Positions 1-64,000 of a stretch of 64,000 nucleotides of DNA are shown piece by piece (position 1 is the first letter of the stretch; the number at the start of each line of letters is the position of its first letter). The stretch lies in NCBI RefSeq assembly GCF_001632845.1, contig NZ_CP011994.1, positions 2,242,001 to 2,306,000 of the forward strand, in the 5' to 3' direction. The position numbers and the translations under genes are program-made. The notes beneath the pieces were generated by a model. The model made no database searches and was not told where the DNA came from. It saw only the letters and a program-made list of their open reading frames with translations. The stretch is from Ectothiorhodospira sp. BSL-9 (GTDB lineage: Bacteria > Pseudomonadota > Gammaproteobacteria > Ectothiorhodospirales > Ectothiorhodospiraceae).

Positions 1-1
1 G

Positions 2-67
2 GCCCTGTTCCTGGGTATCGGCGCAGTGGCCCGACACCTGTTCCTGCGCCACCGTGGCCGCCGCTGA
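2..67 (+). CDS. C-terminal end of a membrane protein gene (partial)
   Basis: An open frame enters from the left edge and stops with TGA at 65-67. The 21 visible residues are hydrophobic (ALFLGIGAVARHLFLRHRGRR) and end in a basic tail, which looks like the last membrane helix plus a cytoplasmic anchor. The RHxFxxRHxG pattern is reminiscent of the end of the membrane domain of PuuD-type urate hydroxylases, but this stretch is too short to assign a family. Confidence 0.4.
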   Translation, partial: ALFLGIGAVARHLFLRHRGRR

Positions 68-205
68 CCCAGCATCCATAGTCCACTGACCAGGCCTGGT
101 CATGCCCCGTGGGGTCGGCCAGTTAACTGGCTTTGGACTCACTGGGCTTAGTAGAATCCACCGGCCTTGCAGCATCACAACCACCGAGCCCGGGAGATTG
201 ACCCC

Positions 206-925
206 TTGCCTTCGTATCTTGACGAATTTCATGCCCGTGACAACGGGGCCGTTCGAGTCACACCGGATCAGGCCAGCCGATTTGCCAAGCAGGTGGCCGG
301 GGACTTCAACCCCATCCACAACCCCGATGCCAAGCGCTTCTGCGTGCCGGGTGACCTGCTGTTCTGCCTCGTGCTCAACCACTACGGGGTGAGCCCGCGC
401 ATGAGCTTTCGCTTTACCAGCATGGTGGGCGCCGATGTGGCCCTGCGATTCTCCCCCTCCGACGAGTCCAGGCTTTCGATCCAGGATGAAGCGGGCAAGA
501 CCTATCTGGAAGTGGAACGGGAGGGAGAGCCCTCCACCGACCCTCAGTTGATCGAATCCCTTACCCGGGACTACGCTGCGTTTTCGGGCCAGAATTTTCC
601 TCACATCCTGGTGCCGTTGATGAAGCAGCACAACGTGATGGTCAACCCGCAGCGCCCGCTGGTGTTCTACGACAGCATGTCCTTTGCCTTCGATGAGTGG
701 CCGGCACCGGCGCCCAGCCTGCGCTTTTCCAATGCCGAACTGGTGGTCAACGGCAAGCGCGGCGACGTGGCCCTGGATTTCGACCTGCTGGCGGATGAAA
801 AGGTGGTGGGTAGCGGTCGCAAGAAGCTGATCATCTCTGGTCTTCGGCCCTTCGAGCAGGCGGTGATGGATGATCTGGTGCGTCAGTACGACGGCTGGAA
901 GTCGGATTACCAGGCCACCGCGTAA
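206..925 (+). CDS. DUF3581 family protein
   Basis: Conserved gammaproteobacterial protein of unknown function (DUF3581), about 239 residues. The diagnostic block is the early FAKQVAGDFNPIHNPDAKRF followed by CVPGDLLF; the DFNPIH element resembles MaoC/hot-dog dehydratases, so an acyl-thioester ligand is conceivable but not shown. An upstream ATG at 167 is in frame, but the TTG at 206 sits 9 bases after GGGAG (192-196) and gives an N-terminus (LPSYLDEF...) of the length expected for the family, so I prefer TTG. No operon partner is visible: the next gene is on the opposite strand. Confidence 0.8.
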   Translation: MPSYLDEFHARDNGAVRVTPDQASRFAKQVAGDFNPIHNPDAKRFCVPGDLLFCLVLNHYGVSPRMSFRFTSMVGADVALRFSPSDESRLSIQDEAGKTYLEVEREGEPSTDPQLIESLTRDYAAFSGQNFPHILVPLMKQHNVMVNPQRPLVFYDSMSFAFDEWPAPAPSLRFSNAELVVNGKRGDVALDFDLLADEKVVGSGRKKLIISGLRPFEQAVMDDLVRQYDGWKSDYQATA

Positions 926-983
926 GAACCGTGTGTGAGCCCGTGGCGGTCGCATCCCTGCGCCGCCATGTCTCGCGTGACGA

Positions 984-1220
984 TCAATCCGAAAGCCAGC
1001 TACGCACCTGGTCTGCCTTGGGGATGGAGCCGGTGTGAACCACTTTCCCGTCGATCACCACGGCCGGAGTGGACATGACCTTGTATTCCACCAGGGCCTC
1101 CGGGCGGGTGTCCTTGGCGACGTTGGCTTGTGCCCCCATCTCCTTGGCGGTGCGCTCGATCAGGTCGGCGGTGTCGGTGCAGCGAGCACAGCCCATGCCA
1201 AGTACTTTGATCTCTTTCAT
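984..1220 (-). CDS. Small thioredoxin-fold protein (redox-active disulfide protein 2 type)
   Basis: A 78-residue thioredoxin/glutaredoxin-like protein of the TIGR00412 type. A CxxC redox pair (C11, C14 in GMGCARC) is followed by a cis-proline loop (STPAVVIDG, P52). The start at 1220 is preceded by AGGA at an 8-base spacing. It lies 32 bases downstream of the permease gene, the usual partner of this family, so the two are probably co-transcribed. In this neighbourhood it could reduce the disulfide left on thioredoxin-dependent arsenate reductase or act on the permease's own cysteines; that role is inference. Confidence 0.85.
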   Translation of the reverse strand: MKEIKVLGMGCARCTDTADLIERTAKEMGAQANVAKDTRPEALVEYKVMSTPAVVIDGKVVHTGSIPKADQVRSWLSD

Positions 1221-1252
1221 TTCTGTGTTCCTCATTCGTAAGGGATAACGGG

Positions 1253-2251
1253 TTACAGGTTCAGGGTGAGCAGAGGCTCGACCAGATTCAGTATCCAGCC
1301 CACGAGCGTGAAGGCCACCAGCAGTAACAGGAAGAAAATGGCCAGCAAGCGCCACTGCATCACCTGCTTGAGCAGGACAAACTCGGGGAAACTGGCGGCC
1401 ACGGTACTCATGCAGAAGGCCATGGTGGTGCCGATGGGCAGGCCTTGAAGGATAAGACTCTCCATCACGGGCACCACGCCGGTAATGTTGGTGTAGAGGG
1501 GAATACCCAGCAGTACCGCCGCCGGGACCTGCCACCACTGCCCCCCACCCAGGTTTGACTCGACCCAGCCTTCCGGGACGTAACCATAGAGCAGGGCGCC
1601 CAGACCCACGCCGATGAAGACCCATTTCCAGACCCGCCCGAGGATCTCCAGTGTCTCGGCCCGGGCGAAGAGGTGTCGATCCTTCATCGTCAGGGGCTCG
1701 CGCTGCGTGCCGTCACCCGCGGGGACCTCCCCCTTGGCATAGGCCTCGGCAAGGAAGGGCTGCAGATAGCGCTGGGCATTGATGGCATCCAGGAAGGCAC
1801 CTGCCAGCATTCCCACAACAAAGCCCATCAGGATGTAGAGTAGCGTGAACTGCCAGCCCAGGAGCCCCCAGAGGACCACAACGGCCACCTGGTTGATCAT
1901 GGGCGAGGTGATGAGAAAGGCCATCGTGACCCCGATGGGAATCCGGGCGGAAGTGAAGCCAATGAACACCGGCACGCTGGAACAGGAGCAGAAGGGCGTG
2001 ATGGCCCCAAAGGTTGAACCAAAAAAATATCCCACCACCCGATTGCGTCCGGCCAGGAAGGCACGCATGCGCTCCACGTTCAGGGAAGCGCGGATCAGGG
2101 CGATGAGATAGATCATCACCACCAGCAGGGTGAAGATGGTGGTGGTGCTCTTGATGAAGAAGTGGGTGGCCGCACCGAAGGGGGTCTGCGGGTCCAGACC
2201 CATAAGGGTGTAGGCCACAAGATTGGCGATCTGGGTGAAGATTTCCAGCAT
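1253..2251 (-). CDS. Permease of the YraQ/ArsP (DUF318) family
   Basis: Integral membrane permease of 332 residues with about eight to ten hydrophobic segments and a hydrophilic central loop (roughly residues 165-200). The family signature TPFCSCSSVP (C88, C90) is present; the same cysteine motif occurs in ArsP, which exports trivalent organoarsenicals. A second family hallmark, the repeated glycine/proline-rich half (PLYTNITGVVP), is in the C-terminal part. It is the first gene of a likely two-gene operon with the thioredoxin-like gene, and an AT-rich inverted repeat lies just upstream (2290-2309). Arsenic export fits the adjacent ars genes, but generic YraQ permeases of unknown substrate look similar. 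Confidence 0.8.
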   Translation of the reverse strand: MLEIFTQIANLVAYTLMGLDPQTPFGAATHFFIKSTTTIFTLLVVMIYLIALIRASLNVERMRAFLAGRNRVVGYFFGSTFGAITPFCSCSSVPVFIGFTSARIPIGVTMAFLITSPMINQVAVVVLWGLLGWQFTLLYILMGFVVGMLAGAFLDAINAQRYLQPFLAEAYAKGEVPAGDGTQREPLTMKDRHLFARAETLEILGRVWKWVFIGVGLGALLYGYVPEGWVESNLGGGQWWQVPAAVLLGIPLYTNITGVVPVMESLILQGLPIGTTMAFCMSTVAASFPEFVLLKQVMQWRLLAIFFLLLLVAFTLVGWILNLVEPLLTLNL

Positions 2252-2271
2252 GGGTTGGGGTGTCCCGTCCG

Positions 2272-2309
2272 ATATATGCTTTTAAACTAATATATGGAAA
2301 ATCATATAT
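2272..2309. promoter_or_regulatory. AT-rich inverted repeat upstream of the permease gene
   Basis: ATATATG at 2290-2296 and CATATAT at 2303-2309 form a perfect 7-base inverted repeat with a 6-base spacer, and a further ATATATG lies at 2272-2278. The site is 20-60 bases upstream of the permease start on the minus strand and stands out sharply from its GC-rich surroundings. The imperfect dyad is typical in size for ArsR/SmtB-family repressors, but no such regulator gene is in the window. Confidence 0.55.
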
Positions 2310-2371
2310 CAAGCCTTCCGTCACCAGGGCTGGTCGACCGGCAGTCGCCGGTCATCCATGCCCGGGTGTTA

Positions 2372-2875
2372 TCAGAACGGCTGGCGTGCCCGCCACAGGG
2401 CCCAGATGGCCAGTCCAATGACCAGCAGATGGCCCACAACCGCTGCATTGGCCAGGGAGATGCCCAGGACCTGCGGTCCCATCTCATCACACATGCCCGT
2501 GGCCATGAACAACGTGGGTGCCTGATCCCCCAGCCACTCCACAAGGCGTTCGATCGGTCCCGGTTCAACGCCCATGCAGGAAAACCCCAGGTCCGCGGGC
2601 TGGCGTTCCAGCCAGCTCTGGTAGCCTGCCACCCCCAGCCCCGTGCCTGCTGTCGCGACCACCAGCACGCCCAGGATCGTCCCGGGCAGGGCGGACCCGA
2701 ATAGCACGCCGCCCAGGGCCAGGACCGTCAGGACCATGAACAGCAGTCGCTGGAAGATGCACAGATGACACGGGTGCAGATTGAAGAGTTCGGTCAGAGC
2801 AATACTCAGGCTGGCCGCCAGGGCACAGAACAAGGCTATCGCGAGCCAGAGGGGGCGAACCGCCGGTGTGAACAT
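2372..2875 (-). CDS. dsbB: DsbB-family disulfide bond formation protein
   Basis: Inner-membrane quinone-linked oxidase that re-oxidises DsbA-type thiol oxidases in the periplasm. The protein is 167 residues with four predicted membrane helices. Both conserved cysteine pairs are present: C36-C39 (PCHLC) in the first periplasmic loop and C100/C129 in the second. It is encoded between the arsenic permease operon and the divergent ars operon, and an AT-rich dyad lies in its promoter region (2902-2923). No dsbA is nearby, so the partner is elsewhere; a specialised role in arsenic or thiol stress is inferred from position only. Confidence 0.88.
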   Translation of the reverse strand: MFTPAVRPLWLAIALFCALAASLSIALTELFNLHPCHLCIFQRLLFMVLTVLALGGVLFGSALPGTILGVLVVATAGTGLGVAGYQSWLERQPADLGFSCMGVEPGPIERLVEWLGDQAPTLFMATGMCDEMGPQVLGISLANAAVVGHLLVIGLAIWALWRARQPF

Positions 2876-2901
2876 GTCGAATCTCTCATGGTTTGCGTGG
2901 A

Positions 2902-2923
2902 TATATACGGTTGATCATATATG
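2902..2923. promoter_or_regulatory. AT-rich dyad between dsbB and arsD
   Basis: ATATAT at 2902-2907 and CATATAT at 2917-2923 repeat the half-sites seen upstream of the permease (spacer 10 rather than 8 between the ATATAT cores). It lies in the divergent intergenic region between dsbB (start 2875) and arsD (start 2975), so one regulator could control both. Likely the operator of an ArsR-type or similar repressor; identity is inferred. Confidence 0.5.
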
Positions 2924-2974
2924 TCGCAGGGCGTATGCTCCATGAGCAATGTCATTGTCCTGGAGACGCTCATC

Positions 2975-3325
2975 ATGACCGAAGTGACCGTATTCGATCC
3001 ACCCCAGTGCTGCGCCAGCGGTGTATGCGGACCCAGCGTGGACCCCAAACTCTCCAAGCTGGCAGGCGACCTGGCCTGGCTGCGCCATTCCGGCGTGACG
3101 GTGAACCGTTACAACCTGTCACAGCAACCGGGTGCTTTCGTGGAAAACGCTACCATTCAGGGCATTCTGGAGAAGGAAGGCGAGGGCGCCTTGCCGGTGT
3201 TTCTGGTGGATGGAGAGGTCAAGAGCCAGGGGGCCTACCCCGATCGGGAGCAACTGGCTCAATGGACGGGGCTGGAGGCGGAGTGCAGCACGAGTGTCAG
3301 CCCGGGCAATAGCTGCTGCGGCTGA
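2975..3325 (+). CDS. arsD: ArsD arsenite metallochaperone
   Basis: ArsD carries As(III)/Sb(III) to the ArsA ATPase and is also a weak ars repressor. The As(III)-binding cysteines are at the canonical positions C12, C13 and C18 (QCCASGVCGP), and the protein ends in a further cysteine cluster (C...CCG), as in some ArsD proteins. It is 116 residues, close to the family's usual 120. In-frame upstream starts exist (from 2921), but the ATG at 2975 follows GGAG at 9 bases and gives the family N-terminus. It is the first gene of the arsDA-CBS-arsB-arsC series. No separate arsR is visible. Confidence 0.93.
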   Translation: MTEVTVFDPPQCCASGVCGPSVDPKLSKLAGDLAWLRHSGVTVNRYNLSQQPGAFVENATIQGILEKEGEGALPVFLVDGEVKSQGAYPDREQLAQWTGLEAECSTSVSPGNSCCG

Positions 3326-3349
3326 TTTGAAGGTCCGCCGCGTCCACGC

Positions 3350-3419
3350 TCCCTTTCTCCCGGGGAGGGCTTTGACTCCCTTCTCCCCCAGGGGGAGAAG
3401 CGCTGGGGATGAGGGGCGT
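3350..3419. repeat. CTTCTCCCC/GGGGAGAAG palindromic repeat (copy 1)
   Basis: Two adjacent hairpins (CCCTTTCTCCCGGGGAGGG and CCCTTCTCCCCCAGGGGGAG) followed by GGGGATGAGGGG occupy most of the arsD-arsA gap. The same unit occurs near 13.5, 28.2 and 41.3 kb. In mRNA it would form stable stem-loops between arsD and arsA and may alter their relative expression. Confidence 0.75.
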
Positions 3420-3486
3420 GGGAGGGCATGGGGCTGGCTTTCGCGCCCTCACTCAACAGCACATGAATCCACATCGAGGCACCGCC

Positions 3487-5199
3487 ATGAATTTCCTGCA
3501 ACACCCGACCCGACATCTCTTTTTCACCGGCAAGGGTGGTGTGGGCAAGACCTCGCTGGCCTGTGCCAGTGCGCTGGCCCTGGCGGAACAGGGCAAGAAG
3601 GTCCTGCTCATCTCTACCGACCCGGCTTCCAATGTGGATGAGGTCCTGGAGACCCCTCTCTCCGACACACCCACCCCCATACTGAATGTTCCGGGCCTCA
3701 AGGCCCTGAATATCGACCCGGAAAAGGCCGCCGCCGATTATCGCGAGCGGGTGGTGGGCCCCTATCGGGGCAAGCTCCCGGAGGCCGTGGTGAATAGCAT
3801 GGAGGAGCAGCTCTCGGGTGCCTGTACCATGGAAATTGCAGCCTTTGATGCCTTTGCGGCCCTGCTGGGCGATGCTGAATCCACCCGGGACTTCGATCAT
3901 CTGATCTTCGATACCGCACCCACCGGGCATACCTTGCGCCTCTTGTCCCTGCCCAGCGCCTGGACCGGATATATCGAGTCCAACACCTCGGGCACCTCCT
4001 GCCTGGGGCCGCTGGAGGGTCTGGCCAATCAGAAGGAGACCTACGCCCAGGCGGTGGACAGCCTGGGCGATGGCCAGCGCACCACCCTGGTACTTGTCAG
4101 CCGCCCCGAGGCGGCAGCCCTCAACGAGGCGGCCCGCTCCAGCGGGGAGCTGCGGGCATTGGGCGTGGCCAATCAGCACCTGGTGGTGAATGGCCTGTTC
4201 CAGGCCCTGGATCGGGACGATCCCGTGGCCTGCGCCCTGGAGGCGCGGGGGCGTCAGGCCCTGGAGCGCATGCCCGCCATGCTCAGGGATCTGCCTCGCA
4301 GTGAACGCCCGTTGCGGGGGCGCCCCCCCATGGGCCTTGAAGGCCTGCGCATCCTGCTGGCCGAGGTGGAACCCCCGTCCGCGCCCGGTGAATCGGTTCA
4401 GGCGCCCGAGGGCGAGACCTTCGATGCGCTGGTGGATTCCCTGGGAGCCGACGGCCATGGGGCGATCATGACCATGGGCAAGGGAGGCGTGGGCAAGACC
4501 ACCCTGGCGGCCCGTCTCGCCGTGGCCCTGGCCCAGCGTGGCCACAAGGTCCATCTGACCACCACGGACCCGGCGGCCCATGTGGAGGCCGCCGTGGGCG
4601 AGATTCCCGAAGGCATGACCATCGGCCGGGTGGACCCGGTCCTGGAGACCCAGCGTTATCGGGACGAAGTCATGGCCTCCGCCGGCAAGGATCTGGACGA
4701 GGAAGGTCGACGCCTGCTGGAAGAGGATCTGCGTTCCCCCTGTACCGAAGAGATCGCCGTCTTCCAGGCCTTTGCCAAGACCGTCGACCAGGCCCGGGAT
4801 CAGTTCGTGGTCCTGGATACCGCGCCCACCGGTCACACCATCCTCCTGCTGGATGCCGCGCAGGCCTATCATCGGGAATTGGGGCGTCAGAGTCAGGGCG
4901 TGCCCGAGGCGGTGGAGCAATTGCTGCCCCGACTACGGGATCCGGCCTTCACCCATGTGCTCATCTGTACCCTGCCCGAGGCCACGCCCGTGCACGAGGC
5001 TGCAGCCCTGCAGGCGGACCTGCGACGGGCCGGCATCGAACCGGCCGGCTGGATCGTCAATCAGGCGCTGAGCCCGGTGAAGGTGAGCGATCCCATCCTC
5101 AAGGCCCGTCAGGCCGCCGAGGGCCGATGGATCCGGGAGATCCTGGAGCAACACCACCAACGATTGGTGGTGGAGCCCTGGAGCGAGACCTACGACTGA
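3487..5199 (+). CDS. arsA: ArsA arsenite-transporting ATPase
   Basis: Soluble ATPase that couples ATP hydrolysis to As(III) transfer into ArsB. The protein is 570 residues and has the two homologous halves of full-length ArsA, each with a deviant Walker A (TGKGGVGKT at residues 14-22, and MGKGGVGKT in the second half) and the DTAPTGHT signature. The three metal-binding cysteines are recognisable in SGACTMEIA, GTSCLGPLEG and RSPCTEEIA. The ATG at 3487 is preceded by GAGG at 7 bases; the longer in-frame extension reads through the upstream repeat and is unlikely to be translated. Confidence 0.95.
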   Translation: MNFLQHPTRHLFFTGKGGVGKTSLACASALALAEQGKKVLLISTDPASNVDEVLETPLSDTPTPILNVPGLKALNIDPEKAAADYRERVVGPYRGKLPEAVVNSMEEQLSGACTMEIAAFDAFAALLGDAESTRDFDHLIFDTAPTGHTLRLLSLPSAWTGYIESNTSGTSCLGPLEGLANQKETYAQAVDSLGDGQRTTLVLVSRPEAAALNEAARSSGELRALGVANQHLVVNGLFQALDRDDPVACALEARGRQALERMPAMLRDLPRSERPLRGRPPMGLEGLRILLAEVEPPSAPGESVQAPEGETFDALVDSLGADGHGAIMTMGKGGVGKTTLAARLAVALAQRGHKVHLTTTDPAAHVEAAVGEIPEGMTIGRVDPVLETQRYRDEVMASAGKDLDEEGRRLLEEDLRSPCTEEIAVFQAFAKTVDQARDQFVVLDTAPTGHTILLLDAAQAYHRELGRQSQGVPEAVEQLLPRLRDPAFTHVLICTLPEATPVHEAAALQADLRRAGIEPAGWIVNQALSPVKVSDPILKARQAAEGRWIREILEQHHQRLVVEPWSETYD

Positions 5200-5220
5200 T
5201 CACATAGAGGCATTGCCGCC

Positions 5221-5706
5221 ATGCGCATACGTGATTTCATGACCAAGGACCCTCAGCGGGTCAGCCCGGATACGCCCATCCCCGAGGTGGCCCGCCTGAT
5301 GGTTGAGCATCGCATCAATGGCCTGCCGGTGGTGAGTGGGGAGGGGCATCTGGAGGGTATCGTCACCACCGGCGATCTCACCCATCGGCTGGCCGATGAA
5401 CGCATCGAACAACGGGAATCCTGGTGGAAGGAGTCCTATTACCGTTCGCCCATCGGTGGCGCGCGGGACGAGGGCCCGAATCGCGCCAGCGGCCGTACCG
5501 CTGGAGAGGTGATGACCCGCAAGCTGATCACCCTGAGCCCCGACGATGACATGACCCAGGCGGCGCGCATGTTCCTGGAGCACGGGGTACAGGCCCTGCC
5601 GGTGGTGGAGGGGGAGCAGTTGGTGGGGATCATTTCCCGATTCGACCTGTTGGGTTGCCTGGCGGAAGACCCGGGGTGCTGCAATCCGTTCAGGGCGGAG
5701 AAATAG
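5221..5706 (+). CDS. Tandem CBS-domain protein of the ars operon
   Basis: A 161-residue protein made of two CBS domains: [19 protein letters not shown] to about residue 60, then [17 protein letters not shown] to about residue 145. No catalytic domain is attached. CBS pairs usually bind adenine nucleotides and regulate partner proteins. It begins 21 bases after arsA and precedes arsB, so it may sense ATP/AMP status for the ArsAB pump; that function is inference. The short tail after the second CBS domain contains a cysteine pair (GCCNP). Confidence 0.88.
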
Positions 5707-5768
5707 CAGCGCCCCTCATTCTCAAAGCAGATATTCGAACCCAATCATCCGAACCCAGGGATCCACCC

Positions 5769-7061
5769 ATGCTCCTCACCGCACTGACGATCTTCGTCGC
5801 CACCATCACCCTTGTCATCTGGCAACCCAAGGGCCTGGGCATTGGCTGGAGCGCCATGGCGGGCGCGGCGCTGGCTCTGGCCACCGGCGTGGTGCAGTTC
5901 TCCGATGTGCCCATTGTGGTGGACATCGTCTGGAACGCCACCCTGACCTTTGTCTTCATCATCATCATCTCCCTGTTGCTGGACGAGGCCGGTTTCTTCG
6001 AGTGGGCGGCATTGCACGTGGCCCGCTGGGGGGCGGGCAGCGGGCCCAGGCTCTACGCCTTCATCATCCTCCTGGGGGCTGCGGTGGCAGCCATGTTTGC
6101 CAACGACGGGGCGGCCCTGATGCTCACGCCCATCGTCCTGGAGATGCTGCTGGCCCTGGGCTTCTCCGCCGGGGCGGCCTTTGCCTTCGTGATCGCGGCC
6201 GGCTTCATTGCCGATACGGCCAGTCTGCCCCTGGTGATCTCCAACCTGGTGAACATCGTCTCCGCCGACTTCTTCGGGATCAGCTTCCGGGAGTATGCGT
6301 CGGTGATGGTGGTGGTCAACCTGGTCTCGGTGACCGCGTCCCTGGCCGTGCTCTATCTGTTCTTCCGCAAGCAGATCCCGCGCACCTATCAACTGGCCGG
6401 GCTGCGGACACCCGAGCAGGCCATCAAGGACCCGGCGGTGTTCAAGGCCGGTTGGGGTGTGCTGGCCCTGTTGCTGTTCTCTTTCCTGGTGATCGAACCC
6501 ATGGGGGTGCCCATCTCCGCCATCGTCGGCGTGGGCGCCGCGGTGCTGCTGGCCGTGGCCGCCCGGGGCCGGGCCATCTCCACCCGGCGGGTGGTGCTCA
6601 GTGCCCCCTGGCAGATCGTGATCTTCTCCATCGGCATGTATCTGGTGGTCTACGGTCTGCGTAATGCCGGCCTGACCGCCGATATCGCCGGTGCCCTGAA
6701 CTGGATCGGTCAGTACGGGGTGATGGCCTCCGCCGTGGGGACCGGGTTCATCGCCGCCTTCCTCTCCTCGATCATGAACAACATGCCCGCCGTGATGGTG
6801 GTGGCCTTGTCCATCGATGAGGCCCAGGTGACCGGTGTCATCAAGGAGGCCATGATCTACGCCAATGTGGTCGGTTCGGACCTGGGGCCCAAGATCACAC
6901 CCATTGGATCACTGGCCACGCTGCTGTGGCTGCATGTGCTGGCGCGCAGGGGCATCCACATCACCTGGGGGCAGTACTTCAAGATTGGCATCATGATCAC
7001 GCCGCCGGTGCTGCTGGTGACCCTGCTCGCCCTGGCGGGTTGGCTGAGCATCATCCGCTGA
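5769..7061 (+). CDS. arsB: ArsB arsenite efflux membrane protein
   Basis: Integral membrane arsenite transporter of the ArsB/NhaD ion-transporter superfamily, 430 residues (ArsB is typically 429) with about twelve hydrophobic segments. Family motifs include [31 protein letters not shown] and the C-terminal [19 protein letters not shown]. It can act as a secondary As(OH)3/H+ antiporter or as the channel for ArsA. An in-frame extension to 5655 overlaps the CBS gene; the ATG at 5769 gives the family N-terminus. Confidence 0.95.
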
Positions 7062-7144
7062 TGCCCTTGATGGGGGGGTGGCCACAAGCCGCTCCCCCAT
7101 GAGCTGTTTCCATTCCATCCCATTGGCCACGAGAGTAACGTTCC

Positions 7145-7627
7145 ATGAATCTGCTGTTTCTGTGCACCGGCAATTCCTGCCGTTCCATCCTGGCGGAGGC
7201 CACCTTCAATGCCCTGGCCCCCGAGGGCTGGCAGGCTATGAGTGCCGGCAGTCAGCCCACCGGGGCGGTTCATCCCCGCTCCCTGGCCTTGCTGGAGCGG
7301 GAGGGTATTCCCACCCAGGGGCTTCACAGCAAATCCTGGGAAGACCTGCCTCAAACCCCGGATGTGGTGGTCACGGTCTGTGCCAGTGCGGCCGGGGAGA
7401 CCTGCCCGGTGTACCTGGGATCGGCCCTGCGCACCCACTGGGGTGTGGAGGACCCGGCCAAGGCCACCGGCACCGAGGAGGAGATCAACGCGTCCTTTGA
7501 GCAGGCCTACTGCATTCTGCGGCATCGGATCGAGGCGTTCCTGGCTCTGAGCCAGAACGACCCGGTGTGGCGAGATCGGGACGCCCTCAAGACGGCGCTG
7601 GATCGCATCGGGGAACAAACCCCCTGA
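7145..7627 (+). CDS. arsC: Arsenate reductase, low-molecular-weight phosphatase type
   Basis: Reduces As(V) to As(III) for efflux. The P-loop CTGNSCRS (nucleophile C7, R13) is that of LMW protein-tyrosine-phosphatase-type ArsC, and a second cysteine pair, C79 and C87 in VCASAAGETC, corresponds to the resolving cysteines of the thioredoxin-coupled enzymes. At 160 residues it is slightly longer than the classic 131-residue form, with an extra C-terminal helical tail. It is the last gene of the ars series; the thioredoxin-like protein at 984-1220 is a plausible reductant. Confidence 0.92.
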   Translation: MNLLFLCTGNSCRSILAEATFNALAPEGWQAMSAGSQPTGAVHPRSLALLEREGIPTQGLHSKSWEDLPQTPDVVVTVCASAAGETCPVYLGSALRTHWGVEDPAKATGTEEEINASFEQAYCILRHRIEAFLALSQNDPVWRDRDALKTALDRIGEQTP

Positions 7628-7698
7628 GGCCGGGGTCCATTGCACAATGGTGTACGAAGCGATAACGTCACCACCTTGCCACCTACGAGGCCTCATCC

Positions 7699-8013
7699 AT
7701 GCTTGATCGCATCCTTGCCAGACACTCGATCGACCGCCAGCAGTTCCAGCTGGGGGCACTGGTGCTGTTCACCGGGCTGGTGCTCACGCTGCAGAACCCG
7801 GTTGCGCGGGATTCGGCGGCGGAGTTGATATCCCAGGTGGAGATGCCCTCCCTGTCCAACATCATGGAGATGCGCCCCAGCGGCCCGCCGCCGTGGATGG
7901 ACAGCGACCAGTTCCTGATGGACGACGCCGAGGAGATCCAGCCGGTGCTGGTGACCCTGGATCGGGATGAAGCCGTTCCAGCAGGGGATCTGCGGGAGCG
8001 CCCGCAGCGTTAA
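7699..8013 (+). CDS. Hypothetical single-pass membrane protein
   Basis: A 104-residue protein of unknown family. An N-terminal hydrophobic segment (LGALVLFTGLVLTLQN, about residues 19-34) is followed by an acidic, proline-containing tail, so it is probably anchored in the inner membrane by its N-terminus. GAGG at 7687-7690 precedes the ATG. It is convergent with the mltF-like gene, 13 bases away. Codon usage matches its neighbours, which supports a real gene. Confidence 0.55.
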   Translation: MLDRILARHSIDRQQFQLGALVLFTGLVLTLQNPVARDSAAELISQVEMPSLSNIMEMRPSGPPPWMDSDQFLMDDAEEIQPVLVTLDRDEAVPAGDLRERPQR

Positions 8014-8026
8014 TGGGCTGCGTGGC

Positions 8027-9382
8027 TCAGTCGAACACCTGACTCAGCACGTCTCTATAATTGCGGATGCGCTGCACGAAGTGCACTGGCTCGTAACCTC
8101 GCGCGTAGCCATACCGTAACTGTGGGTAATACCGCTCATCCGAGAGGAGCGGTAGAACCTCCCGCATGTCAGCCCAGCTGTCCGGGTCTTTCCCCAGATC
8201 CCGGGCCAGTTGGCGTGCGTCCAGGAGGTGGCCCCTTCCCACGTTGTAGCTAGCCAGGGCCAGGAAGGTACGGTCGGGTTCCGGAATGTGATCCGGCAGT
8301 CGCTGGTGACGATCTTCCAGATAGCGGGCACCGGCCAGGATGCTTTGTTCAGGATCCAGGCGATTGGTGACGCCCAGGGATCGTGCGGTGTTCTGGGTGA
8401 GCATCATCATGCCGCGTACGCCAGTGGGACTGCGTGCATTGGGATTCCAGTGAGATTCCTGATAGGACAGGGCCGCCAGCAGGTCTGCCGGCATGTCGGT
8501 TTCCTCCTCGGCGGCCAGAAAAAGATCCTTGAACTCGGGCAGGCGATCCTCAATGCGCCGGTTCAGGGCCCGCAGGTCCACATAATCAAACTCTTCGATG
8601 TACGCATAATGCCTGCGCTCCATGCGATCGATGGCTTCATCGCCCTCACGGCTGTTCATCCAGCTGAAGGCCTGCTCGGAGAGCTTCGTGGTGCCTTGAG
8701 CCAGGTACCAGCCCAGGTTCTGGCCCTCGGTGAGATCCATGGCCACGCTCAGTGACGGCATGAAACGGCGGTTGACCTTGACGATGTTGGAGTCGGCCAC
8801 GGTGCACTGCAGGGCGTTTTCCGCCACTTCTCCCAGCAGCCGTTCGGTGCCCTTGTCCACTTCCTGGAAACTCAGCCCCTCGTGATCGCCCGCCAGCGTC
8901 CGCAGCCGCTCGGCGTAGCTCGAATCCGCTGTCACCACGATTTCCACGTCGGCCAGATCCGGGGTTTGCCTGGGCTTGCTGGCAAGATCACGATGGCATA
9001 CCACCTGTTGAGTGACCTCGGTGTGAGCCGGCCCCCGTTCAAAGCGCTGGTTACGGGATTCCAGGTGTGTCAGTCCCGACGCGGCCAGGTGGGCCTTGCC
9101 CGCCTCCAGTGCCTCGATCACCCGGGCAGTGGAATCCACCACCATCCAATCCACCTCCCAACCCCGGGCTTCGGCAAAATCGGTCACCAGATCGTATTCA
9201 GGCCCACTGGGACGCTCGTGTCGGTCCAGATAGTAGGTGGTGGGTCCGTTTCGGGTCACCACGACCAGCACCCCGGATTCATCCGGATGGATTTGAGCCA
9301 CGCCGGCCCCCCTGTCACAGCCGCTGAGCAGTGCCAGGGTCAGGCAGAGAAGAGGCAAAAGGCCAGGTAGCTTTCTCATCAA
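8027..9382 (-). CDS. mltF: MltF-type membrane-bound lytic murein transglycosylase
   Basis: Cleaves peptidoglycan glycan strands with 1,6-anhydro ring formation, anchored to the outer membrane. The N-terminus is a lipoprotein signal ending at C22 (LLSGC). Residues about 35-265 form a periplasmic solute-binding (SBP_3) regulatory domain and about 280-451 a GH23 lytic transglycosylase domain. The catalytic glutamate is E309 in LSYQESHWNP, followed by GVRGMMMLTQNTA and the conserved ALASYNVG. Length (451) is close to E. coli MltF (518), with a shorter interdomain region. The start has two consecutive ATG codons; either is possible. Confidence 0.92.
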   Translation of the reverse strand: MMRKLPGLLPLLCLTLALLSGCDRGAGVAQIHPDESGVLVVVTRNGPTTYYLDRHERPSGPEYDLVTDFAEARGWEVDWMVVDSTARVIEALEAGKAHLAASGLTHLESRNQRFERGPAHTEVTQQVVCHRDLASKPRQTPDLADVEIVVTADSSYAERLRTLAGDHEGLSFQEVDKGTERLLGEVAENALQCTVADSNIVKVNRRFMPSLSVAMDLTEGQNLGWYLAQGTTKLSEQAFSWMNSREGDEAIDRMERRHYAYIEEFDYVDLRALNRRIEDRLPEFKDLFLAAEEETDMPADLLAALSYQESHWNPNARSPTGVRGMMMLTQNTARSLGVTNRLDPEQSILAGARYLEDRHQRLPDHIPEPDRTFLALASYNVGRGHLLDARQLARDLGKDPDSWADMREVLPLLSDERYYPQLRYGYARGYEPVHFVQRIRNYRDVLSQVFD

Positions 9383-9499
9383 TTCGTCTCACGGCTATCC
9401 CATAAGCAAGACTATACTCATCCCGTAGACGGTGTGCAGACACAGGCCAGGCACACCAGTGGGATTCGGGCCATGATGGTGGGTAAAGGGGATGAGCGC

Positions 9500-9919
9500 A
9501 TGAAGGTCACAGAGTCCTTCTACATGGGTGAACCTCTAGGGCAGCAGCATCAGACGCTGGCCGCCGCCACCTATAATCGCGCCCAGTTGCTGCTGGCTCA
9601 TAGTGGTGAAACGAGCCTGTTCGTGCCGATCCGCTCCATGCAGTACCTTGCGGTGTTACAGGCGCGGGAATTTCTCTTCGTGGATGGAATGGGTTCCCGC
9701 GTGGTGGAGGTGGCCTGGCGTCACTTTCGCCCAAGCGAGCGTGATTCGCTGGACGCCCCGGTACCGTTTGAACTGGTCTTTTTCCGACAGGATTCAGCGG
9801 AGGTGGTGCGCCGGCTCCACGGCGAGTTGCGCCGCGCCCTGGATCAGCTGGCATCCCGCCACGCCCTGCAGGGTGCGCCAACAGGCCAGGTGATCCCCTT
9901 CCGCCGCCAGCGCACCTGA
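9500..9919 (+). CDS. Conserved hypothetical protein
   Basis: A 139-residue soluble protein with no recognised domain. It has no signal peptide or membrane helix. The C-terminal half contains an amphipathic, Arg-rich helix (VVRRLHGELRRALDQLASRH), and the protein ends in VIPFRRQRT. I take ATG 9500 because AAAGGGG lies 8 bases before it; an in-frame ATG at 9434 has no ribosome site. The stop codon overlaps the first A-run of a palindromic repeat array. Confidence 0.6.
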   Translation: MKVTESFYMGEPLGQQHQTLAAATYNRAQLLLAHSGETSLFVPIRSMQYLAVLQAREFLFVDGMGSRVVEVAWRHFRPSERDSLDAPVPFELVFFRQDSAEVVRRLHGELRRALDQLASRHALQGAPTGQVIPFRRQRT

Positions 9920-10047
9920 AAAGGGGACCAAAAAAGGGGACAGACCAAAAAAGGGGACAGACACCTTTTTCCAACGTTTGGCACGAGCCTGGGTTTGCCA
10001 ACGAGATTCGGAAAGAGCAGGGTAAAAAGGTGTCTGTCCCCTTTTTT
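9919..10047. repeat. GGGGACAGACACC palindromic repeat with stuttered left arm (copy A)
   Basis: The left side carries three successive, progressively longer copies: AAAAGGGGACC (9919-9929), AAAAAAGGGGACAGACC (9930-9946) and AAAAAAGGGGACAGACACC (9947-9965). The right arm at 10024-10047 is the reverse complement (GGTGTCTGTCCCC followed by T6). The arms enclose about 53 bases. Unlike the other three copies, it lies between two genes on the same strand. Confidence 0.85.
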
Positions 10048-10079
10048 GCGGAACGAACAAAGATCAAGAGGCGCTTTTC

Positions 10080-10715
10080 ATGTTGTCCAGATACTGGCGT
10101 GCCCCGTGGTCACTGATGCTGGTGGTGTGCCTGTTCTGGCTGGGTGCCTGCTCCCCCCGGCCGGAGCCCCTGCTGCTATTGCCACCAGATGCGGTGATCC
10201 TGGCCTTTGGTGACAGCCTGACCCATGGCACCGGGGCCGAGGCGGGAGCCAGCTATCCGGCGCATCTGGCGCGGATGACCGGTCTGGAGGTGATCAACGC
10301 AGGCGTGCCCGGCGAGGTGACCACTCAGGGGCGGGTACGTCTGCCCGGATTACTGGATCAGTATCAACCCGATCTGCTGATCCTGATCCACGGCGGTAAC
10401 GACATGCTCAGGCGCGGTGACGGTGAAATCAAACGACAGAACCTGGAGGACATGATCCTGACCGCCCGGCAGAGGGACATCCAGGTGGTGATGGCGGCGG
10501 TGCCCACCCCGGCCCTGTGGCGGCTCAGTGGTGCCCAGGTGTACCAGGATCTGGCCGATGAACTGGGGGTGACCCTGGAGGGTGATGCCCTGGCGTATAT
10601 TCTTTCCCGGGATTCCCTCAAGGCGGACCCCATCCACCCCAATGCCGAGGGCTATCGAATCCTGGCGGAGCGAATTCATGACCTGCTCCGGGAGGCAGGC
10701 GCGTTGATCAACTGA
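10080..10715 (+). CDS. tesA: TesA-type arylesterase / SGNH-hydrolase lipoprotein
   Basis: Member of the GDSL/SGNH esterase family, related to thioesterase I/protease I/lysophospholipase L1. Block I is FGDSLTHGTG with the nucleophile S46, block III is HGGNDML, and block V is DPIHPNAEGY with the catalytic Asp/His. The N-terminus is hydrophobic and ends in a lipobox-like LGAC (C24), so it may be a lipoprotein rather than the soluble periplasmic TesA of E. coli. The classic neighbour, the YbbA/YbbP ABC transporter, is absent here. Confidence 0.88.
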   Translation: MLSRYWRAPWSLMLVVCLFWLGACSPRPEPLLLLPPDAVILAFGDSLTHGTGAEAGASYPAHLARMTGLEVINAGVPGEVTTQGRVRLPGLLDQYQPDLLILIHGGNDMLRRGDGEIKRQNLEDMILTARQRDIQVVMAAVPTPALWRLSGAQVYQDLADELGVTLEGDALAYILSRDSLKADPIHPNAEGYRILAERIHDLLREAGALIN

Positions 10716-10828
10716 AGTGATCAAACAGGTGCGGGTACGAGGTGATATGGCGGCACACATCCCGGGCATGGGAATGCGCAGGGAGATACCCAGCGCCGCG
10801 GCGTTGCCGAGGCACTGGGTGTGTGGAT

Positions 10829-11101
10829 TCAGGTGCGGGTGTCTGGGCCCGGACCCGGACCCAGGTCCGGCTTTCTGGCGATCTCCGTAAGCCGGTCGTG
10901 AATGCTGAACAGGACCAGCATCAGTTCACAGCCGACGCGCCAGAACACCACCCCCAGCACCAGCATCATCAGCCCGCCGAAGAAGCTCTGCCCGAACATG
11001 GTCCCCAGCGCGCCGATCACGATGGCGGCCAAGCCGATCCAGAAAATGATGTGGATGAAGGGCGGCGTGATCATCTTGCGGAATAGCAGATAGTCATTCA
11101 T
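10829..11101 (-). CDS. DUF4282 small membrane protein
   Basis: A 90-residue protein with two membrane helices (IHIIFWIGLAAIVIGALGTMF and GGLMMLVLGVVFWRVGCEL) flanked by an N-terminal MNDYLLFRKMITP and a cytoplasmic tail with FSIHDRLTEI, the DUF4282 pattern. The tail ends in a low-complexity GPGPGPDTRT. I start at 11101 because the longer upstream frame has no membrane-protein character. Function is unknown. Confidence 0.8.
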   Translation of the reverse strand: MNDYLLFRKMITPPFIHIIFWIGLAAIVIGALGTMFGQSFFGGLMMLVLGVVFWRVGCELMLVLFSIHDRLTEIARKPDLGPGPGPDTRT

Positions 11102-11313
11102 TGGTGTCACTCCCCTTAAGTTCTTCCTGACGTGGATCGGCGTGCAGACACCGGTCCGTGAAAGCGGCCGAATACCGCGGGGCAGCCCGGCGCCCGCGCC
11201 GAACGAACGTGAAAGCCCCCTGAAAGTATAGTGGGTTGACAGCAAGACGCTGCCGACCCGGCGTTGAGCGTCTATCCTTGGCAACAGCGCCCATTCATTT
11301 CGCGACGGCGGAC

Positions 11314-12087
11314 ATGACCGTGAATCCCCCCGCACATCCCCATGTGGCCCTGTATGCCACCTGCTTGATGGACCTTTATCGCCCCAATGTGGGGTTCTCC
11401 GCCATCCAGCTGCTGGAGTCGGCGGGCTGCCGGGTGAGCGTGCCGCGGGGGCAGACCTGCTGCGGACAGCCGGCCTATAACAGCGGCGACCGGGCCACTG
11501 CCCGGGCCCTGGCGCTGCGGGTGTTGCAGGAATTCGAGGGTTTTGACTACGTGGTGCTGCCCTCGGGCACCTGCGGCGCCATGATGCAGGCCTATCCAGC
11601 CCTGCTTGCTGATGATCCCGAGCTGCAGGTCCGGGCTCGGGATCTGGCCGACCGGACCTTCGAGCTGACGTCCTTTCTGGTGGATGTGATGGGAGTGACC
11701 GCAGTGGATGCGCAACTGGATGGCATCGCCACCTATCACGACTCGTGTTCCGGCCTTCGGGAACTGGGGGTGCGGAATCAGCCGCGCCGACTACTGTCCA
11801 CGTTGCGGGGGCTGGAACTCAAGGAGATGAGCGACGCCCATGTCTGTTGCGGGTTTGGGGGCCTGTTCAGTGTGAAATACCCGGAGATCTCCGGGCGCAT
11901 GGTGTCCGACAAGGGGCATCGGGTGGGTGAGACTGGCGCCGGTTTCCTGCTGGGTGGTGACCTGGGGTGCTTGTTGAACATTGCCGGCCGACTGCGCCAT
12001 GAGGGCAGCGCCGTCCGGGTCTTTCACGTGGCCGAGGTGCTGGCCGGGCGCACCGGCGTGCCGGCCATCGGGGAGGGCAGGGCATGA
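11314..12087 (+). CDS. lutA: LutA/YkgE-type (Fe-S)-binding protein
   Basis: Subunit of the LutABC L-lactate oxidation complex. It has two cysteine-rich CCG domains: CCGQPAYNSGD in the first half and CCGFGGLFSVKYPEIS in the second, with the intervening YHDSCSGLRELGV. Length, about 257 residues, matches YkgE/LutA. The ATG at 11314 gives the family N-terminus (HPHVALYATCLMDLYRP); longer in-frame starts are unlikely. The stop overlaps the next start by 4 bases, so it is translationally coupled to the LutBC fusion. Confidence 0.92.
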   Translation: MTVNPPAHPHVALYATCLMDLYRPNVGFSAIQLLESAGCRVSVPRGQTCCGQPAYNSGDRATARALALRVLQEFEGFDYVVLPSGTCGAMMQAYPALLADDPELQVRARDLADRTFELTSFLVDVMGVTAVDAQLDGIATYHDSCSGLRELGVRNQPRRLLSTLRGLELKEMSDAHVCCGFGGLFSVKYPEISGRMVSDKGHRVGETGAGFLLGGDLGCLLNIAGRLRHEGSAVRVFHVAEVLAGRTGVPAIGEGRA

Positions 12088-14120
12088 ACACGTCCGCAGG
12101 GGATTTCAAGTCCCGGGCCCGGGCGGCCCTGAAGGATCGACATCTGGAGCAGGCCCTGGGTCGTGCCCGGGATGGTTTCGTGCTCAAGCGCCGCAAGGCC
12201 GTGGACGCCCGGCCCGACTTCGAGGCCCTGCGCGATCGGGGGGTGGCCATCCGGGACCATACCCTGGATCACCTGGAAGACTACCTGCAACAGTTCATTC
12301 AGGCCTTCGAGGCCCAGGGCGGCCAGGTGCACCGGGCTGCGGATGCCCAACAGGCCCGGCGCATCGTTCTGGATATCTGCCGTCAGGCGGGTGCCCGACG
12401 CGTGACCAAGGGCAAGTCCATGGTGGCCGAGGAGGTGGGTCTCAACGAAGCCCTGGATGACGCCGGCTACGATCGGGTGGAGACCGACCTGGGTGAGTAC
12501 ATCATCCAGCTGGCCCATGAGACCCCCAGCCACATCATTGCGCCCGCGGTTCACAAGACCCGCGAGCAGATCACCGAACTCTTTCACGAATACCACCGGA
12601 TACTGGGCTTCCCGGAACGGGTGACCAGTATCCCGGGCCTGGTGAATGAGGCCCGCAGTGTGCTGCGTGAACGCTTTCTCACCGCTGATGTGGGCATCAC
12701 CGGCGCCAACTTCCTGGTGGCCGAGAACGGTGCCAGTGTGATCGTCACCAACGAGGGTAACGGGGATCTGACCGCCACGTTGCCCCGGGTGCATGTTTCT
12801 GTGACGGGCATCGAGAGGGTGGTGCCCACACTGGAGGACATGACGACCCTGCTGCGCCTGCTGGGTCGTAGCGCCACGGGACAGGTGATGACCAGCTACA
12901 CCACCCTATCCACCGGTCCACGCCGCACCGATGACACGGATGGCCCGTTGGCGCATCATGTGGTGCTGGTGGACAACGGCCGAGCGGGCATGCTGGCGGA
13001 TCCGCGTTACCGGGCCATGCTGCGTTGCATTCGTTGCGGGGCCTGTCTGAATCACTGCCCGGTGTATGGCGCCATCGGCGGTCATGCCTATGGGTGGGTG
13101 TACCCCGGGCCCATGGGTTCGGTGCTCACCCCCCTGACCCGCGGTCTGGCCAGCGCCCCGGATCTACCCCAGGCCTGCACCCTGAATGGCCATTGTGCCG
13201 AGGTGTGTCCGGTGAAGATTCCGTTGCCGGAGTTGCTCCGTGGGCTCCGTGAATATCAATTCGAGCAGCGGGTGGTGGGTCGACGGCCCCGCTGGGCGGT
13301 GTGGCTATGGGGTCAGGTGGCCCGGCGGCCGGGGTTGTATCGCCTGGTAGCCCGGTGGTCGGCGCGGACCCTGGCCTGGCTGGGGAGGGGGCAGGGCGTG
13401 CTCCGGCGTTTGCCCATGGCGTCCGGCTGGTTTAAGGGCGGGAGGTATCTGCCGGTGCCGGAGGGGCGCAGTTTTCTTGATATGTGGGATGGAGGACGCC
13501 CAGTGCCTTCCGCCCCCCTCACCCCAACCCCTCTCCCCGGTGGGGAGAGGGGCTCTGGATCGCAGGCTGCGGACTCCACCTATGTTCTCCCTTCTCCCCC
13601 CGGGGGAGAAGGGCCGGGGATGAGGGGCTTTGAAAGTGCGCTGGAGCAGGCTGCCGGGACCCTTGAGTGGGTCGATCAGCCAGATGACATCCCCCGGCAA
13701 CTTGCCCGCATCATGCAGCAACAGGGCCTTGCTGGCCCGGTGGTCGTGGCCCCGGCGCTGGCTCACCTGGACTGGGCGGGCGCTGGACTGGCCCCCCGCT
13801 TCGGACCCGCCCTGGGCGATGAAACCGTCGGCCTGAGCCAGGCGGTCTGTGGCGTGGCCGAGACGGGTACGCTGGTCCTTGCTTCAGGTGCAGATGACCC
13901 CACCACCATCAACTTCCTGCCTGAATACCACTTTGTGGTGCTGTCGTCGTCGAACGTGGTGGATTGCCTGGAGGATGCCTGGACGCGACTCCGGGAACGG
14001 GATACCCCCTGGCCACGAACCATCAACCTCATCACCGGCCCTTCGCGCACCGCAGACGTAGAGCAGACCATCCAGCTCGGCGCCCACGGCCCCCGCAGCC
14101 TGAAGGTGTTCATGCTGTAA
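12084..14120 (+). CDS. lutBC: LutB-LutC fusion protein of lactate oxidation
   Basis: The first ~470 residues are a complete LutB/YkgF: an LUD domain (KGKSMVAEEVGLNEAL, GANFLVAENGASVIVTNEG), then two ferredoxin-type clusters, CIRCGACLNHCPVYG near residue 315 and CTLNGHCAEVCPVKIP near residue 370, and a C-terminal helical part ending FLDMWDGGRP. Residues about 475-515 are a Pro/Gly-rich linker encoded by palindromic repeats. Residues about 517-678 are the catalytic part of LutC (ETVGLSQAVCGVAETGTLVL, ITGPSRTADVEQT, GAHGPRSLKV). The usual first ~40-60 residues of LutC are missing. LutB and LutC are normally separate proteins, so this is a fusion or a read-through product created around the repeat. 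Confidence 0.88.
   Translation: MNTSAGDFKSRARAALKDRHLEQALGRARDGFVLKRRKAVDARPDFEALRDRGVAIRDHTLDHLEDYLQQFIQAFEAQGGQVHRAADAQQARRIVLDICRQAGARRVTKGKSMVAEEVGLNEALDDAGYDRVETDLGEYIIQLAHETPSHIIAPAVHKTREQITELFHEYHRILGFPERVTSIPGLVNEARSVLRERFLTADVGITGANFLVAENGASVIVTNEGNGDLTATLPRVHVSVTGIERVVPTLEDMTTLLRLLGRSATGQVMTSYTTLSTGPRRTDDTDGPLAHHVVLVDNGRAGMLADPRYRAMLRCIRCGACLNHCPVYGAIGGHAYGWVYPGPMGSVLTPLTRGLASAPDLPQACTLNGHCAEVCPVKIPLPELLRGLREYQFEQRVVGRRPRWAVWLWGQVARRPGLYRLVARWSARTLAWLGRGQGVLRRLPMASGWFKGGRYLPVPEGRSFLDMWDGGRPVPSAPLTPTPLPGGERGSGSQAADSTYVLPSPPGGEGPGMRGFESALEQAAGTLEWVDQPDDIPRQLARIMQQQGLAGPVVVAPALAHLDWAGAGLAPRFGPALGDETVGLSQAVCGVAETGTLVLASGADDPTTINFLPEYHFVVLSSSNVVDCLEDAWTRLRERDTPWPRTINLITGPSRTADVEQTIQLGAHGPRSLKVFML
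13514..13628. repeat. CTTCTCCCC/GGGGAGAAG palindromes inside the lutBC reading frame (copy 2)
   Basis: Two hairpins, at 13528-13552 (CCCCTCTCCCC/GGGGAGAGGGG) and 13589-13613 (CCCTTCTCCCCC/GGGGGAGAAGGG), are followed by CCGGGGATGAGGGGC. They belong to the same family as the intergenic copies at 3.4, 28.2 and 41.3 kb but here are translated, encoding the low-complexity linker with PTPLPGGERG and PSPPGGEGPG. Confidence 0.85.
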
Positions 14121-14128
14121 AAAAGGGC

Positions 14129-14185
14129 AAAAAAAGGGGACAGACACCTTTTTCCACGGGTAAAAAGGTGTCTGTCCCCTTTTTT
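14129..14185. repeat. GGGGACAGACACC palindrome, bidirectional terminator-like (copy B)
   Basis: The arms AAAAAAAGGGGACAGACACC (from 14129) and GGTGTCTGTCCCCTTTTTT (to 14185) form a near-perfect hairpin of about 24 base pairs with an 8-base loop. It lies between the convergent lutBC and ATPase genes. A-runs before and T-runs after the GC core make it look like a Rho-independent terminator on both strands. Confidence 0.88.
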
Positions 14186-14190
14186 GCTTT

Positions 14191-16932
14191 TTAGTCAGTG
14201 TTTACCCACGGCAGTCGCCGCAGCACCGTCTTTTCCAGTTCCACGATGATGAACAACGCCAGTCCGAACAGCAGGATGCGGGCCCAGTCTTCCCAGCCGA
14301 TGGGGGTGGTGCCGAACAGGGTGTTCATCACCGGTGCATAGGTGAAGGCCAGTTGCAGCAGCACCAGGATGCCGATGGCCAGCCACATGGCCCTGGACTG
14401 GAAGATGGCCCAGCCACGCAGGACCGGCTGATAGATCAGGCGCAGGTTCAGCAGGTAGAAGGCCTGACCGGCCACCAGGGTGTTGATGGCCACGGTGCGG
14501 GCCAGTTCGGAGGAGGTGCCCACCACTTCCTCCATCCACACGAAATGCCCGAACGTGCCCAGCCACAGGAGCACCGCCACGAAGGGGATGCGCCAGAGCA
14601 GAAAGCCCGACAGCAACGGGGCATTGGGATTGCGCGGTGGACGCTTCATTACCCCCGGCTCGCTGGGCTCGAAGGCCAGGGCCATGGCCAGGGTGACGGA
14701 GGTGACCATGTTCACCCACAGCACCTGCACCGGGGTGAGGGGCAGGGCCAGGCCCATGAGGATGGCCATCATGATGGTCATGGACTGCCCGGCATTGGTG
14801 GGCAGCATGTGCAGGATGGCCTTGCGGATGTTGTCGTACACCGTTCGGCCTTCCTCCACCGCATGGGCGATGGAGGCGAAGTTGTCATCGGCCAGCACCA
14901 TCTCCGAGGCCTCCTTGGCCGCCTCGGTGCCCTTGTGGCCCATGGCCACGCCCACGTCGGCGCGCTTCAGGGCAGGGGCGTCGTTGACGCCATCACCCGT
15001 CATGGCCACGATGCTGCCGCCGTGCTGCAGGGCCTGTACCAGTCGCAGCTTGTGCTCGGGGGTGGTGCGGGCGAACACATCCGTCGTGCGGGCGGTCTCC
15101 CTGAGCTGTTCCGGAGTCATGTGATCCAGCTCGTGGCCGGAGATGGCGGTGGCCTTTTTGCCGCCGCCGATCCCCAACAAGCCGCCCACGGCCTGGGCCG
15201 TGATGAGATGATCGCCGGTGATCATCTTCACCCGGATGCCCGCCTCCAGGGATTGGCCTACCGCCCGGATGGCCTCCTCCCGGGGTGGGTCGATGATGCC
15301 CAGGATGGCCAGCAGGGAGAATCCTCCCGCCTCCACCTGGCTGTAGCTGAGTTCGTTCTGGTGCGGTCGGGCATCCCTCGCCGCCACGGCCAGCAGGCGC
15401 TCACCCCGGGCGGCCACTTCTTCCATGGCCTGCTCCCACCAGGCCCGCTCCAGCGGGCGTGCCCCATCGCGGGTCTGCTCATGCTCACACAACTCCAGCA
15501 CGCGCTCCGGCGCACCCTTGAGGTAGATCACGCCCTGTCCGTCGTGATCCCGGTGCAGGGTGGCCATGTACTTGTGGTCCGACTCAAAGGGGATCACATC
15601 CACCCGGGGCATCTGTCCCTGTTCGGTCTGCGGATCCATGCCGGCCTTGCGGGCCAGGACCACCAGGGAGCCCTCCGTGGGATCCCCTTCCATCACCCAG
15701 TGACCTTCCTTTTCGAATACCTGGGCATCGTTGCAGAGCAGACCCACCCTCAGGGCCTGGGCAAGCACCGGATCTTCATCGGGATTGATGTCCTGGCCGG
15801 CCTCGGCAAACCCGCCCTGGGGCGCGTAGCCCACGCCGTCCACCTGCACATGATGCTCCCGGCTGCGCAGGGAGGAGACCGTCATCTCGTTGCGGGTGAG
15901 GGTGCCGGTCTTGTCGGAACAGATGGTGGACACCGATCCCAGGGTCTCCACCGCCGGCAGGCGTCGGATGATGGCGTTGCGTCGGGCCATCTTCTGCACG
16001 CCGATGGCCAGGGCGATGGTCAGGATGGCCGGCAGACCCTCGGGGATGGTGGACACCGCCAGACTGGCAGCGGCGAGAAACATCTCGTCCAGGGGGTAGC
16101 TGCGCACCCAGTAACCAAAGGCAAAGGTGGCTGCCGCGACCACGATGATGACGCCCGCCAGCCAACGCCCGAACTGCTCCATCTGCCGCACCAGCGGCGT
16201 CTGCAGGCTGTCCACCTCGCCCAGCATGGTGGAGATGCGGCCCACCTCCGTGGTCTGCCCGGTGGCCACCACCAGGCCCCGACCGCGACCAAAGGTGACC
16301 AGGGTGCCGGAATAGGCCATGCAGAGCCGATCGCCCAGGGGGGCATCCCTTGCCACAGGTGGCACTGCCTTTTCCACCGGCACTGACTCCCCGGTGAGCA
16401 CGGCCTCGTCGATGCGCAGGTTCTTGGCATTCAGCAGGCGCAGATCCGCCGGTACCTTGTCGCCCGCCTGCAGGTAGACCACATCCCCGGGAACCAGGCT
16501 GCTGGCCTCCACCTCGCGCCGATGACCATCCCGCAGCACCAGGGCCCGGGGTGAGAGCATCTTGCGGATGGCATCCAGGGCTTTTTCGGCCTTCCCCTCC
16601 TGCACGAAGCCGATCAGGGTGTTGATCAGCACCACTGCCAGGATCACGCCGGTGTCCACCCAGTGGCCCAGCAGGGCGGTGCCCAGGGCGGCCACCATCA
16701 GGATATAGATCAGGATGTTGTGAAAATGCCGGAAGAACCGCATCAACGGGCCGGCCTTTTCCGGCGGGCGCAGTTCGTTGGGGCCATGCTGCTCCAGGCG
16801 CTGTTCCGCCGCCTGGGTGGTCAATCCGTCGGCATGCGACTCCCAATGCCGGACCACCTGGTCGGGGTCCTGGGCGTGCCAGACCGGCCTCTCTTGGGTG
16901 TCACCTTGATCCTGTCGGGTGTTTGAATCCAT
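14191..16932 (-). CDS. P-type cation-transporting ATPase (Ca2+/Na+/H+-like)
   Basis: Type II P-type ATPase of 913 residues. The N-terminal cation-ATPase domain (HAQDPDQVVRHWESHADGL) is followed by the actuator TGES motif, M4 with STIPEGLPA, the phosphorylation site at D340 (SDKTGTLT), the nucleotide-binding KGAPERVL and the hinge TGDGVNDAPALKRADVGVAM. In M5 and M6 the ion-ligand positions are unusual: PTNAGQSM and NMVTSVTLAM lack the Glu and Asp found in SERCA-type calcium pumps, so the ion is uncertain. A monocistronic gene, divergent from the DUF6394/channel pair. Confidence 0.88.
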   Translation of the reverse strand: MDSNTRQDQGDTQERPVWHAQDPDQVVRHWESHADGLTTQAAEQRLEQHGPNELRPPEKAGPLMRFFRHFHNILIYILMVAALGTALLGHWVDTGVILAVVLINTLIGFVQEGKAEKALDAIRKMLSPRALVLRDGHRREVEASSLVPGDVVYLQAGDKVPADLRLLNAKNLRIDEAVLTGESVPVEKAVPPVARDAPLGDRLCMAYSGTLVTFGRGRGLVVATGQTTEVGRISTMLGEVDSLQTPLVRQMEQFGRWLAGVIIVVAAATFAFGYWVRSYPLDEMFLAAASLAVSTIPEGLPAILTIALAIGVQKMARRNAIIRRLPAVETLGSVSTICSDKTGTLTRNEMTVSSLRSREHHVQVDGVGYAPQGGFAEAGQDINPDEDPVLAQALRVGLLCNDAQVFEKEGHWVMEGDPTEGSLVVLARKAGMDPQTEQGQMPRVDVIPFESDHKYMATLHRDHDGQGVIYLKGAPERVLELCEHEQTRDGARPLERAWWEQAMEEVAARGERLLAVAARDARPHQNELSYSQVEAGGFSLLAILGIIDPPREEAIRAVGQSLEAGIRVKMITGDHLITAQAVGGLLGIGGGKKATAISGHELDHMTPEQLRETARTTDVFARTTPEHKLRLVQALQHGGSIVAMTGDGVNDAPALKRADVGVAMGHKGTEAAKEASEMVLADDNFASIAHAVEEGRTVYDNIRKAILHMLPTNAGQSMTIMMAILMGLALPLTPVQVLWVNMVTSVTLAMALAFEPSEPGVMKRPPRNPNAPLLSGFLLWRIPFVAVLLWLGTFGHFVWMEEVVGTSSELARTVAINTLVAGQAFYLLNLRLIYQPVLRGWAIFQSRAMWLAIGILVLLQLAFTYAPVMNTLFGTTPIGWEDWARILLFGLALFIIVELEKTVLRRLPWVNTD

Positions 16933-17014
16933 CGGTACCGCTCCACTCTACCGCTTGATCCTTGCAAGGTTAACATCGACCATAGGGACTACAACCATCC
17001 CAAGGGACGCCCCG

Positions 17015-17398
17015 GTGAGCCTGGAAAAGGTCTTTTTTGGTTTCTTCATCCTGCTGGCCCTGACCCTGAACTTCGGGTTTGTGCTGGGGGAGTTCGATAA
17101 TCCCGATCATCACAATACCTACGAGCTGCTGGCCGTGATCATCGTTAATCTGATCGCCACCGTGCTCAAGTTCGGGGATCGCACGCAAACGGGGGCCCTG
17201 CTGCTGGCCAGTTCGCTGGTGGCGGATCTGCAGCTACTGGCGGCGGCGGTGGTCTGGGCCTATGCCGTGCATGTACATGCGGGAGGGCTGGATGCCATGT
17301 TCATGGCCAGCATCGTCTCTCTGGCCGCTGGCGCGCTGCTGGCCAACATCGTTTCGGTGGTGCTGGTGATCATCGACACCGTGAATCTGCGGCGCTGA
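17015..17398 (+). CDS. DUF6394 family membrane protein
   Basis: A 127-residue protein with four hydrophobic segments (FFGFFILLALTLNFGFVLG, ELLAVIIVNLIATVL, and two more) and the conserved LKFGDRTQTGALLLASSLVADLQL. The start is assigned to the GTG at 17015, seven bases after AGGGA; the longer in-frame extension to 16919 overlaps the divergent ATPase gene. The channel-like gene begins 34 bases downstream, so the two are probably an operon and DUF6394 could be an accessory subunit of that channel. Confidence 0.8.
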   Translation: MSLEKVFFGFFILLALTLNFGFVLGEFDNPDHHNTYELLAVIIVNLIATVLKFGDRTQTGALLLASSLVADLQLLAAAVVWAYAVHVHAGGLDAMFMASIVSLAAGALLANIVSVVLVIIDTVNLRR

Positions 17399-17432
17399 CG
17401 GTCAGCGGCTACAGGCTCACCCCCAGGCTCCC

Positions 17433-19148
17433 ATGAACAAGGTCATCTTTCTGTTCCTGAGGCGCATGAGAACCCCCCTGCTGGTTCTCATCGGCGCCTA
17501 CACCCTGGCCGGGCTCGGGTTGTTGCTGATCCCGGGGGTGGATGAGTATGGCGAGCCCTGGCGCATGGATATCCTCCATGTGCTTTATTTCCTCAGCTAC
17601 ACAGCCACCACCACCGGTTTTGGCGAGGTGCCGCGGGAGTTCAGCGAGGCCCAGCGACTGTGGGTGATGTTTTCCATCTATCTCACGATCATTGCCTGGC
17701 TGTATGCCATCGGCAAGATCCTCGCCCTGGTGCAGGAGCCCGCGTTCAGGCAGGCGGTGCGATATCAGGGCTTCGAGCGTCATGTCAGGCGCATGCAGGA
17801 GCCCTTTTATATCGTCTGCGGTTATGGAGACACCGGTTCCATGCTGGTGAAGGCCCTGGTACACCGGGGCCAACGGGCGGTGGTGATCGACCTGAATGTG
17901 GACCGCATCAACGATCTGGAACTCACGGACCTGAGCAGCCATGTGCCGGCCATGGTGGGGGACGCCAGCGTGTCCAGGCATCTGCGGTCCGCCGGATTGC
18001 GTCATCCCCTGTGCCAGGGCGTGGTGGCCGTTACGGATAACGATGATGCCAATCTGAAGATCGCCATCACCGTGAAGCTGCTCAATCCCACGTTGCCGGT
18101 GGTCTGCCGTGCCCACACCCGTTCCACCCAGGACAACATGGCCTCGTTCGGCACGGACCACATCGTCAATCCCTTTGATGCCTTCGGTGAGCGCCTCACG
18201 CTGGCGTTGCACTCGCCGGGCTTGTACCTGCTGCGGGAATGGCTCACCAGCGTGCCGGATACCCCCCTGCCACGGCCCGTGGAACCGCCACAAGGCACCT
18301 GGATCCTGGTGGGGTTCGGTCGTCTGGGGCGGGCGGTTAAACAGGGCATGAAGTCACTGGGCATGGGCACCGTGGTGATCGAGGAGATCGCCGAGCGGGC
18401 AGATCCCGACGGCCCCTGCCTGCAGGGTCGCGGCACGGAGGCCGATACCCTGCAGCAGGCGGGCATCGCCAACGCAGTGGGTCTGCTGGCGGGCACGGAT
18501 GAGGACACCAACAATCTCTCCTGCCTGATGACGGCGCGGACCCTGAACCCGGATTTGTTCATCGTTGCCCGGCAGAATCATTACGATAATCGGGACATCT
18601 TCAGGGCTGCCAAGCCCGACCTGATCATGCGCCCCAGCGAGATGATCGCCGAGGCCATCCTGGCGCATCTGAGTGCCCCCTTGCTGGCCCGGTTTCTCCA
18701 GTTATCCCTGGAAAAGGATGACGACTGGGCCAATGAACTGCTCAGCCGGATTAGCGCCGTCACCGATGAGGTGGTCCCCGAGGTTTGGCTTGTGAGCGTG
18801 AATGACAAGTCAGCGCCGGCCCTGGTCCGGCTGCTGCAGGAGCAGTCGATCACCCTGGGGGCGCTGCTGGATGCCACCCATGCCTGGCGGGATTCCTTCA
18901 ATTGCGTGCCCCTGATGCGGGTACGCGAGGGAGAAGCCTTGCTGACCCCGGGGCCTGAGACCGATATCCAGACGGGCGATCGGCTGCTGTTGTGCGGCCA
19001 GCCCCGGGTGGCGGATCGTTTTCATCACCTGCTGCGGGATGTTCAGGCCCTGCGCTACCTGGTGACGGGCTACAATCGGCCCGATGGCTGGGTGTGGCGC
19101 GCGGGCAGCCGGCGCAGCCGGCCTGGCACCACGGGCAACACGAATTGA
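17433..19148 (+). CDS. RCK-domain potassium channel-like protein
   Basis: Two N-terminal membrane helices flank a pore loop with the filter TTTGFGE (residues 59-65), a variant of the TVGYGD filter of K+ channels. Two Rossmann RCK/TrkA-N domains follow: YIVCGYGDTGSMLVKAL from about residue 128 and WILVGFGRLGRAVKQG from about residue 289. A TrkA-C-like domain closes the protein with TGDRLLLCGQP. The 571-residue architecture resembles MthK-type channels with tandem RCK domains encoded in one chain. GFG instead of GYG and Glu instead of Asp leave ion selectivity uncertain. Confidence 0.85.
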   Translation: MNKVIFLFLRRMRTPLLVLIGAYTLAGLGLLLIPGVDEYGEPWRMDILHVLYFLSYTATTTGFGEVPREFSEAQRLWVMFSIYLTIIAWLYAIGKILALVQEPAFRQAVRYQGFERHVRRMQEPFYIVCGYGDTGSMLVKALVHRGQRAVVIDLNVDRINDLELTDLSSHVPAMVGDASVSRHLRSAGLRHPLCQGVVAVTDNDDANLKIAITVKLLNPTLPVVCRAHTRSTQDNMASFGTDHIVNPFDAFGERLTLALHSPGLYLLREWLTSVPDTPLPRPVEPPQGTWILVGFGRLGRAVKQGMKSLGMGTVVIEEIAERADPDGPCLQGRGTEADTLQQAGIANAVGLLAGTDEDTNNLSCLMTARTLNPDLFIVARQNHYDNRDIFRAAKPDLIMRPSEMIAEAILAHLSAPLLARFLQLSLEKDDDWANELLSRISAVTDEVVPEVWLVSVNDKSAPALVRLLQEQSITLGALLDATHAWRDSFNCVPLMRVREGEALLTPGPETDIQTGDRLLLCGQPRVADRFHHLLRDVQALRYLVTGYNRPDGWVWRAGSRRSRPGTTGNTN

Positions 19149-19161
19149 CGAGGACAAGACC

Positions 19162-19557
19162 ATGGCAGTGAATTCATCCGGCGGTGGCCGCCTGGATCAG
19201 GTGGTTGCCAACAGCCACCGCGAACGCGAAGACCGGGAGAAGGGCTACCGGGCCAAGGCCCTGAAGATGTACCCCTGGGTCTGCGGGCGCTGTGGGCGTA
19301 CCTTCGATCACAAGAACGTGCGTGAACTCACCGTGCATCATCGGGATCACAACCACGATCACAACCCGCCCGATGGCTCCAACTGGGAGCTGTTGTGCGT
19401 GTATTGTCACGATAACGAGCATCAGCGCCTCACCGAAGCCATGAGTGGTCATGGTGGCGGGCAGGGTGATGGGCCGGGCCTGGGGGCTACCCATAACCCC
19501 TTCGCCGCCCTCGGGGATCTGCTCAAGGGACAAGGTGGGGGCAATCGCGGGGATTGA
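19162..19557 (+). CDS. yajD: YajD-type HNH nuclease family protein
   Basis: A 131-residue protein with a zinc-ribbon HNH fold: C41xxC44 (CGRCGRTF), the HNH core LTVHHRDHNHDHNPPDGSNW, and C79xxC82 (LLCVYCHDNEH). The HNH core and the two CxxC pairs match the YajD family. The last ~40 residues are Gly-rich and ordinary for the family. Start at ATG 19162 following a weak GAGGA. Biological role is not established. Confidence 0.88.
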   Translation: MAVNSSGGGRLDQVVANSHREREDREKGYRAKALKMYPWVCGRCGRTFDHKNVRELTVHHRDHNHDHNPPDGSNWELLCVYCHDNEHQRLTEAMSGHGGGQGDGPGLGATHNPFAALGDLLKGQGGGNRGD

Positions 19558-19613
19558 CCCGGCCACTGGGCGCGGCGTAGCTTCAGATCTGACCAGTTGA
19601 GGAGACACAGACC

Positions 19614-19769
19614 ATGGGTGAGGGTTCGGACATCAAGGCCCTTGAGGGCCTATTGATCATTGCGGTGGTCGCTGCCTTTGGTATCTGGCAGTTCATCTCC
19701 TTGCGCCGCGATCGGGAAGAGCGAGAGCGCCGCAAGGAAGAGAAGGCCCGGGAGAACAAGGACAAGTAA
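19614..19769 (+). CDS. Small single-pass membrane protein (51 aa)
   Basis: The ATG at 19614 follows a strong GAGGAGA site. The product has one hydrophobic helix (GLLIIAVVAAFGIWQFISL) followed by a highly charged RRDREERERRKEEKAREN tail, which would form a cytoplasmic coiled coil or RNA-facing helix. It is too short for domain recognition, but the ribosome site and sharply bipartite composition support translation. It lies between yajD and the epimerase gene on the same strand. Confidence 0.6.
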   Translation: MGEGSDIKALEGLLIIAVVAAFGIWQFISLRRDREERERRKEEKARENKDK

Positions 19770-19830
19770 CAACAGGGGGGCGCCGCAGACGCTCCCCCCG
19801 ATGCACATGATCGATGCACACGGAGACCCT

Positions 19831-20748
19831 ATGAGAATACTCATCACCGGTGGGACTGGTTTTGTTGGCTCGCGCCTCATCGCCCGCATGCAGCCCCAGG
19901 GCCACGAGTTCGTGGTGCTCACCCGCAATGCCGAGAAGGCTCGACGCAAGCTGGGTATGGATACCTTCCGCATCATCGAATGGGACACCCGTTCTCCCAT
20001 TCCTCCGGACGCCTTTCAGGGAGTGGAGGCTGCCGTGAATCTGGTGGGGGAGAGCATCGCCAGCAAGCGCTGGAGTTCCCAACAGAAGAAAAAGATCATC
20101 AACTCCCGCGTGGAACCCACCCGCGCCCTGGTGGATGGCATCAATGCGCATGCGCCCCAGTGCCGTGCCCTGGTGTCCGCTTCGGCCATCGGTTACTACC
20201 CGGTCAATCACCCGGAGCCGCTGGAGGAGGAAAGCGAGCCCGCCGCCGGCTTCATGTCGGAGATCTGTCAAAAGTGGGAGGCGGAGGCCGAGCGTGTGAA
20301 CGAGAGCACGCGACTGGTCATCGTGCGCATCGGGGTGGTTCTGGGGCGGGGAGGCGGTGTGGTGGGCCGCCTGATGCCCATCTTCAAGGCCGGGCTGGGT
20401 GGGCCGGTCTCCGATGGCTCCCAGATGATGAGCTGGATCCATCTGGAGGACCTGGCCGGGATTCTCTCCCGGGGCTTAAAAGAGGACTCCATGCGCGGGG
20501 TCTACAACGCCGTGGCCCCTCATCCGGTGACCAATCGGGAGTTCTCCAAGGCCTTTGCCAAGGCCCTGGGCCGTCCGGCCCTGCTGCCTGCCCCGGCCTT
20601 CATGCTGCGGGCCACCATGGGAGAAATGGCGGATATCGTTCTGGACTCCCAGGCCATTTCCGGGCGCAAGGTGCAGGAGGAGGGCGGCTACAGTTTCCTG
20701 TATCCGCGCATTGAACATGCCATGAACGAGATCGCCGGTCGATCATGA
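19831..20748 (+). CDS. yfcH: TIGR01777 family epimerase (YfcH-like)
   Basis: Atypical short-chain dehydrogenase of 305 residues. The NAD(P)-binding GGTGFVGSRL is at residues about 7-16, followed by AVNLVGESIASKRW and SASAIGYYP, and the C-terminal DUF1731 region (PAPAFMLRATMGEMADIVLDSQ). The ATG at 19831 gives the exact family N-terminus (MRILITGGTGFVGS). The substrate is not known. Confidence 0.93.
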   Translation: MRILITGGTGFVGSRLIARMQPQGHEFVVLTRNAEKARRKLGMDTFRIIEWDTRSPIPPDAFQGVEAAVNLVGESIASKRWSSQQKKKIINSRVEPTRALVDGINAHAPQCRALVSASAIGYYPVNHPEPLEEESEPAAGFMSEICQKWEAEAERVNESTRLVIVRIGVVLGRGGGVVGRLMPIFKAGLGGPVSDGSQMMSWIHLEDLAGILSRGLKEDSMRGVYNAVAPHPVTNREFSKAFAKALGRPALLPAPAFMLRATMGEMADIVLDSQAISGRKVQEEGGYSFLYPRIEHAMNEIAGRS

Positions 20749-20818
20749 TGCTGGAAGGTGTCGATGTTTCGTCCCGGCCAGGCCGGTTGATCCTGATCTA
20801 TGAGGGAATGCTTCGTTC

Positions 20819-21301
20819 ATGGTAATTCGTCACCCCGACCCCATGGCCATGTTGCTGCAGGCCATGCCCATTGTGGCCATGGTGGTGTATGGCACGATCT
20901 ATCTCCGCCAGTTCCTGGATGGCTACCCGCCCCCGTTGGCCAATCTCGCCATCCTGATCGCCCTGGGCGTTATGTCTTTCTATGCCCTATGGCGCCTGTC
21001 GCCATTCACCCTGTACCGTTTCCGGCATTCGCCGGCCCATGTGGCCATCGAGAAGCAGCGACTTATCGGTCGTAACCCATTGCTGGAGCATGACCTCTCC
21101 CGTGTGCAGCGCATCAGCATCGAGCGCTATCCCTTCAACCGGGGCTACCGTTACGTGGTCTGCATGCACCTGGCAGACGGTCGACGTATTGTGGAAGGCA
21201 TGCCGGACGCGCCGCGACCCGAGCCCATCTATGATTTCGCGGTGCGCGTGGCCCGGTTCTACGGCGTGGCCGAAGGGCCTGGGGGCCCGCCCGAGGAGTA
21301 A
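20819..21301 (+). CDS. Hypothetical membrane protein
   Basis: A 160-residue protein with two N-terminal hydrophobic segments (AMLLQAMPIVAMVVYGTIYL and LAILIALGVMSFYALWRL) and a soluble C-terminal half (about residues 60-160) rich in Arg and beta-type sequence, possibly PH-like. No named family is recognised. It is convergent with the lipoate ligase gene across palindrome copy C. Confidence 0.6.
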   Translation: MVIRHPDPMAMLLQAMPIVAMVVYGTIYLRQFLDGYPPPLANLAILIALGVMSFYALWRLSPFTLYRFRHSPAHVAIEKQRLIGRNPLLEHDLSRVQRISIERYPFNRGYRYVVCMHLADGRRIVEGMPDAPRPEPIYDFAVRVARFYGVAEGPGGPPEE

Positions 21302-21307
21302 GAAAGT

Positions 21308-21364
21308 AAAATGGGGACAGACACCTTTTCCGCGAAAAGCGAAAAAGGTGTCTGTCCCCATTTT
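21308..21364. repeat. GGGGACAGACACC palindrome, bidirectional terminator-like (copy C)
   Basis: The arms AAAATGGGGACAGACACC (from 21308) and GGTGTCTGTCCCCATTTT (to 21364) pair almost perfectly around a short central region that itself contains a GCGAAAAGC/CGCG element. It lies between a plus-strand hypothetical gene and the minus-strand lipoate ligase. It shares the ATGGGG variant with copy D. Confidence 0.88.
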
Positions 21365-21377
21365 GCCCCTTTGCCGG

Positions 21378-22451
21378 TCAGGCGCCCCGGAAGGCGGCGG
21401 TGATGGCGGTGGCGATGTCCACGTGGGTGACGCCGGGGATGTCCAGGGCCACGTCGCGCATGGCCTGCTGGGTGGCGCCCTGGAGTGAGTCCTGGGTGAG
21501 GGGGACGCCCTTGAGGGCGTCGGCCAGGCGCTGCATGCCGTCCTCCGGGAAGACCGTGAAATCGCCGCTCAGGGACAGGTCCACGATGTGGTCGTCCTTG
21601 GCCAGCAGGCGGCTGCGGATCAGGCCGCCGGGGGCCTTGAAGGCGCCTTCGGCCAGGTGGGTGTCGGCAGAGATCTTTACGCCCCGTTCAATGAATCGAC
21701 GCCCCTTCTGGTAGGTCCACTCAGGGTCCTGGAGTTCCTTCTCCTGCTCGGCAATGGATGCCTCTTCCGCGGCGGTGGCCTGGTCCATGACCGGTTCCAC
21801 CCGCAGATGCACCGCAAGTTCCTCCATGAAGGTCTTGATCACCGTCTCCCGTGAGGGGGGTTCGCCCAGTTCCCGGGTGAGGGTGGTGATGTAGTCGGAC
21901 ATGCCGGCGCGCAGCTTGTCGCGGAATTTCTCCGAGGGGACCTTCAGGCAACGGGACATGGTGTCCACATCGAAATCGAACATGAAACTGCCCACCATGA
22001 GGGTGGCATCCCCGATGGAGGCGGCGCCGGTACCGCCGATCTTGCGACCATCCACATGAATGTCGTTCACCGGGCGAAAGATCGCCTGCACCCCCAGTCG
22101 GTGATAGGTCTGGATCACCGGTTCAATGAAATGTGAATAGATGTCGCTGACCCGCCGGGGGGCCTTCTCGGCGGGGTAGATGAAGTGGAAGAAGAGCTGA
22201 TTCTGGTCCAGGAATACCGCCCCACCCCCCACATGGCGACGGATGATCGGCAGTTGATGCGCCTGGCAGTAGTCCTCGTCCACCTCCAGGGCCACGTCCT
22301 GATGCAGACCGACGCAGACATAGGGTGATGAGGGATTCACCAGGGTGAGCACCGGTGTGTCGCCGGGTTGCATGTGGTGGGCAATGCCGTGGTAGACCGC
22401 CTGGGATCGCAGGGCGGGCTGGGAGCCAAAGTCGAGCACTCGAAGCTGCAT
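21378..22451 (-). CDS. lplA: Lipoate-protein ligase A
   Basis: Attaches lipoate, via lipoyl-AMP, to lipoyl domains. The catalytic core (about residues 1-200) has RRHVGGGAVFLDQNQ, FRPVNDIHVDGRKIGGTG with the catalytic lysine K137, and the accessory C-terminal domain to residue 357. The length exceeds E. coli LplA (338). Lipoyl-domain substrates AceF and Lpd are encoded 30 kb away. In sulfur oxidisers, related ligases also serve lipoate-binding sHdr proteins; no such genes are in this window. Confidence 0.9.
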   Translation of the reverse strand: MQLRVLDFGSQPALRSQAVYHGIAHHMQPGDTPVLTLVNPSSPYVCVGLHQDVALEVDEDYCQAHQLPIIRRHVGGGAVFLDQNQLFFHFIYPAEKAPRRVSDIYSHFIEPVIQTYHRLGVQAIFRPVNDIHVDGRKIGGTGAASIGDATLMVGSFMFDFDVDTMSRCLKVPSEKFRDKLRAGMSDYITTLTRELGEPPSRETVIKTFMEELAVHLRVEPVMDQATAAEEASIAEQEKELQDPEWTYQKGRRFIERGVKISADTHLAEGAFKAPGGLIRSRLLAKDDHIVDLSLSGDFTVFPEDGMQRLADALKGVPLTQDSLQGATQQAMRDVALDIPGVTHVDIATAITAAFRGA

Positions 22452-22506
22452 GGGTCGCGTCCTTCCGGGTTGTGATCGGTGTGCGGTGGCGTCGGCGTCC
22501 GGCCCG

Positions 22507-24006
22507 TCAGGCCTGCTCGATCCGGAGGCGCCATTCCCTGGGACCGGTTTCGTGCACGGAGGTGCCCTGGCTGTCCACGGCCACGGTGACCGGCATGTCC
22601 TTGACTTCGAACTCGTAGATGGCCTCCATGCCCAGGTCCTCGAAGGCCACCACCCGGGAAGACTTGATGGCCTTGGACACCAGGTAGGCGGCGCCGCCCA
22701 CGGCCATCAGGTACACGGCCTTGTTGTCGCGGATGGCCTCCACGGCGGTGGGGCCGCGCTCGGCCTTGCCCACCATGCCCAGAAGCCCGGTCTGCTCCAG
22801 CATCTGCCGGGTGAACTTGTCCATGCGCGTGGCGGTGGTGGGGCCGGCCGGGCCCATCACCTCGTCGCGCACCGGGTCCACGGGGCCCACGTAGTAGATG
22901 AACCGGTTGGTGAAATCCACCGGCAGTGTGTCGCCTGCGTCCAGCATCTGGGTGAGGCGCTTGTGGGCGGCGTCCCGTCCGGTGAGCAGGCGGCCATTGA
23001 GCAGCAGGACATCACCCGGCTGCCAGCTGGCCACTTCCTCGGGAGTGATGCTGTCCAGGTCGACGCGCTTGCCTTTGCTGGGGTCGTAATCCAGTTCCGG
23101 CCAGTCTTCCAGGGCAGGCGGGGTGAGTTGTGCCGGGCCGCTGCCGTCCAGGTGGAAATGCACATGACGGGTGGCCGCGCAGTTGGGGATCATGGCCACG
23201 GGCAGGGAGGCGGCATGGGTGGGGTAGTCCAGGATCTTCACGTCCACCACGGTGGTCAGCCCACCCAGGCCCTGGGCGCCAATGCCCAGGGCGTTCACCT
23301 TCTCGTACAGTTCCAGGCGCAGCTCCTCCACCCGGTTGGCCGGTCCGCGGGCCTGAAGTTCCTGGATATCCACGGGGGCCATCAGCGATTCCTTGGCCAT
23401 GAGCATGGCCTTCTCCGGCGTGCCGCCGATCCCCAGGCCCAGAATCCCTGGCGGGCACCAGCCAGCGCCCATGGTGGGTACGGTCTTGAGCACCCAGTCG
23501 ACGATGGAGTCGGAAGGGTTGAGCATGGCCATCTTGGCCTTGTTCTCGGAGCCGCCGCCCTTGGCGGCGCAGATCACCTCCAGGTGATCGCCGGGTACCG
23601 TCTCCATGTGCACCACAGCCGGGGTGTTGTCCTTTGAGTTGCGGCGTTCACCGGCGGGGTCCAGCAGCACGGAGGCGCGCAGGGTGTTGTCGGGGTCGGT
23701 GTAGGCACGGCGCACGCCCTCATCCACCATCTCCTGAACACTCATCGTCGCCTCCCAGCGCACGTTCATCCCGATCTTGAGGAACACCAGGGCGATACCG
23801 GTGTCCTGACAGATGGGGCGGTGTCCCTGGGCGCACATCCGGGAGTTCACCAGGATCTGAGCCATGGCGTCTTTCGCCGCGGGGGACTGCTCACGCTCGT
23901 AGGCCTGGGTGAGGGCCTGGATGTAATCCTTGGGGTGGTAATAGCTGATGAACTGGAAGGCGTCTGCGATGCTCTGGATCAGGTCTTCCTGGCGGATGAC
24001 GGACAT
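22507..24006 (-). CDS. fumA: Fumarate hydratase class I (iron-sulfur)
   Basis: TCA-cycle interconversion of fumarate and malate by an oxygen-sensitive [4Fe-4S] enzyme. The protein is 499 residues and spans the fused alpha and beta domains. Cluster ligands correspond to C66 (PICQDTG), C183 (GWCPPG) and C275 (IPNCAATRH), with spacings like those of E. coli FumA. The ATG at 24006 follows GGAG at 7 bases; the longer frame start is disfavoured. It is 55 bases from lplA on the same strand and divergent from dacB. Confidence 0.95.
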   Translation of the reverse strand: MSVIRQEDLIQSIADAFQFISYYHPKDYIQALTQAYEREQSPAAKDAMAQILVNSRMCAQGHRPICQDTGIALVFLKIGMNVRWEATMSVQEMVDEGVRRAYTDPDNTLRASVLLDPAGERRNSKDNTPAVVHMETVPGDHLEVICAAKGGGSENKAKMAMLNPSDSIVDWVLKTVPTMGAGWCPPGILGLGIGGTPEKAMLMAKESLMAPVDIQELQARGPANRVEELRLELYEKVNALGIGAQGLGGLTTVVDVKILDYPTHAASLPVAMIPNCAATRHVHFHLDGSGPAQLTPPALEDWPELDYDPSKGKRVDLDSITPEEVASWQPGDVLLLNGRLLTGRDAAHKRLTQMLDAGDTLPVDFTNRFIYYVGPVDPVRDEVMGPAGPTTATRMDKFTRQMLEQTGLLGMVGKAERGPTAVEAIRDNKAVYLMAVGGAAYLVSKAIKSSRVVAFEDLGMEAIYEFEVKDMPVTVAVDSQGTSVHETGPREWRLRIEQA

Positions 24007-24120
24007 GCAATGGCTCCGGCGGTATGACAATGGATGGTAACCCGCCATCTTACTGAGTTCGCGGTCGGAGTAGAATCACGACCGCAAGAACCATCCACTT
24101 TCATCGCACACACGGCCACC

Positions 24121-25554
24121 ATGATCCCCACGAGATCCCGTTTCCTTTTCCTCCTCCTGCCTCTGGCACTGCTGATGACCCTGGGGTCATCAACTGCCCT
24201 TGCTGGCCTGCCCCATGCCATTGTCCAGGTGCTGGAGCGTCATGGCGTGCCCCAGGACGCGGTCAGCCTCTGGGTGCAGCCTCCGGGGTCGTCCCCCACG
24301 ATCGCCCATCGGGTGGATGTGCCCCGCAATCCGGCCTCCACCATGAAGCTGGTCACTACCCTGGCGGCCCTGGATATCCTGGGCCCCGCGCATCGCTGGG
24401 AAACGCATCTGCACACCTTTGCACCGGTGGAAAACGGCGTGCTCAAGGGCGATCTCTACGTGCGTGGCGGCGGTGACCCCTTCCTGGTGACCGAGCAGGT
24501 GTGGAAGCTGGCGGGGGCCCTCAGGCGCAGTGGCATCGAGCGCATCGAGGGGGATCTGGTCTTTGATCTCAGCCACTACGATGTGGCCCCGGAGGATCCG
24601 GGTGAGTTCGATGGTCAGGCCTTCCGGGCCTACAACCAGCCGCCTCATGCCCTGCTGATGAATTTCAATGCCGTCCGTTTCGAGTTCCGTCCTGCCGAGG
24701 ATGGTCGTTCGGTGCGGGTGACCACCGACCCCCCGCTGTCACGTTTGCAACTGGATAACCGTCTGCGCCTGGCGGCAGGGCCCTGCGAGGGGTATCAGCG
24801 CGGCGTGGCCTATCACGTGGAGGATGCGGGTCGCGTGCGCCTGGAGGGAAACTTCCCTCGGGGCTGCGATCAGTACAGCCTGCTGCGCACGGCCCTGGGG
24901 CCCGAGGCCTATGCCCATGGCCTGTTCAGCGAGCTCTGGGAGCAATGGGGCGGGACGCTTGATGGCAACTGGCGTATTGGCATGCTACCGGACAAGGATG
25001 CCAGGCCCCGGGTGGTGCACGAATCCCCTCCCTTGGGAGACCTGATCCGCCTGATCAACAAGTACAGCAACAATGTCATGACCCGGCAACTCAAGCTGGC
25101 CCTGGGGGTGGAGGTATACGAGGGCCCGGCCACCGTGGACAAGGGGCATGCGGCCATCCGGGCCACGCTGGCCCGCAACGGGGTGGATACCCAGGGGCTG
25201 GAGCTGGACAACGCCGCCGGTCTCTCGCGCAGCAACCGCATTACCGCCCGCCAGCTGGCCCAGGTGCTGCAAGTGGGTCGAAACAGCCCCTATATGCCCG
25301 AGTATCTGTCCTCCCTGGCCATTTCGGGCGAGGACGGCACCCTGCGCCGGCGCTTCGTGGATGCCCCAGGAGCTGGGGACATGCGCATGAAGACCGGGTA
25401 TCTCAATGGGGTCTCGGCGGTGGCCGGTTACCTGCGCACCGCCCGGGGAGAGGACCGCATCGTGGTGCTCATGATCAATCACCCTGGGCTGCAGCACTGG
25501 CGTGGCACCCAGATACAGGATGGGATTCTCGACTGGCTGCATGCCAACGGATGA
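24121..25554 (+). CDS. dacB: D-alanyl-D-alanine carboxypeptidase/endopeptidase (PBP4)
   Basis: Periplasmic class C PBP that trims and opens peptide cross-links. A signal peptide (FLFLLLPLALLMTLGSSTALA) is followed by SxxK at S73-K76 (STMK), SxN at S316-N318 (SNN) and KTG at 424-426, with the domain II insertion between. Length 477 matches PBP4. The start at 24121 gives the signal sequence directly; the upstream in-frame ATG (24034) would bury it. A possible -10 (TAGAAT) lies at 24071-24076. Confidence 0.94.
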   Translation: MIPTRSRFLFLLLPLALLMTLGSSTALAGLPHAIVQVLERHGVPQDAVSLWVQPPGSSPTIAHRVDVPRNPASTMKLVTTLAALDILGPAHRWETHLHTFAPVENGVLKGDLYVRGGGDPFLVTEQVWKLAGALRRSGIERIEGDLVFDLSHYDVAPEDPGEFDGQAFRAYNQPPHALLMNFNAVRFEFRPAEDGRSVRVTTDPPLSRLQLDNRLRLAAGPCEGYQRGVAYHVEDAGRVRLEGNFPRGCDQYSLLRTALGPEAYAHGLFSELWEQWGGTLDGNWRIGMLPDKDARPRVVHESPPLGDLIRLINKYSNNVMTRQLKLALGVEVYEGPATVDKGHAAIRATLARNGVDTQGLELDNAAGLSRSNRITARQLAQVLQVGRNSPYMPEYLSSLAISGEDGTLRRRFVDAPGAGDMRMKTGYLNGVSAVAGYLRTARGEDRIVVLMINHPGLQHWRGTQIQDGILDWLHANG

Positions 25555-25702
25555 CGGGCGGAGCCCGCAGCGTGCAGTCAAACGACTCAAGTCCTGTCAG
25601 AATACAAGACAGGTACCGCTGGATTTCGAGAGATGGATGGGCCAAGAGACTCGATGTCTCGACAGCTACCGTGGCTTGAACGACGTTTCGAGGAGCGAAC
25701 GC

Positions 25703-25987
25703 ATGATCGGCAACATACAGAATTACTACGAACACCTGGTTTACGACCGGATTCGCCATGTGCTGCTGGAGCTTGGGGATGCCCTGGACACCACTCACAT
25801 GGACGATCTGGCCTGCGTGGCCCTCAACCGGCTGCCGCCGCGGTATGTGCGTTTTTCCGTGGATCTGACCACGCGGCTCACCGACGAGGACTGGGAACTG
25901 ATCAGCACCCAAGTGAACGAGGCGGTGGATTACGCCATGCGCACCACCGGGCGGCGCCACGAAATCCGTCTGGGCGAGGACGAGTGA
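25703..25987 (+). CDS. ComFB family protein
   Basis: A 94-residue ComFB-like protein: [31 protein letters not shown], and the terminal [13 protein letters not shown]. ComFB proteins are small and dimeric, and some have been described as cyclic-dinucleotide receptors; the ligand here is unknown. GAGGAG at about 25690 precedes the ATG at 25703. The stop lies 13 bases before the YgiQ start, so the two are likely co-transcribed. Confidence 0.85.
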
Positions 25988-26000
25988 AGCCCTTTTGTCC

Positions 26001-28193
26001 ATGATGCCACTGACCGCGCCGCCCAAACCGCTGTTCTCCTATCGGCCCTACTGGGCTGCGCGTTTCGGCGTGGCCCCCTTTCTGCCCATGTCCCGTGCCG
26101 AAATGGACGAACTGGGCTGGGATAGCTGCGATGTGATCCTGGTCACCGGCGATGCCTATGTGGATCATCCCAGCTTCGGCGTGGCCATCATCGGCCGGCT
26201 GCTGGAGGCCCAGGGCTTCAGGGTGGGGGTGATTGCCCAGCCCGACTGGCGTTCCGCCGACCCCTTCATGGCCCTGGGGCCGCCGAACCTGTTCTTCGGC
26301 ATCACCGCAGGCAACATGGACTCCATGGTGAATCGCTACACCGCCGATCGGCGGGTACGTCGCAACGATGCCTACAGCCCCGATGACGAGGGCGGGCGGC
26401 GCCCGGACCGGGCGGTGATCGTCTACAGCCAGCGGGTGCGCGAGGCCTATCGGGACGTGCCCATCATCATCGGTGGTATCGAGGCCAGCCTGCGGCGGGT
26501 GGCCCATTACGATTACTGGTCTGACAAGGTGCGTCGCTCGGTGCTGCTGGACTCCAAGGCGGATCTGCTGCTGTATGGCAATGCGGAGCGGGCCCTGGTG
26601 GAGGCGGCGCACCGCATTGCTGGCGGCGAGCACCCGCGCGGCCTCCGGGATCTGCGGGGGACCGCCTTTCTCAGTGATGGTCTGCTGGATGGCTGGCAGG
26701 AACTGGACTCGACCCTGCTGGACCGCCCCGGCCCCGTGGACCGACACCGCGATCCCTACTGCGAGGACATCCCCGAACACTGTGGCCCCGGCCAGGCCGT
26801 GGCCTGGCGGGCGGGCACCGGCGCCCAGGTGGTGCGGGTGCAGCGCCGGGCGGTGGCCGCCCATCCTCGGGAGAGCACGGTCATCCGTCTGCCCCAGTGG
26901 GATGCCGTCACGGACGATCCGGCGCTCTATGCGCATGCCGCACGGCTGCTGCATCTGGAGACCAACCCGGGCAACGCCCGCGCCCTTATCCAGGGGCATG
27001 GGGATCGGGATCTGTGGGTCAATCCGCCCCCCATTCCGCTGACCACGGCAGAGCTGGATACCCTGTTCGACCTGCCCTTTGCCCGGGCCCCGCATCCCGC
27101 TTACCGGGGCGCGCGCATCCCCGCCTGGGAGATGATCCGCTTCTCCGTGAACATCATGCGGGGTTGCTTCGGTGGCTGCACTTTCTGCTCCATCACCGAG
27201 CATGAGGGGCGCATCATCCAGTCCCGGTCCGAGGACTCCATCGTCCGCGAGGTGGACGAGATCCGCGACAAGGTGGAGGGGTTCACGGGCATCATCTCCG
27301 ACCTGGGCGGACCCACGGCCAACATGTACCAGCTGGGATGCAAGGATAAGGCCATCGAGGCCCGCTGCCGCCGTCTGTCCTGCGTCTACCCGCGCATCTG
27401 CTCCAATCTGAACACGGACCACGGGCCTCTGATCAGCCTTTATCGTCGCATCCGCCAGCGGCCCGGCGTGAAGAAGGTCCTGGTGGCCTCCGGGGTGCGT
27501 TACGACCTGGCGGTGCTGTCCAGGGAATACGTGAAGGAGCTGGTCACCCATCACGTGGGGGGGTATCTCAAGATCGCCCCGGAGCACACCGAGAGCGGCC
27601 CGCTATCAAAGATGATGAAGCCCGGGATGGATGTCTACGAGCGCTTCAAGGCCCTGTTCGATCACTACACCCGGGAGGCGGGCAAGGAACAGTACCTGGT
27701 GCCATACTTCATTGCCGCCCACCCGGGCACCACGGACCAGGACATGCTGCACCTGGCCGTATGGCTCAAGCGCAACGGCTTTCGTCCGGACCAGGTACAG
27801 GGCTTTCTCCCTGGCCCCATGGCCCTGGCCACCACCATGTATCACACGGGAAGAAATCCCCTCAAACCCATTCAGCGCGAGGGGGGAGAGGTGGTCAGCA
27901 ATGCCCGTGGCCTGCGCCAGCGGCGGCTGCACAAGGCCTTTTTGCGGTACCACGACCCGGAAAACTGGCCGCTGTTGCGCAAGGCCCTGCAGGACATGGG
28001 TCGCGCGGACCTCATCGGCAATGGCAAGCGCCATCTGGTGCCCCGCTATCAGCCGGAGGGGACGGGTCAGTCGGGGGAGGGGAGGCGTCGTGGCAGTGGT
28101 GTGATGCCCGTTCAAAAGGGTCAGCCCAAGACCTCAGGGCGCCCTGCCGCAGGCAGGGGGCGCGGGCAGGCTGGGCGAACAAGGCGCCGGTAG
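26001..28193 (+). CDS. ygiQ: YgiQ family radical SAM protein
   Basis: Radical SAM enzyme of about 730 residues. The N-terminal YgiQ domain ([15 protein letters not shown]) precedes the radical SAM core with the cluster motif C389, C393 and C396 ([17 protein letters not shown]). The family C-terminal region has [31 protein letters not shown] and [17 protein letters not shown]. The last ~45 residues are a basic, repeat-derived tail. A TTG at 25995 is also in frame; ATG at 26001 or 26004 is preferred. The reaction is not known. Confidence 0.93.
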
Positions 28194-28203
28194 GTGACAG
28201 CCT

Positions 28204-28228
28204 CCTTCTCCCCTCAGGGGAGAAGGTA
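28204..28228. repeat. CTTCTCCCC/GGGGAGAAG palindrome (copy 3)
   Basis: CCTTCTCCCC TCA GGGGAGAAGG forms a perfect 10-base-pair stem with a 3-base loop immediately after the ygiQ stop. It is the minimal unit of the family seen at 3.4, 13.5 and 41.3 kb and would act as a transcript-end stem-loop. Confidence 0.75.
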
Positions 28229-28262
28229 TGGGCTGTTGAAGGTCCGTGGTTCCGGTAAGGGC

Positions 28263-28448
28263 TCAGCGCCCCGCCTTCGGCCCCAGCAGCAGCCAGAGGA
28301 TGAAGCCGATCAGCGGCAGCAGAACAATCAATACGATCCACAGGACCTTGGTTCCAGTCCCTGCACGGCTTTGAACGGTACTCACGATCGCCCAGATCAC
28401 CGCGATCAGCAGTACAAGGCCCAGCAGGCCGCCCACTTCGATGCCCAT
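28263..28448 (-). CDS. PLDc_N / cardiolipin-synthase-N-type small membrane protein
   Basis: A 61-residue protein with two membrane helices (GGLLGLVLLIAVIWAIVST and LWIVLIVLLPLIGFILWLLLG) and a terminal GPKAGR, the standalone phospholipase D N-terminal membrane module. The ATG at 28448 has AGGAG at a 7-base spacing. No catalytic HKD domain is attached. Function unknown. Confidence 0.8.
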   Translation of the reverse strand: MGIEVGGLLGLVLLIAVIWAIVSTVQSRAGTGTKVLWIVLIVLLPLIGFILWLLLGPKAGR

Positions 28449-28588
28449 GATGTCGCTCCTTGTTGTGTTCAAGTGTGTTCGGTTTGGTACCCTCTCAACA
28501 TACAGGCAGAGTACCGAACGTGACCACCCCCAAGCGCCGGGGGCGGCACGGAGGCTTTCCCATCATGCCCACCCTGGAGTGCTGATTC

Positions 28589-28789
28589 ATGCCCTATGTC
28601 AACATCAAGATCACCCGCGAAGGGGCCACCCCTGAGCAGAAGGCGGAACTCATCCGTGGCGCCACGCAGTTGCTGGTGGATGTGCTGGACAAGAACCCCA
28701 ACACCACCGTGGTGGTGATCGACGAGGTGGAGACGGACAACTGGGGCGTGGGGGGGGAGACCATCACCGTGCGGCGTCAACGGGAGTAG
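28589..28789 (+). CDS. 4-oxalocrotonate tautomerase family protein
   Basis: A 66-residue tautomerase-fold protein beginning MPYVNIKITREG: the catalytic Pro becomes the N-terminus after Met removal, as in 4-OT. The KAELIRGATQLLVDVL helix and TTVVVIDEVETDNWGVGG strand/loop match the family, with length close to the usual 62. No meta-cleavage genes are nearby, so the substrate is open. It is followed 14 bases later by a small membrane protein gene. Confidence 0.9.
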   Translation: MPYVNIKITREGATPEQKAELIRGATQLLVDVLDKNPNTTVVVIDEVETDNWGVGGETITVRRQRE

Positions 28790-28803
28790 GGGGGAAGAAC
28801 GCG

Positions 28804-29013
28804 ATGACACGACGCAAGAAGACCGACATGGGCCTGGTCTTGATCGGTGGCCTGCTGCTGGGTGTGGGCGCCTTTGCCCTGTTCGGCGGCGAGGTGTGGA
28901 TCAGCCGTCTCACCGTGGGTGAGGGGCAGGGAATCGGTGGTACGGCGGCCCTGGTGATCGGTGGGATCTTCATCGGCCTGGGGCTCTACTTCATCAAGGA
29001 GTCCCGCAAGTAG
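28804..29013 (+). CDS. Small two-helix membrane protein
   Basis: A 69-residue protein with a basic N-terminus (MTRRKKTD), a hydrophobic segment (MGLVLIGGLLLGVGAFALFG), a short polar turn and a second hydrophobic segment (GTAALVIGGIFIGLGLYFI) ending ESRK. No family recognised. GGGGGAAGAA precedes the ATG. Confidence 0.6.
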   Translation: MTRRKKTDMGLVLIGGLLLGVGAFALFGGEVWISRLTVGEGQGIGGTAALVIGGIFIGLGLYFIKESRK

Positions 29014-29029
29014 CGCCCCGATACCCGCC

Positions 29030-29824
29030 TCAGGCGGGCTCCACGGCCTCGCCATTCAGCAGCCGATAAAGGGCCACGTATTCCCCGGTGAGCTTGTGAT
29101 TGGGGGCCATGTGGATCAGCGGCTGGGCCGCCTGATGGGATTCACGCACCTTCACCGAGGCGGAGAGATAACTGCCCAGCACCGGGAGGTTTTCGCTGAT
29201 CAGTTCCTCCACCACCGCCCGGGGAAGGTTGGCGTTGGACTGGAACTGGTTGACGATGATCCCTTCCACCATCAATTGCCCGTTGTGGTCCTCCTGGATC
29301 TCGCGCACGTTATCCAGCAGCTCATACAGGGCGCGCCGGGAAAAATCGTCGCAATCGAAGGGGATCAGGCAGCGATCCGCTGCAATCAGGGCAGACCGGG
29401 TAAAGAAGTTCAGGGCCGGCGGGGTGTCGATGAAGACCGCGTCGTAGCGATCGGCAATCCCCTGCAGGGCATCGCGCAGCTTGTAGATCTTGTAGCGGGA
29501 TTCCAGCTTGCCCTGGAGGTTCTCCAGTTCCCGGTTGGCGGGTACGATGTGCAGGTCCTCAAAGGGGGTCTGCAAGGGGATCAGGTCCACGGGCTTGCGT
29601 GACTTGAAGCTGAAGCCGCCGCCCAGGGTGCCGGCGAAGAAGTCCACCACCGTGTGTTCGCAGTCGGCAAACGCGGACCCCAGCAGATACTGGCTGGAGT
29701 TACCCTGAGGGTCCAGGTCCACCACCAGGGTGCGCAGGCCGTAAGCGGCGCTGATGGCCGCCAGGTTGCAGGTGATGGTGGACTTCCCCACCCCGCCTTT
29801 TTGATTGAATATGACGCGTCTCAT
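29030..29824 (-). CDS. Orphan ParA/MinD-family ATPase
   Basis: A 264-residue ParA-type ATPase with the deviant Walker A KGGVGKST at residues about 9-16, the Walker A' region VVDLDPQGNSSQYLL and the Walker B region VFIDTPPAL. No parB gene is adjacent; neighbours are a small membrane protein and phoB. Orphan ParA proteins position chemoreceptors, carboxysomes or pili, among others. Which cargo applies here cannot be told. Confidence 0.85.
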   Translation of the reverse strand: MRRVIFNQKGGVGKSTITCNLAAISAAYGLRTLVVDLDPQGNSSQYLLGSAFADCEHTVVDFFAGTLGGGFSFKSRKPVDLIPLQTPFEDLHIVPANRELENLQGKLESRYKIYKLRDALQGIADRYDAVFIDTPPALNFFTRSALIAADRCLIPFDCDDFSRRALYELLDNVREIQEDHNGQLMVEGIIVNQFQSNANLPRAVVEELISENLPVLGSYLSASVKVRESHQAAQPLIHMAPNHKLTGEYVALYRLLNGEAVEPA

Positions 29825-29964
29825 GACCTACTCCAAAGCCTGATACCTGGGCCGCAGGTGTGCGGCAGCCTGCTAGTGTATTCAATGCAGGCAGGGCAGG
29901 TCGAGCCAATGACGCCCTTTGCCGGAGCCTGCGCTGACACGGGATCTTCATCGCCCCGTCATCT

Positions 29965-29998
29965 TTGTCACCATCATGTAACAAAGATCCGCTCTAAT
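29965..29998 (+). promoter_or_regulatory. Pho box and -10 element upstream of phoB
   Basis: TTGTCAC (29965-29971), CATC, ATGTAAC (29976-29982) match the two-unit Pho box geometry (7+4+7, consensus CTGTCAT units). TCTAAT at 29993-29998 is one mismatch from TATAAT and begins 10 bases after the box, the spacing of PhoB-activated promoters. The phoB ATG is at 30032. Autoregulation of phoBR is the natural reading. Confidence 0.65.
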
Positions 29999-30031
29999 GG
30001 CGCTCATCAAGCTGACCCTGGATCGCAGACC

Positions 30032-30723
30032 ATGAATGAAAAGACCATCCTGGTCGTGGAAGACGAGCCGGCCATCCGTGAAATGGTTGGCTTCGCGCTG
30101 ACCCGTGCCGGCTTCCAGATGGACGAGGCGGGTGATGCGCGCGAGGCTCATGCCCGCCTGGCAGATCGCGTACCGGATCTGATCGTGGTGGACTGGATGC
30201 TCCCCGGTGTGAGCGGTATCGAACTGGCCCGCCGTCTCAAGCGGGAGGACTACACCCGCGAGGTGCCCATCATCATGCTCACCGCCCGGGGCGAGGAGGA
30301 CGACAAGGTGGGCGCCCTGGATGCGGGAATCGATGACTACATCACCAAGCCCTTTTCCCCCGGGAACTGGTGGCCCGGATCAAGGCGGTGCTGCGTCGCA
30401 GCCTGCCCGAGGAACAGGCCAAGCCCCTGTGCGTGGAGGGACTCACCCTGGATCCCGCCAGCCACCGGGTCATGGCAAACGACAAGCCCCTGGAGATTGG
30501 TCCCACCGAGTTCCGTCTGCTGCATTTCTTCATGACGCACCCCGAGCGGGTCTATTCGCGCTCGCAACTCCTGGATCGGGTGTGGGGCCGCAATACCTAC
30601 GTGGAGGAGCGTACCGTGGATGTTCACATTCTTCGGTTGCGAAAGGCCCTGAGTCCGCACGGCTGCGATCGCTACGTGCAAACGGTGCGCGGCGCCGGTT
30701 ACCGCTTCTCCCAGCAGGGGTGA
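30032..30723 (+). pseudogene. phoB: phoB response regulator, frameshifted in this sequence
   Basis: The receiver domain (E10, D11; phosphoacceptor D54 in VVDWMLPG; K in ITKPFSP) and the winged-helix domain ([21 protein letters not shown]...[12 protein letters not shown]) are both intact but in different frames. The break is in the run CCCTTTTCCCCCGGG at about 30350-30363: one extra C would restore [13 protein letters not shown] and a 230-residue protein, exactly PhoB length. The receiver frame otherwise runs on as nonsense to 30535. Either a sequencing or assembly indel or a real one-base deletion; the undamaged rest favours an error or a very recent mutation. Confidence 0.85.
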
Positions 30724-30756
30724 AGGTCAGCCTCTCGTGATGCATGGAGTGATGGC

Positions 30757-32085
30757 ATGATCCGCGACCCCCATCCATGGAAACTGGAGGCGTGGCGGTT
30801 TGGCGCCGTGCTGACGGCCGGGACGTTGGTCGGCTGGTGGGTCGGCCATGTCTTTGCCATCCTGTTCCTGGCGATGCTGGTTTTCCTGGGCTGGCATGTC
30901 TTCCAGTTGTGGCGATTCCACCGCTGGGTACGCCTGGGCAAGCGCAGTGATCCACCGGACACCTCCGGGATCTGGCATGACCTCGTCTATGATCTCTACC
31001 GCCTGCACCAGCGCAGCCGCAAGCGCAAGAAGAAGATCGCCAGGCTGCTCAATCGCTTTCATGAATCCAGCGCGGCCGTGCCCGATGCCACCGTCATCCT
31101 GGGCAAGCGCTACCAGATCGAATGGTTCAACGAGGCCGCCGGCGAGTTGCTGAGGCTGCAGCAACCCGGGGATGTGGGACGACCCATCACGCATCTGCTG
31201 CGGCACCCCCATTTCATCGCCTATCTGGAAGGGGGCGTTTACAACCAGTCCCTGGAGATGCCGCGCCTGCCTGACCAGCAGGTACAGCTTTCGGCGCGCA
31301 TCGTGGCCTACGGTGATGGGCAGTTCCTGTTGACGGTGCGGGATGTCACGCGTATCCATCGCCTGGAGTCCATGCGCCGGGACTTCGTTGCCAATGTCTC
31401 CCATGAGTTGCGCACGCCGCTCACGGTGATCGCCGGGTATGTGGAAACCCTGGTGGACGACCCGACGCTGGCCCCGGAGGTGCACCGCACCCTGCAATCC
31501 GTGGAAACCCAGGCGGATCGGATGCGTCGGATCATCGACGATCTGCTCACGCTCTCACACCTGGAGACCCGCGAGGATGCGGTGGCCGAGCAGACAGCGG
31601 TGCCGGTGCCGGCCTTGATCGGGGGCATCGAGGAGGATGCCCATATGCTGGTGGCCGAAAGGGATCTGACGATCCAGGTGGAGGTGGATAGTGGCCTGTG
31701 GCTGCGTGGCACCCGCAGTGAGTTATACAGTGCCTTCTCCAACCTGGTGACCAATGCCACCCGCTACACACCCGATGGCGGGACCATCACCCTGCGCTGG
31801 TTCGCCGATGATCAAGGTGCCCACTTCCAGGTGAAGGACACCGGTATCGGGATTCCCCAGGATCAGATTTCTCGCGTCACTGAGCGTTTTTACCGCGTGG
31901 AGAGCGACCGCAGCCGTGCCAGCGGTGGCACCGGTCTGGGGCTGGCCATCGTCAAGCACGTGCTGCAAAGGCACGGCGCCACCCTCCACATCCAGAGCAT
32001 CCCCGACCAGGGCAGCACCTTCACCTGCGACTCCCCCCTCACCCGCACTCTCCAGAAACCCCCATCCAGCACCACCCTGTCATGA
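30757..32085 (+). CDS. phoR: PhoR phosphate-regulon sensor histidine kinase
   Basis: Membrane histidine kinase paired with PhoB. Two N-terminal hydrophobic segments (about residues 15-50, FGAVLTAGTLVGWWVG and VFAILFLAMLVFLGW), a basic linker, a PAS domain (about 105-190), then the HisKA motif SHELRTPLTVIAGY with H216, the N box NLVTNATRYTPDGG, DTGIGIP and GGTGLGLAIVKHV. Length 442 is close to E. coli PhoR (431). It starts 33 bases after phoB. Confidence 0.95.
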   Translation: MIRDPHPWKLEAWRFGAVLTAGTLVGWWVGHVFAILFLAMLVFLGWHVFQLWRFHRWVRLGKRSDPPDTSGIWHDLVYDLYRLHQRSRKRKKKIARLLNRFHESSAAVPDATVILGKRYQIEWFNEAAGELLRLQQPGDVGRPITHLLRHPHFIAYLEGGVYNQSLEMPRLPDQQVQLSARIVAYGDGQFLLTVRDVTRIHRLESMRRDFVANVSHELRTPLTVIAGYVETLVDDPTLAPEVHRTLQSVETQADRMRRIIDDLLTLSHLETREDAVAEQTAVPVPALIGGIEEDAHMLVAERDLTIQVEVDSGLWLRGTRSELYSAFSNLVTNATRYTPDGGTITLRWFADDQGAHFQVKDTGIGIPQDQISRVTERFYRVESDRSRASGGTGLGLAIVKHVLQRHGATLHIQSIPDQGSTFTCDSPLTRTLQKPPSSTTLS

Positions 32086-32116
32086 GTGCAGCCCTTCCCC
32101 TGTAACCAGCCTCCCT

Positions 32117-32201
32117 GTGGGAGCGGGCTTTGCCCGCGAAAGCGGCGGCCACACAGCAGGGCGCTGCTTTCGCAGCGCATCGCCGGCAGGCCAGTTCCCA
32201 C
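32117..32201. repeat. REP-like palindromic element (GTGGGAGCGGGC family, copy 1)
   Basis: GTGGGAGCGGGCTTTGCCCGCGAAAGCGGC begins at 32117 and the element closes with a reverse-complementary GCCAGTTCCCAC at 32190-32201; inner stems GCGGGC/GCCCGC and GCGCTGC/GCAGCGC are present. A near-identical copy is at 34467-34551. Such elements are abundant in Pseudomonas genomes and are mobilised in trans by REP-associated transposases; none is encoded here. Confidence 0.85.
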
Positions 32202-32258
32202 GGTGCCCGGCCTGACCTCACAGTTCGGCACAAAAACCACACTCGACTCCCTCCCGCC

Positions 32259-32276
32259 GTGACACTTCCGTTACAA
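32259..32276 (-). promoter_or_regulatory. Pho-box-like site upstream of the Na/Pi transporter
   Basis: On the minus strand it reads TTGTAAC GGAA GTGTCAC, the same 7+4+7 layout as the site before phoB. It lies 270 bases before the transporter start and in reverse orientation, so a role in activating that gene is uncertain. Confidence 0.3.
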
Positions 32277-32545
32277 TGCCGGCCAGATCCGGATTCAGAC
32301 GCCATGCTGCCAATCAAACGCATCTTCCCGACGCCTCGGAGACCCTTTCATGCCGCGAGTTCCAGTATCTGCCGGCCCTGATTCCCACCTCATCCAGGAT
32401 CCACACCAGCAATCCATGACATGACGCCGGCATCGTCCGACAGTCACCGCGTGTCAGGCCCTCGCCATTCGCCGCCGCAGCAGCGCCCGCAGCGTTTCGC
32501 ATGCCTTTCCGACCCTACGGAAATCGTGGATTTAGGAAACTCCAG

Positions 32546-33748
32546 ATGTTCAAGAAACACACTCCTTTTCCGGATACGCCTGCCTTGACCCGCACGCAAC
32601 GAAGGGAAGTTCCTGCCTGGATGCGCGGGATCTATGCCGGGATATGCCTTTATCTGTTCCTGGCGGCGTTGAACGTCCTGGGAAGCGGCCTGGGCACCTT
32701 CGGCGGCGAGAGCGACTTCCTCGAGCGGGCCTTTGCCTACGGGGAAAACCCCTTCATCGCTCTGCTGGCCGGGGTGCTGGTCACCATGATCGTACAGAGC
32801 TCCTCGTTCACCTCGGCGCTCATCGTGACCCTGGTGGCCACCGGCGAAATGTCGCTGGGCACCGGGGTCTTTGCCATTATGGGGGCCAATATCGGCACCG
32901 CCGTCACCGGCGTGATCGTGGCCCTGGCCAACATCCGCATCCGCCGGAATTTTCGCCGCTCCTTCACCGCCGCATTGCTCCATGACTTCTTCAACATCCT
33001 CACCGTCATGGTCATATTCCCCGTGGAATGGATCACCGGCTGGTTCCATGAAACCGGCCGTGGCATCTTCACCCAGGGGGCGGCCTGGCTGAGCGGGGTG
33101 GTCGGTCTGGAGGAGGTGGCCCGCCCCGATAGTCCGATCAAGGTGATCACCGCGCCGGTGGTCAATAGCGTCGAGTTCGTGGGCGCGGGCGTGACCAACA
33201 CCGCCACCAGTGAGGGGCTGGTGGTGGCGGCACTGGGGCTGGTCTTGATGTTCATCGCCCTGATCCTTATGGTGAAAAATCTGCGAGGCGCACTGCTGCG
33301 CCACGTGGACGGGCTGTTCCGCAATTATTTCTTCCGCACCGATCCACGGGCCTACAGTGTCGGACTGGTGTCCACCGTGCTGGTGCAGTCCAGTACCATC
33401 ACCAGCAGTCTGATGGTGCCTCTGGCAGGCGCCGGGGTGGTGCGCATCCGCCGCGTGCTTCCATTCATGATGGGCGCCAATCTGGGTACCACGGTCACCA
33501 GTGTGCTGGCGGCCACCGCCAACCCCATGGCCGCGGCCATGACGGTGGCCCTGTTCCATGTGATGTTCAATCTCACGGGCACCGCCATCTGGTATCCGCT
33601 GCGACGCATCCCCCTGCGGGTGGCCATCTGGTACGGTGGATTGGCCGGTCGTAAACCCAGTTACGCGTTCATGTTCCTTTTTGGCGTATTCTTGATCATT
33701 CCCCTGGTGGGTATCGGTGCCACGGAATTGTTTCTGAGCCTGCGCTGA
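32546..33748 (+). CDS. Na+/phosphate cotransporter (NptA/PNaS family)
   Basis: Sodium-coupled phosphate symporter of the Na_Pi_cotrans family, 400 residues, with two inverted repeats each carrying a QSSS-type motif: VQSSSFTSALIVTL (first) and VQSSTITSSLMVPL (second), followed by GANIGTAVTG and GANLGTTVTS. About eight to nine membrane segments. The ATG at 32546 follows AGGA at 8 bases; an earlier in-frame start at 32501 is less likely. It is followed by a phoU-like gene, its common partner. No PstSCAB genes are present in this window. Confidence 0.92.
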   Translation: MFKKHTPFPDTPALTRTQRREVPAWMRGIYAGICLYLFLAALNVLGSGLGTFGGESDFLERAFAYGENPFIALLAGVLVTMIVQSSSFTSALIVTLVATGEMSLGTGVFAIMGANIGTAVTGVIVALANIRIRRNFRRSFTAALLHDFFNILTVMVIFPVEWITGWFHETGRGIFTQGAAWLSGVVGLEEVARPDSPIKVITAPVVNSVEFVGAGVTNTATSEGLVVAALGLVLMFIALILMVKNLRGALLRHVDGLFRNYFFRTDPRAYSVGLVSTVLVQSSTITSSLMVPLAGAGVVRIRRVLPFMMGANLGTTVTSVLAATANPMAAAMTVALFHVMFNLTGTAIWYPLRRIPLRVAIWYGGLAGRKPSYAFMFLFGVFLIIPLVGIGATELFLSLR

Positions 33749-33770
33749 TCTCTGTTGAGGTTCTCATTCG

Positions 33771-34445
33771 ATGTTTCGACAGCTCTATACCGCCCTGGTC
33801 TCCGAAAACACGGTCAACCGGGCCTTTGAAAACCTCACGGACATGCTGGATCATGGCCGCTGGATGTTCGAGCAGGCCAATGATGTACTGCATGGCCGCA
33901 CGCCCGCCGAACAGGTGGGCGACAGCCTCTATGAGCGGGATCAGGCCATCAACGCCCTGGAGCGTTCCATCCGTCGCAAGGTGTTGCGGCATCTGACGGT
34001 GAATCCGGGTTACGACGTGGCCATCTGCCTGGCCCTGATGAGCGTGGCCAAGGACGCCGAGCGTATAGGTGACTATTGCAAGAGCGTGTTCGAGGTGGGA
34101 TGTCTCTACACCGAGGGCTTCCATGTGGAAAAATACCAAAAGCCCCTGGACGAAATGGCCGAGCAGATGCTGGTCATGTTCTCTGCCGTGATCGAGGCCA
34201 CTCGTCAATCGGACGAAGGTCATGCCGGCAAGGCCCTGCTGCAGGCCGCCGAGATGCGTCGTCGCTGCGATGAGATCATCCGGGAACTGTTCCGTGACGA
34301 GGGGCAGATCGAGTTCCATGAGGCCGTTGCCTATTCCCTGCTGGCACGTCATTACAAGCGCGTGGCCGGCCACCTGGCCAACATCGCCACCGCCGTGCTC
34401 GGACGGCTGGAGGATCTGGATTTCTACCCGGGCAAGGATGCCTGA
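33771..34445 (+). CDS. PhoU-domain protein
   Basis: An all-helical PhoU-type protein of 224 residues with the E/DxxxD repeat signature (LYERDQAINALERSIRR and SVAKDAERIGDYCKSV in the first bundle; LLARHYKRVAGHLANI in the second). PhoU proteins bind metal clusters and set the activity of Pi transporters and PhoR. Starts 22 bases after the Na/Pi transporter stop, so it probably controls that transporter rather than PstB. Confidence 0.88.
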   Translation: MFRQLYTALVSENTVNRAFENLTDMLDHGRWMFEQANDVLHGRTPAEQVGDSLYERDQAINALERSIRRKVLRHLTVNPGYDVAICLALMSVAKDAERIGDYCKSVFEVGCLYTEGFHVEKYQKPLDEMAEQMLVMFSAVIEATRQSDEGHAGKALLQAAEMRRRCDEIIRELFRDEGQIEFHEAVAYSLLARHYKRVAGHLANIATAVLGRLEDLDFYPGKDA

Positions 34446-34466
34446 TCGGATCTGCAACCCGGGCCT

Positions 34467-34551
34467 GCAGGAGCGGGCCTTGCCCGCGAAAGCGGCGGCC
34501 CCAAAGCAGGGCGCTGCTGCCGCAGCGCTTCGCCGGCAGGCCAGCTCCCAC
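34467..34551. repeat. REP-like palindromic element (copy 2)
   Basis: About 85 bases, GCAGGAGCGGGCCTTGCCCGC to CCAGCTCCCAC, nearly identical to the copy at 32117-32201 and in the same orientation. The two copies bracket the transporter-phoU pair. Positioned between phoU and sixA. Confidence 0.85.
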
Positions 34552-34636
34552 AGAGGGGCCCCCTGTTTGGGGTGACTCCCATTGGGGCAGGAACGTTGTA
34601 GAAGACCACCATGATCAGGCAGGGGAGGCAGGCAAC

Positions 34637-35152
34637 GTGGAACAGACCTTCGGACTCATTCTCGTGCGCCACGCACAGGCCGGTGATGCGGTGGAGTTCG
34701 CCCGCACCGGCCAACCGGATGACCTGCGCCCGCTCACCGATCAGGGCGTGGAGCGCATGCACCTGGCTGCCCAGGGCCTGGCCAGGCTGCTCAAGGGGCC
34801 GACCACCCTGGTGAGCAGCCCCTACACCCGGGCCTGCCAGACTGCGGACATCCTCGCCGAATACCTGCCCACCACCGGCCCCGCGGAGATCAATGCATCC
34901 CTGGTGCCCGAGGCCCATCCCGACAGCCTGGATGACGCGCTCCTGCAGCAGCGGGCAGGGCGCACCCTCACCCTCGTGGGGCATGAGCCCCACCTGTCCC
35001 GCCTCGCCGGATGGTTGATGACCGAACGGCCCCAATCCCTCGTGAGGATGAAAAAGGGTGGCGCCTGCGCCCTGCAGCTGAGTGGCCCGCCCCGGGCCGG
35101 ATGTGCGACGCTGCACTGGCTTCTCACCCAACGTCAGTTGCGTCGGCTCTGA
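34637..35152 (+). CDS. sixA: SixA phosphohistidine phosphatase
   Basis: Histidine phosphatase superfamily protein of 171 residues. The phospho-accepting motif is LVRHAQAG (H12), a mid-protein SPYTRACQTADILAEY follows, and the second catalytic His is in LVGHEPHLSRLAG. The GTG start at 34637 is preceded by an AGGGGAGG tract. SixA removes phosphate from phosphohistidine in phosphotransfer proteins. Here it precedes ppx, as in several gammaproteobacterial polyphosphate loci. Confidence 0.9.
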   Translation: MEQTFGLILVRHAQAGDAVEFARTGQPDDLRPLTDQGVERMHLAAQGLARLLKGPTTLVSSPYTRACQTADILAEYLPTTGPAEINASLVPEAHPDSLDDALLQQRAGRTLTLVGHEPHLSRLAGWLMTERPQSLVRMKKGGACALQLSGPPRAGCATLHWLLTQRQLRRL

Positions 35153-35173
35153 CCCTCAACCCGGTTTACTCTC

Positions 35174-36673
35174 ATGTTTCGACGTCGCCAGCCTTTCGAC
35201 ACCATCGCCGCCGTGGACCTGGGATCCAACAGTTTTCATATGATCGTGGCCCGGGTGCGTGACGGTCAGGTCCACGTGCTGGACCGTCTGCGCGAGACCG
35301 TGCGCCTGGCCAGCGGTCTGGACAATCGCGGCAATATCAGCGATGAGGCCATGGAGCGGGGCCTGGCCTGCCTGGGGCGTTTCGGCCAGCGGGTGCGGGA
35401 ACTGCCCTTGGGCAGTGTGCGCGCCGTGGGGACCAACACCCTGCGCAAGGCCAGGGACGCGGGCGACTTTCAGGAGCGGGCCCGCGAGGCCCTGGGGCAT
35501 CCCATCGAGATCATTGGCGGACGCGAGGAGGCGCGCCTGATCTACCTGGGGGTGGCCCACTCCCTGGCGGACGATGGTGGACGGCGCCTGGTGGTGGATA
35601 TCGGTGGGGGCAGTACCGAACTCATCATCGGGGAGCGCTTCGAACCGATCCACATGGAGAGCCTGCACATGGGCTGCGTGAGCATGGGGCGCTGGTACTT
35701 CCCCAACGGGGAGATCAAGACCACCGCCTGGCGCGCCGCCGAGATCGCAGCCCGGCTGGAGTTGCAGCCCATTGAGGGCCAATACAAGCGCGTGGGCTGG
35801 CAGGAGTCCCTGGGGGCCTCCGGGACTTTGCTGGCAGTAGAGAAGATCCTGCGTGAGCAGGGCTGGTGCGAGAACGGGATTTCCATGGATGGGTTACGCA
35901 AGCTGCGAGAGGCCTTGTTGAAGGCCGGGCATGTGGATCGCGTCGACCTCAAGGGCCTGAGCGAGGATCGACGACCGGTGCTGGCGGGCGGGGTGGTGGT
36001 GCTCGTATCCATCTTCGAGGCCCTGGAGATCGAGCACATGCGGGTCTCCGACGGGGCCTTGCGGGAAGGGCTGGTCTATGACCTGCTGGGCCGCAACGGC
36101 CACGAGGATGTGCGCAGCCGCACCATCAATGGTCTGATGAAGCGCTTTCAGGTGGACGAGGCCCACGCCCTGCGGGTGGAGCACACCAGCCTGCAGCTGG
36201 TGGAGCGCGTGGGCGAGGAGTGGGGGCTGGATCAGGACGATGCCGAGAGCCTGGCCTGGGCGGCCCGGTTGCATGAGTTAGGCCTGAGCATCTCCCATAG
36301 CCAGTACCACAAGCACGGTGCCTATCTGGTTGAAAACGCCGACCTGGCCGGCTTCACCCTGCAGGGGCAGCAGCGCATGGCCCTGCTGGTGCGTGCCCAC
36401 CGCCGCAAGTTTCCCGCCAAGCTCTTCGAGGCCCTGCCGACCCGGGAACGCCGCGTGCTGCAGCGATTGGCGATCCTGTTGCGTATGGCGGTACTGCTGC
36501 ACCGGGCCCGTACCGATATTGAAGTGCCCGTCAAGGAGATCAGGGTCAAGGATCGGGGTCTCAAATTGCGCCTGGCCGAGGGTTGGCTGGAGGCTCATCC
36601 TCTGACGCGGGCGGATCTGGAGCGTGAGGCTGAACACCTGCGAAATGCGCAGTTCAAGCTCAAGTTCGAGTAA
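35174..36673 (+). CDS. ppx: Exopolyphosphatase / guanosine pentaphosphatase
   Basis: Releases orthophosphate from polyphosphate ends and may convert pppGpp to ppGpp. The actin/ASKHA phosphate motifs AAVDLGSNSFHMIVARV (from residue about 13) and VVDIGGGSTELIIG are present, and the C-terminal HD-like helical domain includes LHELGLSISHSQYHKHGAYLVENADLAGF. Length 499 is typical. Convergent with ppk1 30 bases away. Confidence 0.95.
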   Translation: MFRRRQPFDTIAAVDLGSNSFHMIVARVRDGQVHVLDRLRETVRLASGLDNRGNISDEAMERGLACLGRFGQRVRELPLGSVRAVGTNTLRKARDAGDFQERAREALGHPIEIIGGREEARLIYLGVAHSLADDGGRRLVVDIGGGSTELIIGERFEPIHMESLHMGCVSMGRWYFPNGEIKTTAWRAAEIAARLELQPIEGQYKRVGWQESLGASGTLLAVEKILREQGWCENGISMDGLRKLREALLKAGHVDRVDLKGLSEDRRPVLAGGVVVLVSIFEALEIEHMRVSDGALREGLVYDLLGRNGHEDVRSRTINGLMKRFQVDEAHALRVEHTSLQLVERVGEEWGLDQDDAESLAWAARLHELGLSISHSQYHKHGAYLVENADLAGFTLQGQQRMALLVRAHRRKFPAKLFEALPTRERRVLQRLAILLRMAVLLHRARTDIEVPVKEIRVKDRGLKLRLAEGWLEAHPLTRADLEREAEHLRNAQFKLKFE

Positions 36674-36703
36674 GGATGGGTAGCGCCTGGAACCGGATCC
36701 TCA

Positions 36704-38785
36704 TCAGGGCCCGGTGAGCAGTTCCAGCAGTTCCTGCTGTGCCGACCGGGGTTTCTGGTTTCCAGTGGGCTTCAGGCGCTGGTAGGTGCCGTCACTCTGC
36801 AGCACCCAGGTCTGGGTGTTGTCGGCCACATAGGCCAGCAGGGACTCATTCAACACCCGCTCACGAAGATCCGGATGATCCACCGGGAAGGCGGTCTCCA
36901 CCCGGCGGAAGAAGTTGCGCTGCATCCAGTCGGCGCTGGAGAGGAAGACCTCCGGGGTGTCACCGTTCTTGAAGTAAAACACCCGGGAGTGCTCCAGAAA
37001 CCGGCCCATCACGGAGCGCACCTGGATGTTCTCCGAGACACCCGGTACTCCGGGGCGTAGTGCGCAGATCCCCCGAACCACAAGCTCGATCTTCACCCCG
37101 GCCTGGGAGGCGCGATACAGGGCCTGCACCAGGCGTGGCTCGATCAGGGAGTTCATGCGGGCAATGATGCGCCCGCCCCGGTTGGCCTTGGCGTGTTCGA
37201 TCTCCCGATCGATACGCTCAATCATGCCCGAGTGCAGGGTAAAGGGTGATTGCAGCAGCTTGCGCAGCTTGGACACCTTGCCAAGGCCCGTGAGCTGCTG
37301 GAAGATCTTGTGCACGTCCTCGCCCACCACCTTGTCGGCGGTCAGAAGACCCAGGTCGGTATAGGCCCGTGCCGTGCCGGCGTGGTAGTTGCCGGTGCCC
37401 AGGTGCACGTAACGCTTGATCTGGCTCTTTTCCCGGCGCACCACCATGAGCATCTTGGCGTGAGTCTTGTAGCCCACCACACCATAAGTGACATGGGCGC
37501 CTGCATCCTGCAGGCGGTTGGCCAGCTGGATATTGGCCTCTTCGTCAAAGCGAGCCCGCAGTTCAATCACCACGGTCACTTCCTTGCCCGCCTGGGCTGC
37601 CTCCACCAGGATATCCACCAGTTGGGAGCGTACGCCGGTGCGGTACAAGGTCTGCTTGATGGCCAGCACATTCGGGTCGCGGGCAGCCTGGCGGATGAAC
37701 TCCACCACCGGAACGAAGGACTGATAGGGGTGATGCAGCAGCACATCGCCGCGGCGGATGGTGTGGAAGATGTCCGAGGCAGAGGTGAGCGACGGGGGCA
37801 GGGCAGGGACAAAGGGCGGGAATTTCAGGTCCGGGCGATCCACCAGTTCATGCACGGCCATGAGCCGGTTCAGGTTCACCAGGCCGTTCACCTGATACAG
37901 GTCCTCCCGGCCCAGCTTGAACTGGCGCAGCAGGAAGTCCGCCACCTTGTCGGGGCAGTTGTCGGCCACCTCCAGGCGCACGGCCTCGCCGTAATTGCGT
38001 TGGGGCAACTCCCCCTCCAGGGCCATGAGCAGGTCGTCGATCTCCTCCTCATGGACGAACAGGTCCGAGTTGCGAGTGAGGCGGAACTGGTAGCAGCCGG
38101 TCACCTTCATGCCCTGGAACAGCTCGCCCACATGGGCATGCAGGATGGAAGACAGGAACACAAAGTCGTGGTCGCCCTTGGCCAGTTCCCGGGGCAGGCG
38201 GGCCAGGCGGGGCAGGGAGCGCGGCGCCTGTACCACGGCCATGCGGCTCTCGCGACCGAAAGCATCCTTGCCCTCCAGGGTGACGATAAAGTTCAGGCTC
38301 TTGTTGAGGATGCGCGGGAAGGGGTGGGCCGGGTCCAGCCCCAGGGGGGAGAGCACCGGCAACAGCTCCATGTTGAAGAATTCCTTCACCCATTCGGCCT
38401 GGTCCGCGGTCCACTGGGTGCGGCGCACGAAGCGGATGTTGGCCTTGGCCAGGGCGGGGATGAGGATGTCGTTGAGTGTACTGTACTGGTCGTCCACCAG
38501 GTCGTGGGCGCACTGACCGACCCGTGCCAGCTGTTCGCCAGCGCTCAGGCCGTCGGGGCCCGGATTGCTCACGCCCAGGGCGAGTTGCTGCTTGAGCCCG
38601 GCCACCCGGATCTCGAAAAACTCATCCAGGTTGGTGGAGGAGATGCACAGATAGCGCAGCCGCTCCAGCAGGGGCATGTTCTCCTGTTTGGCCAGCTCCA
38701 GCACTCGCTGATTGAAGGCCAGCAGGCTCAGCTCACGATTGAGATAGAGTTCCGGGTTGCTCAGGTCAATATCGGTCATGGTCAT
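36704..38785 (-). CDS. ppk: Polyphosphate kinase 1
   Basis: Reversibly transfers the gamma-phosphate of ATP to polyphosphate. The 693-residue protein starts LNRELSLLAFNQRVLELA and has the catalytic histidine H442 in VGYKTHAKM, the second conserved histidine in HLGTGNYHAGTARAYTDLGLLTAD, and RARFDEEANIQLANRL. Together with ppx, sixA, the PhoU-like protein, the Na/Pi transporter and phoBR it makes a phosphate storage and sensing cluster. Confidence 0.96.
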   Translation of the reverse strand: MTMTDIDLSNPELYLNRELSLLAFNQRVLELAKQENMPLLERLRYLCISSTNLDEFFEIRVAGLKQQLALGVSNPGPDGLSAGEQLARVGQCAHDLVDDQYSTLNDILIPALAKANIRFVRRTQWTADQAEWVKEFFNMELLPVLSPLGLDPAHPFPRILNKSLNFIVTLEGKDAFGRESRMAVVQAPRSLPRLARLPRELAKGDHDFVFLSSILHAHVGELFQGMKVTGCYQFRLTRNSDLFVHEEEIDDLLMALEGELPQRNYGEAVRLEVADNCPDKVADFLLRQFKLGREDLYQVNGLVNLNRLMAVHELVDRPDLKFPPFVPALPPSLTSASDIFHTIRRGDVLLHHPYQSFVPVVEFIRQAARDPNVLAIKQTLYRTGVRSQLVDILVEAAQAGKEVTVVIELRARFDEEANIQLANRLQDAGAHVTYGVVGYKTHAKMLMVVRREKSQIKRYVHLGTGNYHAGTARAYTDLGLLTADKVVGEDVHKIFQQLTGLGKVSKLRKLLQSPFTLHSGMIERIDREIEHAKANRGGRIIARMNSLIEPRLVQALYRASQAGVKIELVVRGICALRPGVPGVSENIQVRSVMGRFLEHSRVFYFKNGDTPEVFLSSADWMQRNFFRRVETAFPVDHPDLRERVLNESLLAYVADNTQTWVLQSDGTYQRLKPTGNQKPRSAQQELLELLTGP

Positions 38786-38848
38786 CCAGTCAGCTGCTAT
38801 CGGCCCGGCGGAAGGGGCTCATGCCTGCCACACTCGCTGTATGGAAGT

Positions 38849-38880
38849 CGCTTTTCGCGGCCAAGGGCCGCTCCCACAAG
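38849..38880. repeat. REP-like element, reverse orientation (partial copy 3)
   Basis: CGCTTTTCGCGGCCAAGGGCCGCTCCCAC matches the reverse complement of the GTGGGAGCGGGC family with a GCGGCC/GGCCGC stem. It lies in the 211-base gap between ppk and argF, which otherwise shows no gene. Confidence 0.65.
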
Positions 38881-38996
38881 TGCAGTGCATCCTGGTTGCA
38901 GTGTACCCCAGGCGCAGCGCCTTTACAGGCGTGCCGGCACACTAGCCCATGTGCATGAACATTCCATGACAGTGCCCGGCAAGACCCATGAGGGGT

Positions 38997-39926
38997 TCAG
39001 GACTCCGGCAGGCGCTGCGTATCCCAGGCCAGCAGGAACTCCAGCAGGGCCTTCTGGGCATGAAGCCGGTTTTCCGCCTCGTCCCAGACCACGCTCTGCG
39101 GTCCTTCCAGCACCTCGGTGCTCACCTCTTCCTCCCGGTGTGCCGGAAGGCAGTGCATGAACAGGGCATCCGGGGCGGCGCGGGCCATGAGTTCGCTGGT
39201 GACCACGTAATCCCCGAAGGCTCGGCGGCGCGCCGATTGTTCCTGTTCCTGACCCATGCTGGCCCACACGTCGGTGACGATGAGATGGGCTCCCTCGGCG
39301 GCCTCCATGGGATCCCGCACCATGTGCACCGACCGCCCGCCCGAGGCCAGGATCAGCGGATCCGGGTCGTAACCCTCGGGACAGGTGATGCGCAACTCGA
39401 ACCCCAGGCGCTCGGCGGCGTGGATGTAACTGTGGCACATGTTGTTGCCATCGCCCACCCACACCACGGTGCGACCGGCGATGTCGCCGCGCAACTCGAA
39501 CCAGGTCTGCATGTCGGCCAGCAACTGACAGGGATGCTCAAGATCGGTGAGGCCGTTGATCACCGGCACCCGGGAGTAGGCGGCAAAGCGTTCCACCTTT
39601 TCATGCTCATAGGTGCGGATCATCACTGCATCCACCATGCGCGAGAGCACACGGGCCGAGTCCTCGATGGGCTCACCGCGACCCAGCTGGGTGTCCTTGG
39701 GGGACAGGAACAGGGCATGGCCGCCCAGCTGCTGCATGCCCACCTCAAAGGATACCCGGGTGCGGGTGGAGGATTTCTCGAAGATCATGGCCAGGGTCTT
39801 GCCGGCCAGGGAGGCATGGGGGGTGCCCTCGCGCTGCTGCACCTTCATCTGCATGGCGCGCTGGATCAGGTGACGCAGCTCCTCCGTGGACAGGTCCAGC
39901 AGGGACAGGAAATGACGAACAGCCAT
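38997..39926 (-). CDS. argF: Ornithine carbamoyltransferase
   Basis: Forms citrulline from ornithine and carbamoyl phosphate (arginine biosynthesis). The carbamoyl-phosphate site [20 protein letters not shown], the ornithine-site helix [11 protein letters not shown] and the catalytic-cysteine loop [11 protein letters not shown] are present. Length 309 matches the anabolic enzyme. Lies 9 bases downstream of argD on the same strand, hence an argD-argF operon. Confidence 0.96.
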
Positions 39927-39935
39927 GGGTACTCC

Positions 39936-41114
39936 TCAGGCGGCCTGGGCCGCGAATCGTTCCACCAGGGTGGCGACGGTATCGATGATTTCATCGGCCT
40001 GGGCCTGGTCAATGATCAAGGGGGGCAGCAGGCGGATCACGCGCTCCGCGGTGACGTTGATCAGCAGGCCGGCTTCCAGGGCCTGAGCCACCAGTTCGGC
40101 ACAGGGGCGGTCCAGCTCGATGCCGATCATCAGGCCCTTGCCACGGATCTGACACACGGCGGGGTGCCCGTTCAGGCGCTTGGCGAAACCCTCCAGCAGA
40201 TACTCACCCATGCGCCGCGCCTGATTGGGAAGATCCTGCTGTTCCAGGGTGTCGAGCACTGCCAGCGCGGCGGCGCAAACCAGCGGATTGCCACCAAAGG
40301 TGGTGCCGTGGGTGCCGGGTGTGAACAGGCCCCTGGCCGGGCCGGCCACCAGGGTGGCCCCGATGGGTACGCCATTGCCCAGGCCCTTGGCCAGGCTGAG
40401 CACATCCGGAGTCACGTCTTCGTGCTGGTAGGCGAACAGCTCCCCGGTACGGCCGATACCCGCCTGGATCTCGTCCAGCATGAGCAGCCAGCCAGCCTGG
40501 TCGCAGAGTGCACGCAGGCCCTTGAGATAGCCGGCGGGCGGGATGCGGATGCCGCCCTCTCCCGTGATGGGCTCCACCAGCACGGCCACCACGTCCGGGT
40601 GGTCGCTCAGGGCTTGCACTGCCGCCAGGTCCCCGTGGGGAACACGGACAAACCCTTCCACCAGGGGCGCGAAGCCCTTTTGAATGGCGGCATTGCCGGT
40701 GGCGGTGAGGGTGGCCAGGGTGCGGCCGTGGAAACTGCCCTCCATGACGATGACGGTGGGGCGCTCCACACCCTTGCCATGCCCGTGCAGACGCGCCAGC
40801 TTCAGTGCCGCTTCGTTGGCCTCGGCGCCGGAGTTGCAGAAAAAGGCCTGCTGCATCCCGGCCGCCTGGGTGAGTCGCTCGGCCAGGCGGGTTTGCAGGG
40901 GGATCTCGTAGAGATTCGAGGTATGCACCAGGGTACGGGCCTGCTCACACAGGGCCTGGGCCACTGCCGGGTGTGCATGGCCCAGGCCGCACACGGCGAT
41001 GCCCGAGAGGGCGTCCAGGTAGCGCCGCCCCTGGCTGTCCCACAGCCAGGCACCTTCACCGCGCTCAAAGGCCACCGGTTGGCGCTTGTAGTTGTGCACC
41101 AGGGCGTCTGACAT
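39936..41114 (-). CDS. argD: Acetylornithine transaminase
   Basis: PLP enzyme of arginine (and possibly lysine) biosynthesis, 392 residues. Conserved elements: FCNSGAEANEAALKLAR, SFHGRTLATLTATG, LMLDEIQAGIGRTGELFAYQ, and the Schiff-base lysine in SLAKGLGNGVPIGA. The ATG at 41114 gives the family N-terminus and follows GGGGA; the frame's earlier start at 41168 is not supported. Confidence 0.95.
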   Translation of the reverse strand: MSDALVHNYKRQPVAFERGEGAWLWDSQGRRYLDALSGIAVCGLGHAHPAVAQALCEQARTLVHTSNLYEIPLQTRLAERLTQAAGMQQAFFCNSGAEANEAALKLARLHGHGKGVERPTVIVMEGSFHGRTLATLTATGNAAIQKGFAPLVEGFVRVPHGDLAAVQALSDHPDVVAVLVEPITGEGGIRIPPAGYLKGLRALCDQAGWLLMLDEIQAGIGRTGELFAYQHEDVTPDVLSLAKGLGNGVPIGATLVAGPARGLFTPGTHGTTFGGNPLVCAAALAVLDTLEQQDLPNQARRMGEYLLEGFAKRLNGHPAVCQIRGKGLMIGIELDRPCAELVAQALEAGLLINVTAERVIRLLPPLIIDQAQADEIIDTVATLVERFAAQAA

Positions 41115-41288
41115 CGAGTGAGTCCCCTCCATAAACGAAAAAAGGCAGCTCGTGGCTGCCGCCTGCATGGCGCTCCATGTGCCGGATCATCGTGATGGAA
41201 CGATGGGTGGTTCCCTATTCCTGCCCAGGATCATACGATGCCGCGGGTCAACACGCAAAATCGTCCCCTGGCTGAGTGCCCGCCGCTT

Positions 41289-41335
41289 GCCCCCTCATCC
41301 CCGGCCCTTCTCCCCCGAGGGGAGAAGGGAGAGAT
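41289..41335. repeat. CTTCTCCCC/GGGGAGAAG palindrome downstream of sodB (copy 4)
   Basis: CCCCCTCATCCCCGGCC followed by the hairpin CCCTTCTCCCCCGAGGGGAGAAGGG sits directly after the sodB stop (reading minus). It would cap the sodB transcript 3' end and separates sodB from argD. Confidence 0.8.
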
Positions 41336-41340
41336 CCTTC

Positions 41341-41925
41341 TTACCCGAAGTTCTTTGCCACAAAATCCCAATTCACCACATTGAAGAAGTTTTCAATGTA
41401 CTTGGGGCGCGCGTTCCGGTAGTCGATATAGTAGGCATGCTCCCATACATCCATGGTCAGCAGGGGCGTCATGCTGCCGTCGGTCAGCGGGGTCTGGGCA
41501 TTGCTGGTGTTCACGATCTCCACCTGGCCGCTGGGGTTCTTCACCAGCCAGGTCCAGCCGGAACCAAAGTTGCCGGCACCCGAGGCGGCGAATTTTTCCT
41601 TGAATTCCGCGAACGAGCCAAAGGCTTGATTGATGGCATCCGCCAGGGCGCCGGTGGGTTCACCGCCGCCATCGGGGCTCAGGCCGTTGAAGTAGAAGGT
41701 GTGGTTCCACACCTGCGCCGCATTGTTGAAGATGCCGCCGGCTGGCGCCTTTCTGATGATGTCCTCCAGCGACAGGTTCTCGAATTCGGTCCCCGCGATC
41801 AGCTTGTTGAGGTTCGTCACATAGGTGGCGTGGTGCTTGTCGTGGTGATACTCCAGCGTCTCGGCAGAGATATGGGGTTCCAGGGCCTTTTTGTCGTAAG
41901 GCAGGGAAGGCAGTTCGTGGTTCAT
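41341..41925 (-). CDS. sodB: Iron superoxide dismutase
   Basis: Dismutates superoxide in the cytoplasm. Metal ligands are H27 (EYHHDKHH), H75 (VWNHTFYF), D159 and H163 (DVWEHAYY). Gln at position 71 (NNAAQVWNH) is in the Fe-type position rather than the Mn-type Gln in the C-terminal half. Length 194 matches SodB. Confidence 0.96.
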
Positions 41926-42097
41926 GCATCGTCTCCTTGCTGGCCGCGTTCGGTGCGGCGTGAAAATCTGGACTCAGTCTAAATCAGGGGCGTGCCTATT
42001 GGAATAGCTCAATCCTGTCACAAGGTCAGGGATGGGGGCCAGGGGTGGGGCCGCTGCCACCGGGACTGGATTGCGTCTGGAGGACGGGGATGGGGCC

Positions 42098-42652
42098 TTA
42101 GTTGCCCAGCAGATCCTCGATGGCCCGTTCGAAGCGGCGGGACTCCGGGGAAACCATGCTGGAATAGGCGGCGACCACCTGGCCGTTCCGGTCCACCAGA
42201 TACTTGTAGAAGTTCCAGCGGGGCGCACGGCTCTGTCGCGCCAGTTCCTGGAAGATGGGATGGGCGTCATCTCCCCGGACCCCAATGGGTGCGAACATGT
42301 CGAAGCTCACCCCGAAGTTGCGAAAGCACACCCGGGCCGTCTCTGCCTCGTCGCTGGCCTCCTGATTGAAGTCGTTGGAGGGAAATCCCATCACCTTGAG
42401 CCCCCTGTCGGCGTATTTTTCATGGACCGCTTCCAGGCCCGAGAACTGACCGGTAAAGCCGCAATGGCTCGCGGTATTGACGATCAGCAACGGCTGGCCA
42501 GCGAATCGCTCCCGCAGGTTCACCACCTCGCTGGAATGCAGGCGCCGCATGTCGTGATCGAAAAGCTCTGCATAGCCGGGCGGTTCCTGCACCGCAAAAG
42601 CCGGGGACGCAAGCAAGGGAATCAGCAGGCAGACGAGCAGGAATCGGATCAT
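42098..42652 (-). CDS. Glutathione peroxidase family protein, exported
   Basis: Thioredoxin-fold peroxidase of 184 residues with an N-terminal signal (MIRFLLVCLLIPLLASPAFA). The peroxidatic cysteine is C64 in NTASHCGFTGQF; a second block is VMGFPSNDFNQE and the conserved Trp/Asn pair is in RWNFYKYLVD. The usual second Cys in FPCNQF is replaced by Ser (PSNDF), so the resolving mechanism differs from typical two-Cys GPx. Start at 42652 is the one that yields a signal peptide. Confidence 0.85.
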   Translation of the reverse strand: MIRFLLVCLLIPLLASPAFAVQEPPGYAELFDHDMRRLHSSEVVNLRERFAGQPLLIVNTASHCGFTGQFSGLEAVHEKYADRGLKVMGFPSNDFNQEASDEAETARVCFRNFGVSFDMFAPIGVRGDDAHPIFQELARQSRAPRWNFYKYLVDRNGQVVAAYSSMVSPESRRFERAIEDLLGN

Positions 42653-42740
42653 GACGGGCCTCCATGGAGTGTTGCAGTTGAGACCACTCGGTAAAGCTTG
42701 AGTTCTGAGGTTGGTTTTGGTGGCCGAGGCCCGACATGGA

Positions 42741-43178
42741 TCAGGGCTTGTTGCCGGCCTCCCGCCGAGCATCAGCCTTCAGGATACGACTGGAATAGGC
42801 CAGAAAATCATCCAGATGGTGTTTGATGATGCTGATGGTGATGGCTATCTGCAGGCTCTGGTAATCGTGAACCGCGATATTCCGAAAGCCCACCATGCGT
42901 TTCAGGACATCAGCCAGATCCGCCTCGATCCAGCCGCCGCGATGCAGCAGCGTGAAGACGTCCCGGGCACTCTGAGGCGCGCCCAGGCGTTCGCGGCGGA
43001 TCAGGTGCTGTCCCATGTCCAGAGCCGCTTCGCAGGCCCTCTGTATGTTGAGGATCGCCGCATCCTGGCGCGTGTAGTCCTGGTGGAATCCCTCGGGATT
43101 GGCCGCATACTCCTCTCGGGCCCGGGCCACGCAGCGCTCGATGGTGGCTGCCTTGTTGAGCAGGACATCATCCACCAT
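42741..43178 (-). CDS. hepT: HepT-type toxin (HEPN ribonuclease)
   Basis: A 145-residue HEPN-domain protein of the DUF86/HepT family. The catalytic RNxxxHxY motif is RNIAVHDY (R99, H104, Y106). In the type VII HepT/MntA systems this RNase toxin is neutralised by adenylylation of the tyrosine of that motif by MntA. Its start overlaps the mntA stop by 11 bases, the usual arrangement with antitoxin first. Confidence 0.88.
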   Translation of the reverse strand: MVDDVLLNKAATIERCVARAREEYAANPEGFHQDYTRQDAAILNIQRACEAALDMGQHLIRRERLGAPQSARDVFTLLHRGGWIEADLADVLKRMVGFRNIAVHDYQSLQIAITISIIKHHLDDFLAYSSRILKADARREAGNKP

Positions 43179-43563
43179 GGACCCGCCCCCGTTTGCCGAT
43201 ATCCTCCAGCAGGCCCGCGCGGGCCGTGTCGAGTTCGGTCTTCTCGCTGAGTATGGCGGCTTCGTAGAGCGCGGTGCGGGTATCCAGGGCCCACCAGCGC
43301 TCCCCGCGGGTGATGATCTGATATTGCATCACCGTGGAGGCAGCCCGTAGATCCACCAGGTCCACCGGGCAGCCCGCCACATCCGCCAGTTCGCCGGAGA
43401 CCTCCCAGAGCAGCAGGACATCGGCATATCCCGCCACCAGCACCGCCAGGTCCAGGTCACTGTCGGGCCCGGCCGTTCCGTGAATGCGGCTGCCAAAGGC
43501 ATAAATGCCCATGAGCCCCGGCACCCGGTCTTGCAGTCGCTGAATGATCTCTGCCTGATTCAT
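43168..43563 (-). CDS. mntA: MntA-type minimal nucleotidyltransferase antitoxin
   Basis: A 131-residue nucleotidyltransferase of the Pol-beta superfamily. The GSx10DxD motif is complete (G24, S25, then D36 and D38 in AFGSRIHGTAGPDSDLDLAV) and a third acidic residue follows in CPVDLVDL (D68 or D71). First gene of the pair with hepT. The cassette sits between a peroxidase and the asparagine-synthase-like gene, suggesting insertion into a housekeeping region. Confidence 0.88.
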   Translation of the reverse strand: MNQAEIIQRLQDRVPGLMGIYAFGSRIHGTAGPDSDLDLAVLVAGYADVLLLWEVSGELADVAGCPVDLVDLRAASTVMQYQIITRGERWWALDTRTALYEAAILSEKTELDTARAGLLEDIGKRGRVHGG

Positions 43564-43643
43564 CGGTTTCCTCCCGTTCCCTTGAGTTTATCGTGTTTGT
43601 CCTTGGGGGGCAGGCCGGCCGCAATCAGGGCCCCCGAGGTGAC

Positions 43644-43658
43644 GGCACCGGCGGTGCC
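43644..43658. promoter_or_regulatory. Short perfect inverted repeat upstream of the amidotransferase gene
   Basis: GGCACC-GGC-GGTGCC, a perfect 6-base dyad with a 3-base centre, lies in the divergent gap between mntA (start 43563) and the amidotransferase (start 43712). It could be an operator or a stable stem; no T-run follows. Confidence 0.3.
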
Positions 43659-43711
43659 TGAAATAATGACATCCTGAGCTCAGCCTGGAAACAACCAAGG
43701 AATCATGCTTC

Positions 43712-45487
43712 ATGTGCGGCATCTGCGGCGAACTGCATTTCAAGGGCACCCGGCCCGACCTGACCTCCATCCGGCGCATGCTGGATCGGCTGGAGCGTCG
43801 GGGGCCTGATCACGAGGGGAGTTACTCCGATGGCCCCCTGGCCTTCGGGCATCGGCGCCTGTCCATCCTGGACCTGTCGGAACGCTCCAACCAGCCCATG
43901 GTGGACCCGGAGCTGGGCCTGGCGGTGGTCTTCAACGGCACCCTCTACAACTTCCGGGAACTGCGCGCGGAGCTGGCTGGCCGGTATCGCTTCTTCTCCA
44001 CCGGGGATACCGAGGTGATCCTCAAGGCCTACCATGCCTGGGGAGAGGACTGCGTCAAACGCTTCCATGGCATGTTCGCCTTTGCGGTCTGGGATCTGCG
44101 TGAACAGCGTCTGTTCATGGGCCGCGATCGGATGGGCATCAAGCCCCTGTATTACAGCCTGACCGATCAGCGCCTGCGCTTTGCCTCCAATATCCAGGCC
44201 CTGCTGGCGGCCGGGGATGTGGACACCGGCTTTGACCCCATGGCCCTGCATCATCACTTCACGCTGCACGCGGTGGTGCCGGCGCCGCGCACCCTGTTCA
44301 AGGGCGTGCGCAAGCTGCGCCCCGGTCATACCCTGACCGTTGAGCGCGATGGCGGTACCCGGCTGCAGCGCTACTGGACCCTGGAGGCCCGCCGCCCCGA
44401 CACGCCGTTGTCCCCGGAGGAATGGACCCAGGCCATCCACGACAGCCTGCGCCAGGCGGTGAAAAAGCGGCTGGAGGTGGCGGATGTGCCGGTGGGCGTG
44501 CTGCTCTCCGGTGGGCTGGATTCCAGCCTGCTGGTGGCCCTGCTGGCCGAGTCCGGGGCCCGTAACCTGCAGACCTTTACCGTGGGCTTCGAGGATCAGC
44601 CCGAGGAGAAGGGCAGCGAGTTCGAGTTCTCCGATCCGGTGGCCGAGCGTTACGCCACGGTCCATCATCGCTTCCACGTGCCCAACGACCAGGTGCTGCA
44701 GCGTCTGCCCGAGGCGGTGGACCAGATGGCCGAGCCCATGGTGGGTCAGGATGCGGTGGCCTTCTACCTGCTGTCCGAGCAGGTGTCCCAGCATGTGAAG
44801 GTGGTGCAGTCGGGGCAGGGGGCCGACGAGGTCTTCGCCGGCTATTTCTGGTACCCGCGCATGGTGGCTGAAACGGAGGGCTCTCGGGTGGAGCGCTTCG
44901 CGCGGCATTACTTCGACCGGGATCACGACGAGTTCCTGCAGATGCTGGCCCCGGAACTGGTGAGCGAGGATCACACCCGTGCCCTGATCGAGGCGGCCCT
45001 GAGCGAGCCGGGGGCCGATACCCTGCTGGATGCGGTGCTGCGCCTGGATGTGACCACCCTGGTGGTGGATGATCCGGTCAAGCGTGTGGACAACATGACC
45101 ATGGCCTGGGGTCTGGAGGCCCGGGTGCCCTTCCTGGATCACGAACTGGTGGAACTGGCCGCACGCATGCCACCGGAACTCAAGCTGGCCGAGGGGGGCA
45201 AGGGGGTGCTCAAGCACATCTCCCGAGGGCTGTTGCCGGATTCGGTGATCGATCGCCCCAAGGGCTATTTCCCGCTACCGGCGCTGAAATACGTGCGCGG
45301 CCCGTTCCTGGACTTCATGCGTGACATCCTGGACTCCCAGGCCTGTCGGGAGCGGGGGCTGTATCAGCGGGATTACGTGGAGCGCTTGCTGGCCGAGCCG
45401 GAGAAGCACCTCACCCGCATCCAGGGCAGCAAGCTCTGGCATCTGGCCCTGCTGGAGTTCTGGCTACAGCGCCAGGGCATCTCCTGA
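43712..45487 (+). CDS. N-acetylglutaminylglutamine amidotransferase-like asparagine synthase
   Basis: Glutamine-hydrolysing amidotransferase of 591 residues: class II glutaminase (C2 nucleophile, MCGICGE; RGPDHEG; FNGTLYNFRELRAEL) and an asparagine synthase domain with the pyrophosphate loop LLSGGLDSSL. The form HHHFTLHAVVPAPRTLFKGVRKL and its length are those of the NAGGN-type enzyme (TIGR03104), which amidates N-acetylglutaminylglutamine, an osmolyte. The usual partner, a bifunctional acetyltransferase/ATP-grasp gene, is not adjacent; upstream is the HepT/MntA pair and downstream grxD. Confidence 0.85.
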   Translation: MCGICGELHFKGTRPDLTSIRRMLDRLERRGPDHEGSYSDGPLAFGHRRLSILDLSERSNQPMVDPELGLAVVFNGTLYNFRELRAELAGRYRFFSTGDTEVILKAYHAWGEDCVKRFHGMFAFAVWDLREQRLFMGRDRMGIKPLYYSLTDQRLRFASNIQALLAAGDVDTGFDPMALHHHFTLHAVVPAPRTLFKGVRKLRPGHTLTVERDGGTRLQRYWTLEARRPDTPLSPEEWTQAIHDSLRQAVKKRLEVADVPVGVLLSGGLDSSLLVALLAESGARNLQTFTVGFEDQPEEKGSEFEFSDPVAERYATVHHRFHVPNDQVLQRLPEAVDQMAEPMVGQDAVAFYLLSEQVSQHVKVVQSGQGADEVFAGYFWYPRMVAETEGSRVERFARHYFDRDHDEFLQMLAPELVSEDHTRALIEAALSEPGADTLLDAVLRLDVTTLVVDDPVKRVDNMTMAWGLEARVPFLDHELVELAARMPPELKLAEGGKGVLKHISRGLLPDSVIDRPKGYFPLPALKYVRGPFLDFMRDILDSQACRERGLYQRDYVERLLAEPEKHLTRIQGSKLWHLALLEFWLQRQGIS

Positions 45488-45517
45488 GCGCCATGGGAGC
45501 GGCCCCTGTCCCGTGGT

Positions 45518-45543
45518 ACCATACGGAATTAATCAGGTATGGT
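45518..45543. promoter_or_regulatory. Inverted repeat upstream of grxD
   Basis: ACCATAC (45518-45524) and GTATGGT (45537-45543) are perfect reverse complements separated by 12 AT-rich bases, 65 bases before the grxD start. The 19-base half-site centre spacing suits a dimeric repressor. It does not match the IscR consensus well; it may alternatively be the 3' stem of the preceding transcript, but no T-run follows. Confidence 0.4.
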
Positions 45544-45607
45544 CGGGTCATAGCGACAACGGCCCGACCGACGCATCATCAACACAAGACAACACGAGGT
45601 AATGCAA

Positions 45608-45925
45608 GTGGACGCTCTCGACCGCATCCGTCAGCAGGTGGAAGAAAACCCCGTCGTCATTTACATGAAGGGCACTCCGCAGTTTCCCATGTGCGGGTTC
45701 TCCAACCGGGCGGTATCGGCGCTCAAGGAGTGCGGTAAGCCCTTTGCCTACGTGAACGTGCTGGCCGACCAGGACGTCATGCAGAGCCTGCCCAGCTTCG
45801 CCAACTGGCCCACCTTCCCGCAGATCTACGTAAAGGGTGAATTGATCGGCGGCTGTGACATCACCCTGGAGATGTTCGAGTCGGGAGAGCTGCAGACCCT
45901 GGTGGCGGAGGCGGCGGGGGAGTAA
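45608..45925 (+). CDS. grxD: Monothiol glutaredoxin (Grx4 type)
   Basis: CGFS-type monothiol glutaredoxin in Fe-S cluster trafficking. The active-site C29 is in QFPMCGFS and the glutathione-binding TFPQIYVKGELIGGCD follows. The GTG at 45608 is chosen because GAGG (45596-45599) is 8 bases upstream, whereas for ATG 45602 the gap would be only 2 bases; GTG also gives the family N-terminus (MDALDRIRQQVEENP). Confidence 0.92.
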   Translation: MDALDRIRQQVEENPVVIYMKGTPQFPMCGFSNRAVSALKECGKPFAYVNVLADQDVMQSLPSFANWPTFPQIYVKGELIGGCDITLEMFESGELQTLVAEAAGE

Positions 45926-45932
45926 GGCCCGC

Positions 45933-46895
45933 TTAGCTGACCACCACCTCATTCCCCCCGGCCGCGCGGGCCTCTTCCAGATTGCTGCCCGCCTTTTTCA
46001 TGAGTTCGCGGATGGTCAGTAGCGGCTGCTGGTAATCGTGGAAATGGGCGCCGATGGATACACGGATGGGCACCTTGCCCTCCGAGGTGGTGATGCCATC
46101 CTGGGAAAGACTGTGCAGAACGCGCCCCAGCAGTTCCCGGTTGAACTGCTGGGGAGAGTGCACGTGCAGGAGCAGGGCGAATTCCTCACCGCCGATCCGG
46201 GCCACCAGGTCGGTGGGGCGTACCGACAGTCGCAGGCGCTTGGCAAACCCCAGCAATACCTCATCCCCCATGTCGTGCCCCAGATGCTGGGTGACCTGAT
46301 CCACATGATCCAGGTCCACCAGCGCCAGGCACAGCCCGCCCCCGCGTGCCTGGGTCTCCAGCACCAGTACCTCCAGCCGCTGGTTCAGGGCACGTTGATT
46401 GGCCAGGCCGGTGATGGGGTCGGTGGTGGAGAGATTCTCCATGTGCTGATTGGCCGCCTTCAGGGCCGCTGACGTCTCCAGCAAGCGATTCTGCAGCGTC
46501 GCCATGCGCCCCGCCGCGAACACGCGGGCGGCCAGCTGCATGTTGTGGATCGGCTTGGTGAGATAGTCGTCCACCCCCTGATGGAAGGCCTCCAGCATGG
46601 CCTCATCCCCCTCCTTGGCGGTGAACAGGATGATGGCCGTGTAGCGATTCTCCTCCTCGTCCCGCGTGCGGATGGCCGCCGTCAACTCCAGCCCGTTCAT
46701 ATCCGGCATCACCCAGTCTGCCAGTACCACGTCGGCGCGCCGCTGGCCCAGCAGTGACAGGGCTTCGGGGGCCGAGGCCGCCAGCCTCACATCATCGTAG
46801 CCCACCCGTTCAAGGGTGTTCTTCAACACCGTTCGACTGTACTGCATGTCATCGACAATGAGGATGGACAGAGCGGGAGGTGTTGAAGGACTCAT
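45933..46895 (-). CDS. Response regulator with GGDEF diguanylate cyclase domain
   Basis: Receiver domain to about residue 120 (D15, D16; phosphoacceptor D60 in VVLADWVMPDMNG; K114 in YLTKPI), a coiled-coil linker (about 125-155), then a GGDEF domain. The active-site motif is GGEEF (235-239), and an RxxD inhibitory site (RPTD, 226-229) lies five residues before it. It should make c-di-GMP with product feedback. The gene lies downstream of pyrC and rnt on the same strand. Confidence 0.92.
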   Translation of the reverse strand: MSPSTPPALSILIVDDMQYSRTVLKNTLERVGYDDVRLAASAPEALSLLGQRRADVVLADWVMPDMNGLELTAAIRTRDEEENRYTAIILFTAKEGDEAMLEAFHQGVDDYLTKPIHNMQLAARVFAAGRMATLQNRLLETSAALKAANQHMENLSTTDPITGLANQRALNQRLEVLVLETQARGGGLCLALVDLDHVDQVTQHLGHDMGDEVLLGFAKRLRLSVRPTDLVARIGGEEFALLLHVHSPQQFNRELLGRVLHSLSQDGITTSEGKVPIRVSIGAHFHDYQQPLLTIRELMKKAGSNLEEARAAGGNEVVVS

Positions 46896-46954
46896 CTCAG
46901 CCGACCGGTTGGGGTGAAAGTGTGACGCACGTCTCCTTCCTTATAAGCAAGCCA

Positions 46955-47611
46955 TCAGGCCTTGTCCACGTTTTCCGTCACCAGCGGCGTCACATGGCCG
47001 TTCCAGCGGTTCATCACATCACAAAAGATATCGGCGGTCTTTTCGGCATCGTAGGTGGCCGAATGGGCCTCGGCGTTGTCCCAGGAAAGGCCCGCCTGCT
47101 GCGCGGCCCGGGCCAGGACTGTCTGGCCATAGGCCATGGCCGAGAGGGTGACCGTGTCCAGGTTGCTGAAGGGGTGAAAGGGGTTGCGCTTGAGCTTGGT
47201 GCGCTCGGCGGTGGCGTTCACGAAGGCCAGATCGAAGCCGGCATTGTGACCCACCAGGATGGCCCGGGTGCAATGGTTGAGCTTGACCTCCTGACGCACC
47301 TCGCGAAAGACCTCCCGCAGTGCCTCGTCCTCCGGCGTGGCGATCCGCAGGGGGTGCCAGGGGTTGATGCCGGTGACCTCCAGGGACTTGGGGTCCATGT
47401 GCGCCCCTTCAAAGGGTTGCACATGATGGGACAGGGTGCGGTGGCGGTGGATGTAGCCCTGCGCATCCATGCGCAGGATGACGGCGGCGATTTGCAGCAG
47501 CGCGTCGGTTTGCGGGTTGAAGCCCCCGGTTTCCACGTCCACCACGACGGGTAGAAAGCCACGGAACCGGTTGCCCATGGGGCGAAAGTCAGCATCTTCG
47601 GTCATGGGCAT
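46955..47611 (-). CDS. rnt: Ribonuclease T
   Basis: DEDD-family 3'-5' exoribonuclease for tRNA end turnover and stable RNA maturation. Exo I is [12 protein letters not shown], Exo II is [10 protein letters not shown], and Exo III is [11 protein letters not shown], the DEDDh pattern. Length 218 matches RNase T (215). Two in-frame ATGs (47611, 47605) are possible starts. Lies 35 bases downstream of pyrC. Confidence 0.94.
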
Positions 47612-47646
47612 AGGGTATCAGGTCTCGAGGGACTGGGGGCTTTCCC

Positions 47647-48690
47647 TCAGTCCACCAGCCGCCAGCTGATCTCGCCACCTGCTCGCAAGGGCACCACCTT
47701 CTCGCCGCCGAAGGGGTACGCCTGCGGCATTGTCCAGGGCTCGCGCCTGAGGGTGATGACGTCCTCGTTGACCGGCAGGCCGTAGAAGGCCGGGCCGTTC
47801 AGGCTGGCAAAGGCTTCCAGTTTGTCCAGTGCGCCGGCCTGCTCGAAGGCCTCCGCATAGAACTCGATGGCCGCCGGGGCACTGAAGATGCCGGCACAGC
47901 CGCAGGCGCTCTCCTTGGCCCCCTGGGGGTGCGGGGCGCTGTCCGTGCCCAGGAAGAAACGTGGGTGCCCTTCCGCCAGAGCCTCCATGATGGCCACCCG
48001 ATGGGTTTCCCGCTTGAGCACGGGCAGGCAGAAGTGATGGGGACGCATGCCTCCCTGGAACAGCGCATTGCGGTTCATGAGGATGTGCTGAGGGGTGACG
48101 GTGGCACCCACACGCTCCGGTGCCTGACGCACAAAGTCCACCGCATGGGCCGTGGTAATGTGCTCCAGCACGATCTTCAGCCCCGGGAACTGCTCCACCA
48201 GCGGGATCAGGGTGTTGTCGATGAACACCTGTTCGCGATCGAAGATGTCCACCGAGGGGGCCGTGGCCTCACCATGCACCAGCAGCGGCAGGCCCAGGTC
48301 CTGCATGGCCTGCAGGGTGGGGTAGGTGTGCCGGATATCACTCACCCCCGCATCGGAATGGGTGGTGGCCCCTGCCGGGTAGAGCTTCACGCCCAGTATC
48401 ACGCCACTGTCCACCGCCTTGCGAATCTCCTCGGGGGAGGTGCTGTCGGTGAGATAGATTGTCATCAATGGATTGAAGTTAGAACCCTGCGGCAAGGCAT
48501 CAAGAATGCGCTCACGATATTGCAGGGCCTGCTCCACACTCACCACCGGCGGTTTGAGATTCGGCATGATCACCGCCCGTGCGAACTGTCTCGCCGAATG
48601 CGGCACTGCATCACCCAGAACGTCACCATCCCTTACATGCAAATGCCAGTCATCAGGGCGCCGGATACGCAGTTCTTCGATTGTTGCCAT
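47647..48690 (-). CDS. pyrC: Dihydroorotase
   Basis: Zinc amidohydrolase of pyrimidine biosynthesis, class II (PyrC), 347 residues. Metal-site elements: DDWHLHVRDGD, the carboxylated lysine in GVKLYPAGATTHS, HGEAT, LEHITTAHAV and LGTDSAPHPQGAKES. First gene of a possible pyrC-rnt operon. Confidence 0.96.
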   Translation of the reverse strand: MATIEELRIRRPDDWHLHVRDGDVLGDAVPHSARQFARAVIMPNLKPPVVSVEQALQYRERILDALPQGSNFNPLMTIYLTDSTSPEEIRKAVDSGVILGVKLYPAGATTHSDAGVSDIRHTYPTLQAMQDLGLPLLVHGEATAPSVDIFDREQVFIDNTLIPLVEQFPGLKIVLEHITTAHAVDFVRQAPERVGATVTPQHILMNRNALFQGGMRPHHFCLPVLKRETHRVAIMEALAEGHPRFFLGTDSAPHPQGAKESACGCAGIFSAPAAIEFYAEAFEQAGALDKLEAFASLNGPAFYGLPVNEDVITLRREPWTMPQAYPFGGEKVVPLRAGGEISWRLVD

Positions 48691-48761
48691 TGTGTGATTT
48701 TCCTAGATTAAATCGGGACTTGGCGTGCTGCAGTGAAGCATTTTCAGCCTTGCCCGGTTTC

Positions 48762-48778
48762 TTGACCTGTTGCGTCAA
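48762..48778. promoter_or_regulatory. Palindrome in the aceE promoter region
   Basis: TTGAC (48762-48766) and GTCAA (48774-48778) form a perfect dyad with a 7-base centre in the 245-base gap between pyrC and aceE, 158 bases before the aceE start. It could be a PdhR/GntR-type or other operator, or TTGACC could be a -35. No matching -10 is convincing. Confidence 0.35.
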
Positions 48779-48935
48779 AAGTTCGAACATACCGGATAAG
48801 GCGGTATCGCACAGCCTCACTAAAACGATAACAACAGTGTTTCAAAACCACCCCCCGCGCTTGTGATGAACCACCCTCTCGTGTGGGGCGATGACGAGTG
48901 TCTAAAGCCGGGCCCTAACGGATGGAGAATGATTG

Positions 48936-51599
48936 ATGAACGCGCAGACAATGCCGCAGGATCTGGACGCGCAGGAAACGCAGGAATGGCTGGACGCCCT
49001 TGAAGCCGTCATCCAGGCCGATGGCCCGGAACGCGCTCACTACCTGCTGGAAAAGCTGGTGGACCAGGCCCGGCGTTCCGGTACCTTCCTGCCTTACTCC
49101 GCCAATACCGCCTACGTCAATACCATCCCCCCGCACCTGGAGCCGGAATATCCCGGTGACGCGGAACTGGAACACCGCATCCGCTCGTACATTCGCTGGA
49201 ACGCCCTGCTCATGGTGGTCAAGGCCAATCGTATCAGTTCGGAGCTGGGTGGGCACATTGCCAGCTTCGCCTCGGCGGCCACCTTGTACGACGTGGGCTT
49301 CAATCATTTCTGGCGCGCCCCCAGCCACGAGCACGGCGGCGACCTGGTCTTCATCCAGGGACACTCCGCCCCCGGCATCTATGCCCGGTCCTTTCTGGAG
49401 GGTCGGCTGAGCGAGCAGCAACTGGATGGTTTCCGCCAGGAGGTGGCGGGCAACGGGCTGCCGTCCTATCCCCACCCCTGGCTGATGCCGGACTACTGGC
49501 AATTCCCCACGGTGAGCATGGGGCTGGGCCCCATCGCCAGCATCATGCAGGCCCGCTTCATGAAATACATGAATGATCGCGGGCTGGCCAGCAGCCGGGA
49601 TCGCAAGGTCTGGTCATTCCTGGGGGATGGCGAGACCGACGAGCCGGAATCCCTCGGCGCCATCAGCCTGGCGGCCCGGGAAAAGCTGGACAACCTGATC
49701 TTCGTGGTTAACTGCAACCTGCAGCGCCTGGATGGCCCGGTGCGCGGTAATGGCAAGATTGTCCAGGAACTGGAGGCGATGTTCCGTGGGGCCGGCTGGA
49801 ACGTGATCAAGGTGCTCTGGGGCGGGTACTGGGATCCCCTGCTGGCCAGGGACACCAAGGGCCTGCTCAAGCAGCGCATGATGGAGGCCGTGGATGGCGA
49901 CTATCAGAACTACAAGGCCAAGGATGGTGCCTACGTGCGCGAGCACTTCTTTGGAAAGTATCCGGAGCTCAAGGCCATGGTGGCCAATATGTCCGATCCG
50001 GATATCTGGCGTCTCAACCGGGGCGGTCACGACCCCTTCAAGGTGTATGCCGCCTACGAGGCTGCGGCGAACCATACCGGCCAGCCCACCGTGATCCTGG
50101 CCCAGACGGTGAAGGGTTATGGCATGGGTTCGGCCGGCGAGGGGCAGATGCGGGCCCACCAGCAGAAGAAGATGGGCATCGAAGAGATCCGCGCCTTCCG
50201 GGACCGCTTCAGCATCCCGGCAACCGACGACGATGTGGATCAGCTGCGCTACCTCAAGCCCGCGGAGGACGCGCCGGAGATGAAATACATGCGCCAGCGG
50301 CGTGAGTCCCTGGGGGGCTATCTGCCGGTACGCAAATCCATCGTGGCACCGCTGGAGATCCCCGATCTGTCCCTGTTCGCTGGCTCGCTGGAGGACTCCG
50401 GCGACCGGGAACTGTCCACCACCATGGCCCTGGTGCGCATGCTCACCCAGCTCACCCGCGACAAGAAGGTGGGCCATCACGTGGTGCCCATCGTGCCGGA
50501 CGAGGCGCGTACCTTCGGCATGGAAGGGCTGTTCCGGCAGTTGGGTATCTATTCCTCCGTGGGGCAGCTCTACGAGCCCCAGGACAAGGACGAGGTCATG
50601 TTCTACAAGGAGGCCAAGAAGGGGCAGATCCTGGAAGAGGGCATCAACGAGGCCGGCGCCCTGTCCTCCTGGATGGCCGCCGCCACCGCCTACAGTGTGC
50701 ACGGCGTGAGCATGATCCCCTTCTACATCTTCTACTCCATGTTCGGCTTCCAGCGGGTGGGGGATCTGATCTACGCCGCCGGGGACATGCAGGCCCGGGG
50801 TTTCCTCATCGGCGGCACGGCCGGGCGCACCACACTCTCCGGCGAAGGCCTGCAGCACCAGGATGGTCACAGCCACATGATGGCCGCCAATGTGCCCAAC
50901 TGCATCAGCTATGACCCCACCTATGCGTATGAACTGGCGGTGATCCTGCACGACGGCATGCGGCGCATGTATTCGGAGCAGGAGAACGTCTTCTACTACA
51001 TCACCACCATGAACGAGAACTACCACCAGCCCGCCATGCCCGAGGGCGCCGAGGAAGGCATCCGCAAGGGCCTGTATCGTCTGCAGGCGGGGGACGAGGC
51101 CAAGGTCCGGGTGCAGCTCATGGGTTCGGGCACCATCCTGCGGGAAGTGATCGCCGCGGCTGACCTGCTGCGCGATGAGTTTGGCGTGGAGTCGGATATC
51201 TGGAGTGCCACCAGCTTCAACGAGCTGGCCCGGGAGGGTCGTGCCACCGACCGCTGGAACATGCTCAACCCCGAAAAGTCCCCGCGCGAGTCCTGGGTGT
51301 CCCAGTGCCTGGCGGATGCCCAGGGCCCGGTGGTGGCCTCCACGGATTATGTGAAGGGTTACGCCGATCAGATCCGTGCCTGGGTGCCCGGACGCTACGT
51401 CACGCTGGGCACCGACGGGTTCGGTCGCAGTGACCTGCGCCAGCGGCTGCGACACCATTTCGAGGTGGACCGCTACTACGTGGCCGTGGCCGCCCTCAAG
51501 GCCCTGGCAGATGAGGGGGCGCTGCCGGTGGAAACGGTCATCGAGGCGATCCGCAAGTACGAGATCGACGTGGACAAGGTCAATCCCCTGCACGCCTGA
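48936..51599 (+). CDS. aceE: Pyruvate dehydrogenase E1 component
   Basis: Homodimeric, thiamin-diphosphate-dependent E1 of the pyruvate dehydrogenase complex, 887 residues as in E. coli AceE. Family blocks include HEHGGDLVFIQGHSAPGIYARSFLEG, the ThDP-binding GDGETDEPESLGAISLAAREKLDNL...NCNLQRLDGPVRGNGK, and EYxxHGV-like regions TAYSVHGVSMIPFYIFYSMFGFQR. The ATG at 48936 has GGAGA seven bases upstream. First gene of aceE-aceF-lpd. Confidence 0.97.
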   Translation: MNAQTMPQDLDAQETQEWLDALEAVIQADGPERAHYLLEKLVDQARRSGTFLPYSANTAYVNTIPPHLEPEYPGDAELEHRIRSYIRWNALLMVVKANRISSELGGHIASFASAATLYDVGFNHFWRAPSHEHGGDLVFIQGHSAPGIYARSFLEGRLSEQQLDGFRQEVAGNGLPSYPHPWLMPDYWQFPTVSMGLGPIASIMQARFMKYMNDRGLASSRDRKVWSFLGDGETDEPESLGAISLAAREKLDNLIFVVNCNLQRLDGPVRGNGKIVQELEAMFRGAGWNVIKVLWGGYWDPLLARDTKGLLKQRMMEAVDGDYQNYKAKDGAYVREHFFGKYPELKAMVANMSDPDIWRLNRGGHDPFKVYAAYEAAANHTGQPTVILAQTVKGYGMGSAGEGQMRAHQQKKMGIEEIRAFRDRFSIPATDDDVDQLRYLKPAEDAPEMKYMRQRRESLGGYLPVRKSIVAPLEIPDLSLFAGSLEDSGDRELSTTMALVRMLTQLTRDKKVGHHVVPIVPDEARTFGMEGLFRQLGIYSSVGQLYEPQDKDEVMFYKEAKKGQILEEGINEAGALSSWMAAATAYSVHGVSMIPFYIFYSMFGFQRVGDLIYAAGDMQARGFLIGGTAGRTTLSGEGLQHQDGHSHMMAANVPNCISYDPTYAYELAVILHDGMRRMYSEQENVFYYITTMNENYHQPAMPEGAEEGIRKGLYRLQAGDEAKVRVQLMGSGTILREVIAAADLLRDEFGVESDIWSATSFNELAREGRATDRWNMLNPEKSPRESWVSQCLADAQGPVVASTDYVKGYADQIRAWVPGRYVTLGTDGFGRSDLRQRLRHHFEVDRYYVAVAALKALADEGALPVETVIEAIRKYEIDVDKVNPLHA

Positions 51600-51644
51600 T
51601 ATCCCCGGCTGTGGTGAACCTCAATTTCAGACAGGAGTTGCATG

Positions 51645-53003
51645 ATGGGCAACGTGGTTGAAGTGAAGGTCCCGGACATCGGGGACTTCAAGGATGTGGA
51701 AATCATCGAGGTATTGGTGGGCGAGGGAGACCGGGTGGAACCGGAGGACTCCCTGATCACCCTGGAGTCGGACAAGGCCTCCATGGACATCCCCTCGCCC
51801 CAGGGCGGCATCGTGAAGGGGGTGAAGCTCAAGGCCGGGGAACGGGTGTCCGAGGGTACTCCGATCCTGGACCTGGAGGTGGAAAATGCCTCAGGCGATG
51901 GAGATGCTGATTCCACCGCGAAGGAGGGCGCGGCGACACCCTCAGGCAAAGACGACCACAAGGAATCGGCCCAGGGGAGCGGGAAGGAGGCTGGACCGGC
52001 CCGGTCGGATGACACTCAACGCGGCGCAGAACAGGCAAGCGGGTCATCGGCAGCCTCGGCCGGACCACGCCCATCGCCCACCGCCGGCATCGTGAATGAA
52101 GAGGGTTTCCGCAAGGCCCACGCCTCGCCAGCCGTGCGCCGCTTTGCCCGGGAGCTGGGGGTGGACCTGGGCCGTGTGGAGGGCTCGGGTCGCAAGGGGC
52201 GCATCCTCAAGGAGGACGTGCAGGGCTTCGTCAAACGAACCCTTTCCCAGGGGGCCTCCAGTGGTCTCGGTGTGGCACCGGCCCCGGAGATCGACTTCTC
52301 CCGCTTTGGCCAGGTGGAAACCCAGGCCCTCACCAAGATCAATCGCCTCACCGGCGAATACCTGCATCGCAACTGGGTGACCATCCCCCATGTCACGCAG
52401 TTCGACGAGGCGGATATCACCGAACTGGACGGCTTTCGCCGCTCCCTGGTGGATGAGTACAAGGACAAGGGGGTGAAGATCACCTTCCTGGTCTTCCTGA
52501 TGAAGGCGGTGGTCTCGGCCCTGAAGGAGTTCCCCCGCGTGAATTCCTCGCTGGATGCCGCGGGCGAGAACCTGATCGTGAAGAAGTACTATCACCTGGG
52601 TATTGCCGTAGACACCCCCGACGGCCTGGTGGTGCCGGTGGTCCGCGACGTGGATCGCAAGAGCCTGGTGGAGCTGGCCCGGGAGCTGGCCGAGATCTCC
52701 GAGAAGGCCCGCAAGCGACGCCTGAAGAGCAAGGACATGGAGGGCGGCTGCCTCACCATCACCAGCCTGGGCGGCATCGGCGGCACCCATTTCACCCCCA
52801 TTGTGAACGCACCGGAAGTGGCCATCCTGGGGGTTTCCAAGGCCAGGATGCAGCCGGTGTGGGATGGCAAGGCGTTCAACCCCCGGCTGGTATTGCCCTT
52901 GTCGTTGTCCTACGATCACCGCGTTATCGACGGGGCCCTGGGGGCCCGGTTCACCAGTTACCTGAGCGGCCTGCTGTCCGACATGCGGCGGATGCTGCTG
53001 TAG
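51645..53003 (+). CDS. aceF: Dihydrolipoamide acetyltransferase (E2)
   Basis: Core of the pyruvate dehydrogenase complex, 452 residues. One lipoyl domain ([16 protein letters not shown], lipoyl Lys), a Ser/Gly/Ala-rich linker, an E3-binding domain (HASPAVRRFARELGVDLGRVEGSGRKGRIL), and the catalytic domain ending SLSYDHRVIDGALGARF with the active His. E. coli AceF has three lipoyl domains; one suffices here because Lpd carries its own. ATG 51645 is favoured over 51642 by AGGAG spacing. Confidence 0.96.
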   Translation: MGNVVEVKVPDIGDFKDVEIIEVLVGEGDRVEPEDSLITLESDKASMDIPSPQGGIVKGVKLKAGERVSEGTPILDLEVENASGDGDADSTAKEGAATPSGKDDHKESAQGSGKEAGPARSDDTQRGAEQASGSSAASAGPRPSPTAGIVNEEGFRKAHASPAVRRFARELGVDLGRVEGSGRKGRILKEDVQGFVKRTLSQGASSGLGVAPAPEIDFSRFGQVETQALTKINRLTGEYLHRNWVTIPHVTQFDEADITELDGFRRSLVDEYKDKGVKITFLVFLMKAVVSALKEFPRVNSSLDAAGENLIVKKYYHLGIAVDTPDGLVVPVVRDVDRKSLVELARELAEISEKARKRRLKSKDMEGGCLTITSLGGIGGTHFTPIVNAPEVAILGVSKARMQPVWDGKAFNPRLVLPLSLSYDHRVIDGALGARFTSYLSGLLSDMRRMLL

Positions 53004-53018
53004 ACGAGGAAGATATTC

Positions 53019-54797
53019 ATGGCAAAGGTGGTTACGATCCCGGTTCCCGACATCGGCGAATTCAAGGATGTGGAGGTCATCGAAGTTCTGGTTCAGCCAG
53101 GTGACAGCGTGGACGTGGAGGACTCCCTGATCACCCTGGAATCGGACAAGGCCTCCATGGACATCCCGTCTCCCCATGCGGGCACGGTGAAGCAGGTCCT
53201 GATCAAGGCCGGCGACAAGGTTTCCAGGGGGAGCGACATCCTGGAGCTGGAGATGGCGGGCGAGGAGGCCAGGGGTGGCGCATCCGGATCGTCATCGTCG
53301 GATGACAAGGGCGATCCCCCGGAGGATAAGCCTGCAGAGAAGAAGGCCCAGCAGTCTGCCCCGAAAGCCGCCAGCCATACGGGCGATGTGGATCAGCGCT
53401 GTCAGCTGCTGGTGCTGGGCTCCGGCCCGGGCGGTTACACCGCTGCCTTCCGTGCTGCCGACCTGGGCATGGATGTGATCATGGTGGAACGTTACCCGGT
53501 GATCGGCGGTGTCTGCCTGAACGTGGGTTGCATCCCCTCCAAGGCCCTGCTGCACTCCGCCCAGGTGATCGAGGAGGCGGAGGACTTCGAGCGTCATGGC
53601 ATCACCTTTGGCAAGCCTGAGATCGATCTGAAGAAACTGGCTGGCTACAAGGACGGCGTGGTCAAAAAGCTCACCATGGGCCTCAAGCACCTGGCCAAGC
53701 AGCGCAAGGTCACCGTGGTGCAGGGGATGGGCCGTTTCACCTCTCCCAACACCCTGGCCGTTTCCAGTGATGAAGGTGAACAGGTGATCGGGTTTGAGCA
53801 GGCCATCGTGGCCGTCGGCTCACGCCCCGTGCACCTGCCCAGCTTCCCCTGGGATGACGAGCGGGTGATGGACTCCACCGGGGCTTTGCAGTTGCGTGAC
53901 ATCCCCAAACGTCTGCTGGTGGTGGGCGGTGGCATCATCGGCCTGGAGATGGCCTGTGTGTACGATGCCCTGGGATCTGCCGTCACGGTGTGCGAACTGT
54001 CCAGTGATCTGATGCCCGGCGCCGACCGGGATCTGGTCAAGCCCCTGGAGAAACGCATCAAGGGGCGTTACGAGAACATCTTCACGGGCACCAAGGTGAC
54101 CCAGGCCGAAGCCACCGACGAGGGCATCCGCGTCTCCTTCGAGGGGGGCAAGGCGCCGGAGCAGGACACCTTCGACAGGGTGCTGGTGGCGGTGGGGCGC
54201 CTGCCCAATGGCGGCGGGATCGAGGCCGAGGCGGCGGGCCTGCAGGTGGACGAACACGGCTTCATCAAGGTGGACAAGCAGATGCGCACTAATGTGTCGC
54301 ATATCTTCGCCATCGGTGACGTGGTGGGCGGTCCCATGCTGGCCCACAAGGCCACTCATGAGGGCAAGGTGGCGGCCGAAGTGGCATCAGGTGAGAAATC
54401 CCATTTCGATGCCCGCGCCATCCCCAGCGTGGCCTACACCCACCCGGAGGTGGCCTGGATGGGGTTGACCGAGACCGAGGCCAAGAAGCAGGGCATCGAA
54501 TATACCAAGGGCGTGTTCCCCTGGGCGGCCAGCGGTCGCGCCATCAGTGTGGGTGGCGAGAGTGGGGTGACCAAGCTGCTGCTGGATGAGCACAACCGGG
54601 TCATCGGCGCCGGCATCGTCGGCCCCAATGCCGGCGAGTTGATCGCCGAACCCACCCTGGCCCTGGAAATGGGTGCCGATGTGGAGGATCTGGCCCTCAC
54701 GGTACACCCGCATCCCACCCTGTCGGAAACGGTGTGCTTCGCGGCCGAGGTGGCTCATGGTTCCATCACGGATATGCTGCCGCCGAAGAAGAAGTAG
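53019..54797 (+). CDS. lpdA: Dihydrolipoyl dehydrogenase with N-terminal lipoyl domain
   Basis: E3 of the pyruvate dehydrogenase complex, 592 residues. A lipoyl domain (about 1-80, [16 protein letters not shown]) and an acidic linker precede the FAD domain, the redox disulfide [13 protein letters not shown], the NAD domain [13 protein letters not shown] and the dimerisation domain with HAHPT-type HPHPTLSE. Lipoyl-extended E3 enzymes occur in several proteobacteria. The lipoyl segment is almost identical in DNA to that of aceF. Confidence 0.95.
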
Positions 54798-54802
54798 GTT
54801 TT

Positions 54803-54832
54803 CTTCCGCCTTTGTGGGGAGGAAGCCTTTTT
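54803..54832 (+). terminator. Possible terminator after lpdA
   Basis: CTTCC (54803-54807) and GGAAG (54821-54825) flank a 13-base loop and are followed by CCTTTTT. The stem is short, so this is a weak candidate for the end of the aceEF-lpd transcript. Confidence 0.35.
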
Positions 54833-54847
54833 AGGGGGGGGGGCCTT

Positions 54848-54880
54848 GTGGGAGCGGGCCTCGCCCGCGAAAGCGGCGGG
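54848..54880. repeat. REP-like palindromic element (partial copy 4)
   Basis: GTGGGAGCGGGCCTCGCCCGCGAAAGCGGC, the first half of the REP-like family. It follows an uninterrupted G10 run (54834-54843) and lies upstream of the motY start. Confidence 0.8.
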
Positions 54881-54926
54881 CACCCAAACGTTCAATCTTT
54901 CCCCCCACTGGCCGATAATCCTCAGT

Positions 54927-55775
54927 ATGAGCCCCCGCACCCTCGCCCTGCTGCTGACCCTCGCCCCCGCCACCCTGGGCGCCGTGGAATACACCCCCCG
55001 CATGGCCGATGCCCGCTGGACGGTCACCACCGACGACAACCTCTGCGAATTGGCCCAGGAGATACCCCGCTACGGCACGGTCCGCTTCCAGGCCCGCCCC
55101 GGGCAGCCGCTGCAGTTCAGCGTGGAGGTGCGCACCCCGTTGTCGGGGCCGGACGTGGGCCATGTGTCCCTGAGATCCCCCATATGGCGCCATGATCTGA
55201 AAACGCAGTCGCTGGAGGCCGTCTCCCTGTTCCCTTCTGACACCCTCCTGACGCTGCATCGGGACCGGGCGCTGGAGCTGTACTATGCCCTGGAAACTGG
55301 CCATGAGGTCATTCTCACCCACCCGGATGCCGGCCGGGGTGCCGACGACGTGCAGGTGGTCATCTCCCCAGTGCGTTTTCGCGAGGTGCTGGCGGACTTT
55401 CGGGCCTGTCGGGGCGATCGGGTCTACCTGGACTTTGTCAGCCTGGAGGAATGGCGGGTCCATTTCGATTTTGATGAGAGCGAGATCCGGGAGGAGGATG
55501 AGTCCACCCTGCGCCGGGTGGTGCGCCACCTGATGAACCACCCCGATACCCGCGTGGTGGTGGGCGGCCACACGGACGAGCAGGGCACCCCCCAATACAA
55601 TGAGGGCCTGTCCCTGCGCCGTGCCCAGGCTGTGCAGCGCCTGCTGCGTGAACAGGGCATCGCCGCCGATCGCATCGAAACCCGGGCCTTTGGAGAGACC
55701 TGGCCGCTGGACCCGGCCTCCAGTGAGGCGGCCTGGGCACTGAACCGGCGCGTGGATATCTGGCTGACCCGTTAG
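54927..55775 (+). CDS. motY: MotY-like OmpA-family protein
   Basis: A signal peptide (ALLLTLAPATLGA) precedes an N-terminal MotY domain (VEYTPRMADARWTVTTDD...) to about residue 150 and a C-terminal OmpA domain with the peptidoglycan motif GHTDEQGTPQYNEGLSLRRAQAV. Length 282 matches MotY of Na+-driven flagella, where it forms the T-ring that holds PomA/B stators. No other motor genes are nearby. The ATG at 54927 yields the signal sequence; a longer in-frame start at 54846 lies in the repeat. Confidence 0.85.
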   Translation: MSPRTLALLLTLAPATLGAVEYTPRMADARWTVTTDDNLCELAQEIPRYGTVRFQARPGQPLQFSVEVRTPLSGPDVGHVSLRSPIWRHDLKTQSLEAVSLFPSDTLLTLHRDRALELYYALETGHEVILTHPDAGRGADDVQVVISPVRFREVLADFRACRGDRVYLDFVSLEEWRVHFDFDESEIREEDESTLRRVVRHLMNHPDTRVVVGGHTDEQGTPQYNEGLSLRRAQAVQRLLREQGIAADRIETRAFGETWPLDPASSEAAWALNRRVDIWLTR

Positions 55776-55882
55776 GCCGGCGGGAGAGGGGCTTTAAGCC
55801 AAGGGACATGGCCAGGGGACACCCTCACTTAGTATACTCACCCGCTTGATCCAATCGTCGTCTGTTGCAGGGGTTGCCATAC

Positions 55883-57097
55883 ATGGCCAGTGAAGTGAAC
55901 AAGGTCGTACTCGCCTATTCCGGCGGGCTTGATACGTCGGTCATCCTCAAGTGGCTGGAGGATACCTACGGCTGTGAGGTGGTGACCTTCACCGCCGATA
56001 TCGGCCAGGGCGAGGAAGTGGAGCCCGCCCGCGCCAAGGCCCAGGCCCTGGGTGTGAAGGAAATCTACATCGAGGATCTGCGCGAGGAATTCGTGCGGGA
56101 CTTCGTCTTCCCCATGTTCCGCGCCAATGCCGTGTACGAAGGGGAGTACCTGCTGGGCACCTCCATTGCCCGACCCCTGATTGCCAAGCGCCTGGTGGAA
56201 ATCGCCAACGAGACCGGCGCCGATGCGGTGTCCCATGGTGCCACCGGCAAGGGCAACGACCAGGTACGTTTCGAACTGGGGGCCTATGCCCTCAAGCCCG
56301 GCATCCACGTGATCGCCCCCTGGCGGGAGTGGGATCTCACCTCCCGGGAAAAGCTCCTGGCCTATGCCGAGAAGCACAACATCCCCGTGGAGATGAAGCG
56401 TGGCAAGAAGTCCCCGTACTCCATGGACGCCAACCTGCTGCACATCTCCTACGAAGGCAATCAGCTGGAAGACCCCTGGTTCGAGGCCGAAGAGGACATG
56501 TGGCGCTGGTCGGTCTCCCCCGAGGCCGCCCCGGACAAGGCCGAGTACGTGGAGATCACCTTCGAGCAGGGCGACCCGGTGGCCATCAACGGCGAGGCCA
56601 TGAGCCCGGCCACCCTGCTGGATCACCTGAACCGCCTGGGCGGCGCCCACGGCGTGGGTCGCCTGGACCTGGTGGAAAATCGTTACGTGGGCATGAAGTC
56701 CCGGGGTTGCTATGAGACCCCCGGCGGGTCCATCCTGCTCAAGGCCCATCGCGCCATCGAATCCCTCACCCTGGACCGCGAGGCGGCCCATCTGAAGGAC
56801 GAGATCATGCCCCGGTACGCCAGCCTCATCTATAACGGCTACTGGTGGAGCCCCGAGCGGCGCATGATGCAGTCCCTGATCGATGCCTCGCAGACTCATG
56901 TGAACGGAGTCGTCCGCATCAAACTCTATAAGGGCAATGTCATCATCGCCGGGCGCCAATCTGCCACCGACAGTCTGTTCGACACCCATATCGCCACCTT
57001 TGAGGACGATGCCGGGGCCTACGACCAGAAGGATGCCGAGGGATTCATCAAGCTCAATGCCCTGCGCATGCGTATCGCCGCCCAGCGGGGGCGTTGA
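55883..57097 (+). CDS. argG: Argininosuccinate synthase
   Basis: Condenses citrulline and aspartate in arginine biosynthesis. The ATP-binding [15 protein letters not shown] near the N-terminus, [23 protein letters not shown] and [19 protein letters not shown] are present. Length 404 is typical. The ATG at 55883 gives the family N-terminus. Separate from argD-argF in this chromosome. Confidence 0.97.
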
Positions 57098-57138
57098 GCG
57101 GCCACGGCCAAAGACGCTTTCCCACAAGGATCCCCCCA

Positions 57139-57960
57139 GTGCCTACACCGAACACTCAAGCACGTATTCCCCGGAGACTGACGACCGGGCAAGCTCACGG
57201 TGTCGTTCGGCGTAGCCGCATGGGGGGTATCCTGACGGTGCTGCTCGCCTGCGCCTTCCTGATCACCGGCTGTGCCACTGTACCCCCGGAATCCCAGGAT
57301 CCACGCGATCCCTGGGAGAGCTACAACCGGGCCATGTTCCAGTTCAACGACGCGGTGGACCGGGCCGTGCTCAAGCCCGTGGCACAGGGCTATGACAAGG
57401 TCACCCCACAGCCCGTACGCACCGGTATCGGTAACTTCTTTTCCAACCTGGGCGACGTGCACAACATGGCCAACAACGCCCTGCAGTTCAAGTTTCATGA
57501 TGCTGCTTCCGACCTGACCCGGCTGATCATGAACACCAGTTTCGGGGTGTTCGGTCTGTTTGACGTGGCCACCCCCATGGGCCTGGAAAAGAGCAACGAG
57601 GACTTTGGCCAGACCCTGGGAAGCTGGGGTGTGCCCTCCGGGCCGTATTTCGTGGTGCCCTTCCGAGGGCCCAGCACCGTGCGGGACGCCCCGGCGGAGA
57701 TCGTGGATGCCCGTATTCATCCGCTGTACTACCACGACGATGTGGCCCAGCGAAATGTCCTGGTGGGGCTGCGTCTGGTGGATATCCGCGCCGGGTTGCT
57801 GCCCACCGAGCGGGCCCTGGAAGGCATGGCCATGGATCGTTATATGGCCATCCGTAACGCCTACCTGGATCGCCGCGAGTACCTGGTGACCGATGGCGCC
57901 CCCTCGGATGCCCAGCGGGATCTGCTCAGGGAACTGGAGGACTGGGACGACGATTTCTGA
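57139..57960 (+). CDS. mlaA: MlaA/VacJ outer-membrane lipoprotein
   Basis: Removes misplaced phospholipids from the outer leaflet of the outer membrane in the Mla pathway. Signal with lipobox LITGC, then DPRDPWESYNRAMFQFNDAVDR, NFFSNLGDVHNMANNALQFK, and FGQTLGSWGVPSGPYFVVPF. The GTG at 57139 follows AAGGA at 8 bases; the internal ATG at 57220 lacks a ribosome site. Its 3' end overlaps the convergent clsB-type gene by 35 bases. Confidence 0.92.
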   Translation: MPTPNTQARIPRRLTTGQAHGVVRRSRMGGILTVLLACAFLITGCATVPPESQDPRDPWESYNRAMFQFNDAVDRAVLKPVAQGYDKVTPQPVRTGIGNFFSNLGDVHNMANNALQFKFHDAASDLTRLIMNTSFGVFGLFDVATPMGLEKSNEDFGQTLGSWGVPSGPYFVVPFRGPSTVRDAPAEIVDARIHPLYYHDDVAQRNVLVGLRLVDIRAGLLPTERALEGMAMDRYMAIRNAYLDRREYLVTDGAPSDAQRDLLRELEDWDDDF

Positions 57961-59146
57961 GCAGGGCCCGGTCTGCATCCCGAAGGTCCCGCAGATAGCC
58001 CAGTTCCACCAGCCAACCGTCCAGGGCACCGAACAGGCGCTCCATGAGTCGTGCCCACAGGCCGCGGGCCTGCCAGCGCTCCAGGGTCCATTCCTGGGAC
58101 TGCAGCAGATCCCGGGAGAAGTTGTCGGCCACCTGGTCCACCAGGGTGGGGTCGGTCACCTCCTGATTGGCCTCCATGTTCCAGCGCAGGGTCCAGTGGT
58201 CCAGATTGCTGGAGCCTACCGTGAGCCAGTCGTCACAGATCACGTATTTGGCGTGCAGGCAGCGGGGCTGGAACTCGAAGATGCGCACACCGGCGCGCAG
58301 CAGGCGGCCATAGAAGCGTCGTCCGGCATGCCACACCCCGGGGTGGTCCGTCTTGGGGCCAGGCAGCAGCAGACGCACGTCCATGCCACGTCGGGCGGCC
58401 TTCGTGAGGATGCGGCGCAGGCGCCGGGTGGGTACGAAATAGCCCGTGGTCAGCCAGATGCGCCGGCGTGAGCGTTTCATGGTGGCGATCACGCTGCGCA
58501 TGACCGCCTGCCCACCCACCTCGGTATGACCCATCACACGACCGTCCCGTTGATCCGATGGCTGGGTCCCGTTGGAGGCGTGATTACTCAGAACCGGCAT
58601 GTCCTGGTGGTGCCAGCGCTGCCATGCATCGGCGAACAGGGCTTCCCAGTCCTGCACGCAGGGGCCGCGTATTTCCAGCATGACATCATGCCAGGCCCCG
58701 GTGCCGGTTACCCGGGGGTCGAAGGCATCGGTGAGGCCGGCACCGCCGACGAAGGCCACCTGGCCATCCACCGCCAGCAGTTTGCGATGATCGCGAAACA
58801 GGGACAGGCGCAGGCGTTCCCATCCCAGGGGATTGAAGGTGCCCAGGTGCACGCCGGCCCCCAGCAGGCGTTCCCGGTCCGCATCGCTCACGCCAAGGCC
58901 GCCGAAGCCGTCCAGTAACAGGTGGACCCGCACGCCCCGGCGGGCGGCATCGCTCAGGGCCTCCACGAAGCGACTGAACAGCGGGCCGGATTCGGCCAGG
59001 TACATCTCCAGCAGCACTCGGTGGCGTGCGCAGCCAATGGCCTGGAGCATGGCGGGGAAGAACGCGCCCCCATCCACCAGCCAGCGATAGGCGTGAGGGC
59101 CTCGGGTGGGGTAGGGTTGTCGGCTGCGAAACAGTCGGCGGTTCAT
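57926..59146 (-). CDS. clsB: Cardiolipin synthase B-type phospholipase D family protein
   Basis: Two HKD phosphatidyl-transfer motifs: HRKLLAVDGQVAFVGGAGLTD in the first half and HAKYVICDDWLTVGSSNLD in the second. There are no N-terminal membrane helices, as in ClsB rather than ClsA. The start at 59146 gives MNRRLFRSRQPYPTRG; an earlier in-frame start at 59179 is possible. The stop overlaps mlaA's 3' end. Confidence 0.9.
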   Translation of the reverse strand: MNRRLFRSRQPYPTRGPHAYRWLVDGGAFFPAMLQAIGCARHRVLLEMYLAESGPLFSRFVEALSDAARRGVRVHLLLDGFGGLGVSDADRERLLGAGVHLGTFNPLGWERLRLSLFRDHRKLLAVDGQVAFVGGAGLTDAFDPRVTGTGAWHDVMLEIRGPCVQDWEALFADAWQRWHHQDMPVLSNHASNGTQPSDQRDGRVMGHTEVGGQAVMRSVIATMKRSRRRIWLTTGYFVPTRRLRRILTKAARRGMDVRLLLPGPKTDHPGVWHAGRRFYGRLLRAGVRIFEFQPRCLHAKYVICDDWLTVGSSNLDHWTLRWNMEANQEVTDPTLVDQVADNFSRDLLQSQEWTLERWQARGLWARLMERLFGALDGWLVELGYLRDLRDADRALLRNRRPSPPVP

Positions 59147-59238
59147 CGTTCGTGTCCTTTTGGGATGGTATCCTCGCACGAAACTTACCCCATCGACACC
59201 GGATCAAAACCGGGGATCCTGTCCCAGAAGGGAACCGC

Positions 59239-59760
59239 ATGTACGCACTCATCAAACCATTTCTGCAACTGACCTTCCTGCAAAAGGGGCCGGAGGACCT
59301 GCCGGCCTCGGCCTTCCTGCTGTGGTTGTGTGCCATTGTCTATCTGTTCGTGGGCCTGATCGTGGCCGTACCCTTCTATCCCTTCCAGATCGCCATCCTG
59401 CAGGCGGGCATGGAGCTGGGCCTGCTGGCCGCCTTCACGGCCCTGCTGCTCCAGGGGAAGGGGGTGCCTGAGCGTTTCATGCAGACCTTCACCGCCCTGC
59501 TGGGGGTGGGGATCGTTCTGGGGCTGATCATGCTGCCCCTGGTGTACAGCCTGCGCGGTGCCGAGGCACCCGAAGAGATCCCGGTGGTGGTCACGGTGGG
59601 GTATCTGGTGCTGCTGGGCTGGCTGCTCACCGCCTATGGCCATGTCCTGCGCAGCGCCCTGGGCCTCAAGACCGCCGCGGGCGGCGTGGCCCTGGCCGTG
59701 GCCTACCTGATGCTGGCTGCCGTGGCCGGTGAGATCCTGTATTCGGTGGTGATGCGGTGA
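59239..59760 (+). CDS. Yip1-like hypothetical membrane protein
   Basis: A 173-residue protein with about five to six hydrophobic segments (FLLWLCAIVYLFVGLIVAV, FQIAILQAGMELGLLAAFTALLL, LLGVGIVLGLIMLPLVY, VGYLVLLGWLLTAYGHVL, GVALAVAYLMLAAVAGEILY). No family is certain. AAGGGAA precedes the ATG. The stop overlaps the mpl start by 4 bases, so it is translationally coupled to mpl. Confidence 0.7.
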   Translation: MYALIKPFLQLTFLQKGPEDLPASAFLLWLCAIVYLFVGLIVAVPFYPFQIAILQAGMELGLLAAFTALLLQGKGVPERFMQTFTALLGVGIVLGLIMLPLVYSLRGAEAPEEIPVVVTVGYLVLLGWLLTAYGHVLRSALGLKTAAGGVALAVAYLMLAAVAGEILYSVVMR

Positions 59761-61121
59761 GTCACGTTCACATCCTGGGGATCTGCGGCACCTTCATGGG
59801 TGGGCTGGCCCTGCTGGCACGGGCTGCCGGGTATCGGGTGACCGGCTCGGACGAGCATGTTTACCCCCCCATGAGCACCTTGCTGGCGGAGCAGGGGATT
59901 GAGGTGTTCCAGGGGCATGATCCGGCCCATCTGGACCCGGCGCCGGACGGGGTGGTGATCGGCAACGTCATGACCCGGGGCAACCCGGCGGTAGAGCACG
60001 TACTGAATCGAGGGTTGCCCTATACCTCCGGCCCCCAGTGGCTGGCCGAGCATGTGCTGCGGGATCGCTGGGTGCTGGCGGTGGCCGGCACCCACGGCAA
60101 GACCACCACCGCGAGCCTGCTGGCGTGGATTCTGGAAGATGCGGGGCTGGATCCGGGTTTTCTCATCGGCGGGGTGCCGGACAACTTCGGTGTCTCGGCC
60201 CGGCTGGGTTCGTCACCCTTTTTCGTGGTGGAGGCGGATGAGTACGACACGGCATTCTTCGACAAGCGTTCCAAGTTCGTGCATTACCGTCCGCGGACCC
60301 TGATCCTCAACAACCTGGAGTTTGATCACGCGGATATCTTTCCGGACCTGGCAGCCATTGAGCGCCAGTTCCATCATCTGGTGCGCACGGTGCCGGGGGA
60401 AGGGCGCATCATCAGTCGGGTGGGCGATGCTGCCCTGGAGGCGGTGCTGGAGCAGGGCTGCTGGACGCCGGCGGAGCGTTTCGGGGTGGGCGAGCCGGCG
60501 CCCTGGCGGGGTGAACCCATCACGCCCGATGGCACCCGATTTGCCATCCATGAGGCGGGCGTGCCCGTGGCCGAGGGGCAGTGGACCCTGCCGGGCCGGC
60601 ACAACCTGAGCAATGCCCTGGCGGCGCTGCTGGCCGCGCGGCATGCGGGCGTGCCGCTGGCGGCCGGGGTGGAGGCCCTGGGGCGCTTTACGGGGGTGAA
60701 ACGTCGCCTGCAGGTGCGCGGTGAGGTGCGCGGTGTGACCGTCTATGATGATTTTGCCCACCATCCCACGGCCATCGCCGCCACCCTGGAGGCCCTGCGG
60801 GCCAAGGTGGGCGGCGCCCGCATCCTGGCGGTGCTGGAGCCCCGTTCCAATACCATGCGCATGGGGGTGCACCGGGACACCCTGGCGGATTCCCTGCGGC
60901 TGGCCGATGGGGTCTGGATGCATCAGCCGGCCGCCATGGAGTGGGATCTGGCGCCGGTGGTGGCCGCGCTGGGTAACTCAGCCTGCGCCCTGCAGGATCT
61001 GGATGAGCTGGCAGATTCCCTGGCGGCGCAGGCCCGCCCGGGGGATCATGTACTGATCATGAGCAATGGCGGTTTCGGGGGGCTTCACGAGCGTTTGCTT
61101 GAACGGCTGGCGGGCACTTGA
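59757..61121 (+). CDS. mpl: UDP-MurNAc:L-Ala-gamma-D-Glu-mDAP ligase
   Basis: Murein tripeptide ligase of peptidoglycan recycling. Mur ligase family with the ATP loop GTHGKTTTASLLAW, the NNLEFDHADIF block and HNLSNALAALLAARHAG. Length 454 matches Mpl. The GTG start overlaps the stop of the preceding membrane-protein gene. Confidence 0.95.
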   Translation: MSHVHILGICGTFMGGLALLARAAGYRVTGSDEHVYPPMSTLLAEQGIEVFQGHDPAHLDPAPDGVVIGNVMTRGNPAVEHVLNRGLPYTSGPQWLAEHVLRDRWVLAVAGTHGKTTTASLLAWILEDAGLDPGFLIGGVPDNFGVSARLGSSPFFVVEADEYDTAFFDKRSKFVHYRPRTLILNNLEFDHADIFPDLAAIERQFHHLVRTVPGEGRIISRVGDAALEAVLEQGCWTPAERFGVGEPAPWRGEPITPDGTRFAIHEAGVPVAEGQWTLPGRHNLSNALAALLAARHAGVPLAAGVEALGRFTGVKRRLQVRGEVRGVTVYDDFAHHPTAIAATLEALRAKVGGARILAVLEPRSNTMRMGVHRDTLADSLRLADGVWMHQPAAMEWDLAPVVAALGNSACALQDLDELADSLAAQARPGDHVLIMSNGGFGGLHERLLERLAGT

Positions 61122-61188
61122 GCGGCCGGTTCAAACCCCGGGCCCGGTGCTCTACAATCCACGGCTTTGCCCTTGCGGAACCCAGCCC

Positions 61189-61563
61189 ATGATTTCAAAA
61201 GAGGAATTCACCGCCCATCGGGAGCAGTTCGAGGCCTTTGTGGCCACGGTGCACCGCTTTGCGGCCCTGCTGTTCGGTATCACCTTCGTGGGCTATGGCG
61301 CGGCGGTATGGGTGTGGTTCGAAGGGGCCACCTGGACCGCCCTGATCATCGCCACCCTGTCCTATCTGTTCTTCCGCCAGTTTCGGCGCCTGTCGGTGAA
61401 TCTGGCGCGGGTCAAATTGACCCCGCGCCCCGAGGCCCGGGAGATGCTGCTGCTGGTGGACCAGGCCCTGGATGATCACAAACCCCATCAGGTGCTCGCC
61501 CACCTGGAAGGGCAGGTGGGGGCGGCGCGCAAGCAGGATCAGGACGCCTCCTCTACGGACTGA
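61189..61563 (+). CDS. Hypothetical membrane protein
   Basis: A 124-residue protein with two hydrophobic segments (HRFAALLFGITFVGYGAAVWVW and TALIIATLSYLFF) and a basic cytoplasmic C-terminal half. No domain recognised. Short gaps separate it from mpl and the convergent cyaY. Confidence 0.65.
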   Translation: MISKEEFTAHREQFEAFVATVHRFAALLFGITFVGYGAAVWVWFEGATWTALIIATLSYLFFRQFRRLSVNLARVKLTPRPEAREMLLLVDQALDDHKPHQVLAHLEGQVGAARKQDQDASSTD

Positions 61564-61569
61564 TCCCCC

Positions 61570-61893
61570 TTAAAGACGGATGTCGGTGCCCAGCTTGAGC
61601 CGCAGGACACGCTGTAGGGTGGCCACCAGTTCGTGGCCTTCCTTGTCGTCCAGCCACTGGTCGGATTCGGCATCGTGGCCGAAATGGGCCGGGCCCTCCG
61701 GCGAAGCCAGCCAGATCTGCCGCAGCGGCTCCTGGCGGTTGAGGATCAGCTTGCTGCGATCGTCGAACTCGATGGTCAGCACGCCGTCGACGATGTCCAT
61801 GTCCAGGTCGGCCAGTTCGTCCACGGCGCTCATGCGTTCCATGAGCTCCTCCAGGGTCTGCTCTGCCTGGACGCTGAAGGACACTTGATTCAT
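61570..61893 (-). CDS. cyaY: CyaY, bacterial frataxin
   Basis: Regulator of Fe-S assembly at IscU/IscS. The 107-residue protein begins MNQVSFSVQAEQTLEELMERM, has the acidic iron-binding ridge DELADLDMDIVDGV, and the conserved beta-sheet LTIEFDDRSKLILNRQEPLRQIWLAS. Start at 61893 is clear from family alignment. Confidence 0.93.
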   Translation of the reverse strand: MNQVSFSVQAEQTLEELMERMSAVDELADLDMDIVDGVLTIEFDDRSKLILNRQEPLRQIWLASPEGPAHFGHDAESDQWLDDKEGHELVATLQRVLRLKLGTDIRL

Positions 61894-61985
61894 GGGCTGG
61901 GATCCTCTTTCGTGGGTGGGTTGGCAAGGCCTCACGTTATCATGTTTAACTCGTTCAACATCAGGTATCCGAAACGGAGAGATCA

Positions 61986-62468
61986 ATGCCTTCCTTTGAT
62001 GTGGTGTCCGAAGTGGACATGCAGGAGTTGCGCAATGCCGTGGACCAGACCCGGCGTGAAGTGGAGAACCGCTACGATTTCAAGGGCTCCGCGGCCAACG
62101 TGGAGCAGAGCGAGGCGGAACTGACCCTGTTCGGGGATTCCGAATTCCAGGTGGATCAGGTCATGGATATCCTCACCCAGAAGATGGCCAAGCGGGGCAT
62201 CGACGTGAGCTGTCTGGAATCGGGCAAGCTGGAGGAGGGCGGCGGCAAGGCTCGCCGCACCGTCACCATCCGTCAGGGTATCGATCAGGACATGGGCAAG
62301 AAGATAATCCGCATGGTCAAGGACAGCAAGCTCAAGGTGCAGGCCTCCATCCAGGGTGACAAGGTGCGCATTACCGGCAAGAAGCGTGATGACCTTCAGG
62401 ACGTGATCGCCCTGCTGCGCAAGGCGGAACTGGATCTGCCGCTACAGTACGACAACTTCCGGGATTGA
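61986..62468 (+). CDS. yajQ: YajQ family cyclic-di-GMP/nucleotide-binding protein
   Basis: A 160-residue YajQ protein: [20 protein letters not shown] at the N-terminus, [14 protein letters not shown], and [20 protein letters not shown] near the C-terminus. YajQ proteins bind c-di-GMP in some species and RNA in others. A diguanylate cyclase is encoded 15 kb away in this window. Confidence 0.95.
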
Positions 62469-62470
62469 AC

Positions 62471-62791
62471 TCACTCCATCTCGGCATCCGAGTCGCGGCC
62501 CGGCATCCAGCCCATGGACCGGGCCTTCTCGATGGCCTGGTCGTGGATGCGGGTGTGGCGCTCGCGGATCTCCGGGGGCAGGTTGCTCACCCGCAGGCCG
62601 TATTGGTCCCAGGCCGCATTGACCTTGTCATGCAGCACCTGGATCTGCGCGGTGGTCCAACCCTCGCAGGTCTCGGTCTCCGGGATGAGCTCGAAGATCC
62701 AGGCATCCTTGATGATGCCGCCGATGGGGGTCATGCCGCCGTGCAGGTCGTTGTGGATGCCCACGTAGGTCTGCTGTGTTCTGGAATTCAT
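62471..62791 (-). CDS. Conserved hypothetical protein
   Basis: A 106-residue soluble protein starting MNSRTQQTYVGIHNDLHGGM with a Gly/Ile turn and a helical C-terminal half containing HDKVNAAWDQYGLRVSNLPPEI and HDQAIEKARSMGWM. Family not recognised. Its stop is 2 bases from that of yajQ (convergent), and it is divergent from the Rieske-like gene 35 bases away. Confidence 0.65.
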   Translation of the reverse strand: MNSRTQQTYVGIHNDLHGGMTPIGGIIKDAWIFELIPETETCEGWTTAQIQVLHDKVNAAWDQYGLRVSNLPPEIRERHTRIHDQAIEKARSMGWMPGRDSDAEME

Positions 62792-62826
62792 CTTCGTTCC
62801 TCAATTGTGGTCCATAATCTTCGCCC

Positions 62827-63417
62827 ATGATGCCTGAATCCTTCAACGTACCGCCGGATCAACGCCGAATTTATTATCGGGTGGCCCTCAAGATGCTGGC
62901 ACTGCTGGGCGTGGCCATGCTGGCCTATGTGATGCTCAGCGCTGTGCTGGGAGACCCGGACGACGATGCCGGCCAGAGCGGCGGCCGATCCGTGGATATT
63001 TCCGACCTGGCCCCGGGCGAGGTCAAGGCCATCACCTGGGAGGGTCGTCCCATCTGGATTGTCGGGCGCACCCCCGACATGCTGGAAGCCGATGCGGCGT
63101 TTTCAGACCAGCTCTACGACGCGGATTCCCGTTTGAGTCGCCAGCCCCGGGATTATCGCAACCCCCACCGCTCCGCGGCTCCCGAGGTGCTGGTGGTCGT
63201 GGCCCTGGGCACCGATCTGGCCTGCGAACTCACCTGGGTGCCGCCCGAAGCCGCTGCGGAGGAAGGCTGGGGCGGCGGTTTTGTCGACCGTTGCCGCGGC
63301 TCACGCTACGACCTGTCCGGCCGCGTCTACCGCGACCAACAAGCCCGCCGCAACCTGGAAGTCCCCAACTACCGCCTGCCCTCCACCAACCAGCTGATCC
63401 TCGGCCAAACCCCTTAA
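62827..63417 (+). CDS. Rieske-fold PetA paralogue without [2Fe-2S] ligands
   Basis: A 196-residue protein with the layout of the cytochrome bc1 Rieske subunit: one N-terminal membrane helix (LKMLALLGVAMLAYVMLSAVL), then LAPGEVKAITWEGRPIWIVGRTPDML, AAPEVLVVVALGTDLACELTW, and GGGFVDRCRGSRYDLSGRVYRD. In true Rieske proteins the ligand motifs are CTHLGC and CPCHGS. Here the four ligands are G128, D130, D154 and R157, while the two cysteines of the structural disulfide (C133, C156) are kept. The protein should fold but cannot hold the cluster. Stop supplied by palindrome copy D. Confidence 0.8.
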   Translation: MMPESFNVPPDQRRIYYRVALKMLALLGVAMLAYVMLSAVLGDPDDDAGQSGGRSVDISDLAPGEVKAITWEGRPIWIVGRTPDMLEADAAFSDQLYDADSRLSRQPRDYRNPHRSAAPEVLVVVALGTDLACELTWVPPEAAAEEGWGGGFVDRCRGSRYDLSGRVYRDQQARRNLEVPNYRLPSTNQLILGQTP

Positions 63418-63472
63418 ATGGGGACAGACACCTTTTACCCTGAAAGGGTAAAAGGTGTCTGTCCCCATTTAA
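63414..63472. repeat. GGGGACAGACACC palindrome, perfect 28-base arms (copy D)
   Basis: The arms 63414-63441 and 63445-63472 are perfectly complementary with only GAA between them. The outer TTAA of each arm gives the TAA stop of the plus-strand Rieske-like gene (63415-63417) and, on the other strand, of rsmJ (63469-63471). The best-preserved copy of the family in this window. Confidence 0.93.
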
Positions 63473-64000
63473 GGGCGGGTGAGGTAGACGTCGAAACGGG
63501 TACTGCTGCCGGGAATCTGGAAGTCCGGTGCCTGGCCTCCCAGGGGCTCGGCTCGCACGGGGCGTTTCACCACCGCCCGCTCCCGCGCCACCTGAAGAGA
63601 CGCTTCCAGCAGTTGGGCGGCATCCTCATCGTCTCCCACCACGGCCCGGAATGCCCGCATCTCCTTCTTCACCAGCGCGGATTTCTCCCGGTGCGGGTAC
63701 ATGGGGTCCAGGGTGACCACGTCGCAGGCATGATCTGCCAGCCAATGGGCGGCATCGCCCCTGACAAGGTTCATGCGACCCGCGGCCTCAGCCAGTTCCT
63801 GTTCACGGGCGGCACGGTCCAGCCCATCAGCCAGCAGCGCGGCAATCACCGGATGACGCTCCAGCAGGGTGACCCTGCACCCCAGCAGGGCCAGTATGAA
63901 CGCATCCCGGCCCAACCCGGCCGTGGCATCGACTACATGGGGTCGGTGTCCGCCCTTGATGCCCACGGCCCGGGCCAGGGGCTCCTTGCGGGCACTCGCA
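63469..64000 (-). CDS. rsmJ: 16S rRNA m2G1516 methyltransferase RsmJ (partial)
   Basis: C-terminal ~177 residues of an RsmJ-type methyltransferase; the start lies beyond the right edge. The SAM motif VVDATAGLGRDAFILALLGCRVTLLERHPV, the catalytic-type LDPMYPHREKSALVKKEMR and the ending STRFDVYLTRP match the family. The visible 5' part continues upstream of 63966 (KEPLARAVGIKGG), so the ATG-like codon there is internal. Confidence 0.9.
   Translation of the reverse strand, partial: ASARKEPLARAVGIKGGHRPHVVDATAGLGRDAFILALLGCRVTLLERHPVIAALLADGLDRAAREQELAEAAGRMNLVRGDAAHWLADHACDVVTLDPMYPHREKSALVKKEMRAFRAVVGDDEDAAQLLEASLQVARERAVVKRPVRAEPLGGQAPDFQIPGSSTRFDVYLTRP

Follow-up and report, generated by a model that had tools for sequence, protein, structure and literature searches.

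A Rieske/PetA paralogue family in gammaproteobacteria that lacks all four cluster ligands and keeps both disulfide cysteines

The window, a stretch of 64,000 nucleotides from Ectothiorhodospira sp. BSL-9, whose genome is one contig of 3.55 Mb, carries near its end a gene for a Rieske-like protein that stands beside a conserved gene of unassigned family and between two flanking genes assigned by Pfam. The features of the locus are as follows.

61986 to 62468, plus strand: gene for a DUF520 protein (Pfam), which we take to be YajQ; one flank of the locus
62471 to 62791, minus strand: gene for a conserved 106-aa protein of unassigned family (ORF, family searches), its start 35 bp from the Rieske start
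62827 to 63417, plus strand: ligandless Rieske/PetA paralogue of 196 aa, an intact ORF with stop (ORF list, TIGR01416, PDB matches, model)
62854 to 62949, plus strand: helix at residues 10-41, predicted as N-terminal membrane anchor; it carries Arg18 and Lys22 and no RRxFL Tat motif (model, alignment)
63208 to 63225, plus strand: GTDLAC at the place of the first ligand box (CTHLGC in PetA), with Cys133 as first of the disulfide cysteines (sequence, alignment)
63286 to 63303, plus strand: DRCRGS at the place of the second ligand box (CxCHGS in PetA), with Cys156 as second of the disulfide cysteines (sequence, alignment)
63469 to 63999, minus strand: gene for a putative SAM methyltransferase (PF04445, by Pfam), presumably RsmJ, cut by the window end; the other flank

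Rieske proteins are defined by their cluster, and in PetA both ligand histidines bind one iron. The window protein scores 102.8 bits against the NCBIfam model of the bc1 iron-sulfur subunit, TIGR01416 (cut-off 97.4), and a PDB sequence search finds solved bc1 Rieske chains at E 3.6e-27. In alignments to these chains, GTDLAC stands opposite CTHLGC and DRCRGS opposite CPCHGS; the ligands Cys/His/Cys/His are replaced by Gly/Asp/Asp/Arg, and both disulfide cysteines are retained. The initial annotation had described a Rieske/PetA paralogue with a clean reading frame that lost its four ligands and retained both cysteines, and the model score, the alignments to bc1 chains, the letters of the boxes and the intact ORF bear this out. 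No Pfam family matched the window protein, Rieske PF00355 included, and PF00355 matched none of 55 ligandless members at E up to 0.1; in the source genome, its sole match was the canonical copy. TIGR01416 matched all 55 members at E up to 0.001, although six members besides the window copy, scored singly, reached 77.3-93.6 bits, under the cut-off that the window copy exceeds. With every member matched and the window copy over the cut-off, some ligandless copies have likely been named bc1 iron-sulfur subunit.

A promoter and terminator scan of the locus gave one promoter-like match, within the Rieske gene on the minus strand, and no terminator. As a separate observation, a dispersed near-perfect palindrome (GGGGACAGACACCTTTT...) occurs in the window at 63410-63476 and near 9953, 14136 and 21313. 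The copy at 63410-63476 abuts the Rieske gene stop and folds at -58.7 kcal/mol (z -12); with up to one mismatch allowed, the pattern matches 85 times in the genome, its reversed control not once. The palindrome looks like a REP-type element.

An AlphaFold2 model of the window protein, built from 38 family sequences, has a mean pLDDT of 90.2 and comprises a helix at residues 10-41 plus a beta domain. Foldseek comparison of the model with the PDB returned bc1 Rieske chains as the best matches (8smr, E 1e-15). Structure modelling, proposed at the outset as a check, predicts an intact Rieske fold with an N-terminal membrane anchor. Among the 50 matches listed, 7yr9, the cluster-free PetA of Thermochromatium tepidum (TtPetA), ranks third by E-value and has the top TMt (0.89) and the lowest rmsd (2.2). 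According to PMC10492824, the Rieske domain of this zinc-bound, cluster-free 'immature' protein is likewise folded without a cluster, as is predicted for the window protein; TtPetA keeps its ligands, however, and its cluster can be reconstituted, whereas the window protein is without any ligand.

The source genome also encodes a canonical petA (G000:C1:417170-417724; boxes CTHLGC and CACHGS, Tat-type motif RRRFL), which adjoins the genes for cytochrome b and cytochrome c1 in a petA-petB-petC operon (C1, near 417000). The ligandless gene lies outside petABC, at a locus made up of the DUF520, 106-aa and PF04445 genes. It had been asked at the start whether the window gene was the only PetA, and a decaying one; the intact operon elsewhere rules it out as the sole PetA of the genome.

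Orthologues in nine other genomes of the genus are 93, 86, 57-61 and (G006) 47% identical to the window protein, the nearest being those of Ectothiorhodospira haloalkaliphila (93%) and E. marina (86%). All are ligandless and have both cysteines, which excludes chance. The wider distribution was established by protein and profile searches, followed by reading of both boxes. Of the 47 genomes in the window's own family (f1), 40 carry a copy that is ligandless in both boxes, full-length in 39 and partial in one, the single Rieske matches of G037, G042 and G043 lying outside the box reading; in G021, a contig end cuts the orthologue ahead of the boxes. The six remaining genomes are G010, G013, G037, G042, G043 and G044. 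In G013 (98% complete) and G010 (81%), the canonical copy is the only one; completeness is 96% for G037 and 67-79% for G042, G043 and G044, and the gene for the 106-aa protein sits near a contig end in G037 and G043. Because G013, at its completeness, lost or never had the ligandless gene, the gene is dispensable there.

Family f145 has both boxes ligandless in 39 of 48 genomes, a count in which the single matches of G413, G428, G433 and G435 fall outside the box reading; in G440, the first box only is readable. Among the non-carriers of this family, the single match is canonical in both G416 and G429, and G441 has one canonical match plus one outside the box reading. G444 is represented only by the fragments L231 and L232, the second of which begins as the ligandless type and leaves the frame midway, ahead of the boxes; since G444 is a draft genome, loss and assembly error are inseparable in this case. 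Further ligandless copies occur in f151 (2/5 genomes), f127 (1/3), f126 (1/1) and f20 (1/1). A scan of the class (369 genomes), with its best 30 loci read, gave 11 ligandless and 19 canonical loci. In a scan of the phylum (398 genomes), the best 30 loci all belong to the window's class and are canonical except the window's own; matches outside the class reach at most 141.7 bits, in the range of canonical matches, and the box reading covered the window's class. Because only the best-scoring loci were read (at most 30 per scan, plus 20 further regions), this range is a lower bound and more divergent ligandless copies may be missed. Intact CTH/CPCH boxes in close relatives, which the initial annotation had named as evidence that would count against it, were found in no clade member that was read. 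Carriers that are at least 90% complete all have a further Rieske match; apart from a second ligandless copy in G412, those of the further matches that were read are canonical or canonical-like. Outside the ligandless family, L174 from the non-carrier G401 (f151) has the boxes CTFDGC and CPCCGS, with Phe and Cys at the His positions.

A maximum-likelihood tree of 89 proteins was computed with both ligand boxes removed. One branch parts 56 ligandless proteins from 33 other Rieske rows (UFBoot 100, SH-aLRT 97, 200 of 200 bootstrap trees); 32 of these 33 have all four ligands and the last is the odd L174. Owing to long branches, the exact tree places of L108, L093 and L018 are unsure. The cluster-bearing state is ancestral for Rieske proteins, and on this tree the ligandless family is of single origin; repeated independent ligand loss is not favoured, one branch holding all 56 ligandless rows. 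The locus is shared as well, as judged with a crude ORF caller to which genes covered by antisense frames are lost: a PF04445 gene lies near the ligandless gene in 14 of the 18 contexts from f1 and 6 of the 7 from other families (f1, f126, f127, f145 and f151 in all), and a DUF520 gene does so in 12 and 4 of these, respectively. In G065, the ligandless gene sits at a different locus.

Nei-Gojobori estimates of dN/dS for the window gene against its two closest orthologues are 0.12 and 0.20, compared with 0.06 for the nearest pair of canonical petA; more distant ligandless pairs give 0.17-0.37, with silent sites near saturation. The ligandless gene is under purifying selection and is retained rather than decaying, as first proposed; its orthologues are in the same state. 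An argument for neutral decay of a spare petA copy could start from the ratios, higher than that of the canonical pair, and from the absence of the gene from a few genomes, but single origin, near-invariant replacement residues and purifying selection make such decay exceedingly improbable, and no internal stop occurs among the ligandless matches listed, with G444 known from draft fragments only. Decay and assembly error were rejected on the shared state of the orthologues together with purifying selection.

The former cluster site has been rebuilt in a recurrent manner. The ligandless set comprises 87 genes, 85 of them with both boxes, and in all 85 every ligand position is taken by another residue, with the two disulfide cysteines present. 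The ligand 1 position holds Gly or Ser in 81 of the set, and the ligand 3 position, among the 85, Asp in 82, Glu in 1 and Ser in 2. The former His pair reads Asp/Arg in 65 of the 85, Asp/Asp in 2 and neither in 18 (Gly/Asp 10, Gly/Gly 2, Thr/Gly 2, Ser/Asp 2, Ala/Ala 1, Ala/Asp 1); a non-Asp residue with Arg never occurs. In the tree set of 56, 45 proteins have both residues, 11 neither and none a mixed state, and the two positions change four times each, together. This joint change is suggestive, not significant, as only three independent Asp-Arg pairs fall on starred branches (sign test, p 0.25). As its simplest reading, the pattern suggests an Asp-Arg salt bridge in place of the two histidines. 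One sub-lineage breaks both the Asp-at-ligand-3 and the Asp-Arg rule while keeping the disulfide cysteines where readable: G439, G440 and G448 (L221, L222 and L228) have REDKAC as first box, with SPCD as second box in G439 and G448 (L221, L228).

The same residues could belong to a site in which the new aspartates bind another metal, such as zinc or calcium; alternatively, the disulfide could act as a redox switch. Such a role would fit the Asp at ligand 3 (82/85) and the invariant cysteines (85/85), and cluster-free T. tepidum PetA does bind ZnCl2 at this site; yet, according to PMC10492824, the zinc is held by two cysteine ligands, which are absent here. Arg at the fourth ligand place (65/85) speaks against a metal too, and the cysteine pair is not of the CxxC type and already exists in cluster-bearing bc1 Rieske proteins. 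We consider a metal site or redox switch quite improbable.

Changes beyond the boxes were assessed by comparing 74 ligandless with 26 canonical sequences. Both disulfide cysteines occur in all 74, and the ligandless set has gained near-invariant residues at Arg18 (74/74), Lys22 (73/74), Asp154 (73/74) and Gln171 (71/74). The GAPV hinge, conserved at 92-96% in the 26 PetA sequences, is not kept in the 74; the first proline of the Pro loop is present in 26/26 PetA versus 20/74 ligandless sequences, and the second has mostly become Arg, Asp or Met. Two residues past box 1, where 26/26 PetA have proline, 74/74 ligandless sequences have Leu, Val or Ile. A loose, RRxFL-like Tat pattern (RR.[FLIV][LIV], first 30 residues) occurs in 23/26 PetA but in 4/74 ligandless sequences, whose starts are partly guessed; the four are L093, L117, L150 and L158, and the window copy is without it. 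RRRFLL in L150 and RRRLL in L117, both f145 sisters, are perhaps relics. Common to PetA (TIGR01416; 7yr9, 8smr) and the window protein are the predicted fold and the single N-terminal anchor, and the ligandless family at large shares the insertion region LxDPxSR...QP...R and the disulfide cysteines; it differs from PetA in being without ligands, conserved hinge, most Pro-loop prolines and location in the petABC operon. The alteration of the PetA hinge and anchor residues argues against the protein occupying the PetA site.

These changes may instead mark a periplasmic binding or envelope protein, in which the Rieske fold now serves a partner or ligand that has nothing to do with bc1, the partner being contacted by the conserved Asp/Arg tip and by the Arg/Lys at the cytoplasmic anchor end. 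The vanished hinge, the largely vanished Pro loop and the new near-invariant Arg18, Lys22, Asp154 and Gln171 are in keeping with such a protein, as is a locus whose identified genes are housekeeping or unassigned, none of them respiratory. The neighbourhood, however, offers no candidate partner or system, and the further Rieske match in every carrier at least 90% complete weighs on the other side; we regard an envelope role as possible, but lean against it.

The divergent neighbour, with which the initial annotation had paired the Rieske gene, is real (106 aa, minus strand), but it is not specifically tied to that gene. It is present in 42 of 47 f1 genomes and in 31 of 97 outside f1, and an alignment of 34 of its sequences has 16 invariant positions. 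The protein matches no Pfam and no NCBIfam entry. Its model is mostly helical (pLDDT 81); a search against PDB sequences gave three weak matches only, all designed helical bundles (E 0.057-0.095), and a fold search gave no match under E 4.6. G004 has the Rieske copy without the 106-aa gene, and G013 the 106-aa gene without a ligandless Rieske copy. In G080, two 106-aa copies flank CbbQ-type and VWA genes beside the genes for the RuBisCO large and small subunits. An obligate two-gene module is ruled out by G004 and G013, by the 31 of 97 outside genomes and by the RuBisCO clusters. Relatives of the 106-aa protein lie inside a RuBisCO cluster at L076 (4731-5039 and 8328-8642), where CbbQ-type AAA, VWA and RuBisCO genes were assigned by Pfam, and in RuBisCO clusters at L075, L077 and L080, where genes were assigned by sequence clusters.

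Our preferred reading, which we hold with a probability of about 50%, is that a PetA duplicate lost its ligands once and was kept in the respiratory chain as a non-redox module for structure or assembly, likely near bc1 or its supercomplex. PetA would have been duplicated in the ancestor of several gammaproteobacterial families, all four ligands being lost once, and the duplicate would then have been kept for a job without electron transfer, with no cluster bound and no domain swing. The N-terminal anchor would fix the protein in the membrane, with a periplasmic Rieske domain. The empty site may be closed by the disulfide and by charged residues (the ligand-3 Asp and, in most copies, the Asp-Arg pair), and we propose that the domain therefore stays folded without metal. 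Because many related bacteria keep the same ligand loss, an old protein reused without electron carrying seems indicated, and its descent from PetA points first to the respiratory chain. We infer the link to bc1 from descent and co-occurrence, of which the latter is uninformative because nearly all f1 and f145 genomes have a canonical-type Rieske match. That an ancient clusterless Rieske family is dedicated to regulating or scaffolding bc1 or its supercomplexes without a redox role, with the Asp-Arg bridge as a fold lock, seems to us doubtful.

A partner in the bc1 area is a guess from ancestry. The plant mitochondrial mFDX-like protein at complex I offers a parallel. According to PMC10069907, mFDX-like is clusterless, and supercomplexes that contain complex I depend on it; it is an iron-sulfur paralogue turned structural part of a respiratory complex, and may be a functional parallel to the ligandless family. 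It has another fold, however, belongs to another organism and misses one ligand versus four here, and its role was shown experimentally. None of the open-access literature matches listed describes a PetA paralogue without ligands.

The window copy, which exceeds the NCBI cut-off for the bc1 iron-sulfur subunit without a single cluster ligand, represents an annotation trap. It belongs to a monophyletic group present in six families, in which fold, anchor and disulfide cysteines are kept and the cluster site has turned to charged residues. The ligandless family is a natural test of the Rieske fold and its disulfide without metal, and may be a bacterial counterpart of the clusterless structural subunits in respiratory complexes.
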